Positions 1 to 64,000 of a stretch of 64,000 nucleotides of DNA are shown piece by piece. Every line of letters begins with the position of its first letter. The first letter of the stretch is position 1. The notes beneath the pieces are model-generated. The model was not told where the DNA came from. It searched no databases and was given only the letters and a program-made list of their open reading frames with translations. Source of the stretch: Bacteroides sp. (lineage in GTDB: Bacteria > Bacteroidota > Bacteroidia > Bacteroidales > Bacteroidaceae); contig JAFURM010000053.1 of assembly GCA_017471925.1 (NCBI GenBank), positions 19,754 through 83,753 of the forward strand. Direction: 5' to 3'. A program made the position numbers and the translations under genes.

Positions 1-100
1 AATCTCTCTGAAGATCTGGGATAATCACCTTCGTATCGTCTCCAAATAGTTCACGAAGACTATACTCATTACCACTTACAAAAGTATTTGTTCTATTCAT
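1..100 (-). CDS. DUF262-family protein, N-terminal fragment (runs off window)
   Basis: Only the first 33 codons lie in the window. They contain a KVIIPDLQRD stretch that matches the 'IP.yQR' signature at the start of DUF262 (ParB/GmrS-like nucleotide-binding) proteins. The ATG at 98-100 overlaps the 3' end of the preceding DUF262 gene by 8 bp, so the two are probably translationally coupled. This makes a tandem DUF262 pair at the end of the operon. Function is inferred only from the family and from its partner. The rest of the protein, including any DUF1524-type nuclease half, is outside the window. Confidence 0.7.
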   Translation of the reverse strand, partial: MNRTNTFVSGNEYSLRELFGDDTKVIIPDLQRD

Positions 101-1889
101 TTCTTTCAATATTGTAGTCATTCGCTAATATTTTAAGGATTATCATGGAAGACTCTTCAATATTTGCAGGCTCCCATTTCCCGTTGGCAAAGGAAGAAAT
201 GGTATGCAAGAGATTCCTGCTTTCGAAGCTCCTTTCATTGTTGAAGAACTTTTTCTTCTTCTCCTCAAAAGAGAGGTTTCCAAATTCAGAATTATTCCTG
301 CCATATAACAGAACTATATTACCTATACAATGTTCGCTGAACCTTGTTTTGTCTGTAAAGACCTTGTCAGAGTTGAGGAGCGTTGGATTTGCTGTCTCTG
401 CTTCTGACAACTCTGTCCCATCGCCTCTTACATAGACGCATCTGCCGTCATCCCTTATTTCAACATGATAGAATCGTGACTTTGGATAGATGTGTTCAAG
501 TGACTTGTTGGCCCAAATAGAAAAGTCGAATTTCACTCCTTTGCCACCATTCAGTTTGTTATACTCCTCTACATTTAACCTTAGCAATTGTTTGGTCAGC
601 AAGTCATCATATACATTATAGACATGAGACTTTGACAGGTCTTCTATCATTTTGCGGGCCCTCTCTTCCCGCTTATGAGCATTGTCTATTTTTCCATCTA
701 TTGCAGTAGGATCATTGGTAAAAGGTTCTGCTACTTCTATATGAGTGGCACCTAGAAGCCGCCATTTCGCATAGTATTCCAGTTTTTCTTTGGCCCGTTT
801 GTTCTCAATGAAGTACATGATTACATTGTATTTATCTTCAGCGTCTCCAGAAGAACCGATTAATGCACACTTCAGGTAGTTAAAGGAGTGTACGTCATTA
901 TATACATCTTCGAAATCTTTCTGAAGATCACGAAGTTCCTTAAAGACATTCTTTGCCTGTTTTATATCATTGTCAGGCAGAAGGTGCTTAAAATTACGGA
1001 ATGAGAAAGGACTTGTATGATTCTTCTTTTTATAATAATATTCTAAAAGTAATCCCATAGGTTTGTGGGTATTGAAAAAATCCTTCACATCTTCCCTGTT
1101 CCACCAATAAAGCCATTTATCCCACTCTCGGGCATACTTGCTTCTCAATGCATTTGTTTCCCATTCCATTGATGCGATCTCTTTCAAAATGATAAAACTA
1201 TCATCAAGAGTCCTTACTATAGGCAAATTCGCAATTTCTGCTGTTTGGGAAACTATATGAAGTATTTCTGCTTTCACAAGTTCCTCGTCATGCATCTTGG
1301 CTTTCTGTCCATTCATCATCGTAAATGTTCTTACTGCTTTCTCACGATCTACTACAATGTACAGCAAACTAATTTTATTCAACAAGAAGTTTGTGAACTT
1401 CCCTTTGTCCATGTTGTCTCGAATCAGTTGCTTTATCTGCTCTATTGCTTGTTTGAAATAGAAAATGTCTTGATTTAGATTCTCTGGGTCTTCATTCTGA
1501 TAGTCAAAACTTTCATTTTTCAAAGAATTCAAGAAAGACTTCGATTGCTCTCTGACAGCATAGTCCAAGTCTATTTCCATGTTTCCTGTGACATTCTTAC
1601 TGTCCAGACACCAGAGTAAAAGATATAGTGTAGTAGTACGTTGCTGCCCATCAATTAGGAGTATCTTGTCACCATCTTCAACCACAGTGACACCTTGAAG
1701 AAAAAACTGGTGTTCACTATTCGCGGTATAAGCGGCAATCAGACTGTCAATAAGAACTTCTACCGAAGTTTTTTCATCAGCAATTCTAACAGACCATTTA
1801 TAACCTCTTTGGTAATTGGGTATGACGAATGTCTTATGCCCATTGTCTGGATATAAATACTCTCTTAATGTTTTAAAACATGTTGACAT
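93..1889 (-). CDS. DUF262/DUF1524 (GmrSD-like) protein
   Basis: 598 aa. The N-terminal DUF262 domain has FVIPNYQRGYKW at about residues 21-32 and the hallmark DGQQRTTTLYLL at 80-91. The C-terminal part has HIYPKS (His466) followed by a GNIVLLYGRNN stretch at 523-533, the arrangement of the DUF1524 His-Asn nuclease-like domain. The two-domain layout matches GmrSD-type proteins, some of which are modification-dependent (type IV) restriction enzymes. It sits 45 bp after the exonuclease gene and overlaps a second DUF262 gene. Whether this protein cuts DNA, and which DNA, cannot be told from sequence alone; family membership is clear. Confidence 0.85.
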   Translation of the reverse strand: MSTCFKTLREYLYPDNGHKTFVIPNYQRGYKWSVRIADEKTSVEVLIDSLIAAYTANSEHQFFLQGVTVVEDGDKILLIDGQQRTTTLYLLLWCLDSKNVTGNMEIDLDYAVREQSKSFLNSLKNESFDYQNEDPENLNQDIFYFKQAIEQIKQLIRDNMDKGKFTNFLLNKISLLYIVVDREKAVRTFTMMNGQKAKMHDEELVKAEILHIVSQTAEIANLPIVRTLDDSFIILKEIASMEWETNALRSKYAREWDKWLYWWNREDVKDFFNTHKPMGLLLEYYYKKKNHTSPFSFRNFKHLLPDNDIKQAKNVFKELRDLQKDFEDVYNDVHSFNYLKCALIGSSGDAEDKYNVIMYFIENKRAKEKLEYYAKWRLLGATHIEVAEPFTNDPTAIDGKIDNAHKREERARKMIEDLSKSHVYNVYDDLLTKQLLRLNVEEYNKLNGGKGVKFDFSIWANKSLEHIYPKSRFYHVEIRDDGRCVYVRGDGTELSEAETANPTLLNSDKVFTDKTRFSEHCIGNIVLLYGRNNSEFGNLSFEEKKKKFFNNERSFESRNLLHTISSFANGKWEPANIEESSMIILKILANDYNIERNE

Positions 1890-1934
1890 ATTATAATTTG
1901 CATTTAATTAGTATCCACCGATTTATTATCAATT

Positions 1935-2429
1935 TTACAATATCTCCCTCGCAATCCAAGCACAAGCCTCAGCATCAGCCAGTGCATGGTGATGGTTCTC
2001 TAAATGATAGCCGCATCGGGTCGCAACGGTATGCAATTGGTGATTGGGAAGGCTTTTGCCAAAAGTCCGTCGGGCGGCTATACAGGTACAATGAAATTCA
2101 TAATCAGGATAATCCATACCGTAGCAACGAAAGACAGCCTTCAAGCAACTTTCATCGAAGGACTTGTTGTGAGCCACCAAAGGGAGTCCCTCTATCAAAG
2201 GTTCAATTTGTCCCCATACCGTAGGGAAAAGAGGGGCAGTTTCTGTATCACTTCGGGTGATGCCATGCACTTTAGTACACCAATAGCTGTAATAGTTCGG
2301 TTCGGGGTGGATGAGCGAATAGAACGAATCAACGATTTCTCCATCCCGAACAATTACCACACCCACACTGCACACACTGGTGCGTTCACGGTTGGCGGTT
2401 TCAAAATCGATTGCTGCAAAATCTCTCAT
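1935..2429 (-). CDS. DnaQ-like 3'-5' exonuclease
   Basis: 164 aa, a single compact exonuclease domain of the DEDDh (DnaQ/epsilon) family. Exo I is seen as AIDFET at residues 6-11, Exo II as AHNKSFDESCL, and Exo III as HHHALADAEA near the C-terminus, so all catalytic acidic residues and the His are present. It lacks the extra domain by which replicative epsilon binds polymerase, so it is a stand-alone nuclease. It is 5 bp from the RhuM-Doc gene upstream and 45 bp from the DUF262 gene downstream, in one transcription unit. A role in processing foreign or damaged nucleic acid is an inference from context. Confidence 0.85.
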   Translation of the reverse strand: MRDFAAIDFETANRERTSVCSVGVVIVRDGEIVDSFYSLIHPEPNYYSYWCTKVHGITRSDTETAPLFPTVWGQIEPLIEGLPLVAHNKSFDESCLKAVFRCYGMDYPDYEFHCTCIAARRTFGKSLPNHQLHTVATRCGYHLENHHHALADAEACAWIAREIL

Positions 2430-2434
2430 AACAT

Positions 2435-3430
2435 TTATTTGTTTTCCCTATTTATCAAATTCACTACAACCTTGACCATAATATCCTTTTCCTCGGTTCG
2501 GCTCTCGGCTATCATTAGTGTAAGTGCCACCAAAGTGTTGTCGGCAATACGTTTATGACCGTCTTCGGCGTACAAGATGCCGTTCTTTTCCATAAACCAA
2601 AGGAAGAGCATGGCTGCAATGCGCTTGTTGCCATCACTAAACGAGTGATTCTTTACGACGAGGTAAAGCAACATAGCCGCCTTTTCCTCAACAGACGGAT
2701 ATAGATCTTCGCCGGCAAATGTCTGGTATATCTGTCCGATACTGCTTTTAAAAGAGTCGTCCTTCTCATTAGCGAACCATTGACTGCCACCGAATTTCTC
2801 TTTCAGAGCGTTGATGGCCGCCATCGCGTTTTCGTATGTGGCTCTAAACGGTTCATTTGAGGTAGTCTTATCGATTGACAGGTTTTGATAGTCATAACGG
2901 TCGAGGGTATCGAGGGCATAGACGTAATCACTGATTACATTGAACAAACCGCTATATTCGTTGTTGGACACTTTTTCTTGAAGCGACAAGGCTCTCGACA
3001 TTAAATGGACAATGTTTTTCAGTTCATGATACCGTTCAAGTTTCAGATTTTGATTGACCACATAGCCTTTAATCAAGAAATCCTTCAAAACTTTGTTTGC
3101 CCACTGGCGGAAACGGGTGCCATTGACAGACTTTACTCGATAGCCAACGGAAATGATAACATCGAGAGAATAGAAAGGTACTGGTTTCTTGACTCCATTA
3201 ACGTGTAAATTTTGCACGTTATTCTCTCGGAGAAGTTCTCCTTCTTTAAATACGTTGATTACATGACGTCTTATATTAGACTCTTCTCTTGCAAATAATT
3301 TTGCCATCTGACTTGTAGTCAGCCACACTGTTTCCTCCTGCAACTTTACTTCCAACTGCGTATTCCCGTCTTCACTTGTATAGATAATGATAGAAGAGGT
3401 GTTATCGGATATGATTTCTTCTTTTCCCAT
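2435..3430 (-). CDS. RhuM-type protein fused to a Doc/Fic domain
   Basis: 331 aa. Residues about 15-130 are a RhuM (virulence-associated) domain, with TTSQMAKLFAREESNIRRH near the start and YSLDVIISVGYRV at 87-99, probably DNA-binding. The C-terminal third is a Fic/Doc domain with the active-site loop HSFSDGNKR at 262-270. The loop resembles that of Doc (GNKR/ANKR) rather than AMP-transferring Fic proteins (GNGR). Doc-type loops can phosphorylate EF-Tu, so a growth-arresting kinase activity is possible. The gene starts 1 bp after the WYL regulator stop and ends 5 bp before the exonuclease. No separate small antitoxin is visible; the RhuM half or the operon partners might restrain it. That last point is inference. 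Confidence 0.85.
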   Translation of the reverse strand: MGKEEIISDNTSSIIIYTSEDGNTQLEVKLQEETVWLTTSQMAKLFAREESNIRRHVINVFKEGELLRENNVQNLHVNGVKKPVPFYSLDVIISVGYRVKSVNGTRFRQWANKVLKDFLIKGYVVNQNLKLERYHELKNIVHLMSRALSLQEKVSNNEYSGLFNVISDYVYALDTLDRYDYQNLSIDKTTSNEPFRATYENAMAAINALKEKFGGSQWFANEKDDSFKSSIGQIYQTFAGEDLYPSVEEKAAMLLYLVVKNHSFSDGNKRIAAMLFLWFMEKNGILYAEDGHKRIADNTLVALTLMIAESRTEEKDIMVKVVVNLINRENK

Positions 3431-3431
3431 A

Positions 3432-4343
3432 CTATTTCAACTGATATTTATCACACATTCCTTTTATGTTACTTGCCATTTTGTCACGTAGCGATAGCGA
3501 TTCGAGGACTTCCACGTCTTCGCCATTCCGCAATATCTCTTGCAGGAAATCGTATGTCGGACAAAGTTTCAATACGAAAATGCTATACTGCTCGGTTCTT
3601 TCTATCTCCTGCTGGCTATGGTGCAGCGGCAATGAACGCCAGTAGTTAGCTTGCTTAGCTGACACTTTCAGTTTGATTTCTTCTACATCAAGCTCGTCAT
3701 CAATGATTACACCATAGTATTTTTCAAAATATTCCGATGGATGGAACGTGTCCGGCATCTTGAACCTTTTGTCAGTGAGCACCGATAGCGTATGAATTCG
3801 GTCGAGCGCATATATCAATACATCGCCATAATAAGGGCTGCGGGCTACCATGTACCAACGCTGTTTGAACAGCTTGACACAAAATGGCTCTACATCAAAG
3901 GTACTGCTCTTGTCACTCCAATAGCTTTGATAGGTCATGCGGATAGTCTGTTCCTTCTTCATCGCTTCGATAATGGAGGAAAGATAGGCCTGACCGGAGG
4001 GTATTTCTTCGAGCAGGATGCGATCCTTCATGTGCAGATTGTCTATCAGCAGGTTACTCACCGAAATGGAATTCAACAACCAGTTGCGAAGATTTCCATT
4101 TTTCAACTCTTCTTCATTGGCAATGTAATAGTGATACCCACCTTTGCGCTCGCAGTCGACAATCAGTCCAAACATCTCTTCAACAGCAATGCGCCATTTA
4201 TGAAATGTCCTGAGAGGAAGTTCTACACCCTCACTCAATTCGCTATCAAGCCACTTTTCGTTTATCGCTTCAAAAGTGATTCGCTTGGCGGCATAAATGG
4301 TTTCAACCAACCAGACATACTTATTCAAAAGATTCTTTGCCAT
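3432..4343 (-). CDS. WYL-domain transcriptional regulator
   Basis: 303 aa. The N-terminal part is a winged-helix-like region (LPLRTFHKWRIAVEEMFGLIVDCERKGG at about 40-68). The central WYL domain lies at about 125-210 and includes TIRMTYQSYWSD, KLFKQRWYMVARSP and IYALDRIHTL, which are its usual strands. A WCX-like C-terminal region follows. WYL proteins repress or switch on many phage-defence operons and sense nucleic-acid ligands. This is the first gene of the operon, with a TACCTTTG box 25 bp upstream of its start, and the next gene begins almost at its stop. It is therefore the likely local regulator of the whole cluster. Confidence 0.88.
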   Translation of the reverse strand: MAKNLLNKYVWLVETIYAAKRITFEAINEKWLDSELSEGVELPLRTFHKWRIAVEEMFGLIVDCERKGGYHYYIANEEELKNGNLRNWLLNSISVSNLLIDNLHMKDRILLEEIPSGQAYLSSIIEAMKKEQTIRMTYQSYWSDKSSTFDVEPFCVKLFKQRWYMVARSPYYGDVLIYALDRIHTLSVLTDKRFKMPDTFHPSEYFEKYYGVIIDDELDVEEIKLKVSAKQANYWRSLPLHHSQQEIERTEQYSIFVLKLCPTYDFLQEILRNGEDVEVLESLSLRDKMASNIKGMCDKYQLK

Positions 4344-4367
4344 ATCATCAATTTATCAATCCTATTG

Positions 4368-4375
4368 CAAAGGTA
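4368..4375 (-). promoter_or_regulatory. -7 promoter box of the WYL-DUF262 operon
   Basis: TACCTTTG on the minus strand matches the Bacteroides -7 consensus TAnnTTTG, 25 bp before the WYL gene. No good -33 TTTG is seen at the expected distance. It is the only plausible promoter for the five-gene operon. Confidence 0.6.
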
Positions 4376-4449
4376 ACAAAAAGATGTGCAGGATGAGGGC
4401 ACAGGATGGGAAATATAGTTGATTTTGACGAGATAGGTGTAGCAAAATA

Positions 4450-4505
4450 GGCACGGATTACGAGGAAACGGTTCTGAATCCGTAATAATCCTCGCAATCC
4501 GTGCC
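4450..4505. repeat. 56-bp palindromic repeat, copy A
   Basis: Imperfect palindrome. Left arm GGCACGGATTACGAGGA pairs with right arm TCCTCGCAATCCGTGCC with one mismatch, and an inner ACGG...CCGT stem lies between them. It sits 3' of the MscS gene (minus strand) and may also end its transcript. Two other copies of identical length and end sequence occur at 43182 and 63536. Confidence 0.8.
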
Positions 4506-4553
4506 TTAGGAGTGACAGGAGAGAACACCTGTCTGAAATGATGTCGCAGGCTC

Positions 4554-5453
4554 TCAGGCCTGGTGTACCGTAAGTTGCGGGAAGGGGAAGCCGATGCCCT
4601 GCTTGTTGAACTCGGCATAAACGGTCTTGTTCATATCGAAGTAGACATCCCAATAGTCAGCACTCTTCACCCATACGCGGACAACAATGTTCACACTGCT
4701 GTCGGCCAAGGCATTGAGGGCAACGAAAGGAGCGGGAGTAGTCAGAATGCGCTTGTCGGCAGCGATGATGGCACGCACGGCAGCCTCCACCTTGTCATAG
4801 TCTTCGCCATATTCCACACCGAACACCCAGTCTACACGACGGGTATCCTCGCGGCTGTAGTTCACCACCGTGCCACTGCTCATGGCACCGTTAGGCACAT
4901 AGATAATCTTGTTATCAGCCGTGCCCAGAACTGTGTGGAAAATCTGGATTTCGCGCACCGTACCCGATACGCCCTGGCCTTCCACGTAGTCGCCCACCTT
5001 GTAGGGACGAAGCAACAGGATGAGAAGTCCGCCGGCAAAGTTCTGCAGATTACCGGAGAGTGCCATACCGATGGCCACACCGGCCGATGCCAGCAAGGCG
5101 GCGAATGAAGTGGTCTCTACCCCCAACTTACCTACAACGGCTATGATGAGCAGGATGGTCAGCAGGATGTTTACCAGGCTCTTGGTGAAGGTCTGCACAC
5201 CGGCATCCACCTTGCGCCTTTTCAGGAGTTTGGCCACCATCTTGTTGACTACAGAGATAAGGAGACGTCCTACGATGAAAATGATGAGCGCACCCAGGAT
5301 GTTGCTTCCTGCATTCACGCCCCAGTCTATCAGCTTCTGCATCAGCACCTGCATTTTATCGAAGCCATCGGCTGCGACAACCTCGGTGGTAGCAGCAACT
5401 GCTTCAGTGGTTTCTGCGGCCACTACCGCCTCTTGTAATAAAGAAAACATCAT
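4554..5453 (-). CDS. mscS: Small-conductance mechanosensitive channel (MscS family)
   Basis: 299 aa, close to the length of E. coli MscS. Hydrophobic helices at about 51-72 and 93-113 precede the pore-lining TM3 (LASAGVAIGMALSGNLQNFAGGLLILLLRP, about 121-150), rich in Ala and Gly with the family's GxxLxxxxQNxxxG pattern. The beta domain (VEGQGVSGTVREI..., NGAMSSG) and the C-terminal alpha/beta domain follow. Such channels in the inner membrane release solutes on hypo-osmotic shock. A TATCTTTG promoter box lies about 46 bp upstream, and the gene is probably transcribed alone, ending at the palindrome at 4450-4505. Confidence 0.93.
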   Translation of the reverse strand: MMFSLLQEAVVAAETTEAVAATTEVVAADGFDKMQVLMQKLIDWGVNAGSNILGALIIFIVGRLLISVVNKMVAKLLKRRKVDAGVQTFTKSLVNILLTILLIIAVVGKLGVETTSFAALLASAGVAIGMALSGNLQNFAGGLLILLLRPYKVGDYVEGQGVSGTVREIQIFHTVLGTADNKIIYVPNGAMSSGTVVNYSREDTRRVDWVFGVEYGEDYDKVEAAVRAIIAADKRILTTPAPFVALNALADSSVNIVVRVWVKSADYWDVYFDMNKTVYAEFNKQGIGFPFPQLTVHQA

Positions 5454-5498
5454 TTTTAGATTGGTTTTAGTTTATATTGAACAATAGTATTATCGCTA

Positions 5499-5506
5499 CA
5501 AAGATA
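5499..5506 (-). promoter_or_regulatory. -7 promoter box of mscS
   Basis: TATCTTTG on the minus strand, matching TAnnTTTG, 46 bp before the mscS start. The -33 element is not clear. Confidence 0.5.
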
Positions 5507-5599
5507 ATGCAAAAGCTGCTAATAGCCTCATTTTGCACGCCAACGCCTGACGTTTTTGGACAAATCGTCCACTTTTGCCGACGATTTCTAAAAGCGGAC

Positions 5600-6643
5600 T
5601 CACTCCCATCTCTTCTTCCGGAAATAGAGATAGACCGCCACGGCAATGGCAATCATCACTCCCCAGGCAAAGAGGTAACCATAGCGCCACTCCAGTTCGG
5701 GCATGTGACGGTAGTTCATTCCCCAAATGCCGGCCAGAAAGGTCAGTGGAATGAAGATTGTGGAGACCACTGTCAGTTGCTTCATGATGCTGTTCATACG
5801 CCGGTCGTTGTTGGAAAGGTAGAGGTCGGAGAGTGCCGAAATCATATCGCGACACCCCTCCAACGTCTGCAGCACAAACTGCAGATGGTCATTCACATCG
5901 CTGAAGAAAGGACGGTTGGCCTTGTGCAGCAATGCGTTCTCGGCATGAAAGAGTTTGCCCACGTGCTCCTTCAATGGGAACACACTCTTCCGCATAAGCC
6001 GGAACATGCGCCGGTAGAGTTGAATCTCATCAATTCCCGGCGTGCCATTTCCTTCAGAGGCCAGCAGACGCTCTTCCAGGTCTTCCAGTTCGTCCTCCAT
6101 GCGCGAAATCAGTCCCATATACTCTGTCATCACACTGTTGAGCAACACGCTGAGCAGGAAGTCCGTTTCGCGATGGCGGATTTTCAGCACGTTTTTCTCC
6201 ACAGCCTTCTCCACCTCGTGCAGGAAGGCAGCCTCTCCCTCCACAAAGGTCAACAGGTAGTCCTTACCCTGCACAATCACCAGTTGCTTGGTTGCATAGG
6301 TCCGTTCCTCCGTCCGATAGAGCAGTTCCTTCAGGATGACAACGTTATAGCCGTCATGCTCTTCTATCTTGGGCAGATGTTCGGCATTCAGGATATCCTG
6401 CACCGTCAGGAAATCCACCCCGAAATGGTTACACACCTGATGCACCGTCTCCGCATCCTGCAAGCCATGTACTTGCAGCCAATTGATGGCACCAGACTGC
6501 AGCAGCGGCTTTATGGCAGCCATGTCCCCTCCTTGGTGAAAGGTAGCACCATCGGCATTGTAGCTACACAGGTACAGACGGGTGGCTATCTCGCTCTGTC
6601 CGGTGTAGTGCAACTCTTCATTTAACTGATTGTTTCTGATCAT
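5600..6643 (-). CDS. corA: CorA-family divalent cation transporter
   Basis: 347 aa. A long cytoplasmic alpha/beta and coiled region is followed by two C-terminal membrane helices. The first carries the signature GMN in FLAGIWGMNYRHMPEL and the second is YGYLFAWGVMIAIAVAVYLYF, ending in a basic FRKKRWE tail. This is the CorA architecture for Mg2+ (or Co2+/Ni2+) uptake as a pentamer in the inner membrane. The gene lies between thrC and mscS on the same strand with separate spacing (30 bp from thrC, 146 bp to mscS), so co-transcription is uncertain. ZntB-like selectivity cannot be ruled out from the loop alone. Confidence 0.93.
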   Translation of the reverse strand: MIRNNQLNEELHYTGQSEIATRLYLCSYNADGATFHQGGDMAAIKPLLQSGAINWLQVHGLQDAETVHQVCNHFGVDFLTVQDILNAEHLPKIEEHDGYNVVILKELLYRTEERTYATKQLVIVQGKDYLLTFVEGEAAFLHEVEKAVEKNVLKIRHRETDFLLSVLLNSVMTEYMGLISRMEDELEDLEERLLASEGNGTPGIDEIQLYRRMFRLMRKSVFPLKEHVGKLFHAENALLHKANRPFFSDVNDHLQFVLQTLEGCRDMISALSDLYLSNNDRRMNSIMKQLTVVSTIFIPLTFLAGIWGMNYRHMPELEWRYGYLFAWGVMIAIAVAVYLYFRKKRWE

Positions 6644-6673
6644 AAGAACAGGAAAAAGAGACGGGAACAGACG

Positions 6674-7999
6674 TCACACCGTCAGCAGATAGCGTTTGAA
6701 ATCGGCAAACTCCTTCGTCATGGGAACACTCTGCTTTTCGCCACGCATAAAGGCCTGCAACTTCTCGGGAATGGCGACAGGAGCACCGATAATACTCTCC
6801 ACCGTATCCTTGAACTTGGCCGGATGGGCCGTCTCCAGGAAGATACCGGTTTCTCCGGGTTGCAAACCTTCCGCCAAAGCTCTATAACCGCATGCGCCGT
6901 GGGGGTCAAGCAGATAGTCATTTCCCTTCCACACCTGCTTCATCGTATCGGCAATCTGCTCGTTCGTGTAGGTAGCACCGCTGATTTCGTCACAGATGGC
7001 ATCATGACTATTTTTGTAGAGATCCAGCACACGGGCAAAGTTGCTGGGGTCGCCCACGTCCATGGCATTGGCAATCGTAGCCACCGACGGCCGCGGAGAA
7101 TAGACACCCGTCTGCAGGTATTGATAGAAGATGTCATTGCGGTTATTGGCAGCGATGAAACGCTTCACGGGCAGGCCCATATGCTTGCCGAAGAGTCCGG
7201 CCGTAATGTTTCCGAAGTTTCCGCTGGGCACACAGATGACCGGCATGGCCTCTTCGCCCGTAACCGTGCGTCCACCCGTCAGTCGTTTCCACTGGGCATA
7301 GGCATAGAAATAGTAGAACGCCTGGGGCAGGAAACGGGCCACATTGATGGAGTTGGCGCTGGTCAGCTGCAGATGTTCGTTCAGCTCCCGATCCATAAAG
7401 GCCGCCTTCACCAATGCCTGACAGTCATCAAAGGTTCCGTCCACCTCCAGGGCGGTGATGTTCTGGCCCAGCGTGGTGAACTGTTTCTCCTGAATCTCGC
7501 TGACTTTTCCTTTGGGATAGAGCACATAGACGTGAATCCCCTCCACACCGAGGAAACCATTGGCCACGGCACTGCCCGTATCACCCGAAGTGGCCACAAG
7601 CACATTCAGCGACGCACTGCGACCGGAGGTCTTCACGAAGTGACCCAGCAGACGGGCCATGAAGCGTCCGCCTACATCCTTGAATGCCAGCGTGGGGCCG
7701 TGAAAGAGTTCCAGGGAGTAGATGTTGTCGCTGACTTTCACCAAGGGCACATCAAAACTCAGGGTGTCATAGACAATCTGTTTCAGGGTGTCGGCCGGAA
7801 CATCCTCACCAAAGAATGCATCGGCCACCCGATAGGCGATTTCCTGAAAAGAGAGGTTCTCAATGGAATCATAGAACTCCTTGGGGAGCAGTTTGATGCT
7901 ACGGGGCATGAACAGCCCCTTGTCGGCTGCCAGCCCCTTCACTACGGCCTCTTCGAGCGTAGCTTCAGAAGCCTGACGGTTGGTACTGTAGTATTTCAT
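6674..7999 (-). CDS. thrC: Threonine synthase
   Basis: 441 aa, the length of the fungal/enteric-type threonine synthase. PLP-binding Lys is K107 in HGPTLAFKDVGGRF. VATSGDTGSAVANGF is the phosphate-binding loop, and PSGNFGNITAGL is also present. It turns O-phosphohomoserine into threonine. It is the last gene of thrA-apgM-thrC, 10 bp after the apgM-like gene, and is expected to be co-regulated by the leader peptide in front of thrA. Confidence 0.96.
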   Translation of the reverse strand: MKYYSTNRQASEATLEEAVVKGLAADKGLFMPRSIKLLPKEFYDSIENLSFQEIAYRVADAFFGEDVPADTLKQIVYDTLSFDVPLVKVSDNIYSLELFHGPTLAFKDVGGRFMARLLGHFVKTSGRSASLNVLVATSGDTGSAVANGFLGVEGIHVYVLYPKGKVSEIQEKQFTTLGQNITALEVDGTFDDCQALVKAAFMDRELNEHLQLTSANSINVARFLPQAFYYFYAYAQWKRLTGGRTVTGEEAMPVICVPSGNFGNITAGLFGKHMGLPVKRFIAANNRNDIFYQYLQTGVYSPRPSVATIANAMDVGDPSNFARVLDLYKNSHDAICDEISGATYTNEQIADTMKQVWKGNDYLLDPHGACGYRALAEGLQPGETGIFLETAHPAKFKDTVESIIGAPVAIPEKLQAFMRGEKQSVPMTKEFADFKRYLLTV

Positions 8000-8009
8000 A
8001 TAGTGGATT

Positions 8010-9260
8010 TTAGTCTTTTAAGAATTCGTTGATAAACTCGTCTTCCTTCATCACGCCATAGCACCCCTCACAGGCGGCCACCTCGTCGAAGGTCTGCACG
8101 CCGTCCGGCTCAATACCGGGATGCCACATGAGGAAAGGTACGGGTTCGGCCGTATGCGTGCGATGCACACAGGGAGTGGGATGGTCAGGGAGCACGGCAA
8201 TGGCCACCGGTTCCTTCCAATCCTTCACCGCTTCATAGATGGGACCTACAGCACGGCTATCCAGATTTTCTATGGTTTTTATCTTCAAGGGGATGTTGCC
8301 CTCATGTCCGGCCTCATCGCTGGCTTCGATATGTAGGTAGACGAAATCGTCGGTCTTCAAAGCCTCAAGGGCAGCCTTCACCTTGTTCTCATAATTGGTG
8401 TCATAGAGTCCCGTAGCCCCTTCCACCGTCAGACGACGCAAGCCGGCATAATAGCCGATACCGTTAATGAGGTCCACCGCAGAAATGACGTCTCCTTGCT
8501 TCACCTGCGGGAACTTCTCGCTGAGCAGTTCCATCTGCGGACGATAGCCTCCGCCCCAAGGCCAGATGCTATTGGCCGGGTCCTTGCCCTCGCTGATGCG
8601 CTTCAGGTTTATCGGATGGGACTTCAGGAGTTCCTGTGACTTCAGGATAAGGTCGTTAATCAGGTCGGCCGTCTCTTGCGGGGTAAGTCGTTCCTCCTCA
8701 GGCTGTTGCAGAGAATCCGTTGCTGTCGGTTTCACCAGCAACGGGCGGAAGGGTTGTCCGGGCACGTCATGAGGCGGCGTACACTCCAGATGTTTGTTGC
8801 CTCCCTTGATGACCAGCAGATGACGGTATTGCACGCCCGTATGGAAGTGTATCCGTTCACTGCCCAGATTCTCTTGCAGGAACTTCACCAGCACGTCGGC
8901 CTCTTCGGTGGTAATGTGACCGGCCGAATGGTTCTTGATTTTCTCATCCGCGATGCAGATGATGTTGCAACGTAGGGCCAGTTCGTCCGGCTTCAGATCT
9001 ATGCCGATGCTGGCCGCCTCCAAGGGACCGCGTCCTTCATAGACCTTGGGCAGATTATAGCCCAGGACCGACATGTTGGCCACCTCACTGCCGGGATGGA
9101 AGCCCGGTGCGACGGTGACGAGACGCCCGTTACGACCCATGCAGGCCAGTTTGTCCATGTAGGGGGTATGTGCAGCCTGCAGCAACGTCTTCCCCCCCAG
9201 GGATTCCACCGGCCAGTCGGCCATTCCGTCGCCAAGAATAATGATGTGTTTCATACCCAT
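8010..9260 (-). CDS. apgM: ApgM-type phosphoglycerate mutase family protein (probable homoserine kinase)
   Basis: 416 aa, alkaline-phosphatase fold of the archaeal-type cofactor-independent phosphoglycerate mutases. Metal ligand Asp in ILGDGMADWP (D11), the catalytic Ser region GSEVANMSVLGYN (about 57-69), HIEASDEAGHEG and DHPTPC are present. It abuts thrA exactly (stop and ATG are adjacent) and is followed by thrC. No classical GHMP homoserine kinase (ThrB) is encoded between thrA and thrC. Members of this family in threonine operons have been proposed to act as the homoserine kinase, and the position supports that reading. An alternative start is the second Met at 9254. Confidence 0.85.
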   Translation of the reverse strand: MGMKHIIILGDGMADWPVESLGGKTLLQAAHTPYMDKLACMGRNGRLVTVAPGFHPGSEVANMSVLGYNLPKVYEGRGPLEAASIGIDLKPDELALRCNIICIADEKIKNHSAGHITTEEADVLVKFLQENLGSERIHFHTGVQYRHLLVIKGGNKHLECTPPHDVPGQPFRPLLVKPTATDSLQQPEEERLTPQETADLINDLILKSQELLKSHPINLKRISEGKDPANSIWPWGGGYRPQMELLSEKFPQVKQGDVISAVDLINGIGYYAGLRRLTVEGATGLYDTNYENKVKAALEALKTDDFVYLHIEASDEAGHEGNIPLKIKTIENLDSRAVGPIYEAVKDWKEPVAIAVLPDHPTPCVHRTHTAEPVPFLMWHPGIEPDGVQTFDEVAACEGCYGVMKEDEFINEFLKD

Positions 9261-11693
9261 TTATACATTTGCAATACTCATGATGTCGGCAAAGACTCCG
9301 GCAGCCGTCACGTCGGCTCCTGCACCATAGCCCTGAATCATCATCGGGTATTTGTTATAACGTTCAGTTGTCAGCAGAATGATGTTGTTGCTGCCTTCCA
9401 GACCATAGAAGGGATGGCGGGCATCCACTTCCTGCAGCCCCACGGTGCCTTTCCCCTCTTCCAGGCGAGCCACAAAGCGCCAATGCTTGTTCTCGGCCTC
9501 AAGTACCTTGCGACGGGCTTCGAAGTCGGCATCCAGCCCGGGAATACGCTCCCAAAACTCTTCCAACGAGCCTTGGAAGAAGGCATCGGGCACAAAGAGA
9601 TGTTTCTCCACATCGCTCTGTTCCAGACGATAGCCGGCTTCACGGGCCAGGATGACCAGTTTGCGAATAACGTCTTTCCCGCTGAGGTCTATGCGCGGAT
9701 CTGGCTCGGAGTAGCCCTCCTCCTTGGCCATGCGGATAGTCTGGCTGAAGGGGATGTCGGCACTGATTTTGTTGAAGATGAAGTTCAGCGTACCGCTCAG
9801 CACGGCCTCAATCTTCAGAATCTTGTCACCGCTGTGGATAAGGTCGTTGATGGTGTTGATGATGGGCAGTCCGGCACCCACATTGGTCTCGAAGAGGAAC
9901 TTCACACCGCGTTGGCGGGCAATCTGCTTCAGTTCACGGTAGTTGTCATATGCGGACGAAGCGGCAATCTTGTTGGCAGCCACCACCGAAACGTTGTGGT
10001 TCAGCAAATCCTTATAGAGTGCAGCCACGTCGGCACTGGCCGTACAATCCACGAAGACCGAGTTGAAAATGTTCATGCCGATGATTTCGTCGCGCAGCGT
10101 CTCCACCGTGTTGGGCATTCCTTCCTTGTCCAACAGTTCCTTGTACTGGCTCAGGTTGATGCCTTCGCGTTTGAAGAGGGCCTTGCGTGTGTTGGCAATG
10201 CCCACCACGTTCAGCCGCAGGCCATTCTCCTGCATCAGTTTCTGGCGTTGGCTGTGAATCTGTTCTATCAGGCTGCCTCCCACAGTGCCCACTCCGCAGA
10301 GGAAGATGTTGAGCACCTGATATTCGGAGAGGAAGAAGGAGTCGTGAATGACGTTGAGCGACTTGCGCAGCGATTTGCTGTCAATGACAAAGGAAATGTT
10401 GGTCTCCGACGCACCCTGCGCACAGGCTATGACGTTGATGCCGTTCCGTCCCAGCGTGCCGAAGAGTTTGCCGGCAATGCCGGGCGTGTGTTTCATGTTT
10501 TCACCAACGATGGCCACTGTGGCCAAATCTTTCTCGGCCGTGATGGGAGAGATTTCACCCATCTCTATCTCCTTGGCAAACTCTTCATTCAGCACATTGC
10601 AGGCCAGGTCGGCATCGGCATTGCGCACACCGATGGAGGTGGAGTTCTCAGAGGAGGCCTGTGACACAAGGAAGACGCTGATGCCGTTCTGTGCCAAGGC
10701 ACGGAAGATGCGGTAGTTCACACCGATGACACCCACCATACCCAAACCTTGCACCGTAATCAGACTGGTGTCGTTGATGGAGGAAATTCCCTTGATGGCC
10801 TTGCTTTGGGGGTCGGAGACTTCCTGTTTGATTATGGTGCCGGGAGCCTCGGGATTGAACGTGTTCTTGATGAGAATGGGAATGTTCTTGTGACACACAG
10901 GATAGATGGTAGGAGGATAGACCACCTTGGCACCGAAGTTGCACAGTTCCGTAGCCTCCACATAGCTCAGTTCGCTGATGGTATAGGCAGTGGAGATGAC
11001 CCTGGGGTCAGCCGTCATGAAGCCGTCCACATCGGTCCATATCTCCAGCACGTCGGCATCCAGAGCCGCGGCCAGGATGGCTGCCGTATAGTCCGAACCG
11101 CCACGTCCCAGGTTGGTCACCTGACCGGTCACCTTGTCCGTAGAGATGAAGCCCGGTACGAGGGAACGCCTCGGCATGGAGGCAAAGGTTTCGCGAATCA
11201 GTCGCCCAGTCAGTTCGGCATCGAGCACATGCTTGGCATGTTTCTTTTCGGTCTTGACGAACTGGCGCGAATCAAACCATTCGGCTCCCGTCAGACTGGC
11301 TGCAATAATGGACGACAGGCGTTCGCCATAGCTGACGATGGCATCGCTCGTCTTCTGTGACAGGTCTTTGATGAGGTAGACACCCTGGAAGATGTCTTTC
11401 AGTTCATTGAGCAGTTCGCCCACCCTGCGGAGCAGTTCCTGCTGTTCCGCTCCGGCCGGGATGACCTCCTTCACCATCTCTACGTGGCGATACACAATCT
11501 CGCGGAACTCGTTTTCATAGGCCGCATCACCGGCCGCAGCCATCTTGGAGGTGTTGATCAGTTTGTCGGTGATACCACCCAGGGCCGACACAACGACGAT
11601 GACCGGTTCTTTCACGGCTTCCACAATGCGTTTCACGCTTAATATGCTGTTGGCGGTGCCTACTGACGTTCCGCCGAATTTCAATACTTTCAT
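9261..11693 (-). CDS. thrA: Bifunctional aspartokinase / homoserine dehydrogenase
   Basis: 810 aa. The N-terminal aspartokinase has the opening KFGGTSVG (residues 4-11). Two ACT-type regulatory segments follow at about 310-460, including ITVQGLGMVGVIGV and VAIVGENMKHTPGIAGKLF. The C-terminal homoserine dehydrogenase begins at about 465 with the NAD-binding FLCGVGTVGGSLIEQI and contains AANKIAASS and the substrate-site ILKIEAVLSGTLNFIFN. It commits aspartate to threonine and methionine. First structural gene of the thr operon; a Thr-rich leader ORF and a terminator lie in the 220 bp upstream, so attenuation by charged tRNA-Thr is likely, with ACT-domain feedback by threonine. Confidence 0.96.
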   Translation of the reverse strand: MKVLKFGGTSVGTANSILSVKRIVEAVKEPVIVVVSALGGITDKLINTSKMAAAGDAAYENEFREIVYRHVEMVKEVIPAGAEQQELLRRVGELLNELKDIFQGVYLIKDLSQKTSDAIVSYGERLSSIIAASLTGAEWFDSRQFVKTEKKHAKHVLDAELTGRLIRETFASMPRRSLVPGFISTDKVTGQVTNLGRGGSDYTAAILAAALDADVLEIWTDVDGFMTADPRVISTAYTISELSYVEATELCNFGAKVVYPPTIYPVCHKNIPILIKNTFNPEAPGTIIKQEVSDPQSKAIKGISSINDTSLITVQGLGMVGVIGVNYRIFRALAQNGISVFLVSQASSENSTSIGVRNADADLACNVLNEEFAKEIEMGEISPITAEKDLATVAIVGENMKHTPGIAGKLFGTLGRNGINVIACAQGASETNISFVIDSKSLRKSLNVIHDSFFLSEYQVLNIFLCGVGTVGGSLIEQIHSQRQKLMQENGLRLNVVGIANTRKALFKREGINLSQYKELLDKEGMPNTVETLRDEIIGMNIFNSVFVDCTASADVAALYKDLLNHNVSVVAANKIAASSAYDNYRELKQIARQRGVKFLFETNVGAGLPIINTINDLIHSGDKILKIEAVLSGTLNFIFNKISADIPFSQTIRMAKEEGYSEPDPRIDLSGKDVIRKLVILAREAGYRLEQSDVEKHLFVPDAFFQGSLEEFWERIPGLDADFEARRKVLEAENKHWRFVARLEEGKGTVGLQEVDARHPFYGLEGSNNIILLTTERYNKYPMMIQGYGAGADVTAAGVFADIMSIANV

Positions 11694-11739
11694 GAGTCTT
11701 ATCTGTTTAAGTAATAAAAGGTGTCCTTTTTCTTATTCC

Positions 11740-11785
11740 AAAAAAATTAGAACCAGCCGCCTTCTCCTTGCTGGGAAAAGCGGGC
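11740..11785 (-). terminator. Attenuator terminator of the thr operon
   Basis: On the minus strand GCCCGCTTTTCC (11785-11774) can pair with GGAGAAGGCGGC (11766-11755) with one bulge. It is followed after a short spacer by seven T residues (11746-11740). It lies between the leader peptide and thrA, as in classical attenuators. No clear competing antiterminator hairpin could be assigned by eye. Confidence 0.6.
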
Positions 11786-11852
11786 GTCCATGTCTCCAAA
11801 GAGAAAAAATTGCTGAAAAACAGTGTAACACGTAGAAACACAAATACCATCC

Positions 11853-11915
11853 CTAACCCCGAGGGGTTGTGGTTGTCCACTGGGTGGTGACTGAATATAG
11901 AGTGTACCGGTTCAT
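11853..11915 (-). CDS. thrL: thr operon leader peptide
   Basis: A 20-codon ORF starting ATG and ending TAG, translating to MNRYTLYSVTTQWTTTTPRG. Seven of 20 residues are Thr, in blocks of two and four, using ACT, ACC and ACA codons. It begins about 28-35 nt after the predicted transcription start and ends about 70 nt before a terminator-like hairpin preceding thrA. Ribosome stalling at Thr codons when charged tRNA-Thr is scarce would favour read-through. No Ile codon is present, unlike the E. coli thrL leader, so the signal would be Thr only. The ORF is too short for standard gene calls; the composition and position make chance unlikely. Confidence 0.8.
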   Translation of the reverse strand: MNRYTLYSVTTQWTTTTPRG

Positions 11916-11949
11916 GTCTTGGTTTCTATCGTTTGATGGATAAGTGCCG

Positions 11950-11957
11950 CAAAAGTA
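11950..11957 (-). promoter_or_regulatory. -7 promoter box of the thr operon
   Basis: TACTTTTG on the minus strand matches TAnnTTTG, 35 bp before the thrL start codon, so the leader ORF lies right at the 5' end of the mRNA. Confidence 0.55.
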
Positions 11958-12083
11958 ACAATAAAATCTTTCATTCTATCACATTTTCCCACTTTTTTGC
12001 GATAAAAAGAGAGAATAGACGCAAATCATGCCCTGAAAAGAGAGGTTTCATTGCTTTTACTTGGCAGAATCATACATTTTGCA

Positions 12084-12091
12084 TAGCTTTG
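12084..12091 (+). promoter_or_regulatory. -7 promoter box of the GH2 gene
   Basis: TAGCTTTG, 26 bp upstream of the GH2 start codon, matches TAnnTTTG. A TTGG about 20 bp further upstream may be the -33 element. Confidence 0.5.
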
Positions 12092-12116
12092 CAGCATAAC
12101 CTTAAAGTCCATTGAC

Positions 12117-14522
12117 ATGACACAGATTTACCGCACTCTTGCCACAGTCATCGTGGTACTGGCCTACTTCTCAGCCACAGTGGCCCAATCGCGCCACACT
12201 CTTATCGACGACAATTGGATATTTGCCCGTGAAGGAGCGGCATGGCAGTCCGTAGACCTGCCCCACGACTGGAGCATACAAGGCATACCCGACATCAACG
12301 AGCCTTCCGGCAACGACGGCGGCTACTACCCCACCGGGAAGGCACAATACAGCAAGACACTACAGCTGGCCGATATCCGCCCCGACCACCGCTATGCGCT
12401 CTACTTTGAAGGGGTCTACATGAATGCGGAGGTTATCGTCAACGGTACCTCCACCGGTATCCAGCACTATGGCTACACCTCGTTCCTGCGCGATGTGACC
12501 TCCCTGTTGCACGAGGGCGACAACGAGATACTGGTCAACGTGGACAATTCCCTGCAGAAGAACTGCCGTTGGTACAGCGGGTCGGGCATCTACCGCCACG
12601 TGTGGCTCATCGAGACGGCCGACGTGCACTTCAAGCATTGGGGTACCTTTGTCACCACCCCTACCGTGAAGGCCGAAGGGGAGAGCCAGGTCTGCGTGCA
12701 GACGGTCATTGCCAACGAGAGCAAGCGACAACGCACGCTTGAAGTAGACATCCATATATATAATAAGGTGGACGGTTCCACTGTTACGGCCCGTCCTGTG
12801 GCTCAATATACGACAAGCATCACCGCTCCGGCAGGCGAAGAGGTGGAGCTGAAAGGAGTGATGGAGATTGGACAGGCCCGTCTGTGGAGTCCGGACACCC
12901 CTCATCTCTACGAAGCCACGCTCACCCTCACCGAAGGTGAAAAGGTCGTGGACCGGATTACCCAGGAGTTCGGCATACGCAGCATTGCTTTCACTGCCGA
13001 ACAGGGGTTCCTGCTGAACGGACACCCCATTGAAATCAACGGCGGATGCCTGCACCACGACAATGGTCTGCTGGGAGCTGCAGCCTTCGACCGCGCCGAG
13101 GTGCGCAAGGCCGAACTGATGAAAGCAGCCGGATTCAACGCGGTGCGCACCAGCCACAACCATCCTTCGGAGGCTTTCCTCACCGCATGCGACCGCATAG
13201 GTCTGCTGGTCATTGACGAAGCTTTCGACGGTTGGCGTACGGCCAAGAACACCCACGACTACTCCACACTGATAGATGAGCATTGGCGCGACGACCTCTC
13301 GGCCTTGGTGTTGCGTGACCGCAACCATCCCTCCATCTTCGCATGGAGCGTGGGCAACGAAGTCATCGAACGCAAGGAGATTCAGGTAGTCACCACCGCC
13401 CGCAAGCTGGCCCGTCTGTGTCGCCGACTCGACCCCACCCGTCCCGTCACCTCGGCTCTCTGCGCCTGGGACAGCGATTGGGAAATCTACGATCCGTTGG
13501 CCGAAGCCTTCGAAATCGTGGGATATAACTACATGATACACAAGCATGCCGGCGACCATGAGCGCGACCCGCAGCGTGTGATGTATCAAAGCGAGTCCTA
13601 TCCCCGTGAAGCGTTCCGCAACTGGGCCTACAGCGCCGACCACCCCTATATTTTCGGTGACTTCGTTTGGACAGCCATCGACTATCAGGGCGAGAGCGGC
13701 ATCGGCCGTTGGTATTACCAGGGCGAAAGCGAAGGCGAGCACTACCACCGCAAACAGTTCCCCTGGCATGCGGCCTATTGCGGAGACATTGATCTGACGG
13801 GACTGCGCAAACCCATCTCCTACTATCGCGACCTGTTGTGGAATGCCGACCGTCCTCTCTACCTCTGCGTGAAGGAGCCTGACGGCTATTACGGCAAGGT
13901 GAAAGAGACCCAATGGAGCGTATGGCCCACCTTCGAAAGCTGGACCTGGCCCGGCCATGAGGGCAAACCCATAGAGGTGGAAATCTATTCCCGCTCGCCG
14001 CGTGTGCGCCTCTACCTGAACGACAACATCATGGCCGAGCTGCCCACCACACGGGCTGAAGCCTACAAGGCCGTCGTCACACTGCCCTACACGCCCGGCG
14101 TCCTGCGTGCCGAAGCCATCGACGAACAAGGCCACAACATCCCCGCCATGAACACGAGCCACAACACGCTGCGCACGGCCGGAGAGCCCTATGCCCTCCA
14201 AATCACCTCCGACCGCACCACCATCTCGGCCGACAATCAGGACCTCTCCTTCATCACCATTCAGGTGGTGGACAAGCACGGTGTGCCCTGCCCCAATGCC
14301 ACGAACGAGCTGACCGTCAATCTCAAGGGACAAGGTTCTCTCGCCGCTTTGGGCAATGCCGACATCAAGGACATCGACTCCACCACAGACCACACCCACA
14401 ACACCTGGAAAGGGCGTGCCCTCGCCGTGGTCCGCTCCTCCAAGCGCAGCGGTACCATCACGCTCACCGTCTCCTCCAAGGGACTGAAGAGCGGAAAAGT
14501 GGTGATAAGGACGAAGCGATAA
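12117..14522 (+). CDS. Glycoside hydrolase family 2 (beta-galactosidase-like), exported
   Basis: 801 aa with a signal peptide (hydrophobic stretch to about 22, ...SATVAQS). GH2 sugar-binding domain at about 35-190 (NDGGYYPTGKAQYSK, LYFEGVYMNAEVIVNG), immunoglobulin-like domain at about 190-300, then the TIM barrel. The acid/base Glu is in SVGNEVIERKE (about 414) and the nucleophile Glu is probably in YQSESYPREAF (about 491). A DUF4982-type beta domain and an Ig-like C-terminal module follow. It probably acts in the periplasm on beta-galactosides or related glycosides; the exact sugar cannot be read. A BatD-like gene follows after 39 bp; no SusC/SusD pair is nearby. Confidence 0.9.
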   Translation: MTQIYRTLATVIVVLAYFSATVAQSRHTLIDDNWIFAREGAAWQSVDLPHDWSIQGIPDINEPSGNDGGYYPTGKAQYSKTLQLADIRPDHRYALYFEGVYMNAEVIVNGTSTGIQHYGYTSFLRDVTSLLHEGDNEILVNVDNSLQKNCRWYSGSGIYRHVWLIETADVHFKHWGTFVTTPTVKAEGESQVCVQTVIANESKRQRTLEVDIHIYNKVDGSTVTARPVAQYTTSITAPAGEEVELKGVMEIGQARLWSPDTPHLYEATLTLTEGEKVVDRITQEFGIRSIAFTAEQGFLLNGHPIEINGGCLHHDNGLLGAAAFDRAEVRKAELMKAAGFNAVRTSHNHPSEAFLTACDRIGLLVIDEAFDGWRTAKNTHDYSTLIDEHWRDDLSALVLRDRNHPSIFAWSVGNEVIERKEIQVVTTARKLARLCRRLDPTRPVTSALCAWDSDWEIYDPLAEAFEIVGYNYMIHKHAGDHERDPQRVMYQSESYPREAFRNWAYSADHPYIFGDFVWTAIDYQGESGIGRWYYQGESEGEHYHRKQFPWHAAYCGDIDLTGLRKPISYYRDLLWNADRPLYLCVKEPDGYYGKVKETQWSVWPTFESWTWPGHEGKPIEVEIYSRSPRVRLYLNDNIMAELPTTRAEAYKAVVTLPYTPGVLRAEAIDEQGHNIPAMNTSHNTLRTAGEPYALQITSDRTTISADNQDLSFITIQVVDKHGVPCPNATNELTVNLKGQGSLAALGNADIKDIDSTTDHTHNTWKGRALAVVRSSKRSGTITLTVSSKGLKSGKVVIRTKR

Positions 14523-14561
14523 CCCCACACCCACCAAGATTCATCAACCAACCTCATACCC

Positions 14562-15440
14562 ATGTTCAGACAAGCCATACTTTTCATAGCCGGATTATGC
14601 GGATGCGCAACACCCCTCATGGCACAAAGCCATGCAGAAAAGCACGTGAAAGAAGGAATTACCGTCAGCGTGAAACAAGCGGCGGCAGTAGGAGACACCA
14701 TCAAGGTAATCTACAACTACACCTATCGGGAGAAGTCCGATACGCTGGTCAGCGCACGCTGGGGAGAGTGGCCGTCAGACGAAGTGTGCCAGGTCATCAG
14801 CGGCCCGTCACGTTCAAGCGGACAGAGTTACTCTTTCACACACGGAACAATGAGCAAGAGTTATACCGCAGGCTACCACTATAAAGTCCGTCTGTTGAAA
14901 GCCGGGAAAGTGCGTCTCCCGGCCATGCGGGCAAGTACGGCCGGAGGGAAAGAATTACATTCTCCAGCCCTGAAGCTGAAAGTATGGAAAACGAAGGAAG
15001 AGGCAGAAGCTGCTACAACGGCCAACGACATACTGATTGTGACGTTGACACCAGACAAGCAGCACATCCGCTTGGGCGACAGCATACAATGCGAGCTGCG
15101 TCTCTACACGGACCAGGACGTGAGAAATGTCCTGCCCGATTCGCTTGAAACAGCCAATGTCGTTTGTCGTCTACAGCCCCCGATGAGACCGCAAAAGGTC
15201 CAATGGGAAACAACCGAATATCAGGGTCGGCAACTCCGCACCCTCCTGCTGGGCCGCTACACCATCCTGCCCCTACAACCCGGCCGTCTGTACATCAAGC
15301 CGATGAACCACCGGATAGCCTACCAAAAGAGAGACCACTCGCTCGACCTGGAAGAACTGTTCCACCATCCCACCGGCGGCCACACCTTCCACCAGGCGAC
15401 CGTGAAAAGCAAAGTAGTAAAGATTTGGGTGGAAGAATAA
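14562..15440 (+). CDS. BatD-like exported protein
   Basis: 292 aa with a signal peptide (MFRQAILFIAGLCGCATPLMAQS). The pattern ISGPSRSSGQSYSFTHGTMSKSYTAGYHYKVRLLKAG..LPAM resembles the first repeat of BatD (oxygen/aerotolerance proteins), and a second beta domain beginning LIVTLTPDKQHIRLGDSIQCELRLY follows. It is shorter than full-length BatD (500-600 aa), has no obvious C-terminal membrane anchor, and no batA/B/C/E neighbours. It is probably a stand-alone BatD-like periplasmic protein, co-transcribed with the GH2 gene. The role is unknown. Confidence 0.7.
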   Translation: MFRQAILFIAGLCGCATPLMAQSHAEKHVKEGITVSVKQAAAVGDTIKVIYNYTYREKSDTLVSARWGEWPSDEVCQVISGPSRSSGQSYSFTHGTMSKSYTAGYHYKVRLLKAGKVRLPAMRASTAGGKELHSPALKLKVWKTKEEAEAATTANDILIVTLTPDKQHIRLGDSIQCELRLYTDQDVRNVLPDSLETANVVCRLQPPMRPQKVQWETTEYQGRQLRTLLLGRYTILPLQPGRLYIKPMNHRIAYQKRDHSLDLEELFHHPTGGHTFHQATVKSKVVKIWVEE

Positions 15441-15458
15441 GCCCAATCCATATTATCC

Positions 15459-15487
15459 GAGGGCGTGTCAAAAATCGGCACGTCCTC
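15459..15487 (+). terminator. Hairpin after the BatD-like gene
   Basis: GAGGGCGTGTC and GGCACGTCCTC pair with two G-T wobbles around a 7-nt loop, 19 bp after the stop codon. Likely transcription end between convergent genes; the T-run is poor. Confidence 0.45.
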
Positions 15488-15541
15488 AAACAGGCCATCA
15501 AAAAGCGGAAGAAGGAACTGAGCATATAGCTTTTTTCGCAA

Positions 15542-15606
15542 AATTGTCGATTCCGACCGACAGTTTCTTGCAAAACTGTCGGTCGGGTGTCAGAAAAACG
15601 ACAATT
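15542..15606. repeat. Nested palindrome between convergent genes
   Basis: Inner perfect 14-bp arms CCGACCGACAGTTT (15553-15566) and AAACTGTCGGTCGG (15573-15586) around the loop CTTGCA. Outer 8-bp arms AATTGTCG (15542-15549) and CGACAATT (15599-15606) enclose them. It lies 21 bp from the 3' end of the GH43 gene. It could be a bidirectional terminator or a protein-binding site. Confidence 0.75.
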
Positions 15607-15626
15607 CGGGCTTTCAGAAGAGGTTC

Positions 15627-17321
15627 TCAGAAGGCGACAACTTCAAAGAAGTAGTCAGAATCTCTGTTGAAGTGTCCGGCTTCGAAACGGGTGTCGAAAG
15701 TCATGGAGGAGTGGGTGAGCCGACCCTGATGAGTGCCCCAACGGACAATGTAGCCGGTGGCTTCGGGCACAGCATCCCACGTCAGCTCAAAGCGGCGGGT
15801 ATCCCGAGCATTGCGGGTCACCTGCAGACCGGTGGCCACGACATCAAGGCGTTTGTCTCCGCCAAAGACGCGCAGGTCATAGAGCGAGAACTTGCCGTCG
15901 GCAATGCTCTCCTTGTTGGTGACGCGCAGGTAGCGGGCCTCTATCGGGCGCTCCAGCAGGTGCAGGCGATGAGGGGCATCCACCGTATTGGCTGACATGT
16001 CGGCCACGGTCTGCCACTGTCGGCCGTCGGCCGAAGCTTCCACCACGTAGCGATAGACCACATCGCCGTGAGGAGCCCACACCTGAAAGTCCTGGTCGGC
16101 CAGGTTCACCTGCACGGCTCTCACCACCTCTGCACGGCCCAGGTCCAGCATGAACCATTCGCCGACCTCACCGCTGGCTGCGCTCCACCAGGTCTCCACC
16201 TGTTCGTCAGCGGCCAATTCGGGTGCATAGCCCTCCAGCGAAGAAGAGGCCGTGGCCTGCTTGTGACGCGAAAGCAGGTTGTAGCCCGTCAGATGCCAGT
16301 CGTGCCGTTCGTCCACCTTGGCAGTGGGGATTTCAAAGGGGAAGTCGGCAAAATCCTGATGGGCATACATGCCATATTCATCGGAAATGGTAACAGGGAA
16401 AAGGCCGATACGCCGTTCAAACCAATGGCGTACGGAGATGCGCATGGTAGCCACGTGCCACAGGTTGCCATACTTGTCGCGGAAGGTATCGCCATGACCG
16501 GCGCCGCCGATGAATCCGCCCGTCTTGATGGAGAAGGGACTCTCTTCGGCATAGGTGTAGGGTCCCAGGGGATTGTCGGCCACGTAATAGCCGTCGCCAT
16601 AGGTGCGGAACTGGGTGCCGGGAGCGGCATATTGCAGGTAATACTTTCCCTTGTGTTTCAGCACGGCGGGCCCTTCGTTCCATCCGGCCTTGTCGTCGTC
16701 GTTCCACTCGCCGGGCACCTCCCAGCCATACTGCTTATAGTTGTGTTCCACGATAACCACCGGCTCGCCCAAGGGGGCAAAGCCATCCTCCGGGTCCACC
16801 TCCACCCCGACAATGGGATCCACGTCGTGGCATCCCCAGAAGAAATAGACGCGTCCGTCATCATCCTTGAAGAAGGCGGGGTCGTGCTGTCCCGGAAGGG
16901 TGAACTTGGTGGGCACCTCCACCCACTCATCGCGTTCGGGATGGGCATTTCTGAAGAATCGGGTGAGTCTGCCGTCGCTGGAGGCCGTGAAGTAGAGTTC
17001 GCCTTTGTACTCCATGATGGTCGGTGCATAATCCATGATGATGGGGATGGTGTGACAAGGGATATAGTCCCACCGGGCCAGGTTTTCCGAGCGCCAATAG
17101 CCGCCCGACTTGGAAGCAAACAGGTAGTAGGCATCCTTAAAATAGATGCACACGGGGTCGGCCGCCTCGCGTCGCGACATTTCATCGGGCTGGAAACGAT
17201 AGTTCAGTTCCAGGGGATTGCAGATGATGAGTTTCTCCTCTTGTTGAGGTAGCGGGGCGGAACAGGCCGTTGCCAGCATTGTGCCGACAAGCCCCATGAG
17301 CCATGCGGTTGTTTTCTTCAT
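15627..17321 (-). CDS. GH43-type glycosidase lipoprotein with discoidin and FN3-like modules
   Basis: 564 aa. The lipobox ATAC (Cys20) predicts a lipoprotein. Residues about 50-345 are a five-bladed GH43-like fold: the catalytic base is probably Asp55 in EAADPVCIY, with further blade motifs DYAPTIMEYKGELYF, GQHDPAFFKDDDGRVYFFWG and WNEGPAVLKHKGKYYLQY. Residues about 355-490 are an F5/8 type C (discoidin) sugar-binding domain (AADEQVETWWSA.., WFMLDLGRAEVVRAVQVN). A fibronectin-III-like module ends the protein. It probably removes arabinose, xylose or galactose side units. A promoter and a 22-bp tandem repeat array lie upstream. Confidence 0.85.
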   Translation of the reverse strand: MKKTTAWLMGLVGTMLATACSAPLPQQEEKLIICNPLELNYRFQPDEMSRREAADPVCIYFKDAYYLFASKSGGYWRSENLARWDYIPCHTIPIIMDYAPTIMEYKGELYFTASSDGRLTRFFRNAHPERDEWVEVPTKFTLPGQHDPAFFKDDDGRVYFFWGCHDVDPIVGVEVDPEDGFAPLGEPVVIVEHNYKQYGWEVPGEWNDDDKAGWNEGPAVLKHKGKYYLQYAAPGTQFRTYGDGYYVADNPLGPYTYAEESPFSIKTGGFIGGAGHGDTFRDKYGNLWHVATMRISVRHWFERRIGLFPVTISDEYGMYAHQDFADFPFEIPTAKVDERHDWHLTGYNLLSRHKQATASSSLEGYAPELAADEQVETWWSAASGEVGEWFMLDLGRAEVVRAVQVNLADQDFQVWAPHGDVVYRYVVEASADGRQWQTVADMSANTVDAPHRLHLLERPIEARYLRVTNKESIADGKFSLYDLRVFGGDKRLDVVATGLQVTRNARDTRRFELTWDAVPEATGYIVRWGTHQGRLTHSSMTFDTRFEAGHFNRDSDYFFEVVAF

Positions 17322-17350
17322 AACAGGTTATCATTAAGTTTACGTTTGCA

Positions 17351-17381
17351 CAAAAATAGGCAAAAGTCCGTTTTCTACCAA
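17351..17381 (-). promoter_or_regulatory. Promoter of the GH43 gene
   Basis: Minus-strand TTG (17381-17379), 20-bp spacer, then TATTTTTG (17358-17351). It fits the Bacteroides -33/-7 arrangement and lies 30 bp before the start codon. Confidence 0.6.
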
Positions 17382-17413
17382 CTCTTTAGGAAAGAATTTA
17401 CGATGCAGGAAAT

Positions 17414-17523
17414 GCACGCAATTTCTGCCGGAAACGCACACGTTTCTCCCCGAAACAGCACGCAATTTCTTGGGGAATTGCACGCAGTTTCCCTGAAAAC
17501 AGCACGCACTTCCGAAGGAAACT
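17414..17523. repeat. 22-bp degenerate tandem repeat, five units
   Basis: Five consecutive 22-bp units, all but one starting GCACGCA (the second starts GCACACG). Each is followed by a short dyad such as GTTTCTCCCCGAAAC or AATTTCTTGGGGAATT. The array lies 33 bp upstream of the GH43 -33 element. The rest of the 450-bp gap (17322-17772) holds the promoter and no recognisable gene. Confidence 0.8.
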
Positions 17524-17772
17524 GTACATTGTGCTTCCGTAGGCCGTATTGATTCGGATTAACGTATTAAAATACACCTTAACAAGCCACACAACACACA
17601 CCCTCGAAAGAGCTTTCCGAAAAGGAGCAAAAAACGGCAAAAAGTGTCCCATTTCCCAAATTCGGGAGATAACCGTTTTCGAGAGTTTTTCGCAGCAAAA
17701 GGAGGTTTTTCGGGTAGTTTTTGCCCGCTTTTCGGAGTTTCGGATGTTACATGTTACAAAACCAAATTTGTG

Positions 17773-18063
17773 TTAACGTATGGGCAGGATGTAACTCTTC
17801 AACGCCTCCACATACTCCTCGAAGGCTGCAACACCTTCGGGCGTGATGCGACAGGTGGTACAGGGCATCTTGCCCCGAAAACTCTTGCTGAGCGACACAT
17901 ATCCGGCCTTGCTCAGCTTGTCCAGCTGCACGCTGAGGTTGCCGGCCGTGGCTCCCGTCTGCTGGCGGATGTAGACAAAATCGGCCTCATCCACGGAGAG
18001 GAGCAGAGAGACGACGGCAAGCCTCAACTCGCTATGCAGCAAGGGATTCAATGCTTTAAACAT
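17773..18063 (-). CDS. Small winged-helix transcriptional regulator
   Basis: 96 aa from the ATG at 18063, a start preferred over a longer upstream extension because it overlaps the stop of the preceding gene by 8 bp. One winged-helix domain: LNPLLHSELRLAVVSLLLS, then VYIRQQTGATAGNLSVQLDKLSKAGYVSLSKSF as the recognition helix and wing. It resembles the stand-alone ArsR/MarR-like 'HTH_34' family. Two cysteines (CTTC) sit in the wing. Paired with a membrane protein gene, it may repress its own operon; two matching 17-bp palindromes lie upstream of the pair. Confidence 0.8.
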   Translation of the reverse strand: MFKALNPLLHSELRLAVVSLLLSVDEADFVYIRQQTGATAGNLSVQLDKLSKAGYVSLSKSFRGKMPCTTCRITPEGVAAFEEYVEALKSYILPIR

Positions 18064-18682
18064 GACTTTTACGGGCTTTATGGTTAAGGATATGACCGGG
18101 AACAATCATCATGCAGACAAAGCTGAACATGAACAGCGGAATAATCCAGGCTGCAAGCAAGGGTACACCTGACAGGGCGCAGCACAGCAGCACCCCACCG
18201 GCCAGCATGCCTACACCACCACCCAGCATCAGGCTCTTCTCGGCAAGGATGACACCCTGCATGGAGGCGGCAAAGCCTATCACGAACAGGCCGAAGATGA
18301 GCATCAGCACCCAACAGTTGGCTCCCCTGAAAAGCATGAAGCCAAGACACAGGGCCACACCCATCAGCACACAATAGCCCACGATACTCCACAGGCCGTG
18401 GCTGATGCGGTCGGTATAGCTACGGGCACCGTCGTCGCTCCGCCGCTCCACATGACGGGAGAGCGTACCGCCCACAATCCATATCAGAAACCAAAGGAAA
18501 TTCCAGCCCGGATGGGCGGAGAAAAAGCCTACCACCCACACCAGCAGCGCCACCGCCACCGAGGTATATCCCCACAACAGGCACACATTGCCGCTGCCCA
18601 GACAGAGACGGCGACGGGTATGCTGAATCATCCGTGTGATGATTTCAAGGCTTTCCTGAGCATTCAAGTTCTTTTCTTCCAT
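18056..18682 (-). CDS. Multi-spanning membrane protein, unknown function
   Basis: 208 aa from the ATG at 18682 (an in-frame TTG lies two codons upstream). A short polar N-terminus (EEKNLNAQESLEIITRMIQHTRRR) precedes about six hydrophobic helices, starting VCLLWGYTSVAVALLVWVVGF and ending LLAAWIIPLFMFSFVCMMIVPG. No enzyme motif is visible. It is translationally coupled to the small winged-helix regulator downstream. Similar membrane-protein/regulator pairs occur in Bacteroides, but the function is not known to me. Confidence 0.75.
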   Translation of the reverse strand: MEEKNLNAQESLEIITRMIQHTRRRLCLGSGNVCLLWGYTSVAVALLVWVVGFFSAHPGWNFLWFLIWIVGGTLSRHVERRSDDGARSYTDRISHGLWSIVGYCVLMGVALCLGFMLFRGANCWVLMLIFGLFVIGFAASMQGVILAEKSLMLGGGVGMLAGGVLLCCALSGVPLLAAWIIPLFMFSFVCMMIVPGHILNHKARKSHV

Positions 18683-18723
18683 AATCAATCCAAATAAAAG
18701 GTTAATGAAACAGTTGATAAAAT

Positions 18724-18740
18724 GGTTTATAGTATAAACC
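18724..18740. promoter_or_regulatory. Operator-like palindrome 1
   Basis: GGTTTATAGTATAAACC, a 17-bp palindrome with 8-bp arms, 42 bp before the membrane-protein/regulator operon. A near copy lies 89 bp away. Probably bound by the winged-helix regulator. Confidence 0.55.
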
Positions 18741-18812
18741 TCGCAGCTAAAAAATAAAAGGGCAAGTGCGCGCGATTGTCCTTCTGCTGAGATTTACGCC
18801 ATAAAGATAAGC

Positions 18813-18829
18813 AGTTTATTTTATAAACC
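18813..18829. promoter_or_regulatory. Operator-like palindrome 2
   Basis: AGTTTATTTTATAAACC matches palindrome 1 at 14 of 17 positions. It lies between the divergent regulator operon and radA. Confidence 0.5.
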
Positions 18830-18872
18830 AAACTATTCGAGGAAACTTTTTTCGCATTTCATGGGAAAAGTC

Positions 18873-18880
18873 TATCTTTG
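18873..18880 (+). promoter_or_regulatory. -7 promoter box of radA
   Basis: TATCTTTG, 71 bp before the radA start, matches TAnnTTTG. Confidence 0.55.
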
Positions 18881-18950
18881 TTCCAAGTAAGCAAGCAGAA
18901 GCCCGTTCAGGAGCCAACCCCATACTTGCGAAACTAAAACAAACAGAGCA

Positions 18951-20330
18951 ATGGCCAAAGAAAAAACCGTGTACGTCTGCAACAACTGCGGACAGGAGTC
19001 ACCCAAATGGGTAGGGAAATGTCCGGCATGCGGACAGTGGAACACATACGTAGAGCAGGTGGTGCGCAAGGAGAGCGCCTCGGGACGCTCCGCCGTCGTG
19101 GCAGCGGCCGGACTGCCCGAGCGCAAGCAACGCCCCGTGACCCTCAGCGAGATAGAGGCGGGTGACGAGCCGCGTATAGACATGCACGACGACGAACTGA
19201 ACCGCGTGCTGGGAGGCGGACTCGTGCAAGGCTCGCTCGTTCTGCTGGGCGGAGAGCCAGGCATCGGCAAGTCCACCCTGCTGCTGCAAACCATCCTGCG
19301 CATGCCCGAGAAACGCATCCTCTACGTCAGCGGCGAGGAGAGTGCCCGACAGCTGAAACTGAGGGCCGACCGCATCTTCCACCACTCATCGGACTGCCTC
19401 ATCGTCTGCGAGACCTCCCTGGAGCACATCTTCACCCACGTGAAGAACATCCGTCCCGAACTGCTCATCATTGACTCCATCCAGACCATCTCCACCGAGA
19501 GCGTAGACTCCTCGCCGGGCAGCATCACGCAGGTCAGGGAGTGTGCCGCCGCCATCCTGCGCTTCGCGAAGGAGAGCCACACGCCGGTCATCCTCATCGG
19601 ACACATCAACAAGGAGGGCACCCTGGCCGGTCCCAAGGTGCTGGAGCACATCGTGGACACCGTGCTGCAGTTTGAAGGCGACCAGCACTACATGTACCGC
19701 ATCCTGCGCAGCATCAAGAACCGCTTTGGCAGCACGGCCGAACTGGGCATCTACGAAATGCGGCAAGACGGCCTGCGACAGGTGAGCAATCCGTCCGAAC
19801 TGCTGCTGACGCAGGACCACGAAGGGATGAGCGGCATAGCCATCGCTTCGGCTATCGAGGGCATACGCCCCTTCCTGATAGAGGTGCAGGCCTTGGTGAG
19901 CAGTGCGGTCTACGGCAACCCGCAACGCTCGGCCACCGGCTTCGACATTCGCCGCATGAACATGCTGCTGGCCGTGTTGGAGAAGCGGGTGGGCTTCAAG
20001 CTGGCCCAAAAGGATGTTTTCCTGAACATTGCCGGCGGACTGCGGGTGAACGACCCCGCCATTGACCTGGCCGTCATCAGCGCCATCCTCTCCAGCAACA
20101 TGGATGTGGCCATCGAACCGGAAGTCTGCATGGCGGGCGAAATCGGCCTGTCGGGCGAGATACGCCCCATCGCCCGCATCGAACAGCGCATCAGCGAGGC
20201 CGAAAAGCTGGGTTTCAAGCGTTTCCTCCTGCCCAAGCAAAACCTGCAAGGACTGAACGCCTCCAAAATCAGCATCGAGCTGGTTCCCGTTAAAAAGGTG
20301 GAAGAGGCGTTCAGGGGTCTCTTCGGATGA
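18951..20330 (+). CDS. radA: DNA repair protein RadA
   Basis: 459 aa. N-terminal four-Cys zinc finger (CNNCGQ... CPACGQW, residues 10-30), RecA-like ATPase with Walker A GGEPGIGKST (100-109), the RadA-specific KNRFG motif (about 256) and a Lon-protease-like C-terminal domain ending in PIARIEQRISEAEKLGFKRF. RadA drives branch migration during recombination. An FAD oxidoreductase gene follows after 43 bp. All family motifs are intact. Confidence 0.97.
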   Translation: MAKEKTVYVCNNCGQESPKWVGKCPACGQWNTYVEQVVRKESASGRSAVVAAAGLPERKQRPVTLSEIEAGDEPRIDMHDDELNRVLGGGLVQGSLVLLGGEPGIGKSTLLLQTILRMPEKRILYVSGEESARQLKLRADRIFHHSSDCLIVCETSLEHIFTHVKNIRPELLIIDSIQTISTESVDSSPGSITQVRECAAAILRFAKESHTPVILIGHINKEGTLAGPKVLEHIVDTVLQFEGDQHYMYRILRSIKNRFGSTAELGIYEMRQDGLRQVSNPSELLLTQDHEGMSGIAIASAIEGIRPFLIEVQALVSSAVYGNPQRSATGFDIRRMNMLLAVLEKRVGFKLAQKDVFLNIAGGLRVNDPAIDLAVISAILSSNMDVAIEPEVCMAGEIGLSGEIRPIARIEQRISEAEKLGFKRFLLPKQNLQGLNASKISIELVPVKKVEEAFRGLFG

Positions 20331-20373
20331 TTTTGAAACGTGGATTTTCGCAGATTTTAATTAAAGGACAAAT

Positions 20374-21969
20374 ATGATTCTAGAATACCAACTCCGCATC
20401 ATTCCTGAGATTGCCGCCAACGAGCAGCAGTTGAAGGCGTACATTGTGAACGAAAAGGGACTGAACGCCCGAGACATCAACACCATACGCATACTGAAGC
20501 GAAGCATAGACGCCCGGCAGCGCACCATCTTCGTGAACCTCAGCGTACGGGTCTACCTCAACGAAATTCCCGATAAGGAGGAATATACTCCTACCATATA
20601 TAACAAGGTGGAAGGGAAGCCACAAGTCATCGTGGTGGGTGCAGGTCCCGGCGGGCTGTTCGCCGCCCTCCGCCTGATAGAGCTGGGCCTGAAGCCCGTC
20701 ATCGTGGAGCGGGGCAAAGACGTGCGCGAACGCAAGAAAGACCTGGCGCAGATAGGCCGCCGGCAATGTGTGGACCCGGAATCGAACTACAGTTTCGGCG
20801 AGGGAGGAGCGGGAGCCTACAGCGACGGCAAGCTCTACACCCGCAGCAAAAAGCGGGGCAACACGGAGAAAATTCTGAACGTCTTCTGCCAGCATGGAGC
20901 ATCGCCCAACATCCTGGTGGACGCCCATCCACACATCGGCACCGACAAGCTTCCCCGCGTCATCGAGAACATGCGCAACACCATCTTGCAGTGCGGTGGT
21001 GAAGTCCATTTCCAGACCCGCATGGACGCGCTCATCATGGAAGGCGATGAGGTGAAGGGCATAGAGACCAACACCGGCAAGGTCTTCCTAGGTCCCGTCA
21101 TCCTGGCCACGGGCCACTCGGCCCGTGACGTCTACCGCTGGCTGGCGGCCAACAGGGTGGAGATAGAGGCCAAAGGTATTGCCGTGGGGGTGCGTCTGGA
21201 ACATCCGGCCGCACTGATTGACCAGATTCAATACCACCGCAAGGAGGGGCGCGGCACCTTCCTCCCCGCAGCGGAATACAGCTTTGTCACCCAGGTAGAC
21301 GGGCGCGGAGTCTACAGTTTCTGCATGTGTCCCGGCGGTTTCGTGGTGCCGGCTGCCAGCGGGCCCGAGCAGATTGTGGTGAACGGCATGAGCCCCAGCA
21401 ACCGCGGTTCGCGCTGGAGCAACAGCGGCATGGTTGTAGAGGTGAGACCCGAAGATCTGGAACAGGCCGGATGGGGAACAACAACGGCCGACGCTTCATC
21501 TCCCCTGCCCGCCTCCCTCCGAATGATGCAGTTCCAGGAACAATTGGAACGCCTGTGCTGGCAGCAGGGCAACATGAAGCAGACGGCTCCCGCCCAGCGC
21601 ATGTATGACTTCGTGAAGAAGAAACTCAGTTATGAACTGCCCGAGAGTTCCTATACGCCGGGACTTATTTCCTCGCCCCTGCACTTCTGGCTGCCGTCGT
21701 TCATGAGCGACCGTCTGAGTCGTGGGCTCCAGCAGTTCGACCGCCAAAGCCGGGGATTCCTCACCAATGAAGCCGTAATGATAGGCGTGGAGACACGCAC
21801 ATCGGCACCCGTGCGCATCGTCCGCGACCGCGACACCCTGCAGCACATCCGCCTCCGCGGGCTCTTTCCCTGTGGTGAGGGGGCCGGTTATGCCGGCGGC
21901 ATCGTCTCGGCAGGAGTGGACGGTGAACGATGCGCCGGAGCCGCAGCTCAATATATCCAAATGATATAG
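20374..21969 (+). CDS. FAD-dependent oxidoreductase
   Basis: 531 aa. An N-terminal region (about 1-85, with INTIRILKRSIDARQRTIFVNLSVRV) is followed by a Rossmann FAD-binding fold, VVGAGPGGLFAALRLIELGLKPVIVERG at about 87-114, and later VILATGHSARDVYRWL and FPCGEGAGYAGGIVSAGVDG. This is the conserved 'NAD(FAD)-utilizing dehydrogenase' family, whose substrate is not established. It probably shares a transcript with radA. Confidence 0.88.
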   Translation: MILEYQLRIIPEIAANEQQLKAYIVNEKGLNARDINTIRILKRSIDARQRTIFVNLSVRVYLNEIPDKEEYTPTIYNKVEGKPQVIVVGAGPGGLFAALRLIELGLKPVIVERGKDVRERKKDLAQIGRRQCVDPESNYSFGEGGAGAYSDGKLYTRSKKRGNTEKILNVFCQHGASPNILVDAHPHIGTDKLPRVIENMRNTILQCGGEVHFQTRMDALIMEGDEVKGIETNTGKVFLGPVILATGHSARDVYRWLAANRVEIEAKGIAVGVRLEHPAALIDQIQYHRKEGRGTFLPAAEYSFVTQVDGRGVYSFCMCPGGFVVPAASGPEQIVVNGMSPSNRGSRWSNSGMVVEVRPEDLEQAGWGTTTADASSPLPASLRMMQFQEQLERLCWQQGNMKQTAPAQRMYDFVKKKLSYELPESSYTPGLISSPLHFWLPSFMSDRLSRGLQQFDRQSRGFLTNEAVMIGVETRTSAPVRIVRDRDTLQHIRLRGLFPCGEGAGYAGGIVSAGVDGERCAGAAAQYIQMI

Positions 21970-22100
21970 AAACAAAAAAAAAACACCTCTTTAGAAAGTT
22001 ATCCACTGAATTATTTGACGTTTTCATAATATTTTCATTAATTTGCAGAACAATTATCAAACAAACAGCGTTAAACTACAACTAAAGACCAACGACAAGC

Positions 22101-25100
22101 ATGAGAACCGTTGTACGCATAGCCTGCCTCTTGCTGCTATTACCTTTATTTGCCTACGCACAGACCTTCAGATACATCGGCGTGGAGAACGGTCTGAGCA
22201 ACCGAAGAGTGTTCAGCCTCCAACAGGACAGCACAGGTTACATGTGGTTTCTGAACAGCGACGGCATCGATCGCTACAACGGGAAAAACTTCAAGCACTA
22301 TCCGCTTGGCGAAGAGCAGGCATCGTTCACCTTTCCCATCCATCAGGGCTGGATTTGGCAGGACAGGCAAGGCACCCTGTGGGTGGTGGGCAAGAACGGC
22401 AACATCTTCCGGTATGACAAACAGCACGACCGTTTCAAAAGGCTCCACAAGTCTGCCGGGCCATCAGCCACCATCAGCTACAGCTACATGGACCGCACAA
22501 ACCACATCTGGCTCTGCTACTCCAAAGAGATACTCCTGTATGACACGCAAAAGCAGGAAATCCGCACCATACCCAACCTGTTCAGGAGCGAAATAACCGC
22601 CATCGAGCAACAGGACGAGGAGCATTTCTTCATAGGCACCTCCTCTGGAATACGCCATTGCTGCCTCCATGAAGGCCGACTACAAATGTTGCCGCAGGAG
22701 ACACTCGATGCCATCCGCACCCAGGTCAGCACCCTCTATCTGCACAGCGAGGCCGGCAAACTCTTTATCGGCACCTATGGCCGGGGAGTCTTCACCTATG
22801 ACATCAACGGGAAAACGATCACAGACCCTCACAGCGAACTGGAGGAGGTGAACATCACGCGCATCAAGCCGCTGACTCCCTCTGAACTGCTGATAGCCAC
22901 CGAGGGCATGGGACTCTACAAGATAGACGTCAACACCTGCCTCACCACCCCCTACCTCAACACCGACCACGAACGCTACAACGGCATGAACGGCAACAAC
23001 ATCAGCGACCTCCACGTGGACAAGGAGAAGCGGATATGGCTCATCAACTACCCCTTTGGCATCACCCTCATCGACAACCGCTACACGAACTACAACTGGA
23101 TAAAACACTCCGTGGGCAACGGACAGTCGCTGGTCAACGACCGGGTGCACGCCATCATCGAAGACAGCGAGGGCGACCTGTGGTTCGGCACAAGCAACGG
23201 CATCAGCCTCTATCGTACCCGAAGCCGGCAATGGCACACCTTCCTGAACCAACAGAACAGCAAGTCCAAGAACAGGAGCCAGACGTTCCTCACCCTGTGT
23301 GAAGTGGCACCGGGAACCATCTGGGCCGGCGGCTATTCCCCCGGCATCTATCGGATAGACAAGGCCGGACTCTCCGTAGACCATTTCCTGCCCGGACAGT
23401 TCACCCCGGACAGCATACGCCCCGACAAACACATACGGGCCATCACGAAAGACAGCGCAGGCGACATCTGGCTGGGCGGCTATTACAACCTGAAGCGCAT
23501 GGAGCCACGCAGCAACCGGGTGCGCCTATATCCGGGCATCAACTATATCACCGCCATCATAGACAACGACGACCACCACCTTTGGGTGGGCACCAGCGCA
23601 GGACTCTACCTGCTGGAGAAAGAGAGCGGCAACTACACCCCCATCGAACTGCAGGAAGAGATTCCCTACATCAACTCGCTCTACCAATCGGAAGGAGGAC
23701 TGCTCTACATCGGTACGAACGGTGCCGGACTCTACATCTACAACCACCGCAAGAAGAGCTTCACACACTACCACAAAGACAATTGCGCCCTCGTCTCCAA
23801 CAACATCTACACCATCCTGCCCGAGACCGACGGCATCATCCTGATGAGTACGGAGAACGGTATCAGCGGCCTCAACGTGAAGGGAAAGGTGTTCCACAAC
23901 TGGACCAAGGAGCAGGGACTGCTCTCCTCACGCTTCAGTGCCGCCTCGGGAACAATCAGAAGAAACAAGAACTTCATCTTCGGAAGCACCTCGGGAGCCG
24001 TGGAGTTCCCGGCCGGCACACGAATGCCCGGCTACACCTACTCGCCCATGATATTCAGCAACTTCCGCGTATCCTACAAGGAGGTCTACTCCAACGAAAG
24101 CGGTTCGCCCCTGAAGCAGGACATCAACGACAGCCGACGGCTGGACCTGAGCTATTTCCAGAATACCTTCGGCTTCAAGGTGTCGGCCATCAACTATGAC
24201 GCACCGGACAACGCCCTCTTCTATTGGAAGTTCAAGGAGAAGACGCAGACCTGGAGCCGGGTGCCCGAGGACGGCATGCTGCGCTTCATCAACCTGGCTC
24301 CGGGCAGGTACACCCTCCAGGTGAGGGCCGTCTCCAAAGAGGAGCCCTACAAATACTTCGAGGAACGCGAACTGTACATCACCGTGGCCCAACCGCTCTG
24401 GCTCAGTCATTGGGCCTTTGCCGGCTATCTGTTGATCATCATCCTGATTTTCGTCAGCACGTTCCGCTTCATGATACTCCGCAAGCAGAAGCGCATCTCG
24501 GACGAGAAGACCCGCTTCTTCATCACCACCGCCCACGACATCCGCACTCCGCTCACCCTCATCAAGGCCCCGTTGGAGGAAGCCCTGAATAGCGGACACC
24601 TGGAAGAGAAGGAGAGCGACAACCTGAGCATGGCCCTGCGAAACGCCAACAGCCTCCTGCAGATGGCCACCAACCTGATTAACCTGGAAAGAGCCGTGGT
24701 ACACTCCAGCAAACTGAGCCTCGCCGAATACAACCTGCACGAATACCTGCAGGACATCTATCACCTGTTCCACTCTTATGCCGCCAGCAAGCACATCACT
24801 CTGACGTATGAGAGCGACTTCCGGGAACTATACGTCTGCTTCGACAAGGAGAAGATGGACTCCATCCTGAAGAACATCCTGAGCAATGCCATGAAGTACA
24901 CCCCCGAGCATGGCCAGGTGAGCATCACGGCCCGGGAACACAACGCGCACTGGAGCATTGACATCAAAGACAGCGGCATCGGCATTCCCAGCCGGGAACA
25001 GCGCAAGCTCTTCAGGCTGCACTTCCGTGGAAGCAACGCCGTGAATCTGAAGATTTCCGGCAGCGGCATCGGACTGATTCTCGTCAGAAAGCTGGTGAAG

Positions 25101-26084
25101 ATGCACCAGGGCAAAATCTGCATTGAGAGCGTGGAGCAGCAGGGCACCACCGTGAAGATGATCTTCCCCAAAGCGCGCGAAGCCTCCTCCTCCGCCACTC
25201 CGGCCACGCCTGTCAACCAGAAGGAGAGCATCCCCGTCATGCCGGCAGCCTTCCACGTGACGGGCACCGCCCCTAAGCCGGCCGCTGAAACGGAGGAACA
25301 AGAGAAACCCCGCCTGCTGGTTGTGGAAGACAATGACGGACTGCGTAACTACCTCACACAACTGCTGGGCAGGGAGTATATTGTGAGGAGCTGTACCAAT
25401 GGCAAAGAGGCACTTGTCATCACACCGGAATTCCGTCCCGACCTCATCCTGTCGGACATCATGATGCCTCAGATGGGTGGCGACGAACTGTGCCGCGCCA
25501 TCAAGAACGACCTGGCCACCTCCCACATCCCCGTACTACTGCTCACCGCCCTGGGTGAAGAGAAGCACATACTTGACGGACTGCAAATCGGTGCCGACGA
25601 CTACATCGTGAAGCCATTCAACGTAAACATCCTGAAGGCAAGCATCGCCAACCTGCTGCACAACCGTGCCCTGCTACGTAGGAAGTATGCTAATTTCGAA
25701 ATAGACAACGACTTGCCCACACCGCTTCCCGAGTGCAGTACTCCGCTGGACTGGCAGTTCATGAACAACGTGAAGAAGAAAATTGAGGAGCAGTTGGACA
25801 ACACGGACTTCACGGTAGACACGCTGTGTAGCGCACTCCACATGAGCCGCACCAGCTTCTACAACAAGCTGAAAGCACTGACGGGGGAGGCTCCTGCTGT
25901 TTTTGTACGCAACTACCGCCTGAAGCGGGCAGCCGACCTGCTACAGGAGAACCGCATGAGCGTCACCGAGATTGCCGAACGCACGGGCTTCAACGACACC
26001 AAGTACCTCCGGGAGGTCTTCAAGAAACGCTACGGCATCAGCCCCAGCCAATACAGGCAGGAAAAAGGACATAGGCACGGCTGA
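22101..26084 (+). CDS. Hybrid two-component system sensor/regulator (HTCS)
   Basis: 1327 aa. Signal peptide (1-20), two periplasmic beta-propellers of Reg_prop repeats, a Y_Y_Y domain (about 690-760), one membrane helix (about 770-793), HisKA with phospho-acceptor His in HDIRTP (about 811), HATPase with GSGIGLILVRKLV, a receiver with acceptor Asp in DLILSDIMMPQMGG (about 1118) and a C-terminal AraC-type DNA-binding domain. HTCS proteins sense glycan fragments in the periplasm and activate polysaccharide loci. No SusC/SusD pair is adjacent, so its target operon is elsewhere or the distant GH2/GH43 genes; the ligand cannot be predicted. Confidence 0.95.
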   Translation: MRTVVRIACLLLLLPLFAYAQTFRYIGVENGLSNRRVFSLQQDSTGYMWFLNSDGIDRYNGKNFKHYPLGEEQASFTFPIHQGWIWQDRQGTLWVVGKNGNIFRYDKQHDRFKRLHKSAGPSATISYSYMDRTNHIWLCYSKEILLYDTQKQEIRTIPNLFRSEITAIEQQDEEHFFIGTSSGIRHCCLHEGRLQMLPQETLDAIRTQVSTLYLHSEAGKLFIGTYGRGVFTYDINGKTITDPHSELEEVNITRIKPLTPSELLIATEGMGLYKIDVNTCLTTPYLNTDHERYNGMNGNNISDLHVDKEKRIWLINYPFGITLIDNRYTNYNWIKHSVGNGQSLVNDRVHAIIEDSEGDLWFGTSNGISLYRTRSRQWHTFLNQQNSKSKNRSQTFLTLCEVAPGTIWAGGYSPGIYRIDKAGLSVDHFLPGQFTPDSIRPDKHIRAITKDSAGDIWLGGYYNLKRMEPRSNRVRLYPGINYITAIIDNDDHHLWVGTSAGLYLLEKESGNYTPIELQEEIPYINSLYQSEGGLLYIGTNGAGLYIYNHRKKSFTHYHKDNCALVSNNIYTILPETDGIILMSTENGISGLNVKGKVFHNWTKEQGLLSSRFSAASGTIRRNKNFIFGSTSGAVEFPAGTRMPGYTYSPMIFSNFRVSYKEVYSNESGSPLKQDINDSRRLDLSYFQNTFGFKVSAINYDAPDNALFYWKFKEKTQTWSRVPEDGMLRFINLAPGRYTLQVRAVSKEEPYKYFEERELYITVAQPLWLSHWAFAGYLLIIILIFVSTFRFMILRKQKRISDEKTRFFITTAHDIRTPLTLIKAPLEEALNSGHLEEKESDNLSMALRNANSLLQMATNLINLERAVVHSSKLSLAEYNLHEYLQDIYHLFHSYAASKHITLTYESDFRELYVCFDKEKMDSILKNILSNAMKYTPEHGQVSITAREHNAHWSIDIKDSGIGIPSREQRKLFRLHFRGSNAVNLKISGSGIGLILVRKLVKMHQGKICIESVEQQGTTVKMIFPKAREASSSATPATPVNQKESIPVMPAAFHVTGTAPKPAAETEEQEKPRLLVVEDNDGLRNYLTQLLGREYIVRSCTNGKEALVITPEFRPDLILSDIMMPQMGGDELCRAIKNDLATSHIPVLLLTALGEEKHILDGLQIGADDYIVKPFNVNILKASIANLLHNRALLRRKYANFEIDNDLPTPLPECSTPLDWQFMNNVKKKIEEQLDNTDFTVDTLCSALHMSRTSFYNKLKALTGEAPAVFVRNYRLKRAADLLQENRMSVTEIAERTGFNDTKYLREVFKKRYGISPSQYRQEKGHRHG

Positions 26085-26109
26085 GAAACGTTGAGGGGGG
26101 GGGAAGTAT

Positions 26110-26586
26110 TCAGAAGCTGATGCCATACTCATGCTTCACCTCGTCCATCACGAAAGTGCTCTCCAGCGACCCTAGGTGCTCCACCGTACCCAGCACATTG
26201 AGCACAAACTCCTGATAATACTTCATGTTGGGGGCATGAATCTTCAGCAGATAGTCAAAACTGCCGGAGATGTTATAGCACTCGGTCACCTGGGGGATTC
26301 CCCGGATGATGCGGGTGAACTCTTCGGCAATCTCCCTGTTCAAGCGGCTCATCTTCACGTTACAGAAGACAATAAAGCCTTGGTTCAGCTTTTCGGCATC
26401 GAGCACGGCAATGTATTTCTTGATGTAACCACTGCTCTCCAACCGCTTCAACCGTTCAAAGACCGGTGTGGAGGAGAGGCTTACGCGTGCGGCCAGTTCC
26501 TTGGTGGTCAGCCGGGCATTCTCCTGCAAAGTGCGCAGAATCTGCAAATCTGTTCTATCCAACGTATCCATAAGTGACATCTTCAT
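26110..26586 (-). CDS. Lrp/AsnC-family transcriptional regulator
   Basis: 158 aa. N-terminal helix-turn-helix (LDRTDLQILRTLQENARLTTKELAARVSLSSTPVFERLKRLESSGYI) and a C-terminal RAM ligand-binding domain (VFCNVKMSRLN..., ITECYNISGSFDYLLKI-like). Starts at residues 3 or 6 are also possible. It is divergent from metY, 182 bp away, and may control it in response to an amino acid such as methionine or leucine; that is inferred from position. Confidence 0.92.
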   Translation of the reverse strand: MKMSLMDTLDRTDLQILRTLQENARLTTKELAARVSLSSTPVFERLKRLESSGYIKKYIAVLDAEKLNQGFIVFCNVKMSRLNREIAEEFTRIIRGIPQVTECYNISGSFDYLLKIHAPNMKYYQEFVLNVLGTVEHLGSLESTFVMDEVKHEYGISF

Positions 26587-26691
26587 AAAAGAATATTATT
26601 CTATCCAAAGCCTGTTCGCAGCAGGCAAACAAGCGGTTTATTCTGTTTGAAGCAACAAATATAGTGATATTCTCTCAATTTTGAACAAATC

Positions 26692-26722
26692 TTGTAGGAT
26701 ATTTCTATCCACTCTACCTTTG
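26692..26722 (+). promoter_or_regulatory. Promoter of metY
   Basis: TTG at 26692-26694, 20-bp spacer, TACCTTTG at 26715-26722. It supports a start of metY at 26769 or upstream at 26742. Confidence 0.55.
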
Positions 26723-26768
26723 TCGCAGCAAACAAGCAAGAATGTATCACTTAAAAAATAACAAGATT

Positions 26769-28061
26769 ATGGCAACAAAGAAACTTCACTTCGAGACCCT
26801 GCAACTCCATGTAGGACAAGAGCAGCCCGACCCTGCAACCGATGCACGCGCCGTACCCATCTACCAGACCACCTCCTACGTGTTCCGCAACTCCCAGCAC
26901 GCTGCCGACCGCTTCGGCCTGCGCGATGCCGGCAACATCTATGGCCGACTGACCAACTCCACGCAGGGCGTATTCGAAACCCGCGTAGCCGCCCTGGAAG
27001 GTGGCGTGGCCGGACTGGCCGTTGCCTCCGGTGCTGCCGCCGTGACCTATGCCCTGCAGAACATCCTGCAGACCGGTGATCACATCGTGGCAGCAGACAA
27101 CCTCTATGGCGGTTCCTTCAACCTCATTACCCATACACTGACCACGCAAGGCATCAGCAACACCATCGTCAACGTGAACGACACGGCTGCCCTGGAAGCA
27201 GCCATCCGTCCCAACACCAAGGTGATTTATGCCGAGACCTTCGGCAATCCCAACTCCGATGTCACCAACATTGAGGCCGTGGCCGAAGTGGCCCATCGGC
27301 ACGGCATTCCGCTGATTATAGACAACACCTTCGGCACGCCCTACCTCATCCGCCCCATTGAGCACGGAGCCGACATCGTAGTCCACTCGGCCACGAAGTT
27401 CATCGGCGGCCACGGCAGTTCGTTAGGCGGAGTCATCGTGGACGGCGGCCGCTTCGACTGGAAGGCCAATGCCGACAAGTTCCCCACCCTGGCCAAGCCC
27501 GACCCCAGCTATCACGGAGCCGTCTTTGCCGACGTGGCCGGAAGTGCCGCCTTCGTAACCCGCATACGGGCCGTCATCCTGCGCGACACGGGAGCCACCA
27601 TCTCACCCTTCAACGCCTTCATCCTGCTGCAGGGATTAGAGACCCTCTCGCTGCGGGTGGAACGCCACGTGGCCAACGCGCTGAAGGTGGTGGAATACCT
27701 CAGCCATCACCCCAAGGTGGCCAGGGTGAACCATCCCTCCCTGCCCTCACACCCCGACCATGAGCTCTATCAGCGCTACTTCCCGCAAGGTGGCGGAAGC
27801 ATCTTCACCTTTGAAATCAAGGGCGGACAAGAGGAAGCCTGGAAATTCATCGATGCCCTGCAAATCTTCTCACTACTGGCCAACGTGGCCGACGTGAAAA
27901 GTCTCGTCATACACCCCTACACCACCACACATTCGCAAATGTCGCCTGAGGAACTGGCCGAGCAGCACATCACGCCCTCCACAGTGCGCCTCTCCATCGG
28001 CACGGAACACATAGACGACATCATAGACGACCTTGCACAAGCTTTTGAAAAAATATCTTGA
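26769..28061 (+). CDS. metY: O-acetylhomoserine sulfhydrylase
   Basis: 430 aa from ATG 26769, where similarity to the family begins ([17 protein letters not shown]); an in-frame ATG at 26742 would add nine residues. PLP enzyme of the Cys/Met metabolism family: [42 protein letters not shown], and Schiff-base Lys210 in [10 protein letters not shown]. It joins sulfide (or methanethiol) to O-acetylhomoserine. The acetyl donor fits MetA in this window, which carries the acetyl-type Glu111. Confidence 0.93.
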
Positions 28062-28092
28062 GCAGAATGGCTCTGATTTGTTCGATTTATGC

Positions 28093-28100
28093 TAACTTTG
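28093..28100 (+). promoter_or_regulatory. -7 promoter box of mnmA
   Basis: TAACTTTG, 75 bp before the preferred mnmA start. It supports the start at 28175 rather than the longer reading from 28058. Confidence 0.5.
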
Positions 28101-28174
28101 CTTCAACAATGGGGGAAACTCCGTTGTTGAAGCAATTAACGCATATTACTCACCCACAACAAATCAACAGAACA

Positions 28175-29248
28175 ATGGAAATTGCCGTATTACTTTCTGG
28201 AGGCGTAGACAGCTCCGTAGCCGTTCACCTGCTCTGCGAGCAGGGCCATCGCCCCTCCCTCTTCTATATCCGCATCAGCAGTGATGAGAACGATGTCATG
28301 GACTGCTCCATGGAGGAAGACCTGGAGATGTGCCGTGCCATAGCCCGCCGTTACGGTCTGCCTCTGGAAGTGGTGGACCTGCACCGCGAGTACTGGGACA
28401 ATGTCGTGGCCTATGCCATAGAGAAGGTGCGCCGCGGGTTCACGCCCAACCCCGACGTGATGTGCAACCGTCTCATCAAGTTCGGCTGCTTCGAGCAGCA
28501 GGTGGGCTGCCACTTCGACAAGACCGTCACCGGCCACTATGCCACCATCCTGACCCGCCACGACAAGACCTGGTTGGGCACGGCCACAGACCCAGTGAAA
28601 GACCAGACCGACTTCCTGGCACAGATTGACCAACTGCAAGTAGGGCACCTGATGTTCCCCTTGGGACGGCTGCCCAAGTCGGAAGTGCGCCGCATAGCCT
28701 TGGAGGCCAACCTGCCCACCGCCCGCCGCCGCGACAGTCAGGGCATCTGCTTCCTGGGCCGCATCGACTACAACGAGTTCGTACGCCGCTTCCTGGGCGA
28801 ACGCGAGGGACGCATCGTGGAACAGGAGACGGGCCGTACCATAGGCACCCACAGGGGCTACTGGTTTCACACCATCGGACAGCGCAAGGGACTGGGACTG
28901 AGCGGCGGTCCCTGGTTCGTCACAGGCAAGGACATTCACGAGAATGTCATCTACGTCTCCCACGGCTACGACACTCCCCTGCAGTATGGCCATGAACTGA
29001 CGCTCCGCGATTTCCACTTCATCACCGAGAATCCCTGGAGCGACCATCCCACCGGCGAAGACATCTCTGTGATGTTCAAGATTCGCCACACCCCGGAGTT
29101 CCTGCCCGGCATACTTACCCCACTGGGCGACGGCAACTATCACCTCGTCTCCATCTCACCCCTGCAAGGCATCGCCCCCGGCCAGTTCGGCGTCATCTAC
29201 GACACCGAAGCGGAATACTGCATCGGAAGCGGAGAAATCAGGCTGTGA
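28175..29248 (+). CDS. mnmA: tRNA-specific 2-thiouridylase
   Basis: 357 aa from ATG 28175. The reading frame extends upstream to 28058, but the PP-loop family begins at [17 protein letters not shown], and a promoter box lies inside the upstream part. Nucleotide-binding PP-loop SGGVDSS (8-14), catalytic Cys97 in NPDVMCN and Cys192 in SQGICFLG. It adds sulfur to wobble uridine 34 of Lys, Glu and Gln tRNAs. Bacteroides often carry more than one mnmA-like gene, so this may be one of two paralogues. Confidence 0.92.
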
Positions 29249-29275
29249 AGTTAGAGGCTGTTTGATTTTATTCAC

Positions 29276-29283
29276 TATCTTTG
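29276..29283 (+). promoter_or_regulatory. -7 box right before the LuxR gene start
   Basis: TATCTTTG ends only 4 bp before the ATG at 29288, so transcription would start at about the first base of the start codon. This suggests a leaderless mRNA. Confidence 0.5.
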
Positions 29284-29287
29284 CGCC

Positions 29288-29875
29288 ATGAAGCCGGAGA
29301 TTGCGATTATAGAGCCCAACACCCTGGCCCTCTTGGGGCTGCAGCGACTGATAGAAGAAATCATCCCCGTTGCCACGGTGCGTGCGTTCCGCTCCTTCAG
29401 TGAACTGATGGACGACACGCCCGACATGTATGCCCACTACTTCGTGGCTTCACAGGTCTACTTTGAGCACACGACCTTCTTCCTGGAGCGCCGCCCCAAG
29501 AGCATCGTGCTGGCGAGCGGTGAATGCACCCTGTCCCAGTTGGGCGGCATCACCACCCTGAACACCCAGCAGAGCGAGCACGACCTGGTGAAGTCCATCC
29601 TGCAGCTCCACAACCACGGCCACCATCACGCCCACCAGCCCCTGCTCCCTCCTCAGGCTCCTGCCGAACACGACCTCTCTCCACGCGAAATAGAGGTGCT
29701 CGTCCTGCTGACCCGCGGCTTCATCAACAAGGAGATAGCCGACCGGCTCAACATCAGCCTGACCACCGTCATCACCCACCGCAAGAACATCTCCGAAAAG
29801 CTGGGCATCAAGTCACTCTCCGGCCTCACCATCTATGCCGTGATGCGCGGCTACGTGGAGGTGGACTCCCTGTAG
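29288..29875 (+). CDS. LuxR-type helix-turn-helix regulator
   Basis: 195 aa. The N-terminal half resembles a degenerate receiver (PEIAIIEPNTLALLGLQRLIEEI) but lacks the usual acidic pocket and phospho-acceptor pattern. A His-rich linker (HNHGHHHAHQ, about 109-118) is followed by a LuxR/FixJ HTH: LSPREIEVLVLLTRGFINKEIADRLNISLTTVITHRKNISEKLGI. It directly precedes a TonB-dependent receptor gene and probably controls it. The His cluster could bind metal or heme; that is inference. Confidence 0.88.
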   Translation: MKPEIAIIEPNTLALLGLQRLIEEIIPVATVRAFRSFSELMDDTPDMYAHYFVASQVYFEHTTFFLERRPKSIVLASGECTLSQLGGITTLNTQQSEHDLVKSILQLHNHGHHHAHQPLLPPQAPAEHDLSPREIEVLVLLTRGFINKEIADRLNISLTTVITHRKNISEKLGIKSLSGLTIYAVMRGYVEVDSL

Positions 29876-29877
29876 CG

Positions 29878-29931
29878 GGAGAGGCGACTTCCCCCACGCC
29901 TGCAGGAGAGACGACTCCCCTCACACACTCC
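29878..29931. repeat. 27-bp tandem repeat, two units
   Basis: Two 27-bp units starting GGAGAGGCGAC and GGAGAGACGAC, each with a C-rich second half, 2 bp after the LuxR gene stop. A related two-unit repeat of the same period lies at 52744. Confidence 0.5.
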
Positions 29932-29979
29932 CCCCGTAAATCCTAATAAATGAGGATTGCCCGGGTAGACGCAGTGGCG

Positions 29980-29987
29980 TACCTTTG
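29980..29987 (+). promoter_or_regulatory. -7 promoter box of the TonB receptor gene
   Basis: TACCTTTG 40 bp before ATG 30028. It lies inside the longer possible reading frame from 29950 and so argues for the later start. Confidence 0.55.
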
Positions 29988-30027
29988 CAGCCGCAACAAG
30001 CAACATCACCCATTCGACCAAGAAACA

Positions 30028-32472
30028 ATGAGAACAAGAAGAATGCAACGCATGATGCTGGCGGCACTCCTATGCCTGCCGCTCGGCGGACAAGCCACGG
30101 CCCACGAAGCCGACACGCTGAAAGTAGTGGACGTAGAAGAAGTGGTCATCGTCTCCACGCCCAAAGAGACCAAGAAGCTGCGCGAACAGCCCGCAGCCGT
30201 CACCCTGCTCTCCCGACAAGCCATGCAGGAAGCCCAGGTGGGCCACGTGAAGGGGCTCACCGCCGTGGTGCCCAACATGTTCATCCCCGACTACGGTTCG
30301 CGGCTCACGTCCGCCGTCTACATCCGAGGCATAGGCTCACGCATCAATACTCCCTCCGTGGGTCTCTACGTGGACAACATTCCCTATATCGATAAGTCGG
30401 CCTTTGACTTCAACTATGCCGACGTAGAACGCATTGACGTGCTGCGCGGCCCACAGGCCACCCTCTATGGACGAAACGCCATGGGAGGACTCATCAAGGT
30501 GCACACCAAGTCGCCCTTCTCCTACCAAGGCACTGACCTGCAGCTCGGTGTGGTTAGCGACAGTAGCTGCAACGCTGCCGTGACCCACTATCACCGTCTG
30601 AGCGACCGTTTCGCCTTCTCTGCCGGTATGTTCTATGAGCACGAGGGCGGTTTCTTCCGCAACGCAGCCCTGGACAAGAAGAAGATAGACCGGGGGGAGG
30701 ATGTCGGCGGACGCCTGAGGGGCATCTGGCTTCCCGGCGAGAACTGGAAGCTGGACCTGAACGTGAGCTATGAATACAGCGACCAGGGAGGCTACCCCTA
30801 TGGCCTGCGCAACGCAGAAAGCGGCGAGGTGGCCCAACCGGCCTACAACCGCGAAAGCAGCTACCGCCGCAACCTGCTGAATGCCGGACTGAACATCGAG
30901 CATCAGACACGCCACTTCACCCTGAGTGCCGTCACCGGCTACCAATGGCTGAAGGACCGCATGTTTCTGGACCAGGACTTCACCACCGCCGACATCTACA
31001 CGCTGGAACAGGCACAGGGCATACACACCCTGAGCGAAGAGATTGTCCTGAAGAGTCGTCCCGGCAACCGCTGGCAGTGGACCACCGGTGCTTTCGGCTT
31101 CTACCAATGGCTGGACACCGACGCCCCCGTCACCTTCCGCAAGGAGGGCATGAAGATGCTGGGAGGAATGTTGGGCAGCGTCATCCCTTCACGGATAGAG
31201 ATCCCCATGCAGGGCGGAATGCAGATGGACGTGCTGCCCACGCTCACCCTGAGCAGCAGCGAAATGCCCATCAACGGACGCTTCGACACACCGTTGTTGA
31301 ATGTAGCCCTGTTCCATCAGTCCACCCTGCGCAACCTCTTCGGGTTGGAAGGAGTGTCGGCCACCATCGGCCTGAGACTGGACTATGAGAAGATGAAACT
31401 GGACTACAACTCGGGCACTGCGCTGGACTATAGCGTAGGCATCAAGGGAGAGATGAGCAGAAACGGAGAGGTGATGCGCGAGATAGAGATGATGCCCGTC
31501 ACCGCACTGACCGTGAAGTCGCACTATGTGGGCAAACTCAGCAAGGACTACCTGCAACTGCTGCCCAAGGTAGCCGTGCAGTATGACCTGCAAGGTGGAC
31601 GCGGCAACCTCTATGCCTCTGTCAGCAAAGGCTATCGCTCGGGGGGATACAACATCCAGGGATTCTCGGAACTGTTGCAGTCCAGCCTGCGCAACGACAT
31701 GATGAACCAGGCCAAGGAGGAAATCATGAAGAACGTGCCCGATGCCTACAAGAGTCTGGTGGACGCGAACATCCCCGCCGGTGGAGAAAACCCCGATGCC
31801 CGCAGTGCCGTGGAGTACAAGCCCGAACAGACATGGAGCTACGAAGCTGGAACCCACTTGAATCTTCTTGACCACCGATTGCAGGTGGATGCCGCCCTCT
31901 TCTGGATGGAGACCAAGGACCAGCAGATTTCCCGCTTCGTCACTTCCGGACTGGGACGTGAAACGGTGAACGCAGGCAAGAGCCGCAGCCTGGGTGCAGA
32001 GGTGGCCCTGACAGCCGCCGTGACCGATGCCCTGCAGCTGAACGCCGCCTACGGTTACACCCGGGCCACCTTCCGCCATTATGAACTGGGCGACCCCCTA
32101 TCTGCTGCCGATCCATACGTGAACTACAACGGCAACTACGTGCCCTTCGTGCCCAAGCACACGCTGAATGTAGGCGGAAGCTATACCTTCCACCTGAAAT
32201 GGGGAAGCCAGCCGGCGAACATCGTACTCAGTGCCAACTACAACGGAGCGGGACGCATCTACTGGACGGAAGACAACAGCGTCAGCCAAGGCTTCTATGC
32301 CACCCTGAACGGGCGCATCAGTCTGCAAAATGGCAATAGAGAACTGAGTTTATGGGTGCGCAACGCCCTGGACCGCACGTATGCCTCCTTCTACTTCACC
32401 AGCATGAACAACGGCTTCGTACAGCAGGGACGCCCTGTACATGCGGGCATAGAGGTAAAGTGGAGGTTCTAA
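30028..32472 (+). CDS. TonB-dependent outer-membrane receptor
   Basis: 814 aa from ATG 30028, chosen because the signal peptide (MRTRRMQRMMLAALLCLPLGGQATA) follows directly. TonB box-like EEVVIVSTP, plug domain with SAVYIRGIGSRINTPSVGLYVDNIPY and DVLRGPQATLYGRNAMGGLI, then a large beta-barrel ending in an aromatic C-terminus (GIEVKWRF). It lacks the N-terminal carboxypeptidase-like domain typical of SusC and no SusD gene follows. It is therefore more likely an iron-chelate, heme, cobalamin or metal receptor than a glycan one. A LuxR-type regulator gene is immediately upstream. Confidence 0.92.
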   Translation: MRTRRMQRMMLAALLCLPLGGQATAHEADTLKVVDVEEVVIVSTPKETKKLREQPAAVTLLSRQAMQEAQVGHVKGLTAVVPNMFIPDYGSRLTSAVYIRGIGSRINTPSVGLYVDNIPYIDKSAFDFNYADVERIDVLRGPQATLYGRNAMGGLIKVHTKSPFSYQGTDLQLGVVSDSSCNAAVTHYHRLSDRFAFSAGMFYEHEGGFFRNAALDKKKIDRGEDVGGRLRGIWLPGENWKLDLNVSYEYSDQGGYPYGLRNAESGEVAQPAYNRESSYRRNLLNAGLNIEHQTRHFTLSAVTGYQWLKDRMFLDQDFTTADIYTLEQAQGIHTLSEEIVLKSRPGNRWQWTTGAFGFYQWLDTDAPVTFRKEGMKMLGGMLGSVIPSRIEIPMQGGMQMDVLPTLTLSSSEMPINGRFDTPLLNVALFHQSTLRNLFGLEGVSATIGLRLDYEKMKLDYNSGTALDYSVGIKGEMSRNGEVMREIEMMPVTALTVKSHYVGKLSKDYLQLLPKVAVQYDLQGGRGNLYASVSKGYRSGGYNIQGFSELLQSSLRNDMMNQAKEEIMKNVPDAYKSLVDANIPAGGENPDARSAVEYKPEQTWSYEAGTHLNLLDHRLQVDAALFWMETKDQQISRFVTSGLGRETVNAGKSRSLGAEVALTAAVTDALQLNAAYGYTRATFRHYELGDPLSAADPYVNYNGNYVPFVPKHTLNVGGSYTFHLKWGSQPANIVLSANYNGAGRIYWTEDNSVSQGFYATLNGRISLQNGNRELSLWVRNALDRTYASFYFTSMNNGFVQQGRPVHAGIEVKWRF

Positions 32473-32496
32473 TTGACAGCCAGACTTGTTGACTCG

Positions 32497-33789
32497 TCAG
32501 CTGCCTTCTTCTGTTTTCAGCGTCTTCTTCTCTTCTTCAATGCGTACAGCCAGTTCGTCAATGCGCTGCTTCAGACGCCCGATTTTCTCTATACAGTCAT
32601 CGGGCGCATCCTGAATGGCATCGACAAGGGCTGCAGCACGGTTGTTCCGGGTGGCGGCCGATGAGAGTATGGCGAGCGTCTCGGCCCGGCTGCGCACCGG
32701 CTTGAAGCCGTTCTTGCGATAGCGGATGAAGCTGTTCACCAGGTCCACCGCCTCCTCCCATAAGTCCTGGGCTTCATTGAAACGGTCCACCACCTGCTTG
32801 CGTTTCAGCGTACTGATTTGGGAATAGAGCAGCAGGTATTCGTTCTCCACCAGTTTGTTCATGCCCGGATTGTGCTTCATGCGCTCCACTACGCCCTCCA
32901 GCCGGGCCAGGGAGTCCTGAGCCAGATAGGCTGCCAGTTTCTTCTCCCACTCCGCAGTGGAGAGGAAGCGGTGTCCGGCATACGAAGCGCCGGCATCGAA
33001 CTGTTCATAGGTGAGGGGCGGTTCGCACATCTGCCACATGGGGTCGAAAGGCATGTGGGTGGCCAGCAGCTCGGCCGAGGAGAGCATGAAGTAGCGGTCG
33101 TTCAGCAGGGGAGTAAAGGTATAGTCTTCCATCGTCCCAGCTCCCCAGGTGGGGTCGAACAGATACCATTGTCCGTCCACCATGGCCATGCACCATTCGT
33201 GGGGTGTGGGCAGGAGCATTTCCCCGTTGCGGTTGTAGCCCTGGATGGTCTGGCAGGCAATGCCCACACGGCTGCACAGGTCGCGGAAGAGCAGGGCATA
33301 CTGCCGGCACACCCCATTCCGCTCGTCCAGTGTCTGCTGCACGTCCTCCTTTTCGTTATAGATGACGTTGCGCGACTGGAAGTCTGCATAGACGCTATAT
33401 TCGATGTTGCGTGCAATCCAGATGTAGATGCCTCTCACCAGGTCCTCTTCGGTCTCCAGACGGGTACTCAGGTATTCGGCCAGCCTCCGTGCACTCCGGG
33501 TGTGCACCTCGGGCACGGTGAGGGCGATGGAGTCGGGATATTCGTAGGCCGTGGAGAGATTGCCGGGATAGGCATAGCCGCCCCATAGCCGTTGTGTCCG
33601 CCGGGATTGCCGATAGATGGTGGTATCGGCAAGGCAGGCATCGCAGGCCGGCCGCAGAGAGGAGGCGGTGGAGACGCAGGAAGAGGGGAAAGAGGGAGCA
33701 CCGGAGCTCATCGGCCCCGAGCAGAGCAGGGCGGCTGTCCAACAGGCCGCCTTCCGCCACAGTTGTTTCATTTTCATCGTTGCAGTCAT
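32497..33789 (-). CDS. Transglutaminase-like (kyphoscoliosis-peptidase type) exported protein
   Basis: 430 aa from ATG 33789, 5 bp after the stop of the upstream gene; a longer in-frame extension overlaps that gene and is rejected. Signal peptide MKMKQLWRKAACWTAALLCSG. Transglutaminase core: GVCRQYALLFRDLC (catalytic Cys near 160), HEWCMAMVDGQWYLFDPTWG (His and Asp), preceded by DLVRGIYIWIARNIEYSV. The C-terminus is a long helical region ending in a coiled coil (IGRLKQRIDELAVRIEEEKKTLKTEE). It could be a protease or amidase on proteins or peptidoglycan peptides. Third gene of a three-gene operon. Confidence 0.85.
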   Translation of the reverse strand: MTATMKMKQLWRKAACWTAALLCSGPMSSGAPSFPSSCVSTASSLRPACDACLADTTIYRQSRRTQRLWGGYAYPGNLSTAYEYPDSIALTVPEVHTRSARRLAEYLSTRLETEEDLVRGIYIWIARNIEYSVYADFQSRNVIYNEKEDVQQTLDERNGVCRQYALLFRDLCSRVGIACQTIQGYNRNGEMLLPTPHEWCMAMVDGQWYLFDPTWGAGTMEDYTFTPLLNDRYFMLSSAELLATHMPFDPMWQMCEPPLTYEQFDAGASYAGHRFLSTAEWEKKLAAYLAQDSLARLEGVVERMKHNPGMNKLVENEYLLLYSQISTLKRKQVVDRFNEAQDLWEEAVDLVNSFIRYRKNGFKPVRSRAETLAILSSAATRNNRAAALVDAIQDAPDDCIEKIGRLKQRIDELAVRIEEEKKTLKTEEGS

Positions 33790-33794
33790 CTGTG

Positions 33795-34823
33795 TCAGTA
33801 GGTTTCGTTCACGGCTCCGCAGCGTGGACAGGTTCCCTTCTCCCTGAGCCTGTGGCCACAACGGCCGCAACGGTACAGGGGTTTGGCGAAGGAGCGGACT
33901 GCCCGCCTCAGGAAGAGCCAGGTCAGGAGTAGCAGAAAGAGATAGCCCACGTAGAGGGCAGTGGTCATCACAAAGAAGAAGTAGCAGAAGATGCAGGCCG
34001 AAGCCAGTCCCAGCAGGTAGGAGACGGCGGCCACGGGCGAAAGCTGGTGAAAGCAGTCGTCCACGGCTGCCAGCAGCACAATGACAAAGGCCCAGAGCGA
34101 GAGCAGGAAGAGCGACAGGAGACAAGGTGCTTCGAAGGGCGAGAGCGTAGGATTGTAGTAGAAGTGCTCCCACATATCGGGGTGGAAGAGCTGCATCGTC
34201 TCGTAGAGTGTGGCACTGGAAGCCATCAGCAGACAGAGCAGCAGGGGGTAGGCACTGTCTATGTCCCTGAAGTAGACCAGGCGGAACTGTTTTCTGAAGG
34301 CTGCACGCACCAGCCACAGCAACACACACAGGGCGAAAACCGCCAGCGAGCAACCCACGTGGACATTGCTGAAGAGGTGGATGGCCTGGGAGATGCTGTC
34401 GGAAGGCACCAGGTCACGCTTCAGGTCACACTCCCTCATCCATCCCTGCACCTCCTGGGAGTGGGCCAGTTTCACCCACACGGAGTCTACACTATCGGCA
34501 GGATGCACGGCAAACTCAGCCACGACCAGACGGTCGCCTCTACGCAGGCGATAATAGGAGTCCTTCACCGGCAGGCAGGCCAAGGTTACGGAATCGGCCG
34601 CCACTTCCAGGTTAGTGTCCCAGGTGTAGTGGCGTTCATGGAGGTAGCGCAGGGAGTCGCGGGCCTCGGCAGTAAGCCCTTCGGCATCGAGAGACGGCGC
34701 GGGATAGCGACACGAGGAGAGTAGTGCCACGAGGAGGACGAGGCAGGGGAGCCATCCGCCGGGCAACGGCCCGAGAAGCGGACCGGCCTTCGTCCACTGT
34801 CGTCGGAAGAGTTGTCTGCTCAT
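33795..34823 (-). CDS. Membrane lipoprotein with C-terminal zinc ribbon
   Basis: 342 aa. The start at 34823 is fixed by a strong AGGAGG ribosome-binding site and an ATGA overlap with the U32 gene. Signal peptide with lipobox-like LLSSC, an extracytoplasmic SH3-like region (DRLVVAEFAVHPADSVDSVWVKLAHSQEVQGWMREC), then several membrane helices (about 170-310) and a C-terminal zinc ribbon CGRCGHRLREKGTCPRCG. I do not recognise a function. The zinc ribbon beside transmembrane segments and the coupling to the U32 and transglutaminase-like genes are the main clues. Confidence 0.75.
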   Translation of the reverse strand: MSRQLFRRQWTKAGPLLGPLPGGWLPCLVLLVALLSSCRYPAPSLDAEGLTAEARDSLRYLHERHYTWDTNLEVAADSVTLACLPVKDSYYRLRRGDRLVVAEFAVHPADSVDSVWVKLAHSQEVQGWMRECDLKRDLVPSDSISQAIHLFSNVHVGCSLAVFALCVLLWLVRAAFRKQFRLVYFRDIDSAYPLLLCLLMASSATLYETMQLFHPDMWEHFYYNPTLSPFEAPCLLSLFLLSLWAFVIVLLAAVDDCFHQLSPVAAVSYLLGLASACIFCYFFFVMTTALYVGYLFLLLLTWLFLRRAVRSFAKPLYRCGRCGHRLREKGTCPRCGAVNETY

Positions 34824-36691
34824 GGTTCCTCCTTGTATAGTTTCATCTGACAATTCCTGCAGTCGAACTCCAGGCGGAAACGTCGTCCGTCGGAGGTTTG
34901 CAGCACGTAGGGCTCGCGATAGGGCGATGCTTCGCGACCCTGACGCGGGCACCAGCCCATGCTGTAGCGCAGGCAGTGCTTGCAGAACATCAGGGGCACT
35001 CCCTCCACGTGGCGGGCTTCGTAGGCGGGAGCCAGGCGTTTCACGCCATGCAGGCGGTAGAACTCCTCGGCATGGCTGTTCATCACGTTGCCCAGATAGG
35101 TAAGTTCTTCTTGCGGATAGGGATGGGTGGTGGCGGGCCACGAAGAGAGTTCACGGCGATGGGTCATGCGACGGGCCGAGAGCAGGCGTTCGATGACCTT
35201 GCGCCGCCAGTCGGCCAGCTGTGAGGCCGGCAGGAAGCGGGGGGTGGCAAAGGCTATCTCCACAGCCGGCTGACGACGGCCGTTGAGGGGAGAAGAGACG
35301 GTGGTCACTTCAAAGGGGGTATTGCCCAATTTGCTGAGTTGTGAGACGACATGGTCGTTCTGCGGTGTGCGGGCCGTCTGTTTCTCGCAGTCGAAAGCAA
35401 GGGTCACGCGGTTGTCGTCTTCATCGGTTGCGGTGAGGGCAAAGCCACGGGGCGTTTCGGCCAGGTGCCACGACAGGGCGATGCGGCGCTCGGCCGAGGG
35501 GCGCGAGAGCAGGCGTTCGAACTCCTGGTCATGGTTGCGGTAGAGCGGTGTGCGTTGCCGTATGCGGGGCATGGGGCCTGCGGCATAGAGGCGGTTGCCT
35601 TCCACACGGTTGACGCGGAAGCCCTGCAGCTTTCCCTGCTCGTCCATGAAGCAGAGTCCGTCGCCGTTATGGAAGGACTTCAGGCCGGCCACGGTGATGT
35701 AGCTGCCCCGATGTTCCTTCAGGGTGCCCATGAACTCGCCCAGCGACTTGGGGCTGTCGGGCGAGGCGATGTCGGGCGTTCGTCCGTGCAGGAAGTAGGG
35801 CGTAAAGCCTCGGCTGAAACTCTTCTCGGGCTGTGGGGTGAAGGTGTAGCGGCAGCTGCCCGAGGAAGCGCGTACATACTCCGGCCGGCGGCGCAGGATG
35901 GCGTCCAGGCGTTGGCGATAGTAGGCTGTGACGTTCTTCACGTAGGAGGTCTCCTTCAGCCGTCCCTCTATCTTCAGCGAGGCGGCTCCGGCATCCAGCA
36001 GTTGCTCCAGGCTGTCGCTGCGGTTCAGGTCGCGCAGGGAGAGCAAGTGTTTGCCGGCAGCCATCACCCGTCCGTCGGCATCGGTCATGTTGAAGGCCAG
36101 GCGGCAGAACTGGGCACACTCGCCCCGGTTGGCACTGCGTCCGAAGCAGGCTTCGCTGACGTAGCACTGTCCGCTGTAGCTGACGCAGAGGGCACCGTGT
36201 ACGAAGACCTCCAGGCGGGTGTCGGGGGTGGCCTGGTGTATGTCGGCTATCTCCTGCAGGGTGAGTTCACGGGCCAGCACCACCTGCCTGAATCCGGCCT
36301 TGGCCAGGAAGGTCACTTTCTGTGGTGTGCGGTTGTCTGCCTGTGTGCTGGCATGGAGGGGGATGGGCGGCAGGGAGAGGCGGGTGATGCCCATGTCCTG
36401 CACGATGAGGGCATCCACACCGATACGATAGAGCTGATGGATGAGGTGTTCGGTCTCTGCCAGTTCGTCGTCGCGCAGGATGGTGTTCAGGGCCACATAG
36501 ACGCGCACGTTATAGCAGTGGGCATACTGCACCAGGGCGGCAATGTCCTGCAGGGAGTTTCCGGCAGCGGCGCGTGCGCCAAACTTGGGTGCACCGATGT
36601 AGACGGCATCCGCTCCGTGGTTCACGGCTTCGATGCCACACTCCAGGTTGCGTGCCGGTGCCAGCAGTTCTATCGGTCTTGCCTTTTTCAT
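34820..36691 (-). CDS. Peptidase U32 family protein (RlhA/TrhP type)
   Basis: 623 aa. N-terminal barrel: PIELLAPARNLECGIEAVNHGADAVYIGAPKFGAR, HASTQADN. The family signature is present as EVFVHGALCVSYSGQCYVS followed by clustered Cys (ACFGRSANRGECAQFC). The long C-terminal extension contains a further Cys set (CKHCLRYSMGWC.., CRNCQMK). U32 proteins such as RlhA and TrhP hydroxylate rRNA or tRNA pyrimidines with prephenate and an Fe-S cluster, and are not known to be true peptidases in those cases. First gene of an operon with the zinc-ribbon and transglutaminase-like genes. Confidence 0.9.
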   Translation of the reverse strand: MKKARPIELLAPARNLECGIEAVNHGADAVYIGAPKFGARAAAGNSLQDIAALVQYAHCYNVRVYVALNTILRDDELAETEHLIHQLYRIGVDALIVQDMGITRLSLPPIPLHASTQADNRTPQKVTFLAKAGFRQVVLARELTLQEIADIHQATPDTRLEVFVHGALCVSYSGQCYVSEACFGRSANRGECAQFCRLAFNMTDADGRVMAAGKHLLSLRDLNRSDSLEQLLDAGAASLKIEGRLKETSYVKNVTAYYRQRLDAILRRRPEYVRASSGSCRYTFTPQPEKSFSRGFTPYFLHGRTPDIASPDSPKSLGEFMGTLKEHRGSYITVAGLKSFHNGDGLCFMDEQGKLQGFRVNRVEGNRLYAAGPMPRIRQRTPLYRNHDQEFERLLSRPSAERRIALSWHLAETPRGFALTATDEDDNRVTLAFDCEKQTARTPQNDHVVSQLSKLGNTPFEVTTVSSPLNGRRQPAVEIAFATPRFLPASQLADWRRKVIERLLSARRMTHRRELSSWPATTHPYPQEELTYLGNVMNSHAEEFYRLHGVKRLAPAYEARHVEGVPLMFCKHCLRYSMGWCPRQGREASPYREPYVLQTSDGRRFRLEFDCRNCQMKLYKEEP

Positions 36692-36698
36692 GTCGCCT

Positions 36699-37616
36699 CT
36701 ATGCTATCTCCTCTATGTTGTAGGGAGTTTCCTGATAAACGAAGTAGTTCAGCCAGTTGGAGAAGAGCAGGTTGGCATGGGCACGCCAGCTCACCTTCAC
36801 GCCCTTGGCGGGGTCGTTGTCCACGTAGTAGTTGCGCGGCATGCCGATGGGGAGTCCCTTGGCCAGGTCGCGGCGATACTCGGCATCCAGCGTCAGAGGG
36901 GAGTATTCAGAGTGTCCGGTGACGAAGAATTCGCGTCCTCCGCGGGCCATGACCAGGTGCACGCCGGCCTCGGCCGACTCGCTGAGCAGGGTCAGTTCGG
37001 GCACACGCAGGATGTCCTCCTTGCGCACCTCGGTGTGACGGCTGTGGGGCACGCAGAAGGCATCGTCGAAGCCTCGGAAGATGGGGTGCAGGGGGTGCAG
37101 GGGACGGTGTTCGAAGATGCCGAACATCTTCTCCTCCAGGTGATACTTGGGCACGCCATAGTGGTGGTAGAGTCCGGCCTGTGCCGCCCAGCAGATGTAG
37201 AGGGTGGAGGTGACGTGCGTGCGCGACCAATCGAAGATTTCCATGATTTCGCCCCAATAGTTCACCTCTTCAAAGTCCATGTGCTCCACGGGTGCACCGG
37301 TGACTATCATGCCGTCGAACTTCTCGTGGCGCAGTTGGTCGAAGTCGGTGTAGAACGTCTTCATGTGCTCCACAGGGGTGTTCTTGGAGGTGTGGCTCTT
37401 TATTTTCATGAACTGTATCTCCACCTGCAGGGGAGTGTTGGAGAGCAGGCGCACGAGGTCGGTCTCCGTGGTAATCTTCAGGGGCATCAGGTTCAGGATG
37501 ACGATGCGCAGGGGGCGTATGTCCTGTCTGCGTGCACGCGAATGCGATATCACGAAGATGTTCTCCTCCTTCAGCAGTTCGATGGCCGGCAGTTTATCGG
37601 GTAGATTCAGTGGCAT
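36699..37616 (-). CDS. metA: Homoserine O-acetyltransferase (MetA family)
   Basis: 305 aa from ATG 37616, which follows a strong promoter; an in-frame extension to 37697 crosses that promoter and is rejected. MetA/HTS fold with catalytic Cys142 in [17 protein letters not shown] and GHSEY. Residue 111 is Glu ([10 protein letters not shown]). In this family Glu111 gives acetyl-CoA specificity and Gly111 succinyl-CoA specificity, so O-acetylhomoserine is the predicted product despite the usual 'succinyltransferase' label. This fits MetY. The U32 gene lies 8 bp upstream of its stop and runs in the same direction, so metA may begin a longer transcript. Confidence 0.92.
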
Positions 37617-37642
37617 AATCTTCTTTTGTATGATGTGTCGGG

Positions 37643-37674
37643 CAAAGGTAAGGCTTTTTTCCCGCTTACACAAA
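37643..37674 (-). promoter_or_regulatory. Promoter of metA
   Basis: Consensus Bacteroides promoter on the minus strand: TTTG (37674-37671), 20-bp spacer, TACCTTTG (37650-37643), 27 bp before the start codon. Confidence 0.7.
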
Positions 37675-37779
37675 CTATTTGCAGCGAAGTGATGCAAAGC
37701 GTGCTTCCTCCTCCCGCCATGCGCGCAAAAAGTTTACGCAAAGCAGGAGATAAAGTTGGGAGGAATGAGGAAGGATGAT

Positions 37780-37787
37780 TATCTTTG
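37780..37787 (+). promoter_or_regulatory. -7 promoter box of the HU-like gene
   Basis: TATCTTTG matches TAnnTTTG. The predicted mRNA would have a 5' part of about 270 nt that contains the 21-bp repeats. Confidence 0.55.
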
Positions 37788-37814
37788 CAAAGAGCAAGCT
37801 ATGAATCAGGGCGT

Positions 37815-37898
37815 GATTCTTAAGACTCACGTCGGGATTCATAAGAATCAAACCGCGATTCATAAGAATCAGGCCGTGATTCATAAACGGACACACGG
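37815..37898. repeat. 21-bp tandem repeat, four units
   Basis: Units start at 37815, 37836, 37857 and 37878, each opening GATTCwTAA. The middle two contain the dyad GATTC-ATAA-GAATC. A weaker unit may precede them at 37794. They lie in the presumed 5' untranslated region of the HU-like gene, in frame with an upstream extension of it. Confidence 0.8.
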
Positions 37899-38061
37899 GG
37901 AAAAGGCCCTCGGCACGAAGCCGGCAGAGGATTATAACGAAGGCGAAAGGACTTTTTTGCGTGTACGGACGGAGGGGCAGACAAAGAGGGGCGGAGGAGC
38001 CGGCGCAGGAGAAGGAAGGGCTGCAAAGAAGAACAGGAAACACTTGAAAAACAGAGAAGAT

Positions 38062-38700
38062 ATGGCAGAATATGACATGCAAGAGATGACGCTCCCCAAC
38101 GAGGAGGGGAAGCGGGTATTGTTTCCCCGCATGAGACTGTGGGGACAGACGGAGTTGGAAGAACTGGCCGAGCGCATCAGCTATGCCTCGTCGTTCACGA
38201 AAGGCGACATCGTGGGGCTGGTCAGGGCATTGAGCGACAGCATCGCCGCCGAAATGGCCATGGGGCGTTCGGTGAAGATAGAGGGCATAGGCATTTTCAC
38301 GCCCGCCTTAGGGCTGCGCAAGGGCAAGGAGCGGGAGACAGGCGAAGAGGGGGAGAGCAAACGCAATGCCATGAGCATCTGCCTGAAAGACATCAACTTC
38401 AAGGCCGACAAGGAGTTCATACGCAACACGGCACGACGCTGCACCCTGGAGCGCAGCAAGCACAAATTCCGCCGTTCGCAACAGAAGTACACCCCCGAGG
38501 AACGCCTGAAACTGGCACAGGAATACCTGACGGCGCACAGCTACATGACCGTGGCCGACTATAGCCGCCTGACAGGACTGCTGCACGTCACCGCCGCCCG
38601 CGAACTGGTCCGCCTGGCCCAAGAAGAGGGCAGCGGCATAGGAAGCACGGGCAAGTGGTCGCACAAGGTATACGTGGCCAAGCCCGTTGCCAACCCTTGA
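38062..38700 (+). CDS. HU/IHF-like DNA-binding protein with C-terminal extension
   Basis: 212 aa from ATG 38062. The frame stays open upstream to about 37756, but the upstream part is repeat-derived and basic low-complexity, so the later start is preferred. Residues about 20-125 resemble the Bacteroidetes HU-like domain (LAERISYASSFTKGDIVGLVRALSDSIAAEMAMGRSVKIEGIGIFTPALG). The C-terminal part (about 140-212) looks like an added helix-turn-helix (EERLKLAQEYLTAHSYMTVADYSRLTGLLHVTAARELVRL). It probably binds DNA. Precise role unknown. Confidence 0.78.
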   Translation: MAEYDMQEMTLPNEEGKRVLFPRMRLWGQTELEELAERISYASSFTKGDIVGLVRALSDSIAAEMAMGRSVKIEGIGIFTPALGLRKGKERETGEEGESKRNAMSICLKDINFKADKEFIRNTARRCTLERSKHKFRRSQQKYTPEERLKLAQEYLTAHSYMTVADYSRLTGLLHVTAARELVRLAQEEGSGIGSTGKWSHKVYVAKPVANP

Positions 38701-38781
38701 CAACGGCCGCTTAGCAGCACGCTTCGACTAACAAATATCAACTTTCAACCGCCAACTACACAAAGTTTCATTTCTTTTTCG

Positions 38782-38789
38782 TATTTTTG
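38782..38789 (+). promoter_or_regulatory. -7 promoter box of metF
   Basis: TATTTTTG, 40 bp before the metF start, matches TAnnTTTG. Confidence 0.5.
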
Positions 38790-38829
38790 TCCCAATATGC
38801 AGAAATGCACCGACTAAACAACGCATATA

Positions 38830-39786
38830 ATGAAAGTTATTGACCTGATAAACAGCAATTCCGAGAAGACCGCCTTCTCCTTTGAGATACTGCCGCCGCT
38901 GAAAGGGACCGGCATAGAGAAGGTGTGTGCCGACATAGAACAGCTGCTGGAGTTCGACCCGAAGTACATCAACATCACGACCCATCGCAGCGAATACGTC
39001 TACAAGGACCTGGGCAACGGCCTGTACCAGCGCAACCGCCTGCGCCGCCGTCCGGGCACGGTGGCCGTGGCCGCCGCCCTGCACAGCAAGTATGGCATCA
39101 CTGTGGTACCCCACGTGCTGTGCAGCGGATTCAGCCGCGAAGACATTGAGTATGAACTGCTGGACCTGCAGTTCCTGGGCATCACCGACCTGCTGTTGCT
39201 GCGCGGCGACAAGGCCCGCCACGAGCAGGTGTTCACCCCCGAGCCCGACGGACACACGCATGCCATAGAACTGGTGGAGCAAATCAATCGCTTCAATCAG
39301 GGCATCTTCGAAGACGGTTCGGAGATGAAGGTCACCAAGACACCCTTCTCCTACGGCGTGGCCTGCTATCCCGAGAAGCACGAAGAGGCTCCCAACCTGG
39401 AAAGTGACCTCCATTGGCTGAAGCGCAAGGTGGAGGCCGGCGCAGAATATGCCGTGACCCAGCTCTTCTATGACAACCGGAAATACTTCAGCTTTGTGGA
39501 GCGTGCGCGGCAGGCCGGCATCAACGTGCCCATCATCCCCGGCATCAAGCCCCTGAAACGCATGGGACAACTGAACATCATCCCCAAGACCTTCAAGGTG
39601 GACCTGCCCGAAGAGCTGACCCGCGAGGTGATGAAGTGCAGCAACGACGAGGAAGTGCGCCGCGTAGGCGTGGAATGGTGCATAGCCCAGTGTCGCGAAC
39701 TCATCGCCCACGGCGTGCCCAGTCTCCACTTCTACTCTATGGGAGCCGTGGACAGCATTAAGGAAGTAGCTCAAAACGTGTACTGA
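38830..39786 (+). CDS. metF: Methylenetetrahydrofolate reductase
   Basis: 318 aa, FAD-dependent barrel of the bacterial MetF family. Motifs include FSFEILPPLKG near the N-terminus, YINITTHRSEYVYKDLG, DLLLLRGDKA, and TQLFYDNRKYF. It makes 5-methyltetrahydrofolate for methionine synthase. Its TGA overlaps the holB ATG as TGATG, so the two are co-translated. Confidence 0.95.
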   Translation: MKVIDLINSNSEKTAFSFEILPPLKGTGIEKVCADIEQLLEFDPKYINITTHRSEYVYKDLGNGLYQRNRLRRRPGTVAVAAALHSKYGITVVPHVLCSGFSREDIEYELLDLQFLGITDLLLLRGDKARHEQVFTPEPDGHTHAIELVEQINRFNQGIFEDGSEMKVTKTPFSYGVACYPEKHEEAPNLESDLHWLKRKVEAGAEYAVTQLFYDNRKYFSFVERARQAGINVPIIPGIKPLKRMGQLNIIPKTFKVDLPEELTREVMKCSNDEEVRRVGVEWCIAQCRELIAHGVPSLHFYSMGAVDSIKEVAQNVY

Positions 39787-40913
39787 TGTTCAGCTTCGAC
39801 GACATAATCGGCCAGGAACCTGCCAAGCAACGCCTGCGGCAGGAGGTAGCGGAAGGACGTGTGCCCCATGCCCTGCTCTTCTGCGGCCCGGCGGGAAGCG
39901 GCAAGATGCCACTGGCCTTGGCCTATGCCCGCTACCTGAGCTGCCCCAACCGCACGGCCACCGATGCCTGCGGCCACTGCCCCGCATGTGCCAAATGGGA
40001 GAAACTGGTACACCCCGACGTACACTTCGTCTATCCCATGGTGAAGAGCAGCAAGGCGAAGAAGGAGGTGTGTGGCGACTACCTGCCCGAGTGGCGGCGC
40101 ATGTTGCTCAACTCTGCCTACTTCGGTCTGAACCATTGGCTGGCCGAGATGGAGGCCGAGAACGGACAGGCCATCATCTATGCCAAAGAGAGCGACGAGA
40201 TAAGCCGCAAGCTTTCGCTGAAGGCCAGCGAGGGAGGCTACAAGATTACCCTCATCTGGATGCCCGAGAAGTTGCATGAGGTGTGCGCCAACAAACTGCT
40301 GAAGTTGCTGGAAGAACCGCCCGAGCGCACCGTCTTCCTCCTGGTGAGCGAAGAGCCCGAGCGCATATTGACCACCATACAGAGCCGTACGCAACGCTTC
40401 AACCTGCCACGCATCGAGGACGAAGCCATCGCACAGGCACTGCAACAGAAGTATGGCCTGCAACAGAGCGACAGCCTGAGCATCGCCCATCTGGCCAACG
40501 GCAACTTCATCAAGGCACTGGAGACCATACACCTGAACGAGGAGAGCAAGCTGTTCTTCGACCTCTTCGTCAGACTGATGCGTCTCTCCTACCAGCGCAA
40601 GATACGCGAAATGAAGCAATGGAGCGAAGAGGTGGCCGCCCTGGGACGCGAAAGACAGAAGAACTTCCTGGGTTACTGCCAGCGCATGATACGCGAAAAC
40701 TTCATCCTGAACCTGCACCGGCCGGAACTGAACTACATGACACAGGAGGAGCAGAACTTCTCGGCACGCTTCTCCCCCTTCGTGAACGAGCGCAACGTCA
40801 TGGGCATCATGCACGAACTGAGCGAGGCACAAGGACACATCGAGCAGAACGTCAACGCCCGAATGGTCTTCTTCGACTTCTCGCTGAAGATGATTGTACT
40901 GCTGAAGAGTTGA
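39786..40913 (+). CDS. holB: DNA polymerase III delta' subunit
   Basis: 375 aa. AAA+ clamp-loader fold: FDDIIGQEPAKQRLRQEV, P-loop-like GPAGSGKMPLA and a zinc module (CPNRTATDACGHCPAC). The P-loop has Met instead of Ser/Thr after GK, consistent with a delta' subunit that does not hydrolyse ATP. 'EEPPERTVFLLVSEEPERILTTIQSRTQ' is the sensor region. Part of the clamp loader. It overlaps metF by one base and precedes ricT. Confidence 0.93.
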   Translation: MFSFDDIIGQEPAKQRLRQEVAEGRVPHALLFCGPAGSGKMPLALAYARYLSCPNRTATDACGHCPACAKWEKLVHPDVHFVYPMVKSSKAKKEVCGDYLPEWRRMLLNSAYFGLNHWLAEMEAENGQAIIYAKESDEISRKLSLKASEGGYKITLIWMPEKLHEVCANKLLKLLEEPPERTVFLLVSEEPERILTTIQSRTQRFNLPRIEDEAIAQALQQKYGLQQSDSLSIAHLANGNFIKALETIHLNEESKLFFDLFVRLMRLSYQRKIREMKQWSEEVAALGRERQKNFLGYCQRMIRENFILNLHRPELNYMTQEEQNFSARFSPFVNERNVMGIMHELSEAQGHIEQNVNARMVFFDFSLKMIVLLKS

Positions 40914-41017
40914 GAGTTAACAGTTGACAGTTGATAATTGATAGTTGATAGTTGACAGTTAATTGTTGATAGTCGGGCATTAAAGATAGAACATTAATCA
41001 TTAAAGATAGAACATAT
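40914..41017. repeat. AT-rich short repeats between holB and ricT
   Basis: Repeats of GTTGAyAGTT (40922-40975) followed by two copies of ATTAAAGATAGAACAT (40979-40994 and 41001-41016). The second copy runs into the ribosome-binding region of ricT. No gene is seen in it. Confidence 0.7.
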
Positions 41018-42496
41018 ATGGAATTCAAACTACATAATGGAAGCGGGCGGCTGTGCTGCAAGAGCTGCGGACGGCAAGACAAGCAGCTGAACACCTACGA
41101 CTGGCTGGCCGACGTACCGGGCAATGCCCAGGAGTCGGAGTACGTGGAGGTGCAGTTCAAGAATACCCGCAAAGGCTACTACCGCAACAGCAACCAGCTG
41201 CCTTTAGAGAAGGGCGACATCGTGGCCGTGGAAGCCTCACCGGGACACGACATCGGCGTGGTGACGCTCACGGGACGACTGGTGCCCCTGCAGATGAAGA
41301 AGGTGAACATCAAGAGCGAAGCCGACATCAAGCGCGTCTATCGCAAGGCCAAGCAGGTGGACATGGACAAGTATCACGAAGCCAAGGCACGCGAGCACGC
41401 CACCATGATACGCTCCCGCCAGATAGCGCTCGACCTGAAGCTGGACATGAAGATAGGCGACGTGGAGTATCAAGGTGACGGCAACAAGGCCATCTTCTAC
41501 TACATCGCCGACGAGCGCGTGGACTTCCGCCAACTCATCAAGGTATTGGCCGAAGCCTTCCACGTGCGCATAGAGATGAAGCAGATAGGCGCCCGACAGG
41601 AAGCCGGACGCATAGGAGGCATAGGCCCCTGCGGACGCGAGTTGTGCTGCGCCACCTGGATGACCAACTTCGTCTCCGTCTCCACCAGTGCCGCACGCTA
41701 TCAGGACATCTCCCTCAACCCGCAGAAGCTGGCCGGACAGTGTGCCAAACTGAAGTGCTGCCTCAACTATGAGGTGGACTGCTATGTAGAGGCCATGAAG
41801 CGGCTCCCCTCCAAGGAGATAGAACTGATTACGCAGGACAACACCTACTACTACTTTAAGGCGGACATCCTGACCAACCTTGTCACCTACTCCACCGACA
41901 AGAGCATACCGGCCAACCTCGTCACCATCAGCAGCCGCAGGGCTTTCGAGGTCATCGGCATGAACAAGCGCGGACTGAAGCCCGAGACGCTGCAGGAAGA
42001 CGGCAGCCAGCCGGCACAGGAGAAGCCCGTGGACCTCGTGGAGCAGGAGAGCCTGACACGATTCGACCGCAACCGCAAGAAGAAAAAGAAGGGTGGTAAC
42101 GGCAATGCCAACAACCAGCAGGCCAAGAGCCAACAGGGCGAGCAACAAGGCGAACAGGCCAAAGGCCAACCCAACAACCAGCCCGGCGGTGAAGGAGGCA
42201 AGAAGAAGAAAAAGAAGAAAGGCGGCAACGGCAATGCCAACAATCCGCAACAGGCCAAGGGGCAACAAGGCGGACATCCGCAGGCTGAGCAGCAGGCCAA
42301 GCCACAAGGTGGAGGCAACCCACCGCAGGCCAACGGCGAAGGCGGCAACAACCGCAAGCCCAATCGTGGCAACAAGCCCAACCGTGGCAACAAGCCCCAA
42401 CAGCAGGAGGGTGACAACCGTCCGGCCAACGCCCCACAGCCCAAACCGCAGGGACAACCCGAGAAACCCGCATCCAACAACGGCCAAGAGCAATAA
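41018..42496 (+). CDS. ricT: PSP1/RicT-family protein with low-complexity tail
   Basis: 492 aa. Residues about 1-310 are the PSP1 (RicT/YaaT) domain, with GPCGRELCCATW and CAKLKCCLNYEVDCY, the Cys set that binds Fe-S in RicT. The last about 140 residues are Gln/Asn/Gly/Lys-rich and contain two copies of a KKKKKGGNGNANN-type unit (from DNA near 42079 and 42202). RicT complexes act with RNase Y in Firmicutes and in sporulation; the role in Bacteroides is not clear. It lies between holB and gldH, a common order in this group. Confidence 0.88.
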   Translation: MEFKLHNGSGRLCCKSCGRQDKQLNTYDWLADVPGNAQESEYVEVQFKNTRKGYYRNSNQLPLEKGDIVAVEASPGHDIGVVTLTGRLVPLQMKKVNIKSEADIKRVYRKAKQVDMDKYHEAKAREHATMIRSRQIALDLKLDMKIGDVEYQGDGNKAIFYYIADERVDFRQLIKVLAEAFHVRIEMKQIGARQEAGRIGGIGPCGRELCCATWMTNFVSVSTSAARYQDISLNPQKLAGQCAKLKCCLNYEVDCYVEAMKRLPSKEIELITQDNTYYYFKADILTNLVTYSTDKSIPANLVTISSRRAFEVIGMNKRGLKPETLQEDGSQPAQEKPVDLVEQESLTRFDRNRKKKKKGGNGNANNQQAKSQQGEQQGEQAKGQPNNQPGGEGGKKKKKKKGGNGNANNPQQAKGQQGGHPQAEQQAKPQGGGNPPQANGEGGNNRKPNRGNKPNRGNKPQQQEGDNRPANAPQPKPQGQPEKPASNNGQEQ

Positions 42497-42507
42497 TCTC
42501 CCTGCCC

Positions 42508-43026
42508 ATGACCGCCAAAGGTATCCGACTCTTCATGCTGCCGCTCCTCGCAAGCCTGCTCATGGCTTGCGGGGAAAGGCAGACTGTCTATCACGCCTAC
42601 CACACCCTGCCTATGGAGGGATGGCACCGACAGGACACGCTGCCCTTCGACATTCCCCTGCCCGACTCTCTCGCCACCTACCGTCTCTCCGTGGAGGTGC
42701 GCCATCGGGGCAACTATCCCTACCGCAACCTGCGTCTCCTGCTCTGCCACGAAGATGCACCGGACCGTCATCCTTCACAGGACTCCCTGAATCTGCTTCT
42801 GGCCACTCCCACCGGCCGATGGACAGGCGATGGCCTGAGCGGGCTGTATCAGAACTCTTTCCCTGTAGGCCCCATCCGCATCGCTTCGCTCCCCTCCCTC
42901 CCCTCACCACAGGACACGACCATCCGCTGCAAGCACTTCCGCCTGCACCTGCACCATCTCTTGCCCGACTCCCTGCTGCCCGGCCTCAGCGACATCGGCA
43001 TCAAGGTGGAACGAATGGGGGAATAA
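42508..43026 (+). CDS. gldH: Gliding-motility-type lipoprotein GldH
   Basis: 172 aa. Lipobox LLMAC (Cys near 21). The HTLPMEGWHRQDTLPFDIPLPDSLATYRLSVEVRHRGNYPYRNL segment matches GldH. In gliding Bacteroidetes it is part of the GldABFGHIJ set; non-gliding Bacteroides keep it, where its role is unknown. It follows ricT after 11 bp. Confidence 0.85.
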   Translation: MTAKGIRLFMLPLLASLLMACGERQTVYHAYHTLPMEGWHRQDTLPFDIPLPDSLATYRLSVEVRHRGNYPYRNLRLLLCHEDAPDRHPSQDSLNLLLATPTGRWTGDGLSGLYQNSFPVGPIRIASLPSLPSPQDTTIRCKHFRLHLHHLLPDSLLPGLSDIGIKVERMGE

Positions 43027-43136
43027 ACGGCCACACCGTTACATGGCCAACGCCACATCGTTATACAGGTAACGCTACGTCGTTATCTGATTAACGCTGC
43101 GCCTATATGTATAAAACGCTGCGCCTATATATATAA
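43026..43136. repeat. 22-bp tandem repeat, five units
   Basis: A 23-bp unit followed by four exact 22-bp units (starts 43026, 43049, 43071, 43093, 43115), all opening AACG. The first three carry the dyad AACG...CGTT; the last two, AACGCTGCGCCTATATrTATAA, are almost identical. The array begins in the gldH stop codon. Confidence 0.8.
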
Positions 43137-43181
43137 TAAGGTGTAGCGGGCAGAGTGTGGCTTGACGTATAAACAAAACAA

Positions 43182-43237
43182 GGCACGGACAACGCGGGAT
43201 GTACGGTAAGCACCGTTTCATCCGCGTAGTCCGTGCC
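43182..43237. repeat. 56-bp palindromic repeat, copy B
   Basis: Outer arms GGCACGGACAACGCGG and CCGCGTAGTCCGTGCC, inner ACGGT...ACCGT stem. Between the 3' ends of gldH and the M13 peptidase gene, so it may end both transcripts. Same length and ends as copies at 4450 and 63536. Confidence 0.85.
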
Positions 43238-43272
43238 TAAACTTTCAGGTAGATGCGAAAGGGGGAGTCGTA

Positions 43273-45303
43273 TTACCAAATGGAGACGCGCTCCTCTTCG
43301 GGAATAAAGAGAGGATCGTTCTCGGTGATGCCGAAGGCTTCATACCAGGCGTTGATGTGGGGCAGTGCTCCGTCCACACGCCACTTGCCCAGTGAGTGCA
43401 CATCGGTGATGGTCAGCTGGAGAGCTGCCTCAGGACGGATGTTGCCGGCCCATACGCCGGAGTAGGCCAGGAAGAAGCGCTGTTCGGGCGTGAAGCCGTC
43501 CTTGACAGGCAGGGGAGCATTGGCCGTAGCGTTCTTGAACGCCTGGAAGGCCACTTGCAGGCCACCGTGGTCGGCTATGTTCTCGCCCAACGTCATCTTG
43601 CCGTTGGCATGTACGCCGGGAGCCACCTGGATGCTGTCGAAGAAGTTCACCATCACGTCGGCACGCTCCTTGAAGTGCTTGGCATCCTCCTCGGTCCACC
43701 ACTCCTTCATGTTGCCCTCCTTGTCATAGAGGCGGCCCTGGTCGTCGAAGCCGTGGGTCATCTCGTGTCCGATGACTACACCGATGGCGCCATAGTTGAA
43801 GGCATCGTCGGCATTCATGTCAAAGAAGGGATATTGCAGGATGCCTGCGGGGAAGCAGATTTCGTTGGTCGTGGGGTTGTAGTAGGCATTCACCGTCTGC
43901 GGTGTCATGTGCCACTCGTCCTTGTCTACGGGCTTTCCGGCCTTGGCCATCATCTCGTCCATGCCCCATACGCTGGCACGCTTGATGTTCTCCCAATAGG
44001 AGTCGTTCTTGATTTCCAGGGTGGAATAGTCCTTCCACTTGTCGGGGTAGCCGATCTTCACGTGGAAAGTGGCCAGCTTTTCCTGTGCCTTCAGCTTGGT
44101 GGAGTCGCTCATCCAGGTCAGGTTGTCGATGCGTTGGCTCAGGCTGGTCTGCAGGTTCTTCACGAGCGTCACCATGCGTTCCTTGGCGGCTGCGGGGAAG
44201 TATTTCTCCACATACATTTGTCCGATGGCTTCGCCCAGCACGCCGCTCACCGTACCCACGGCACGCTTCCAGCGGGGGCGCATCTCCTGTGCGCCGGTCA
44301 TGGTGCGACGATAGAAGTCGAAGTTCTGCTCGGCCATGGCGTCGTCCAGCCAGGCGGAGGCTTCGTCAATCAGTTTCCACTGCAGGTAGATGGACTGCTG
44401 GTCGATGGGGAGTGTATCCAGTATCTCCACTGCGGCCTGCAGGGAGGCGGGCTGTCCCACGATGACCTCCTTCACGTCCTTCAGTCCCAGTCCGCCCAGG
44501 TAGGCATCCCAGTCGAAGGAGGCATACTTCTGCTTCAGCTCGTCTATGGTCATCTTGTTGTAGTTGGCTACGGGGTCGCGCAGTTCCGTTCCCGAGCGAT
44601 AGGCTTTGGCCAGGCGTGTCTCCACGTCCATCACTATTTGTGAGGCTTTCTTGGCCGTAGCCTCATCGAATCCGGCCAGGAGGAACATCTTCTGCACGTG
44701 TACGCCAAAGGCGGTGCGTATCTTCACGGTGGACTCGTCGGTCTTCACGTAGTAGTCGCGGTCGCCCATGGAGAGTCCGCCCTGATAGGTCTGCACGGCA
44801 TTCATGGAGCTGTTCTTCTCGTCGGCGCCCACGTAGAGCATCAGGTAGGAGCGGATGCCCTGGCGGTGCATCTTGGCCAACAGGGGATAGAGCTGGCTCT
44901 TCTCTTTCAATGCGGCCAGCTCGGCCAGGTCGGCCTTGATGGGTGTAACGCCGTCATTGTTCAGCTTCACGCTGTCCATGGCCATCTTGTAGAGGTCGCC
45001 CACCTTCTGGGCCACACTGCCTTGCTCGTGTTCCTTTGCGGCCAGTTCCTCAATGAGTCCCTGAATCTGCTTGCGGTTGTCCTCGGCCAGTTTGTCGAAG
45101 GAGCCGAAGCGTGAATACTCGCCTGTAAGGGGATTGCTTGCCATCCATCCGCCGCAGGCATATTGGTAGAAGTCGGTACCCGGCAGTGCCGTAGTATCGA
45201 GGTTGGCAAGCTGTATGCCCGACGTCAGTTCGCCGGAGGGCTTGCCCGGGTTGCATGATGCAGCCATGAAGCAGAGGGCTGCGATAGGTAAATAGTACTT
45301 CAT
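43273..45303 (-). CDS. M13-family zinc metallopeptidase lipoprotein
   Basis: 676 aa. Lipobox AASC (Cys17). N-terminal M13 domain begins PGTDFYQYACGGWMASN. Catalytic zinc site GHEMTHGFDDQG (about residue 515), with ENIADHGGLQ downstream as the third ligand, and the INAWYEAFGI region near the C-terminus. Neprilysin-like peptidases cut small peptides; here it should act in the periplasm or at the outer membrane. It lies 10 bp downstream of the ABC-F gene. Confidence 0.95.
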   Translation of the reverse strand: MKYYLPIAALCFMAASCNPGKPSGELTSGIQLANLDTTALPGTDFYQYACGGWMASNPLTGEYSRFGSFDKLAEDNRKQIQGLIEELAAKEHEQGSVAQKVGDLYKMAMDSVKLNNDGVTPIKADLAELAALKEKSQLYPLLAKMHRQGIRSYLMLYVGADEKNSSMNAVQTYQGGLSMGDRDYYVKTDESTVKIRTAFGVHVQKMFLLAGFDEATAKKASQIVMDVETRLAKAYRSGTELRDPVANYNKMTIDELKQKYASFDWDAYLGGLGLKDVKEVIVGQPASLQAAVEILDTLPIDQQSIYLQWKLIDEASAWLDDAMAEQNFDFYRRTMTGAQEMRPRWKRAVGTVSGVLGEAIGQMYVEKYFPAAAKERMVTLVKNLQTSLSQRIDNLTWMSDSTKLKAQEKLATFHVKIGYPDKWKDYSTLEIKNDSYWENIKRASVWGMDEMMAKAGKPVDKDEWHMTPQTVNAYYNPTTNEICFPAGILQYPFFDMNADDAFNYGAIGVVIGHEMTHGFDDQGRLYDKEGNMKEWWTEEDAKHFKERADVMVNFFDSIQVAPGVHANGKMTLGENIADHGGLQVAFQAFKNATANAPLPVKDGFTPEQRFFLAYSGVWAGNIRPEAALQLTITDVHSLGKWRVDGALPHINAWYEAFGITENDPLFIPEEERVSIW

Positions 45304-45313
45304 AAATATATAG

Positions 45314-47440
45314 TTAATTGAGATTTGACTCCAGTTCGATGCTGGCTGTTTCCCACTCCTCCACGGCCTGGTCCAGCTGCTGCTTCAGCTGCTGGTGCTG
45401 TTCGTAGAGCGACAGGTCGGCGGCGCCTTCGGGAGTGGCCATGCGGGCCTCAAGGATGGCAATGGCCGACTCTATCTGTTCTATCGCGGCCTCGCAGTCG
45501 GCCACGCGTCGTTCCAGTCTCTTCTGTCGCTTGGCCTGCTCCTTCTGCTGCTCATAGGAGAGCTTGGCCGTAGGGGCAGCGGCGGCAGCCTCTTGAGGGG
45601 CGGCCTTGCCGGTGGCGTTCTTCCGGGTGGGCGAAGCGGAGAGAGCCGGAGCGGCCTGCAGGTCGTTCAGGTTTTCTATCTGCTTCTTCTGCAGGAACTC
45701 ATAGATGCCGCAGAGGTGTTCGCGCACCAGGCCGCCGCCAAACTCATAGACCTTGGTGACCAGGCCATCCAGGAAGTCGCGGTCGTGGCTCACGATGATG
45801 ACCGTGCCGTCAAAGTCGCGGATGGCCTCCTTCAGTACGTCCTTGGAGCGCATGTCCAGGTGGTTGGTGGGTTCGTCCAGGATGAGGAAGTTCACCGGTT
45901 CCAGCAGCAGTTTGATCATGGCCAGACGGGTGCGTTCGCCGCCAGAGAGCACCTTGACCTTCTTGTCGGAAGCCTCGCCGCCAAACATGAAGGCGCCCAG
46001 GATGTCGCGTATCTTCAGGCGGATGTCGCCCACGGCTACGCGGTCTATGGTGTCGAATACGGTCTGGCTCTCGTCCAACAGCTGGGCCTGGTTCTGTGCG
46101 AAGTAGCCTATCTGCACGTTGTGTCCCAGGGTGAGGCGGCCGGTGTAGTCACTGATTTCGCCCATGATGCACTTCACGAGGGTGGACTTGCCCTCACCGT
46201 TCTTGCCCACGAAGGCGACCTTCTCGCCCCGGTTGATGGTGAGGTTCACGTTGTGGAACACTACATGGCCCCCTCTAACTCCCCCCGAGGGGGAGGATTG
46301 CGATGTGAGAGCACTGCCATGAAGTTCCTGCTCCCGCAGCTGTTCCACAGGGAGACAGCAGTAGGGGGAAGATGGCGATGTGAGAGCATTGTCATGAAGT
46401 TCCCCCTCGGGGGGAGTTGAGGGGGATCCATAGCTCTTGCCCACCTCGTCGCAGATGACGGGATAGTTGCCGCTGCGGCTGCTGCAGGTGAACTTCAGGC
46501 GAAGGGTGGAGTTGTCCTCCTCGTCCACTTCAATGCGTTCCAACTTCTCCAACTGCTTGACGCGGCTCTGTACCTGTATGGCCTTGGTGGCTTTATAGCG
46601 GAAGCGTTCAATGAAGGCTTCCGTGTCCTCTATCTGCTTCTGCTGGTTCTCGTAGGCACGCAGTTGCTGCTCGCGCCGCTCCTTACGGAGGACGACGAAC
46701 TCGTCGTATTTCACCTTATAGTCGTAGATACGGCCGCAGGATATTTCGATGGTGCGTGTGGTGACGTTGTTCAGGAAGGCGCGGTCGTGGCTGACGAGCA
46801 CCACGGCATTGGCACGTGTAGCCAGGAAGTGCTCCAGCCACTGTATGCTCTCGATGTCCAGATGGTTGGTGGGCTCGTCCAGGAGCAGGACGTCGGGGCG
46901 GCGCAACAGCAGCTTGGCCAGCTCGATGCGCATGCGCCATCCGCCGGAGAATTCGCTCGTGGGGCGGTCAAAGTCTGCACGGCTGAAGCCCAGTCCCTGC
47001 AGCGTGCGCTCCAGTTCGGCCCGATAGTTGGTGCCGCCCATCAGGTGGAAGCGGTCGTTCGCGTGGGTGAAGCGGTCGATGAGTTTCTGATACTCCTCGC
47101 TCTCATAGTCGGTGCGTTCGGCCAGTTCCCGGTTCATGCGCTCCAGGTCGGCCTGCATCTCGAAGATGTGCTCGAAGGCCAGCTCGGCCTCCTGCAACAC
47201 GGTGCGGCTGTCGGCCAGTTTCATCACCTGGGGCAGGTAGCCCACGGTGCACTCGCGCGGCACGGCTACCACGCCCGCCGTAGGCTGCTGAAGCCCGGCC
47301 AGTATCTTGAGCATGGTGGACTTGCCGGCTCCGTTCTTTCCGACAAGGGCAATACGGTCTTTCTTGTTGATTACGTAGGAAACATCCTCGAAGAGAGGCG
47401 TAGCGTTAAATTCAACTTTGAGTCCTTCTACAGAAATCAT
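45314..47440 (-). CDS. ABC-F ATPase with in-frame palindromic insertion
   Basis: 708 aa from ATG 47440 (MISVEGLKVEF), where the family begins and just after a strong promoter. Two ABC domains: Walker A GKNGAGKST and signature FSGGWRMRIELAKLLLRRP in the first, GKNGEGKST and LSGGERTRLAMIKLLL in the second, with both DEPTNHLD boxes. A C-terminal coiled tail (EQQKEQAKRQKRLERRVADCEAAIEQIE) follows. ABC-F proteins act on ribosomes, in translation or antibiotic protection. A 53-residue stretch (about 339-391, GSPSTPPEGELHDN...) comes from a palindromic DNA element placed just before the second ABC domain, between GKSYG and HVVFHNV. Confidence 0.9.
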   Translation of the reverse strand: MISVEGLKVEFNATPLFEDVSYVINKKDRIALVGKNGAGKSTMLKILAGLQQPTAGVVAVPRECTVGYLPQVMKLADSRTVLQEAELAFEHIFEMQADLERMNRELAERTDYESEEYQKLIDRFTHANDRFHLMGGTNYRAELERTLQGLGFSRADFDRPTSEFSGGWRMRIELAKLLLRRPDVLLLDEPTNHLDIESIQWLEHFLATRANAVVLVSHDRAFLNNVTTRTIEISCGRIYDYKVKYDEFVVLRKERREQQLRAYENQQKQIEDTEAFIERFRYKATKAIQVQSRVKQLEKLERIEVDEEDNSTLRLKFTCSSRSGNYPVICDEVGKSYGSPSTPPEGELHDNALTSPSSPYCCLPVEQLREQELHGSALTSQSSPSGGVRGGHVVFHNVNLTINRGEKVAFVGKNGEGKSTLVKCIMGEISDYTGRLTLGHNVQIGYFAQNQAQLLDESQTVFDTIDRVAVGDIRLKIRDILGAFMFGGEASDKKVKVLSGGERTRLAMIKLLLEPVNFLILDEPTNHLDMRSKDVLKEAIRDFDGTVIIVSHDRDFLDGLVTKVYEFGGGLVREHLCGIYEFLQKKQIENLNDLQAAPALSASPTRKNATGKAAPQEAAAAAPTAKLSYEQQKEQAKRQKRLERRVADCEAAIEQIESAIAILEARMATPEGAADLSLYEQHQQLKQQLDQAVEEWETASIELESNLN
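46269..46427. mobile_element. MITE-like palindromic element inside the ABC-F gene
   Basis: Terminal inverted repeats of about 25 bp: 46269-46294, opening CCCCCTCTAACTCCCCCCGA, and 46401-46425, the near-exact complement. Two internal direct repeats of 33 bp start near 46297 and 46370 and share CGATGTGAGAGCA and CATGAAGTTCC. The element adds 159 bp (53 codons) with no stop, so the host frame stays open. No transposase is present, and no clear target duplication was found. Confidence 0.75.
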
Positions 47441-47465
47441 CCTTATGCATTTATTATTCAGCCTG

Positions 47466-47497
47466 CAAAGATAGTGCAAAACGCGTGCAGAAGCAAA
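47466..47497 (-). promoter_or_regulatory. Promoter of the ABC-F gene
   Basis: Minus-strand TTTG (47497-47494), 20-bp spacer, TATCTTTG (47473-47466): a full consensus match, 26 bp before the start at 47440. Confidence 0.75.
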
Positions 47498-47551
47498 CAA
47501 AGTCATGGGAATCTTCCGCCCCACGCTTATTAACGCAAGGAGAAACGGATG

Positions 47552-47643
47552 TATAGGGCGATGGGGCGAGCGTATATAGGGCGATGGGGCGTGCGTGTAT
47601 AGGGCGATGAACTGCACGCGTATAAGACGGAGAGTTGCAGCAT
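47552..47643. repeat. 23-bp tandem repeat, four units
   Basis: Units start at 47552, 47575, 47598 and 47621, each opening TATAGGGCGAT or TATAAGACGGA. The first two differ at only two positions in their last few bases. The array lies 55 bp upstream of the ABC-F -33 element. Confidence 0.8.
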
Positions 47644-47751
47644 TACACACTCTTCTCAATTTAACAGGAAAGGGCAGTAACCAACTGCTATTCGTGACAA
47701 ACAAAGCCATTAGAAGATAACGGAATCATTACTTCAGCCCTTCCCTAACAG

Positions 47752-47781
47752 AAATGGGTGCACCCCAAGGCACACCCATTT
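47752..47781 (-). terminator. Hairpin after the acyl-CoA synthetase gene
   Basis: AAATGGGTG and CACCCATTT form a 9-bp stem with a 12-nt loop, 30 bp beyond the stop codon. The T-run is short. Confidence 0.5.
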
Positions 47782-47810
47782 TCTGAAACTATCATGACCG
47801 CCCGTGCAGC

Positions 47811-49466
47811 CTATTTCGCATCGTTCTTGCGAATCTCCACACGGCGGATTTTGCCGCTGATGGTCTTGGGCAACTCGTCCACGAACTCGATGACGCGCGG
47901 ATACTTATAGGGGGCAGTGACACGCTTCACGTGGTTCTGCAACTCCTTCACCAGTTCCTCACCCGCACGCTGCTTATACTCCTTGCTCAGCACGATGGTA
48001 GCCTTCACCACCTGTCCACGGATTTCATCGGGCACACCGGTAATGGCACACTCCACCACGGCCGGATGCGTCATCAGGGCGCTCTCCACCTCAAAGGGGC
48101 CGATGCGATAGCCGCTGCTCTTGATGACATCGTCGGCACGGCCCACGAACCAGTAGTAGCCGTCTTCGTCGCGCCAGGCCACGTCGCCGGTGTAGTAGAT
48201 GTCATCGTGCCAGGCCTCCTCGGTCAGGACGGCATCGCGGTAATACTCCTTGAAGAGCCCCAGCGGCTTGCCCTTGTCGGTGCGGATGACAATCTGTCCC
48301 TGCTCGCCATCCTCGGCCGAGCGGCCGTCAGGCGTCAGCAGGTCGATGTCATACTGCGGATTGGGCACGCCCATACTGCCCGGCTTCGGCTCCATCCAGG
48401 GGAAGGTGCCGAGGGTCAGCGTGGTCTCCGTCTGTCCGAAGCCTTCCATCAGGCGGATGCCGGTAATCTTCTTGAAGGTTTCATAGACGGAGTGGTTCAG
48501 TGCCTCACCGGCCGTGGTGCAATACTCCAGGGAGGAGAGGTCATACTTGGTAATGTCTTCCTTGATGAGGAAACGGTAGATGGTGGGGGGAGCGCAGAGG
48601 GAGGTTATCTTGCAGTCCTGAATCTTCTGCAGGATGTCGGCCGGCGTGAACTTCTCATGGTCATAGACGAAGATGTTGGCACCGGCAATCATCTGGCCGT
48701 AAAGCTTTCCCCACACAGCCTTGCCCCATCCCGTGTCGGCGATGGTCAGGTGCAGACTGTCCTCGTGCAGGCTGTGCCAGAAGGCGGCCGTCGTGATATG
48801 GCCCAAGGGGTAGGTGTAGTCGTGGGCGACCATCTTGGGTTCGCCCGTAGTGCCGCTGGTGAAGTACATCAATGAGGTGTCGCTGTTCACGTTCACCTGC
48901 CCGGGCTTCACGAAGGCAGGCGCCTCGTCCATACCTTTGTGGAAGTCCTTGAAACCTTCGGGCATGTCAGGGCCTATGCTCACCAAGTGTTCAATGGAGG
49001 GACAGTCGGGCAGAGCGTCTATGATGTGGCGGGTGATGACCTCCTCGCCCGCACAGACTATCATCTTGATGGTAGCCGCCTTGCAACGGTAGACGATGTC
49101 TTTCTTGGTCAGCAGATGGGTGGCGGGAATCACGACGGCACCAATCTTGTGCAGGGCGATGGTGGCAAACCAGAACTCGATGCGACGCTTCAGGATGAGC
49201 ATCACCATGTCGCCATGACCTATGCCCAACTGCTGGAAGAAGGCGGCCGTGCGGTCGGTCTTCTCTTTCAGTTCGGCATAGGTGTATTGATGGGAAGCCC
49301 CCTTGTCATTGGTCCATAGGATGGCCTTCTTGTCGGGCTGCTCGGCCGCCCAAGCGTCCACCACGTCATAGCCGAAGTTGAAGTTGTCGGGCACGTTTAT
49401 TTTCAGGGTCTGTATGAACTCCTCCTGCGAGGAGAAGGATGTTTGGGGTACGAATCTTTCTAACAT
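47811..49466 (-). CDS. AMP-binding acyl-CoA synthetase (medium-chain/acetate type)
   Basis: 551 aa, ANL superfamily. ATP-binding P-loop YFTSGTTGEPKMVAHDY (about 198-214), EGFGQTETTL, TGDVAWRDEDGYYWFVGRADDVIKSSGYRIGPFEVES and the C-terminal catalytic Lys in PKTISGKIRR (about 541). It activates a short or medium-chain acid to its CoA ester; sequence resembles the ACSM-type enzymes more than classical acetyl-CoA synthetase. It follows a cupin-domain regulator after 54 bp, a pairing seen in several gut anaerobes. Confidence 0.9.
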   Translation of the reverse strand: MLERFVPQTSFSSQEEFIQTLKINVPDNFNFGYDVVDAWAAEQPDKKAILWTNDKGASHQYTYAELKEKTDRTAAFFQQLGIGHGDMVMLILKRRIEFWFATIALHKIGAVVIPATHLLTKKDIVYRCKAATIKMIVCAGEEVITRHIIDALPDCPSIEHLVSIGPDMPEGFKDFHKGMDEAPAFVKPGQVNVNSDTSLMYFTSGTTGEPKMVAHDYTYPLGHITTAAFWHSLHEDSLHLTIADTGWGKAVWGKLYGQMIAGANIFVYDHEKFTPADILQKIQDCKITSLCAPPTIYRFLIKEDITKYDLSSLEYCTTAGEALNHSVYETFKKITGIRLMEGFGQTETTLTLGTFPWMEPKPGSMGVPNPQYDIDLLTPDGRSAEDGEQGQIVIRTDKGKPLGLFKEYYRDAVLTEEAWHDDIYYTGDVAWRDEDGYYWFVGRADDVIKSSGYRIGPFEVESALMTHPAVVECAITGVPDEIRGQVVKATIVLSKEYKQRAGEELVKELQNHVKRVTAPYKYPRVIEFVDELPKTISGKIRRVEIRKNDAK

Positions 49467-49520
49467 GATTGTCTTAAGTGGATAATGAATAATGAAGGGT
49501 GAAAGGTCGTTGCGTCCGGC

Positions 49521-50069
49521 CTACAGGATGATGGCGAGAAACTTGACCGGCTTTCCGTTCAGGGCTTTCATGCCGTGGGGCTGCTGGGAGTCGAAGTAGA
49601 GGCTGTCTCCGGGCTGCAGGGTCAGTTCCTTGCCGTTGATGTTCAGCAGCAGGGCTCCCTCGATGACGTAGTTGAACTCCTGTCCGGGGTGACTGTTCAG
49701 ATGCATGGGTTGCTCGCTGGGAGCCACGGTCACGATGAAGGGGTCGCTCTTACGGTCGCGGAAGCCGCTGGCCAGGGATTCATACTTGTATGCCTTGGTG
49801 CGCTCCACGCTGACGCCCTTGCCCGAGCGGGTCAGGAAGTAGGTGTTCATCTTGGGTTCTTCGCCAAACATAAGCACGTCGAGCGACATGTTGTAGCGTC
49901 GGGCAATGGTTTGCAACATGCTGACGGAGATGTCGCTCTCGCCACTCTCAGCCCGTTGATACTCTTCGATGGAGATGTCGCAGTCGGCAGCGATATCGGC
50001 CGCCGTCAGGTCGAGCACATCACGCAATCCGCGCAACCGCTCGGCAATCTGTCTGATCTGTTCGTTCAT
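49521..50069 (-). CDS. XRE-type regulator with cupin domain
   Basis: 182 aa. N-terminal XRE helix-turn-helix (IAERLRGLRDVLDLTAADIAADCDISIEEYQRAESGESDISVSMLQTIARRYNMSLDVLMFGEE) and a C-terminal cupin (NSHPGQEFNYVIEGALLLNINGKELTLQPGDSLYFDSQQPHGMKAL, about 122-167). This architecture is common for regulators next to the gene they control, here the downstream acyl-CoA synthetase. Confidence 0.93.
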   Translation of the reverse strand: MNEQIRQIAERLRGLRDVLDLTAADIAADCDISIEEYQRAESGESDISVSMLQTIARRYNMSLDVLMFGEEPKMNTYFLTRSGKGVSVERTKAYKYESLASGFRDRKSDPFIVTVAPSEQPMHLNSHPGQEFNYVIEGALLLNINGKELTLQPGDSLYFDSQQPHGMKALNGKPVKFLAIIL

Positions 50070-50100
50070 GGTCTCTATGATATTAATGATTAATGTAATG

Positions 50101-50877
50101 TCAGCGGCAGCTGTTCTTGACGGCCTGGATAAGGGCGTTGGTGAAGCCCTCCGCTTCCAGCGTGTTGATGCCCTTGACGGTCAGACCGCCGGGCGTACAC
50201 ACCTTGTCTATCTCCACGGCGGGATGGGTGTCGTTCTGCAGGATGAGTTCGGCGGCGCCCTTCATGGACTGGGCCACCATCTTCATGCCGTCCTTGGGGT
50301 AGATACCCAGTTCCACACCGGCCTGCATCACGGCCTGGACATACTTCAGGGCATAGGCGATGCCACAGGAGGTCATGGCCGTGGCGGCCGCCATCTTCTC
50401 CTCGGGCAGCAGCACGGCCAGGCCCATCTCGTTGAAGATGTGGAGCATCAGCTGCTCCTGTTCCTTGGTGGCATGGTGTGAGGCAAGGAGCGTGGTGCTC
50501 TGCAGCAAGGAGATGGCGGTGTTCGGTATCAGGCGGAACATGCTCATCTCTGCACAGCCGGCATACTCCTCCAACTGGGCGAAGCTGATGCCTGCAGCCA
50601 CGGACACCAGTATCTGCCGGGGCTTGGGCGCAACCTCACGGATGACATCACGGATGAGCCACGGCTTCACGGCCAGCACCACGAGGTCGGCCTCCGAAGC
50701 GGCCTGACGGTTGTCGGTCGTGACGTTCAGGGCCGGATAGTCGGCCTTCAAGGCGTCCAACTTGCCGGCAGAGGGGTTGCTCACACATATCTCTTCGGGC
50801 TTCACCACTGTTCCTTTGCACAGTCCGCGTGCAATGGCACCTCCCATGTTGCCGGCGCCTATGATTGCTATTTTCAT
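50101..50877 (-). CDS. proC: Pyrroline-5-carboxylate reductase
   Basis: 258 aa. NADPH-binding IAIIGAGNMGGAIARGL at the N-terminus, VLAVKPWLIRDVI, and the dimer domain TSCGIAYALKYVQA...PGGLTVKGINTLEAEG, the ProC signature. It makes proline from pyrroline-5-carboxylate. Between the deformylase gene (18 bp) and the cupin regulator (31 bp). Confidence 0.95.
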   Translation of the reverse strand: MKIAIIGAGNMGGAIARGLCKGTVVKPEEICVSNPSAGKLDALKADYPALNVTTDNRQAASEADLVVLAVKPWLIRDVIREVAPKPRQILVSVAAGISFAQLEEYAGCAEMSMFRLIPNTAISLLQSTTLLASHHATKEQEQLMLHIFNEMGLAVLLPEEKMAAATAMTSCGIAYALKYVQAVMQAGVELGIYPKDGMKMVAQSMKGAAELILQNDTHPAVEIDKVCTPGGLTVKGINTLEAEGFTNALIQAVKNSCR

Positions 50878-50895
50878 AACGGTTCTTTCTTGGGG

Positions 50896-51537
50896 TTATT
50901 GGTTCACGATAGTATCTGCTTTGTCGGTATAGAACGTGCCGTCCAGATGGTCCACCTCATGCTGGAAGATGACGGCGGTGAAGCCGCGGACGGTATCGGT
51001 ACGCAGGTCGAAGGTGGCTTCGTCACGATGCTGCAGCACTATCGTCGTGCTGCGCGCCACCTGTCCCCGACGGCCGGGGATGGAGAGGCATCCCTCCCAG
51101 CCCGCTTGCGTCTCGTCGGAAAGATAAGTCAGCGTGGGGTTGATGTAGAACTCGAAAGGCGCACCCTCCTTATCCAACCGCTGCACGGCCACCAGCTTGC
51201 GACCGATGCCCACTTGCGGGGCGGCAATGCCCACGCCGGTATTCTCGGGGTCGTTCACGGTCAGCAACATGCGCTGCTTCAACCGGCGGAAGAAGGGTGA
51301 GGCCACCTCTTCCGGCTCCAACGGCCTGCAGGGCTTGCGCAGGAAGAGCGAGTCGCTCTCGTTGTCCACTACCCATAGGCGCATGAGGAGCGTATCCTCG
51401 CCCATGGTACCAATGACCTGTTGCTCGTCGGCCGTCCAGCCGTCGGCCGTTCTCCCGCCCTTACAGGAGGCCAGCAGCAAGAGGCCTCCACAGAGGATGA
51501 AGGCACAGAGTGCCCGAAAGTACTGTATCTTGTTCAT
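50896..51537 (-). CDS. Peptide deformylase with lipoprotein signal
   Basis: 213 aa. All three deformylase motifs are intact: GVGIAAPQVG (101-110), EGCLS (148-152, metal Cys150) and QHEVDHLDG (192-200, metal His193 and His197). The N-terminus is unusual: FRALCAFILCGGLLLLASCKGG reads as a lipoprotein signal with Cys25, which would put the enzyme outside the cytoplasm. Housekeeping deformylases have no such signal. It may act on formylated peptides in the periplasm or at the cell surface, or it is a paralogue with another substrate. Confidence 0.88.
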   Translation of the reverse strand: MNKIQYFRALCAFILCGGLLLLASCKGGRTADGWTADEQQVIGTMGEDTLLMRLWVVDNESDSLFLRKPCRPLEPEEVASPFFRRLKQRMLLTVNDPENTGVGIAAPQVGIGRKLVAVQRLDKEGAPFEFYINPTLTYLSDETQAGWEGCLSIPGRRGQVARSTTIVLQHRDEATFDLRTDTVRGFTAVIFQHEVDHLDGTFYTDKADTIVNQ

Positions 51538-51542
51538 GAGCG

Positions 51543-51550
51543 CAAAGATA
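51543..51550 (-). promoter_or_regulatory. -7 box directly before the deformylase start
   Basis: Minus-strand TATCTTTG ends 5 bp before the ATG at 51537, so the mRNA would start at or next to the start codon (leaderless). Confidence 0.5.
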
Positions 51551-51688
51551 CGAAAAGCAACAGGATTTGCGACAGAAAGGACAATGAAAAAGCATAATTA
51601 AGTGAAGGGCATAGCCTGCTTTCGCATCCACATTGTAAACATTTCGCAATAATCTCTGTCTTTAGAGAAAAGAGGTGCAAAAACAGTA

Positions 51689-51776
51689 CCCAGTTGGGGA
51701 GAAAATTTTTCCCAGTTGCCCCCGATATTTTTTCCTGCGGGGAAGCACGTTTTTACCCGCAAACGGGGTCAAACGC
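51689..51776. repeat. 22-bp degenerate tandem repeat, about four units
   Basis: Units start at 51689, 51711, 51734 and 51756. Each begins with a CC-rich/GG-rich dyad such as CCCAGTTGGGG or CCTGCGGGG, and the first three end in a T-rich run. The 560-bp gap 51538-52098 holds this array and promoters but no gene I recognise. Confidence 0.65.
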
Positions 51777-52002
51777 AGGAAGAGGTCCGAAGCCCGATGT
51801 AAAGAAAGAGAGAAGAATAACAGATGCAGCGGACAATGAGGGGACAAGCAGACTAACAGCACCTCTTCTTAGGGAGGCAGGAAGCATACGTTTGTGGCGA
51901 AACGAACAGACACTTAGTCATCCGTAGCCCTGTCTGCATCACAAAATGAGCCTTTTTGAATAAAAAAAGCGGCAAAAGATAATGGCATATACCAAAATTC
52001 AC

Positions 52003-52010
52003 TATCTTTG
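52003..52010 (+). promoter_or_regulatory. -7 promoter box of the CD225 gene
   Basis: TATCTTTG, 88 bp before the CD225 start, matches TAnnTTTG. Confidence 0.5.
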
Positions 52011-52098
52011 CGGTTATCAAGAGAGCGGCAAGTCATTCCCACGCCTCTATGTCTATCTTTAAAAAGGTTCTTTGGGATGCGGAGCCACATAGCTAATT

Positions 52099-52368
52099 AT
52101 GGAAAACAATACTCAACCGGGAATCTGCCCTGACAACAACTTGGTATGGGCAATTCTTTGTACCGTTCTTTGCTGCCTGCCTTTAGGTATCGTAGCGATT
52201 CTGAAATCAACCTCTGTAGAACGCTTGTGGGCACAAGGCCAGCATGAAGCCGCCATCAAAGCAGCACAGGATGCCAAGAAATTCTCCATCATCGGTGCCA
52301 TCGTATCAGTCGTATTGGTAGCATTGTACATGATGTTCGTATTTGTCGTTGCCATAGCTTCTGCATGA
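52099..52368 (+). CDS. CD225/dispanin-like small membrane protein
   Basis: 89 aa. Two hydrophobic helices: a first one in LVWAILCTVLCCLPLGIVAIL (about 15-35, with Cys-rich CTVLCCLPLG) and a second one, IIGAIVSVVLVALYMMFVFVVAIA. The linker AAQDAKKFSIIGA fits the CD225/dispanin pattern. It ends in ATGA overlap with the next gene. Bacterial members have no settled function. Confidence 0.82.
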   Translation: MENNTQPGICPDNNLVWAILCTVLCCLPLGIVAILKSTSVERLWAQGQHEAAIKAAQDAKKFSIIGAIVSVVLVALYMMFVFVVAIASA

Positions 52369-52736
52369 TCAACAAATGGATGCCTTACTTGATTCCTATA
52401 GTCCTGGTGGCTATAGGAATCATTTATTATATGTATAACCCATCGGACAGTGTGTTCTTCCCCAAGTGTCCCTGGCTGATGCTGACGGGTACCGAATGCC
52501 CTTCGTGCGGTGTACAACGCTTTATCCACCATCTGCTGAACGGCCGTCTGCTTACGGCCTTCCACACCAATCCCTTCCTGACACTGGCTCTCCCCTATGC
52601 CGCCCTGGCCGTCCTGGGCAAATGGTACAACTACAAGGGAATATTCAACGGAGTCAACCGTTTCGTCTATCATCGCATCACCCTCTACATCTACGTCTTC
52701 ATCTTTCTTTTCTGGTGGGTCTACCGCAACCTGTAG
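52365..52736 (+). CDS. DUF2752 membrane protein
   Basis: 123 aa. DUF2752 signature FFPKCPWLMLTGTECPSCGVQRFIHHLLNGRLLTAFHTNPF, with CPxCGxxR in the middle, and three hydrophobic helices. Coupled to the CD225-like gene by an ATGA overlap, a recurrent association in Bacteroidetes. Function unknown; presumably an inner-membrane protein. Confidence 0.85.
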   Translation: MINKWMPYLIPIVLVAIGIIYYMYNPSDSVFFPKCPWLMLTGTECPSCGVQRFIHHLLNGRLLTAFHTNPFLTLALPYAALAVLGKWYNYKGIFNGVNRFVYHRITLYIYVFIFLFWWVYRNL

Positions 52737-52743
52737 CCCGTGA

Positions 52744-52797
52744 GGAGACGAACGCATCTTCCCGGCAGAAGGAGACGAGACCTTCCCCAAAACGAAC
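52744..52797. repeat. 27-bp tandem repeat, two units
   Basis: Units at 52744-52770 and 52771-52797 both start GGAGACGA and contain TTCCC. They lie 7 bp after the DUF2752 stop. Same period and similar consensus as the repeat at 29878. Confidence 0.5.
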
Positions 52798-52830
52798 GGC
52801 CCCGCCGGAAAGAATCTCCGTGCGGGGCCG
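52797..52830. terminator. Bidirectional terminator
   Basis: CGGCCCCGC (52797-52805) pairs perfectly with GCGGGGCCG (52822-52830), with CGG/CCG extension inside. CTCTTTT follows on the plus strand. It separates the convergent DUF2752 and argD genes. Confidence 0.75.
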
Positions 52831-52881
52831 CATCCTCTTTTGCTGATTATCGTAATGCTATGAAATTCCGATAGACAGAAG

Positions 52882-54006
52882 TTATGCAAGCACCTTCTTG
52901 AAGCGCAGCAGGAACTCGTCGGCCTCATCCATACTGAGACAGAGAGGCGGAAGCAGGCGAATGACATTGGTACCGCTCACGCCGGTAAAGACGTGCTGCT
53001 CCTTCAGCAACTTCAAACGGATGTCCTTGATGGGGGCGTCGAACTCCATGCCAATCATCAGGCCTTCGCCACGCACCTCCTTGATACCGGGCAGCAGTTT
53101 CAGCTCCTTCAGGAGATAGGCACCCACCTTGGCCGCATTCTCCGTCAGCCCCTCCTGCTCCACGACATCAAGCACAGCCAATGCAGCCGAGCAAGCCAGA
53201 TGGTTGCCGCCGAAGGTCGTACCGAGCTGTCCGTAGACCGGCGTGAACTTGGGGGCAATCAATACGCCTCCCATGGGGAATCCGTTACCGATGCCCTTGG
53301 CCACAGTAATCATGTCGGGACGCACGCCGAGATGCTGATGGGCAAAGAACTTGCCGCTGCGGCCGTAGCCACACTGGATTTCGTCGCAGATAAGCACTGT
53401 GTTCGTCTCGTCGCAAGCCTTGCGCAGGCCCTGCATGAACTCGGCCGTTGCCATACGGATGCCACCCACACCCTGGATGCACTCCACGATGACGGCACAG
53501 ACATCCCCTTTCGCGATTTCGCGTGTCCAGGCTTCCAGGTCGTTCAGCGGCAGATAGGTCACATGGCCGTTGTCATTGATGGGAGCAATGATCTTGGGGT
53601 TGTTGGTCACCTCCACTGCCAGCGAGGTGCGGCCATGGAAAGCTTTCTCGGCCGAGAGCACACGGGTGCGACCGTTGTAGAAAGAGGCCAGCTTCAAGGC
53701 ATTCTCATTGGCTTCCGCACCGCTGTTGATGAGGAAGAACTGATAGTCTTCATATCCGCAAGCCTTTCCGAGACGCTCGGCCAGCTGACGCTGCAGTTTG
53801 TTGATGACCGAGTTGGAGTAGAAGCCCAACGTGGCTACCTGCTTGCTGACCATCTCCACATAGTGGGGATGGGCATGGCCGATGCTGATAACGGCATGAC
53901 CGCCATAAAGGTCAAGGTATTCAGTGCCCTGTTCGTCCCAGACGCGGCACCCCTTGCCCTTCACGATATTGATATCGAACAATGGATATACGTCGAATAG
54001 TTTCAT
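52882..54006 (-). CDS. argD: Acetylornithine (or succinylornithine) aminotransferase
   Basis: 374 aa, class III PLP transaminase. PLP Lys237 in DMITVAKGIGNGFPMG, with NSGAEANENALKLA, FHGRTSLAVE, ECIQGVGGI and CDEIQCGYGRSGK. It carries the fourth step of ornithine synthesis. Bacteroides are known to use N-succinylornithine in this pathway, so the acyl group may be succinyl. Last gene of the arg cluster, 29 bp after argC. Confidence 0.93.
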   Translation of the reverse strand: MKLFDVYPLFDINIVKGKGCRVWDEQGTEYLDLYGGHAVISIGHAHPHYVEMVSKQVATLGFYSNSVINKLQRQLAERLGKACGYEDYQFFLINSGAEANENALKLASFYNGRTRVLSAEKAFHGRTSLAVEVTNNPKIIAPINDNGHVTYLPLNDLEAWTREIAKGDVCAVIVECIQGVGGIRMATAEFMQGLRKACDETNTVLICDEIQCGYGRSGKFFAHQHLGVRPDMITVAKGIGNGFPMGGVLIAPKFTPVYGQLGTTFGGNHLACSAALAVLDVVEQEGLTENAAKVGAYLLKELKLLPGIKEVRGEGLMIGMEFDAPIKDIRLKLLKEQHVFTGVSGTNVIRLLPPLCLSMDEADEFLLRFKKVLA

Positions 54007-54035
54007 TGTGCAAATGAAGAATTAATAATGAATGA

Positions 54036-55004
54036 TTAAAAGGCCGATGGCTTCAGCTTCAGGCCGACCGTCTCCTCCAGATTAAACAGGAGGTTCATGT
54101 TGTGTACGGCCTGACCACTGGCACCCTTCAACAGATTGTCGATGCAGGAGACGATGAGCAGCTTGTCGCCATGCTTTTCCAGATGGATGAGACACTTGTT
54201 GGTATTCACCACCTGCTTCAGGTCAAGGTTCTTCTCCATTATGTGGGTAAAGGAATCCTTGGCATAGTACTCCTCGTACATGGCTACAAGTTCTTCTATG
54301 GGGGTATCGTTCTTCACCACGATGGTACAGAAGATGCCACGCGGAAAGTCACCACGATAGGGGATGAAATCCAATTGTCCCTCATAGTCGGGCTGCAACT
54401 GCTTCAGCGACTGCATGATTTCGGGCACATGCTGATGTTCGAAAGCTTTGTAGATGCTGAGGTTGTTGTTACGCCAACTGAAGTGGCTGGTAGCTCCCGG
54501 CTTCACACCGGCACCGGTGCTGCCGGTAATGGCGTTCACCATGATGTCACCCTTCAGCAGCTGTTGCTTGGCTAAGGGAAGCAGACCAAGCTGTATGCAG
54601 GTGGCGAAACAGCCGGGATTGGCCACGTGCATGGACTTGCAGGTGGCCCGACGGTTCAACTCGGGCAGACCGTAGATGAAGTCGTGGTCATCACTCTTCA
54701 GACGATAGTCCATGGAGAGATCTATAATCTTCAGGCTCTCGGGCAGGTTGTGGCTTTCCATGAACTTCTTCGTGTCGCCGTGGGCCGTGCAGAAAAAGAG
54801 CACATCGATATCCTCCAACGGCAACTCGTCGGTGAAGACGAGGTCGGTCTCGCCATAGAGTCCTTCATGTACGTCGGTAATCTTGTTTCCGGCATTGCTG
54901 CCACTGTTGATAAAGACGATTTCTGCTTCCGGATGGTTCAGCAGAAGGCGGATAAGTTCGCCTGCGGTGTATCCTGCACCGCCGATGATTCCTACTCTAA
55001 TCAT
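54036..55004 (-). CDS. argC: N-acyl-gamma-glutamyl-phosphate reductase
   Basis: 322 aa. NADP-binding VGIIGGAGYTAGELIRLL, catalytic Cys132 in ANPGCFATC, and GVKPGATSHFSWRNNN. Third step of arginine synthesis. Its start overlaps the end of a PspC-domain gene by 8 bp, implying translational coupling to it. Confidence 0.95.
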   Translation of the reverse strand: MIRVGIIGGAGYTAGELIRLLLNHPEAEIVFINSGSNAGNKITDVHEGLYGETDLVFTDELPLEDIDVLFFCTAHGDTKKFMESHNLPESLKIIDLSMDYRLKSDDHDFIYGLPELNRRATCKSMHVANPGCFATCIQLGLLPLAKQQLLKGDIMVNAITGSTGAGVKPGATSHFSWRNNNLSIYKAFEHQHVPEIMQSLKQLQPDYEGQLDFIPYRGDFPRGIFCTIVVKNDTPIEELVAMYEEYYAKDSFTHIMEKNLDLKQVVNTNKCLIHLEKHGDKLLIVSCIDNLLKGASGQAVHNMNLLFNLEETVGLKLKPSAF

Positions 55005-55218
55005 TGGTTCTGAAATATCTATTAGGTTCTTCGGGCATGATAATTAATAGGATGATATAGACTAATATGCCGGGGAAAGCAGCCGAAAAGAGCGAAAGCA
55101 ATACATAGGCAACACGTACCAATGTAATGTCCAGTCCAAAGTAATTGGCAATACCGGCACACACCCCTGCCAACATTCTATCACTGCGCGAACGCATGAG
55201 TTTCTTGTTCTCTTCCAT
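54997..55218 (-). CDS. PspC-domain membrane protein
   Basis: 73 aa, a single PspC domain (KLMRSRSDRMLAGVCAGIANYFGLDITLVRVAYVLLSLFSAAFPGILVYIILLIIMPEE) and nothing else. It lies inside the arg operon, 3 bp after argG and overlapping argC by 8 bp. PspC proteins are linked to membrane stress in other bacteria; no link to arginine is known to me. Confidence 0.9.
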   Translation of the reverse strand: MEENKKLMRSRSDRMLAGVCAGIANYFGLDITLVRVAYVLLSLFSAAFPGILVYIILLIIMPEEPNRYFRTND

Positions 55219-55221
55219 GGC

Positions 55222-56430
55222 TTAGATTTTCTCATCCTTATGGTTGGCATAGTAAGCACGCAGGGCGGTAGAGGTCACCTTGATAAAGCCCTTGGCATCA
55301 TCGGCTGTCCAGCCCTTCTGAGTCTCACCATATTCACCCAGTTTGTTCTTCACCAAGTCGTCCTTGGACTCAACGCCCACGGTAGAGAAGCTGAGGGGAC
55401 GCAGTTCAAGGATGGCCGTACCGTTCACATTGCGTTGGCTCTCGGTCAGCATGGCCTCGATGTCGCGCATCACCGGTTCTAAGTATTGGCTTTCGTGCAG
55501 GAACATGCCATACCAGTTGGCCACCTGGTCTTTCCAGTATTGCTGCCACTTGCTCAGGGTGTACTTCTCCAGGAAGCGGTGGGCACCGATAATCAGCATG
55601 GGAGCGGCTGCTTCAAAGCCCACACGCCCCTTGATACCGATAATGGTGTCACCCACGTGCATGTCGCGGCCGATGCCATAAGCGGCACCTATCTCTTCCA
55701 CCTTTTGAATGGCCTTGATGGGGTCATCAAACTGCTCGTCGTTCACTGCCTTCAGTTCGCCTTTCTCGAAAGTGAGGCGCAACTGTTCGCTACCTTCCTT
55801 GGTGCAGTGCTTCAGGTAGGCCGTCTCGGGCAAGCCCTGTGCCGAGTCAAGAATCTCACCGCCACAGATGGAGGTGCCCCACAAACCTACGTTGTATGAA
55901 TACTTCAGCTTGGCAAAGTCTGCGGCAAAGCCATGCTTGTTCAGATAGTCTATCTCCTCCTGACGGGTCAGCGTCATGTCGCGGGTCAGCGTGATGATTT
56001 CCACACCCGGTGCCATGACGAGGAAAGTCATGTCGAAACGAATCTGGTCGTTGCCTGCACCGGTCGAGCCGTGGGCAATGGCATCGGCTCCTATCTCGTT
56101 GGCATAGCGGGCAATGGCCAGTGCCTGGAAGATGCGCTCAGAGCTTACAGAGATGGGATAAGTGCCATTACGCAACACGTTGCCATAGACCATATACTTC
56201 AGCGACTTCTCGTAATACTCACGGGTCACGTCCAGGGTAACATACTTCACGGCACCCAACTTATAGGCATTCTCTTCGTTGGTCTTCAACTGCTCGGCAC
56301 TGAAACCACCCGTATTGGCACATGCCGCATAGACTTCATATCCTTTCTCCTTGGCCAGATACATCACGGTGAACGAGGTGTCCAGGCCACCGCTAAAGGC
56401 CACTACTACTTTTTTCTTTTTTGCTTCCAT
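55222..56430 (-). CDS. argG: Argininosuccinate synthase
   Basis: 402 aa. N-terminal nucleotide-binding AFSGGLDTS (10-18), GSTGAGNDQIRFD, and KGRVGFEAAAPML. It joins citrulline and aspartate. Second enzyme gene in the arg cluster, 14 bp after the GNAT gene. Confidence 0.95.
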   Translation of the reverse strand: MEAKKKKVVVAFSGGLDTSFTVMYLAKEKGYEVYAACANTGGFSAEQLKTNEENAYKLGAVKYVTLDVTREYYEKSLKYMVYGNVLRNGTYPISVSSERIFQALAIARYANEIGADAIAHGSTGAGNDQIRFDMTFLVMAPGVEIITLTRDMTLTRQEEIDYLNKHGFAADFAKLKYSYNVGLWGTSICGGEILDSAQGLPETAYLKHCTKEGSEQLRLTFEKGELKAVNDEQFDDPIKAIQKVEEIGAAYGIGRDMHVGDTIIGIKGRVGFEAAAPMLIIGAHRFLEKYTLSKWQQYWKDQVANWYGMFLHESQYLEPVMRDIEAMLTESQRNVNGTAILELRPLSFSTVGVESKDDLVKNKLGEYGETQKGWTADDAKGFIKVTSTALRAYYANHKDEKI

Positions 56431-56444
56431 AATTCTTTCAATCT

Positions 56445-57002
56445 TTAGATTTGATTTTCTTCATGTTCCTTGGGGTCGTACAACATGGCCGTACAGATAC
56501 AGAACTTACGGTTCTTGGCCACAAGAATATCGTGGTTGATGCATCCCTCACAGCCGCGCCAGAAGGCTTCGTCATCGGTCAGTTCATTGAAGGTGACAGG
56601 CACATAACCCAGCTCGGTGTTCATCTTCATCACGGCTGCGCCACTGGTCAGAGAGAATATCTTGGCCCACGGCCAACGCAAGCGGGCCAATTGGAACGAA
56701 GCGGCCTTGATGCGCTTGGCCAAGCCCAATCCCCGATAATCGGGATGCACGATGAGACCCGAAGTGGCCACATACTGCTTATTGCCCCAGCTCTCTATAT
56801 AGGTGAAGCCGGCGAACTCATCCCCGCAAAGGGCGATGATGGCCTTGCCCTCCTTCATCTTGGTAGCCACATACTCATGGGTACGCTCGGCAATTCCGGT
56901 TCCGCGCACCTTGGCGGCTTCCCGTATGGTGTCCAGAATCTTGTCTACATAAACTTCGTGAGAGGCATCAGCCACCATCACGTCAATCTGTTTAGCATTC
57001 AT
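56445..57002 (-). CDS. GNAT acyltransferase of the arginine cluster
   Basis: 185 aa. GNAT fold with acyl-CoA loop VHPDYRGLGLAKRIKAASF (about 88-106) and C-terminal GYVPVTFNEL...FWRGCEGCINHD. It sits between argR and argG, where the N-acylglutamate synthase step is otherwise missing. It is therefore a good candidate for making N-acetyl- or N-succinyl-glutamate. It is not a classical ArgA (no amino-acid-kinase domain). Activity is inferred from position. Confidence 0.82.
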   Translation of the reverse strand: MNAKQIDVMVADASHEVYVDKILDTIREAAKVRGTGIAERTHEYVATKMKEGKAIIALCGDEFAGFTYIESWGNKQYVATSGLIVHPDYRGLGLAKRIKAASFQLARLRWPWAKIFSLTSGAAVMKMNTELGYVPVTFNELTDDEAFWRGCEGCINHDILVAKNRKFCICTAMLYDPKEHEENQI

Positions 57003-57017
57003 TTCTTTTATAAACTC

Positions 57018-57491
57018 CTATTTTATATTCGGTATAATCTGTGAAAGGAAAGTACTTACTTCTTTGTGGCTCACCCCTTCGCGCACCACCAACATGATGG
57101 TATCGTCTCCGGCAATGGTGCCCAGGATGCCGCTGCATTCGCGGTTGTCAATGTCATAAGCCATGCTGCTGGCATACCCGGGACGGGTACGGATAACGGC
57201 GATGTTGCCCGAGAACTGCAGGGAGACGAAGCCGCTGTTCATCAACATTTCGCTGGCGCTCTGTTCATTGGAACGCTTGTACATGATGTTGTTGGGGAGC
57301 ACATAGACATATTTTCCGGTGATGTTGGCGGCCTTGGCCACTTTGAGCTGCTTCAGGTCGCGCGACAGGGTGGCCTGCGTCAACACAAATCCTTCTTGCG
57401 TCAATGCGTTCAACAATTCCTCTTGCGAGCCAATCTCCTTGCTCGAGATGAGCATCTTGATAGCATCCAATCTATTGGCCTTTTTCTTCAT
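57018..57491 (-). CDS. argR: Arginine repressor
   Basis: 157 aa. N-terminal winged helix (RLDAIKMLISSKEIGSQEELLNALTQEGFVLTQATLSRDLKQLKVAKA) and C-terminal arginine-binding trimer domain (SMAYDIDNRECSGILGTIAGDDTIMLVVRE). First gene of the cluster and its expected regulator, with a TACCTTTG promoter box 30 bp upstream. Confidence 0.95.
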   Translation of the reverse strand: MKKKANRLDAIKMLISSKEIGSQEELLNALTQEGFVLTQATLSRDLKQLKVAKAANITGKYVYVLPNNIMYKRSNEQSASEMLMNSGFVSLQFSGNIAVIRTRPGYASSMAYDIDNRECSGILGTIAGDDTIMLVVREGVSHKEVSTFLSQIIPNIK

Positions 57492-57520
57492 CTTTCTGCA
57501 TATTTATTCCAAAACGGCGG

Positions 57521-57528
57521 CAAAGGTA
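57521..57528 (-). promoter_or_regulatory. -7 promoter box of the arg operon
   Basis: Minus-strand TACCTTTG, 30 bp before argR, matches TAnnTTTG. The -33 site is weak. Confidence 0.55.
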
Positions 57529-57669
57529 GGGATTATTTTGGAAAGAATATGCAATCCGAACGTAAAATATTCCATTTTATACACCCTTCTTTACTCATCC
57601 CTTCACTTCACAATCAAATAAAGCATTCTTTCAATCAAAAAAGACAGATGAAGTTCGGAGAAAAACGTC

Positions 57670-57677
57670 TATTTTTG
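57670..57677 (+). promoter_or_regulatory. -7 promoter box of the rhamnose operon
   Basis: TATTTTTG, 32 bp before rhaB, matches TAnnTTTG. A poor -33 element would fit the need for an activator. Confidence 0.55.
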
Positions 57678-57709
57678 TGCAATTGAATTTATGATTAAAG
57701 CTAACAACC

Positions 57710-59170
57710 ATGAAACAGTGTTTTTTTGCGGTCGACTTGGGAGCAACAAGCGGCCGTACCATCTTGGGAGGATTCACCTCCAACGGATTGGAAATGGAAG
57801 AGGTGAACCGCTTCCCCAATCACATTATTGAGGCCGGAGGCCATTTCTATTGGGACATTTACGAACTATACCGCCACATCATCGAAGGTCTGAAACTGGC
57901 CGCCCGCAAAGAGGGAGTGGAGATTACCTCCATCGGCATTGACACCTGGGGAGTGGATTTCGTCTGTGTGGGCAAGGACGGTGCGCTGCTGCGCCAGCCC
58001 TACTCCTACCGCGACCCGCATACCGACGGTGCCCCCGAAGCATTCTTTGCACGGGTACCCCGCAACCAGGTTTATGCATGGACCGGAACCCAGGTGCTGA
58101 ACTTCAACTCGCTGTTTCAACTTGACACCCTGCGCCGCAAGGGCGACAGCGCACTGGCCGCAGCCGACAAGATACTCTTCATGCCCGACGCCTTGAGCTA
58201 CCTGCTGACCGGCGAGATGGTAACGGAATACACCATTGCCAGCACGGCTCAGATGGTGAACGCCATGACCCGCCGCCTGGAGCCTGAATTGTTGAAAGCG
58301 GTGGGGCTCACCGAGGAGAACTTCGGACGCTTTGTCGACCCGGGCGAGAAGGTGGGCACGCTGACTGTCGAGGTACAACGCATGACGGGATTGGGAGCCA
58401 TACCGGTCATTGCCGTAGCCGGACACGACACGGCATCGGCCGTAGCAGCCGTACCGGCCATGAACAGCGACTTCGCTTACCTGAGCAGCGGCACCTGGTC
58501 ACTGATGGGTGTGGAGACCGAAGCGCCGGTAATCACTCCAGAGACCGAGGCGCTGAACTTCACGAACGAGGGCGGTGTAGCCGGAACCATCCGTCTGTTG
58601 AAGAACATCTGTGGCATGTGGCTGTTGGAGCGTTGCCGTGCCGCATGGGGAGAAACCTCCTACCCCGAACTGATTGCCGAAGCCAATGCCTGCACTCCCT
58701 TCCGCAGCCTCATCAATCCGGATGATGCCCTGTTTGCCAATCCGGCAGACATGGAGCAGGCTATCAAAACCTACTGCCGCAACACACAACAGCCCGTCCC
58801 CGAAAGCCGCGGCGAAGTGGTTCGTTGCATTTTCGAAAGTCTCTCCCTGCGCTATCGCCAGGTGTTGGACGCCTTGCGCCAGCTTTCTCCGCGTCCGGTA
58901 GAGATGTTGCACGTCATCGGTGGAGGAAGCCGCAACGACCTGCTCAACCAATGGACTTCCAACGCTATCGGCCTGCCGGTAGTCGCCGGTCCGTCGGAAG
59001 CCACAGCCATAGGCAACATCATGATGCAGGCCCTGTCGGCAGGAAAGGCAAAAGACGTAGCCTCCATGCGCCAGCTCGTCAACCAAAGCATTCCCCTGAA
59101 GCAGTTTGTTCCCAACAACACTCCGGAATGGGAGGCTGCCTATGCACGTTTCAAGGAGATTACAGAATAA
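57710..59170 (+). CDS. rhaB: L-rhamnulokinase
   Basis: 486 aa, FGGY sugar kinase. N-terminal phosphate loop AVDLGATSGRTI, IGIDTWGVDFV, AVAGHDTASAV, SSGTWSLMGVE, and C-terminal HVIGGGSRNDLLNQWTSNA. It phosphorylates L-rhamnulose at C1. First gene of the five-gene operon, which ends at 63501. Confidence 0.95.
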   Translation: MKQCFFAVDLGATSGRTILGGFTSNGLEMEEVNRFPNHIIEAGGHFYWDIYELYRHIIEGLKLAARKEGVEITSIGIDTWGVDFVCVGKDGALLRQPYSYRDPHTDGAPEAFFARVPRNQVYAWTGTQVLNFNSLFQLDTLRRKGDSALAAADKILFMPDALSYLLTGEMVTEYTIASTAQMVNAMTRRLEPELLKAVGLTEENFGRFVDPGEKVGTLTVEVQRMTGLGAIPVIAVAGHDTASAVAAVPAMNSDFAYLSSGTWSLMGVETEAPVITPETEALNFTNEGGVAGTIRLLKNICGMWLLERCRAAWGETSYPELIAEANACTPFRSLINPDDALFANPADMEQAIKTYCRNTQQPVPESRGEVVRCIFESLSLRYRQVLDALRQLSPRPVEMLHVIGGGSRNDLLNQWTSNAIGLPVVAGPSEATAIGNIMMQALSAGKAKDVASMRQLVNQSIPLKQFVPNNTPEWEAAYARFKEITE

Positions 59171-59204
59171 ATCTTATCAATAACTATAAAAAAACTGGAA
59201 TATC

Positions 59205-60458
59205 ATGAAAGAAGAATTGATTCAGAAAGCGTATGAAATTGCCAAGGAACGCTATGCCGCTCTTGGCGTGGACACAGACAAAGTATTGGAACAGCTGCAG
59301 GATTTCCATCTGAGCATGCACTGCTGGCAGGCCGATGACGTAAAGGGATTCGAAGTACAGGCCGGTGCCATGTCGGGCGGCATCCAGTCTACCGGTGACT
59401 TCCCCGGTGCTGCACGCAACATTGACGAACTGCGTCAGGATATCCTCAAGGCCAAATCGCTCATTCCGGGCAACCACCGCCTGAACCTTCACGAAATCTA
59501 TGGAGACTTCAAGGGAAAGGTTGTAGACCGTGACGAAGTGACAGTGGAACACTTCCAGTCCTGGATTGACTGGGCCAAGGAGCACAACACACTCCTCGAC
59601 TTCAACTCCTCCTCATTCTCTCACCCGAAGTCCGGCAACCTCTCACTGGCCAACCCCGATGACGGCATCCGCAACTTCTGGATTGAGCACACCAAGCGTT
59701 GCCGCGAAATTGCCAACGCCATGGGTGAGGCACAGAACGATCCTTGTATCATGAACCTCTGGGTACACGACGGCTGCAAAGACGTCAGCGTGAACCATGC
59801 CCTCTATCGCAACCTGCTGAAGCAGTCACTCGATGAAATTTTTGAAAAGGAACAGCCCATGATGAAGGACTGTATCGAAGGTAAGGTATTCGGTATCGGT
59901 CTGGAGAGTTTCACGGTTGGTTCCCACGATTTCTACACGGCCTATGCCGCACAGAACAACAAGATTCTGACCATCGACACCGGCCACTATCACCCCACGG
60001 AATCACCGGCCGACAAGGTCTCTGCCGTATTGCCCTTCCTGAAGGAACTGATGCTGCACGTTTCACGTCCCGTACGCTGGGACTCCGACCACGTGACCAT
60101 CATGGACGACCCCACGCAGGAGTTGTTCTTTGAAATCGTACGTGCTGGTGCACTTGACCGTGTACACTACGGTCTGGACTTCTTTGACGGTTCTATCAAT
60201 CGTATCGGTGCCTACGTCATCGGTTCACGCTCGGCACAGAAGTGCATGCTCCGCGCCCTGCTTGAGCCGAAGGAACTTATCGCCAAGCACGAACTGGCCG
60301 GTGAAGGCTACAAGGTGCTGGCCCTCATCGAAGAGCAGAAGGCCATGCCGTGGCAAGCCGTCTACGACATGTTCTGCCTGAAGAACAACGTTCCCGTCGG
60401 CGACGGTTTCATCGCAGAAATCGCCCGTTATGAAGCAGAAGTAACATCCAAGAGATAA
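59205..60458 (+). CDS. rhaI: L-rhamnose isomerase
   Basis: 417 aa, xylose-isomerase-like barrel. MHCWQADDVKGFE, GNHRLNLHEIYGDF, HSFSHPKSG-like SSSFSHPKSGNLSLA, IGLESFTVGSHDFY, and DTGHYHPTESPADKVS carry the metal ligands of the family. It turns rhamnose into rhamnulose. 34 bp after rhaB. Confidence 0.96.
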   Translation: MKEELIQKAYEIAKERYAALGVDTDKVLEQLQDFHLSMHCWQADDVKGFEVQAGAMSGGIQSTGDFPGAARNIDELRQDILKAKSLIPGNHRLNLHEIYGDFKGKVVDRDEVTVEHFQSWIDWAKEHNTLLDFNSSSFSHPKSGNLSLANPDDGIRNFWIEHTKRCREIANAMGEAQNDPCIMNLWVHDGCKDVSVNHALYRNLLKQSLDEIFEKEQPMMKDCIEGKVFGIGLESFTVGSHDFYTAYAAQNNKILTIDTGHYHPTESPADKVSAVLPFLKELMLHVSRPVRWDSDHVTIMDDPTQELFFEIVRAGALDRVHYGLDFFDGSINRIGAYVIGSRSAQKCMLRALLEPKELIAKHELAGEGYKVLALIEEQKAMPWQAVYDMFCLKNNVPVGDGFIAEIARYEAEVTSKR

Positions 60459-60470
60459 GACCTTATCATT

Positions 60471-61508
60471 ATGGACATCATCATTGGTCTGCTCATCATC
60501 GCCGTCGGCGCGTTCTGCCAGTCCAGTTGCTACGTTCCCATCAACAAGATCAAGTCCTGGAGTTGGGAGTCCTATTGGATTGTGCAGGGTGTGTTCGCCT
60601 GGCTGATATTCCCGCTATTGGGAGCATTGCTGGCTGTGCCCTCCGGGCACAGCCTCTGTGAATTGTTTGCCTCCGGCAGCTCGTTCAACATCTGGATGAC
60701 GGTGCTCTTCGGAGTGCTTTGGGGAGTAGGCGGCCTTACCTTCGGCCTCTCCATGCGCTACCTGGGTGTAGCTTTGGGACAGTCCATCGCCCTGGGTACG
60801 TGCGCCGGTCTGGGGACCATCATGGGTCCCGTCCTGCTCAACCTCTTCTTCCCCGAGCTGAACGCCTTGGAGTCACTGACTTTCGCCGTCATCATGGGTG
60901 TGGTCATCACGCTGTTGGGCATTGCCATCATCGGTTTTGCCGGCTCCATGAAAGCCTCCTCGCTGAGCGAAGAGGAGAAGAAGGCTGCCGTGAAGGATTT
61001 CAACTTCCCCAAAGGATTGGCCATCGCCCTGCTGGCCGGCTTCATGAGCGGCTGCTTCAACGTCGGTCTGGAGTTCGGCAAGGAGATTAACTTCGGCGAC
61101 CTGACTCCGGACATGTACAAGACGCTGCCGGCCACCCTGCTGATTACTCTCGGCGGTTTCGTAACCAATGCCATCTACTGTTTCTATCAGAATCAGAAGA
61201 ACAAGACATGGGACGACTACAAGAAGGGACAGGTGTGGGGCAACAACCTCCTGTTCTGCGCATTGGCCGGTCTGCTGTGGTACAGCCAGTTCTTCGGACT
61301 GAGTCTGGGCAAGGGATTCCTCACCGACTCTCCCACACTGATGACCCTCGCCTTCTGCATCCTGATGGCGCTGAATGTTACCTTCTCCAACGTATGGGGC
61401 ATCATCCTGAAGGAGTGGAAAGGATGCTCGCAGAAGACAATTACCATATTGATTATAGGCATTGTTATTCTGATTGTTTCTACCTTTGTCCCCGAATTAT
61501 TAAAATAG
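60471..61508 (+). CDS. rhaT: L-rhamnose/proton symporter
   Basis: 345 aa, about ten hydrophobic helices, RhaT family. GAFCQSSCYVPINKIKSWSWESYWIVQG near the start, LFGVLWGVGGLTFGLSMRYLGVALGQSIALGTCAGLGT, and AGFMSGCFNVGLEFG are family patterns. It brings rhamnose across the inner membrane. Between rhaI and rhaD, 12 and 7 bp apart. Confidence 0.95.
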   Translation: MDIIIGLLIIAVGAFCQSSCYVPINKIKSWSWESYWIVQGVFAWLIFPLLGALLAVPSGHSLCELFASGSSFNIWMTVLFGVLWGVGGLTFGLSMRYLGVALGQSIALGTCAGLGTIMGPVLLNLFFPELNALESLTFAVIMGVVITLLGIAIIGFAGSMKASSLSEEEKKAAVKDFNFPKGLAIALLAGFMSGCFNVGLEFGKEINFGDLTPDMYKTLPATLLITLGGFVTNAIYCFYQNQKNKTWDDYKKGQVWGNNLLFCALAGLLWYSQFFGLSLGKGFLTDSPTLMTLAFCILMALNVTFSNVWGIILKEWKGCSQKTITILIIGIVILIVSTFVPELLK

Positions 61509-61515
61509 AACAGTT

Positions 61516-62325
61516 ATGAGTATATTAGACAACCGTCCTGCTTTGGCCAAGGCCGTGGGACAAGTGGCCGAAGTGGCCGGCTACCTTTGGCAAAAGGGGT
61601 GGGCCGAGCGCAATGGCGGCAACATCACCGTGAACATTACCGAATATATTGACGAGGAAATCAAGGCCATGCCGGCCATCAGCGACGTGACCCCCATCGG
61701 CGCAACGCTGCCCCAGCTGAAGGGATGCTATTTCTATTGCAAAGGCACCAACATGCGCATGCGCGACCTGGCCCGATGGCCCATGGAGAATGGCTCCATC
61801 ATCCGCATCCTGGACGACTGTGCCAGCTATGTCATCATAGCCGACAATCCGGTGAAGCCCACCTCCGAGCTGCCCTCCCACCTCAGCGTGCACAACTACC
61901 TCCTGGCCAAAGGCTCACCCTACAGAGCCTCCCTGCACACCCACCCCATCGAACTGGTGGCACTGACCCACAACAAGAAGTACATGGAGAAGGATGTGGC
62001 CACACGCATGTTGTGGAGCATGATTCCCGAAACCAAGGCTTTCTGTCCGCGCGGACTGGGCATGGTGCCCTACCTGATGCCCAGCGGAGTGGAACTGGCC
62101 GAAGCCACCATCAAGAGCATAGACGATGACTATGACGTGGTGATGTGGGAGAAACACGGCGTGTTTGCCGTAGACGTGGACATCATGGCCGCATTCGACC
62201 AGGTAGACGTGCTGAACAAGTCAGCCCTCATCTACATCGCAGCCAAGAACATGGGCTTCGAGCCTGACGGCATGACCGATGCCCAGATGAAAGAGCTGAG
62301 CGACACTTTCCATCTTCCCAAATGA
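61516..62325 (+). CDS. rhaD: Rhamnulose-1-phosphate aldolase
   Basis: 269 aa, class II zinc aldolase. GWAERNGGNITVNITEY, HTHPIELVALTH (zinc His), and VMWEKHGVFAVDVDIMAAFDQVDVLNKSALIY carry the active-site pattern. It cuts rhamnulose-1-phosphate into DHAP and lactaldehyde; the latter goes to FucO, coded next. Confidence 0.95.
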   Translation: MSILDNRPALAKAVGQVAEVAGYLWQKGWAERNGGNITVNITEYIDEEIKAMPAISDVTPIGATLPQLKGCYFYCKGTNMRMRDLARWPMENGSIIRILDDCASYVIIADNPVKPTSELPSHLSVHNYLLAKGSPYRASLHTHPIELVALTHNKKYMEKDVATRMLWSMIPETKAFCPRGLGMVPYLMPSGVELAEATIKSIDDDYDVVMWEKHGVFAVDVDIMAAFDQVDVLNKSALIYIAAKNMGFEPDGMTDAQMKELSDTFHLPK

Positions 62326-62346
62326 CAAACTTAAAAAACTGATACC

Positions 62347-63501
62347 ATGTATAGAATGATTTTGAACGAGACCTCCTACTTCGGTGCAGGTTGTCGTGAA
62401 ACGATTGCAGTGGAAGCTGCACGCCGTGGCTACAAGAAAGCCCTTTTTGTGACTGACAAGGATTTGATTAAGTTCGGCATCGCCGCCAAGGTTACCGAGG
62501 TGTTCGAAAAGAACAACATCCCCTACGAAACCTTCAGTGAGTTCAAGGCCAACCCCACCATCAAGAATGTGCAGGATGGTGTAGAGGCATTCAAGGCTTC
62601 GGGTGCCGACTTCATCGTGGCTCTGGGAGGCGGTTCCTCCATTGACACAGCCAAGGGCATCGGCATTGTCATCAACAATCCCGAGTTTGCCGACGTGAAG
62701 TCACTGGAAGGCGTTGCACCCACCCGCCAGAAGGCTGTCCCCACCTTTGCACTGCCCACGACGGCCGGCACGGCTGCCGAGGTAACCATCAACTATGTCA
62801 TCATTGACGAGGATGCCAAGAAGAAGATGGTGTGCGTAGACCCCAACGACATTCCGGCCGTAGCCATCGTGGACCCCGAACTGATGTATTCCATGCCCAA
62901 AGGTCTGACCGCCGCAACCGGCATGGATGCCCTGACCCACGCCATAGAGAGCTACATCACTCCGGGTGCATGGGTCATGAGCGACATGATGGAACTGAAA
63001 GCCATCGAGATGATTGCCGCCAACCTGAAGGCCGCCGTGGACAACGGCAGCGACCCCGTGGCCCGCGAAGCCATGGCCCAGGCCCAGTATATCGCCGGCA
63101 TGGGATTCAGCAACGTCGGTCTGGGCATCGTACACTCCATGGCTCACCCCCTTGGTGCCCACTATGACACGCCCCACGGCGTGGCCAACGCCCTGCTGTT
63201 GCCCTACGTCATGGAATACAATGCCGAGTCGCCTGCCGCTCCCAAATACCTGCAGATTGCCAAGGCTATGGGTGTGGACACTACCGGCATGAGCGAGGCC
63301 GAAGGTGTGAAGGCTGCCGTAGAAGCCGTGAAGCAGCTCTCTCTGAGTATCGGCATTCCCCAGAAGCTGAACGAGATTGGCGTGCGCAAGGAAGACCTGC
63401 GCCAACTGGCCATCGACGCTTTCAATGATGTATGCACAGGCGGCAACCCACGCCCCACATCCATCGAAGAGATTGAAGCCCTCTACCACAAGGCTTATTG
63501 A
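62347..63501 (+). CDS. fucO: Lactaldehyde reductase (iron alcohol dehydrogenase)
   Basis: 384 aa, group III Fe-dependent alcohol dehydrogenase. NAD loop ALGGGSSIDTAKGIGIV, PTTAGTAAEV, and the metal His residues in HSMAHPLGAHYDTPHGVANALLLPYV. It reduces L-lactaldehyde to 1,2-propanediol, which fits anaerobic rhamnose use. Last gene of the rha operon; a 56-bp palindrome follows its stop. Confidence 0.95.
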   Translation: MYRMILNETSYFGAGCRETIAVEAARRGYKKALFVTDKDLIKFGIAAKVTEVFEKNNIPYETFSEFKANPTIKNVQDGVEAFKASGADFIVALGGGSSIDTAKGIGIVINNPEFADVKSLEGVAPTRQKAVPTFALPTTAGTAAEVTINYVIIDEDAKKKMVCVDPNDIPAVAIVDPELMYSMPKGLTAATGMDALTHAIESYITPGAWVMSDMMELKAIEMIAANLKAAVDNGSDPVAREAMAQAQYIAGMGFSNVGLGIVHSMAHPLGAHYDTPHGVANALLLPYVMEYNAESPAAPKYLQIAKAMGVDTTGMSEAEGVKAAVEAVKQLSLSIGIPQKLNEIGVRKEDLRQLAIDAFNDVCTGGNPRPTSIEEIEALYHKAY

Positions 63502-63535
63502 TGCCACACGAAGTTTATTGAGGTCATAAACAACA

Positions 63536-63591
63536 GGCACGGACGATGCGTAAATACGGTTTCTACCGTAAAAAAACGCTTCATCCGTGCC
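63536..63591. repeat. 56-bp palindromic repeat, copy C
   Basis: Outer arms GGCACGGACGATGCGT and ACGCTTCATCCGTGCC, inner TACGGT-TTCT-ACCGTA. It lies 34 bp after fucO and may end the rha operon. From 63592 to 63789 I see no gene and no clear promoter. Confidence 0.85.
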
Positions 63592-63789
63592 TTGCTTTTA
63601 TAGTCCGGGAGGTTAGGAGGGAAAGAGAAATTCGGATTAAAACAGGTCAACAAAACGCAACATAATAAATACAGACATAACCACAGCCTTCCTTTTCCGC
63701 TCAATTATTAGCTGTTTGCGAGTATCTTTATGGCTTCATAACCTTCCCGACAAACAGCAGGGCATCGGTGCTCACCTACAATCGCAAAA

Positions 63790-64000
63790 CTATGATTTTT
63801 TATTTATTTTTATCTTTAAGGTATCTCTATGGATTATTACATACAATCCGGCTAACAGTAATATCATGATTGCAGTGGCAACACATATCAACGTGTAGCC
63901 TTGCTTGCGTGTTGTGCTTATCGCTGATTCTCGTGCTTGCAAGTCTTCCTGTACTCGTGTATCCAATTGGTGGATTATCTCTTGAAGTCGCAGATTGAGC
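63790..64000 (-). CDS. C-terminal fragment of a membrane protein (runs off window)
   Basis: 70 codons ending at TAG 63790-63792. The protein starts with a coiled-coil-like run (LRLQEIIHQLDTRVQEDLQ), then one membrane helix (YTLICVATAIMILLLAGLYVI) and a short basic tail (HRDTLKIKINKKS). The helix and RDTLKI region resemble the part before the kinase core in Bacteroides sensor histidine kinases, but the frame stops right after it. It is either a truncated sensor or an unrelated single-pass protein. Confidence 0.5.
   Translation of the reverse strand, partial: LNLRLQEIIHQLDTRVQEDLQARESAISTTRKQGYTLICVATAIMILLLAGLYVIIHRDTLKIKINKKS

Follow-up and report, generated by a model that had tools for sequence, protein, structure and literature searches.

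We found that the five genes at the beginning of the window (the whole 64,000-nucleotide stretch analysed here) can be read, with moderate confidence and on the basis of their sequence, as a WYL-regulated operon for modification-dependent restriction of the GrwAB/TgvAB kind, which would be co-regulated with an RNA-repair operon. What is new here is the control element with its 19-bp inverted repeat; the DUF262 pair of the operon, judged by its motifs, matches a known kind of effector, the GrwAB-type module. Among the matches listed from the open-licence literature, no title or abstract dealt with the operon or the operator. An earlier note on this DNA had described five same-strand genes with short gaps, and both the open reading frames and the Pfam domains bear this out, with intergenic gaps of 1, 5, 45 and -8 bp:

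4368..4403, minus strand: operator-promoter, made up of a TGTGC-N9-GCACA 19-bp inverted repeat, 9 bp and the -7 box TACCTTTG (pattern and matrix match)
3432..4343, minus strand: WYL-domain transcription regulator, 303 aa, with WYL at 120-187 (Pfam PF13280, E 2.9e-15) and WCX at 220-296 (PF25583, E 2.1e-9)
2435..3430, minus strand: RhuM-Fic protein, 331 aa (Pfam RhuM, E 4.4e-19; Fic, E 6.4e-12)
1935..2429, minus strand: DnaQ-like DEDDh 3'-5' exonuclease, 164 aa (Pfam RNase_T, E 1.7e-19)
93..1889, minus strand: GrwA-like subunit, DUF262+DUF1524 (GmrSD_N + GmrSD_C), 598 aa (Pfam and motif positions)
1..100, minus strand: 5' part of the second DUF262 gene, a GrwB-like subunit (Pfam GmrSD_N, E 1.2e-21), with the remainder at L002:7830-10121

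The overlap of 8 bp assumes that gene 5 starts at its second in-frame ATG (window position 100); the first ATG (position 121), from which the product counts 763 aa, gives -29. The operon is cut by the window edge, and past it come the rest of gene 5 and a sixth gene, which lies 16 bp 3' of gene 5 and encodes a 277-aa deiminase-like protein (PAD_porph by Pfam). A second operon, orf173-RtcB (RtcB being an RNA ligase, Pfam match E 3.9e-56), is found about 1 kb beyond the PAD_porph gene, also outside the window, on a contig of 83.8 kb in total. The AT-richness claimed previously was also confirmed, as GC per kb is 36-45% across positions 1-4000 compared with 47-64% across the other 60 kb of the window. 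The Fic core motif of the RhuM-Fic protein is intact (HSFSDGNKR at residue 262), and the protein matches the PADLOC candidate family PDC-S23 (E 1.4e-133). The DnaQ-like protein carries the DEDDh motifs DFET at 8, FDE at 91 and HALADA at 148.

The operator follows the consensus TRTGY-N9-RCAYA-N9-TAnnTTTG, in which 9 bp separate the 19-bp repeat (window 4385-4403) from the Bacteroidales -7 box downstream of it, and 24 bp lie between the whole element and the start codon of WYL. This pattern had a single match in the window and none in 100 dinucleotide shuffles. The promoter reported earlier, TACCTTTG, is indeed present at 4368-4375, but the box alone is weak evidence: the window has 41 copies of TAnnTTTG where 18 are expected, which rules out the box by itself as a marker of a special operon. 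We then used a matrix built from other genomes only, with the own contig left out. On the contig it gave two strong sites, one before the WYL operon and one before orf173-RtcB, scoring about 38 bits each (37.8 at the WYL site), while the best unrelated site reached 6.0 bits. The gene 1 product has WYL and WCX domains, and a specific inverted repeat stands at the promoter that it is predicted to control. Across 2.50 Mb of loci, we detected 62 distinct operator matches and none in ten block shuffles; 81 loci without WYL (0.90 Mb), some of which overlap each other, contained none. Among the loci examined, the operator was confined to those bearing WYL. It also precedes orf173 (4 matches) and RtcB (1), and the matches upstream of WYL are not independent evidence because they helped to define the pattern. 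Two results count against a regulon: a strict match was missing in 28 of 62 related WYL loci, and no match was found in L144, L153, L159 and L167, where DUF262 pairs lie beside a more distant WYL.

The first DUF262 protein (gene 4) contains QR at 27-28, DGQQR at 80-84, FTMMN at 189-193, H466, N524 and N533. An alignment of 12 first subunits showed D80-R84, N524 and N533 to be invariant, with H466 present in at least 90%. Gene 5 encodes QR at 38-39 and DGQQR at 98-102; FxxxN was not found at its expected place, which is occupied by VVINTTGE. According to Pfam, the two genes form an adjacent pair with DUF262+DUF1524 first and DUF262 without a DUF1524 match second, and the second gene adjoins in 30 of 34 relatives (at least 200 bits, own included). 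The idea of the five genes as one undescribed, fixed system was not supported; the pair corresponds to the published GrwAB in architecture, order and catalytic motifs. Profile matches were partial: PADLOC HEC-06 was matched not over its whole length but by residues 19-154 of gene 4 (E 2.2e-16) and 9-110 of gene 5 (E 5.2e-10), and the SspE profile matches of both genes were likewise partial. Solved-structure matches at E<=0.01 comprised SspE and entries titled DUF262 domain-containing protein.

The scan that yielded the 62 WYL loci started with two peptide patterns taken from an alignment of two WYL sequences; the set is not exhaustive, and many of its loci end at contig ends. DnaQ stands immediately after WYL in 23 of them, and in 8 a close RtcB is found no more than 10 kb from WYL, as compared with RtcB in 3 of 244 genomes (E<=1e-100, own included). 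WYL is followed by both DUF262 subunits in 7 of the 62 by an automated count that omits L015, whose second DUF262 gene misses the second-subunit model. Once, the mechanical gene caller preferred an antisense ORF to the DnaQ of the window; all ORFs were used for the later family hits. Altogether, WYL, DnaQ and a DUF262 pair are found in ten loci (the window, L010, L012, L014, L015, L026, L048, L052, L075 and L159). When we started instead from the 34 DUF262 relatives, 23 had no WYL in the stretch examined, and WYL lay upstream in 6, vs 56 WYL matches in 244 genomes with the own genome counted, the scripted WYL hits being counted at a looser cut than these 56. The view of the genes as one operon held up; it is accessory, its families co-recur more often than expected by chance, and defence would be its most likely role.

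We also surveyed the insertion site. Among 60 genomes of the genus (own included), two others had both the MscS and CBAH flanks close on one contig, and unrelated genes lay between them. The operon families had no match in 16 stretches (14 genomes) around the MscS-CBAH flanks, and this survey ruled out the site as a fixed home of the operon. The deiminase-like gene was considered as a partner specific to DUF262 pairs and ruled out: at E<=1e-20, 44 of 393 genomes (the own genome among them) have a relative, and the settings were mixed in the 12 regions examined. A cluster of proteins of about 550 aa (C2) in these islands was rejected as Ro60/TROVE, since the one member tested proved to be an AAA ATPase resembling IetA.

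Co-localisation can also come from defence-island clustering. In a rival reading, which we consider unlikely, RhuM-Fic, the GrwAB-like pair and the deiminase would be independent modules inserted behind a WYL-DnaQ promoter, borrowing its transcription without a joint mechanism. Consistent with it, the WYL and DnaQ proteins of the close loci L012, L014 and L015 are 72-84% identical to ours and their DUF262 proteins only 27-28%, so the cargo is swapped, and the nearest relatives of our DUF262 proteins (L053 and L142, with 51-52% identity in the first subunit) are found in other settings. RhuM-Fic is near WYL in just 5 of the 62 loci, and the variable content between the MscS and CBAH flanks points the same way. 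However, WYL, DnaQ and the DUF262 pair share a tight operon and recur jointly on a plasmid, in named MAGs and in genomes from several families, and the restriction of the operator to WYL-bearing loci, among those examined, also argues against mere accumulation.

An improbable alternative is that WYL, DnaQ, orf173 and RtcB mainly form an Rtc-like response to RNA damage, with the DUF262 pair and RhuM-Fic as passengers and broken RNA, rather than phage as such, as the trigger. RtcB, orf173, WYL and DnaQ are combined in L126 and L127, which lack DUF262, and in part in L011 and L013; the former two loci also count against the regulon, as do several regions with DnaQ away from both WYL and DUF262. 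The operators before orf173 and RtcB, an RNA-repair domain (HAD_SAK) in L012 and its 69% relative in L015 fit this alternative as well. On the other hand, RtcB is absent from the examined stretch in 8 of the 10 WYL-DnaQ-DUF262 loci, which speaks against both an RNA-damage response and the regulon, and DUF262 pairs adjoin WYL more often than the density of WYL in genomes suggests.

The reading of the earlier note, one new system that needs all five genes, is very improbable: the single operon with very short gaps stands, all five families are present in one further locus (L026), and in L011, which has no DUF262, a shortened remnant of RhuM-Fic still separates WYL from DnaQ and is joined to the frame of the latter. 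However, the five families are intact in this order in none of the 62 loci, L026 has another order, two extra genes in between and a RhuM-Fic ORF of 177 aa, and it is the only locus with RhuM-Fic among ten other loci with WYL and a DUF262 pair (L010, L012, L014, L015, L026, L048, L052, L053, L064 and L075).

In the restriction reading that we prefer, genes 4 and 5 would form a two-protein enzyme of the GmrSD family. Modified phage DNA would be sensed, with NTP, by the DUF262 domains of both proteins and cut by the His-Me nuclease of gene 4; we infer these roles from the architecture and motifs shared with GrwAB. DnaQ might trim the nucleic-acid ends left by the attack, and RhuM-Fic may be a recurring, optional toxin-like companion. 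The WYL protein is predicted to bind as a dimer to the 19-bp repeat, whose centre falls in the -33 region, at the two computed sites, the WYL and orf173-RtcB promoters. Since the repeat covers the -33 region and keeps a constant distance of 9 bp to the -7 box, activation in the manner of SiwR and PafBC appears likelier than repression. By analogy with other WYL proteins, the signal would probably be single-stranded DNA or cleaved RNA from infection, and RtcB could rejoin broken RNA in the surviving cell.

More tentatively, one WYL protein and its operator might jointly switch on GrwAB-like restriction and RtcB, letting the cell break down modified phage DNA and at the same time mend the RNA damage caused by infection or by attached toxins. 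The WYL-DnaQ head with the operator might then act as a socket for varied effectors across Bacteroidales, including DUF262 pairs, RhuM-Fic, an IetA-like AAA ATPase, PD-(D/E)XK or PLD nucleases and FtsZ-like proteins. If the preferred reading is true, Bacteroidales would have GrwAB-type restriction that stands behind a defined control circuit, with the operator as a concrete and directly testable DNA motif. If one sensor does couple DNA restriction with RNA ligation, this would offer a route to a role of bacterial RtcB in phage defence and to the signal sensed by the WYL proteins of Bacteroidota.

Among known systems, the closest is GrwAB, a GmrSD-like type IV system of WASA Vibrio cholerae (PMC12137116), and the likeness rests on the residues and architecture published there. 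Both consist of a DUF262+DUF1524 gene and an adjacent DUF262 gene with a long unknown region. The DGQQR arginine is at 84 in gene 4 vs 81 in GrwAB and at 102 in gene 5 vs 86, and the His-Me residues are H466/N524/N533 here vs H431/N521/N530, with an N-N spacing of 9 in both. Unlike GrwAB, the pair here sits behind WYL, RhuM-Fic and DnaQ in one operon and is followed by a deiminase-like gene, and its operator also precedes orf173-RtcB. TgvAB, the VPI-2 system of V. cholerae, likewise has two DUF262 genes, one bearing DUF1524, in a two-gene operon nested in another defence operon; however, its nuclease subunit is TgvB, and TgvA is described as resembling GmrSD in the N-terminal DUF262 only (PMC11411939). 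GrwB and TgvA are called distinct in PMC12137116. BrxU, SspE and single-chain GmrSD share the DUF262+DUF1524 chain but are described as single proteins, in contrast to the adjoining second DUF262 gene here.

With regard to control, BrxR and CapW are WYL regulators ahead of defence systems that bind inverted repeats; the site of the repressor BrxR is described as lying downstream of the promoter and that of the repressor CapW as covering the -10, whereas here the repeat is upstream of the -7 box (PMC9122601, PMC9122588). SiwR is a WYL homodimer and activator that uses a 19-bp imperfect palindrome between -35 and -10, and PafBC, which is activated by single-stranded DNA and binds only together with RNA polymerase, inserts itself between the promoter and the domain of sigma that is normally in contact with the -35; both are mycobacterial, while the promoter here is of the TAnnTTTG type and the regulon content is different (PMC10693628, PMC11804915). 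Last, the RtcR-RtcBA operon has an RtcB ligase under stress control (PMC7790460), and RtcR is a CARF-type regulator, whereas here the predicted regulator of RtcB is a WYL protein, and the operator also lies before a restriction operon.

The five genes of the operon were confirmed on the minus strand, with the gaps of 1, 5, 45 and -8 bp reported in the earlier note. In order, their Pfam domains are WYL+WCX (gene 1), RhuM+Fic (gene 2), RNase_T/DnaQ (gene 3), GmrSD_N+GmrSD_C, that is, DUF262+DUF1524 (gene 4, the first subunit), and GmrSD_N (gene 5, the second subunit). The claim that this region is AT-rich also held, with a per-kilobase GC content of 36-45% in the first 4 kb of the window and 47-64% in the other 60 kb. 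The start of the window (C32:19754-83753) cuts the interior of the operon; on contig C32 itself, gene 5 has a full length of 763 aa. A PAD_porph gene (agmatine-deiminase-like, 277 aa) lies 16 bp behind it, and this copy retains the GHADG and LHC motifs. About 1 kb beyond it lie orf173 (173 aa), for which a Pfam search returned no match, and an RtcB ligase gene. Genes 4 and 5 are the only DUF262 genes that a family search found in this assembly, which is 89% complete.

The order of the five families given in the earlier note did not recur in the loci compared. A pattern-based scan of a species-genome collection using the WYL alignment gave 62 WYL loci, in which neighbours were counted on all ORFs, and none of the 62 showed that order elsewhere. 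Only L026 contained all five families, arranged as WYL-DnaQ-RhuM/Fic (177 aa)-DnaB-AAA-DUF262-DUF262. DnaQ was immediately downstream of WYL in 23/62 loci; within 10 kb of WYL and on the same strand, we found the first DUF262 subunit in 11, the second in 9, AAA ATPase in 17, RtcB in 8, RhuM-Fic in 5, and the deiminase in 1. WYL-DnaQ-DUF262-DUF262 without RhuM was present in L012, L014, L015, L048, L052, L075 (G151), L159 (G200), and L010, which lies on a Prevotella plasmid. In L011, whose WYL is the closest to that of the window (81% identity), WYL is directly followed by a shortened RhuM-Fic (start plus C-terminal part) fused in frame to a partial DnaQ (10914-11336). Because this remnant sits between WYL and DnaQ, the WYL-RhuM-DnaQ order is not confined to the window, and we interpret the remnant as what is left of a RhuM gene that was lost in place in this nearest relative.

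Compared with the window, L012, L014, and L015 are 72-76% identical in WYL and 77-84% in DnaQ but just 27-28% in the first DUF262 subunit; the second is 27% identical in L012 and L014. Among 26 loci compared, the nearest DUF262 relatives (first subunit 51-52%, second 42-53%) belong to L053 and L142, two loci with a WYL of 47% identity or none at all. Downstream of its DUF262 pair, L012 retains the deiminase (61%), orf173 (86%), and RtcB (85%); in L011 different genes separate DnaQ from orf173-RtcB, while L013 has WYL, a single 263-aa gene, and RtcB. Judged by these identities, the cargo behind WYL-DnaQ is exchanged between loci.

A first-subunit profile yielded 34 matches of at least 200 bits in 393 Bacteroidales genomes, the window's own included, and the gene surroundings of all 34 were inspected (29 plus five already among the earlier loci). 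A second DUF262 gene adjoins the first in 30/34. As for the other four, the contig ends inside the first gene in L153 and L168, it stops 437 bp further in G162 (L006) with no second gene in that stretch, and L162 has a 304-aa gene standing alone. WYL lies upstream of the first subunit, either directly or with DnaQ between (in the window, RhuM-Fic too), in 6/34 (G000, G151, G315, G098, G200, and G114), and elsewhere in the stretch examined in five further cases (L150, L151, L160, L165, and L076, the last with a WYL-DnaQ pair ~3.5 kb upstream). In 4/34 (G000, G151, G162, and G200), DnaQ immediately precedes the first subunit. Against a background of 56 WYL relatives at E<=1e-40, counting the window's own, across 244 genomes, each a few Mb in size, the excess of WYL beside DUF262 pairs is large though rough, because the density count used a stricter threshold than the neighbourhood count.

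The flanking MscS and CBAH genes share one contig and enclose unrelated genes in two other genomes of the genus (60 searched), about 6 and 21 kb apart versus about 11 kb here. No match to the operon families was found around these flanks in 16 stretches from 14 genomes. The full-length WYL relatives with 72-81% identity are from MAGs whose labels read Parabacteroides, Bacteroidaceae, Bacteroidales, and Prevotella, some of which could belong to the window's own genus; the best in-genus match is 52% (60 genus genomes, own excluded). The operon is accessory, which is consistent with horizontal transfer.

Although the RtcB subfamily (E<=1e-100) occurs in 3/244 genomes, own included, it lies within 10 kb of WYL in 8/62 WYL loci. 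RtcB was also found in 2 of 15 in-genus WYL regions examined (from 17 non-own matches); in both (L126 and L127), RtcB-orf173 is divergent from WYL-DnaQ and DUF262 is absent. By reading the DNA upstream of WYL genes, we derived a putative operator: an inverted repeat of 19 bp, TRTGY-N9-RCAYA, commonly with 9 bp between it and a -7 box (TAnnTTTG). The box alone, which fits the Bacteroidetes -7 promoter box, occurs 41 times in the 64-kb window versus 18.1 expected. A search with exactly 9-bp spacing and G, A, or T as the last box base gave 62 distinct operator matches in 2,498,128 bases of compared loci and none in ten block shuffles. The ORF following the match was WYL in 24 cases, AAA ATPase in 10, orf173 in 4, RtcB in 1, DnaQ in 1, and another ORF in 19, with no ORF in 3; the WYL-upstream matches contributed to the motif definition, while the non-WYL matches did not. 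All 62 fall in WYL loci, 59 with a WYL above 300 bits and three (L068, L071, and L072) with fragmentary WYL ORFs, and 0/81 WYL-less loci (901,484 bases) contained one. At least one operator was present in 34 of the 62 scan loci and at least two in 9. The window has a single match, compared with none in 100 dinucleotide shuffles. A weight matrix of 60 matches, all from other genomes, was scanned over the window's own contig (83,753 bp):

Contig 15767-15802: top site, before orf173, 38.3 bits
Window 4368-4403: second site, before WYL, 37.8 bits
Third-best site on the contig: 6.0 bits

Given how far both scores exceed the next, the WYL and orf173-RtcB operons very probably have one common regulator.

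Other islands carried further genes. The AAA ATPase recurring in 17/62 WYL loci (including L024-L026, L028-L030, L036, L037, L048, L052, and L053) is ~550 aa long, with IetA-like similarity as checked in L025. WYL-island cargo, as checked in L016, L025, and L028, also includes a PD-(D/E)XK nuclease (PDC-S26), a DrmC-like PLD protein, DUF6557 proteins, and an FtsZ/tubulin-like protein, and related genes occur in L017, L023, L027, L029, and L037. WYL ORFs have C-terminal extensions in L018 (419 aa, which may reach the contig end), L019 (525 aa), and L020 (493 aa). By similarity, the 263-268-aa proteins adjoining WYL in L013, L016, and L022 cluster with these extended ORFs, which suggests a fusion of WYL to the unknown domain of these neighbours in L018-L020. 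Among deiminase-like regions (L190-L201), the short PAD_porph family (about 280 aa) adjoins a 212-224-aa gene in L191-L195, and L195-L197 contain longer forms (513-605 aa). In L125 (G295, own genus; 3-3123), behind WYL come a gene of 247 aa, a 421-aa protein that matches SMEK_N weakly (under the Pfam cut-off), and, where the contig ends, the first part of PAD_porph, again a deiminase within a WYL operon with different cargo. The L197 island (G422:C31, 1595-9997) reads DUF262-DUF262-AbiEii-DUF3800-unknown-long-form deiminase, with no WYL match within the 17 kb examined.

With the 8-base box taken to end at -7, the repeat would reach from about -42 to about -24, with its centre at -33. According to PMC7366714, a TTTG element is described at -33 in Bacteroides fragilis; we found no conserved TTTG at -33 across the 62 operator matches. 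Its lack is only a weak sign of an activator, because the element was also not findable in Flavobacterium johnsoniae (PMC7366714). The WYL activator SiwR recognises an imperfect palindrome of 19 bp that lies between -35 and -10 (PMC10693628), and PafBC inserts where sigma normally contacts the -35 motif (PMC11804915). Of the repressors, BrxR is described as binding downstream of the promoter and CapW as covering the -10 site (PMC9122601, PMC9122588). By these analogies, activation by the WYL protein would be the preferred reading. PafBC is switched on by ssDNA (PMC11804915), and ssDNA or RNA ends are under discussion as candidate signals for WYL proteins (PMC9503650, PMC11804915).

The DUF262 pair carries the following motifs (residue numbers):

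Gene 4, minus strand: DGQQR 80-84; FTMMN 189-193; H466; N524; N533
Gene 5, minus strand: QR 38-39; DGQQR 98-102

In the first-subunit alignment (n=12), D80-R84, N524, and N533 show no variation, and at least 90% of the sequences retain H466. Solved structures matching at E<=0.01 were SspE and entries named just "DUF262 domain-containing protein". In the published description, GrwA is a DUF262+DUF1524 protein with residues R81, H431, N521, and N530, GrwB combines DUF262 with unknown domains and has residue R86, and both are required against their targets, phage groups with 7-deazaguanine or sugar-modified cytosine (PMC12137116). Genes 4 and 5 agree with that description in architecture, gene order, and N-N spacing; TgvAB, as described in PMC11411939, is a related system with a different partner protein. 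The operon likely has a putative role in phage defence, and its predicted effector is of an ordinary kind, a GrwAB-like pair. What is new is the setting: a WYL-DnaQ head, exchanged cargo, and a putative operator also present before orf173-RtcB.
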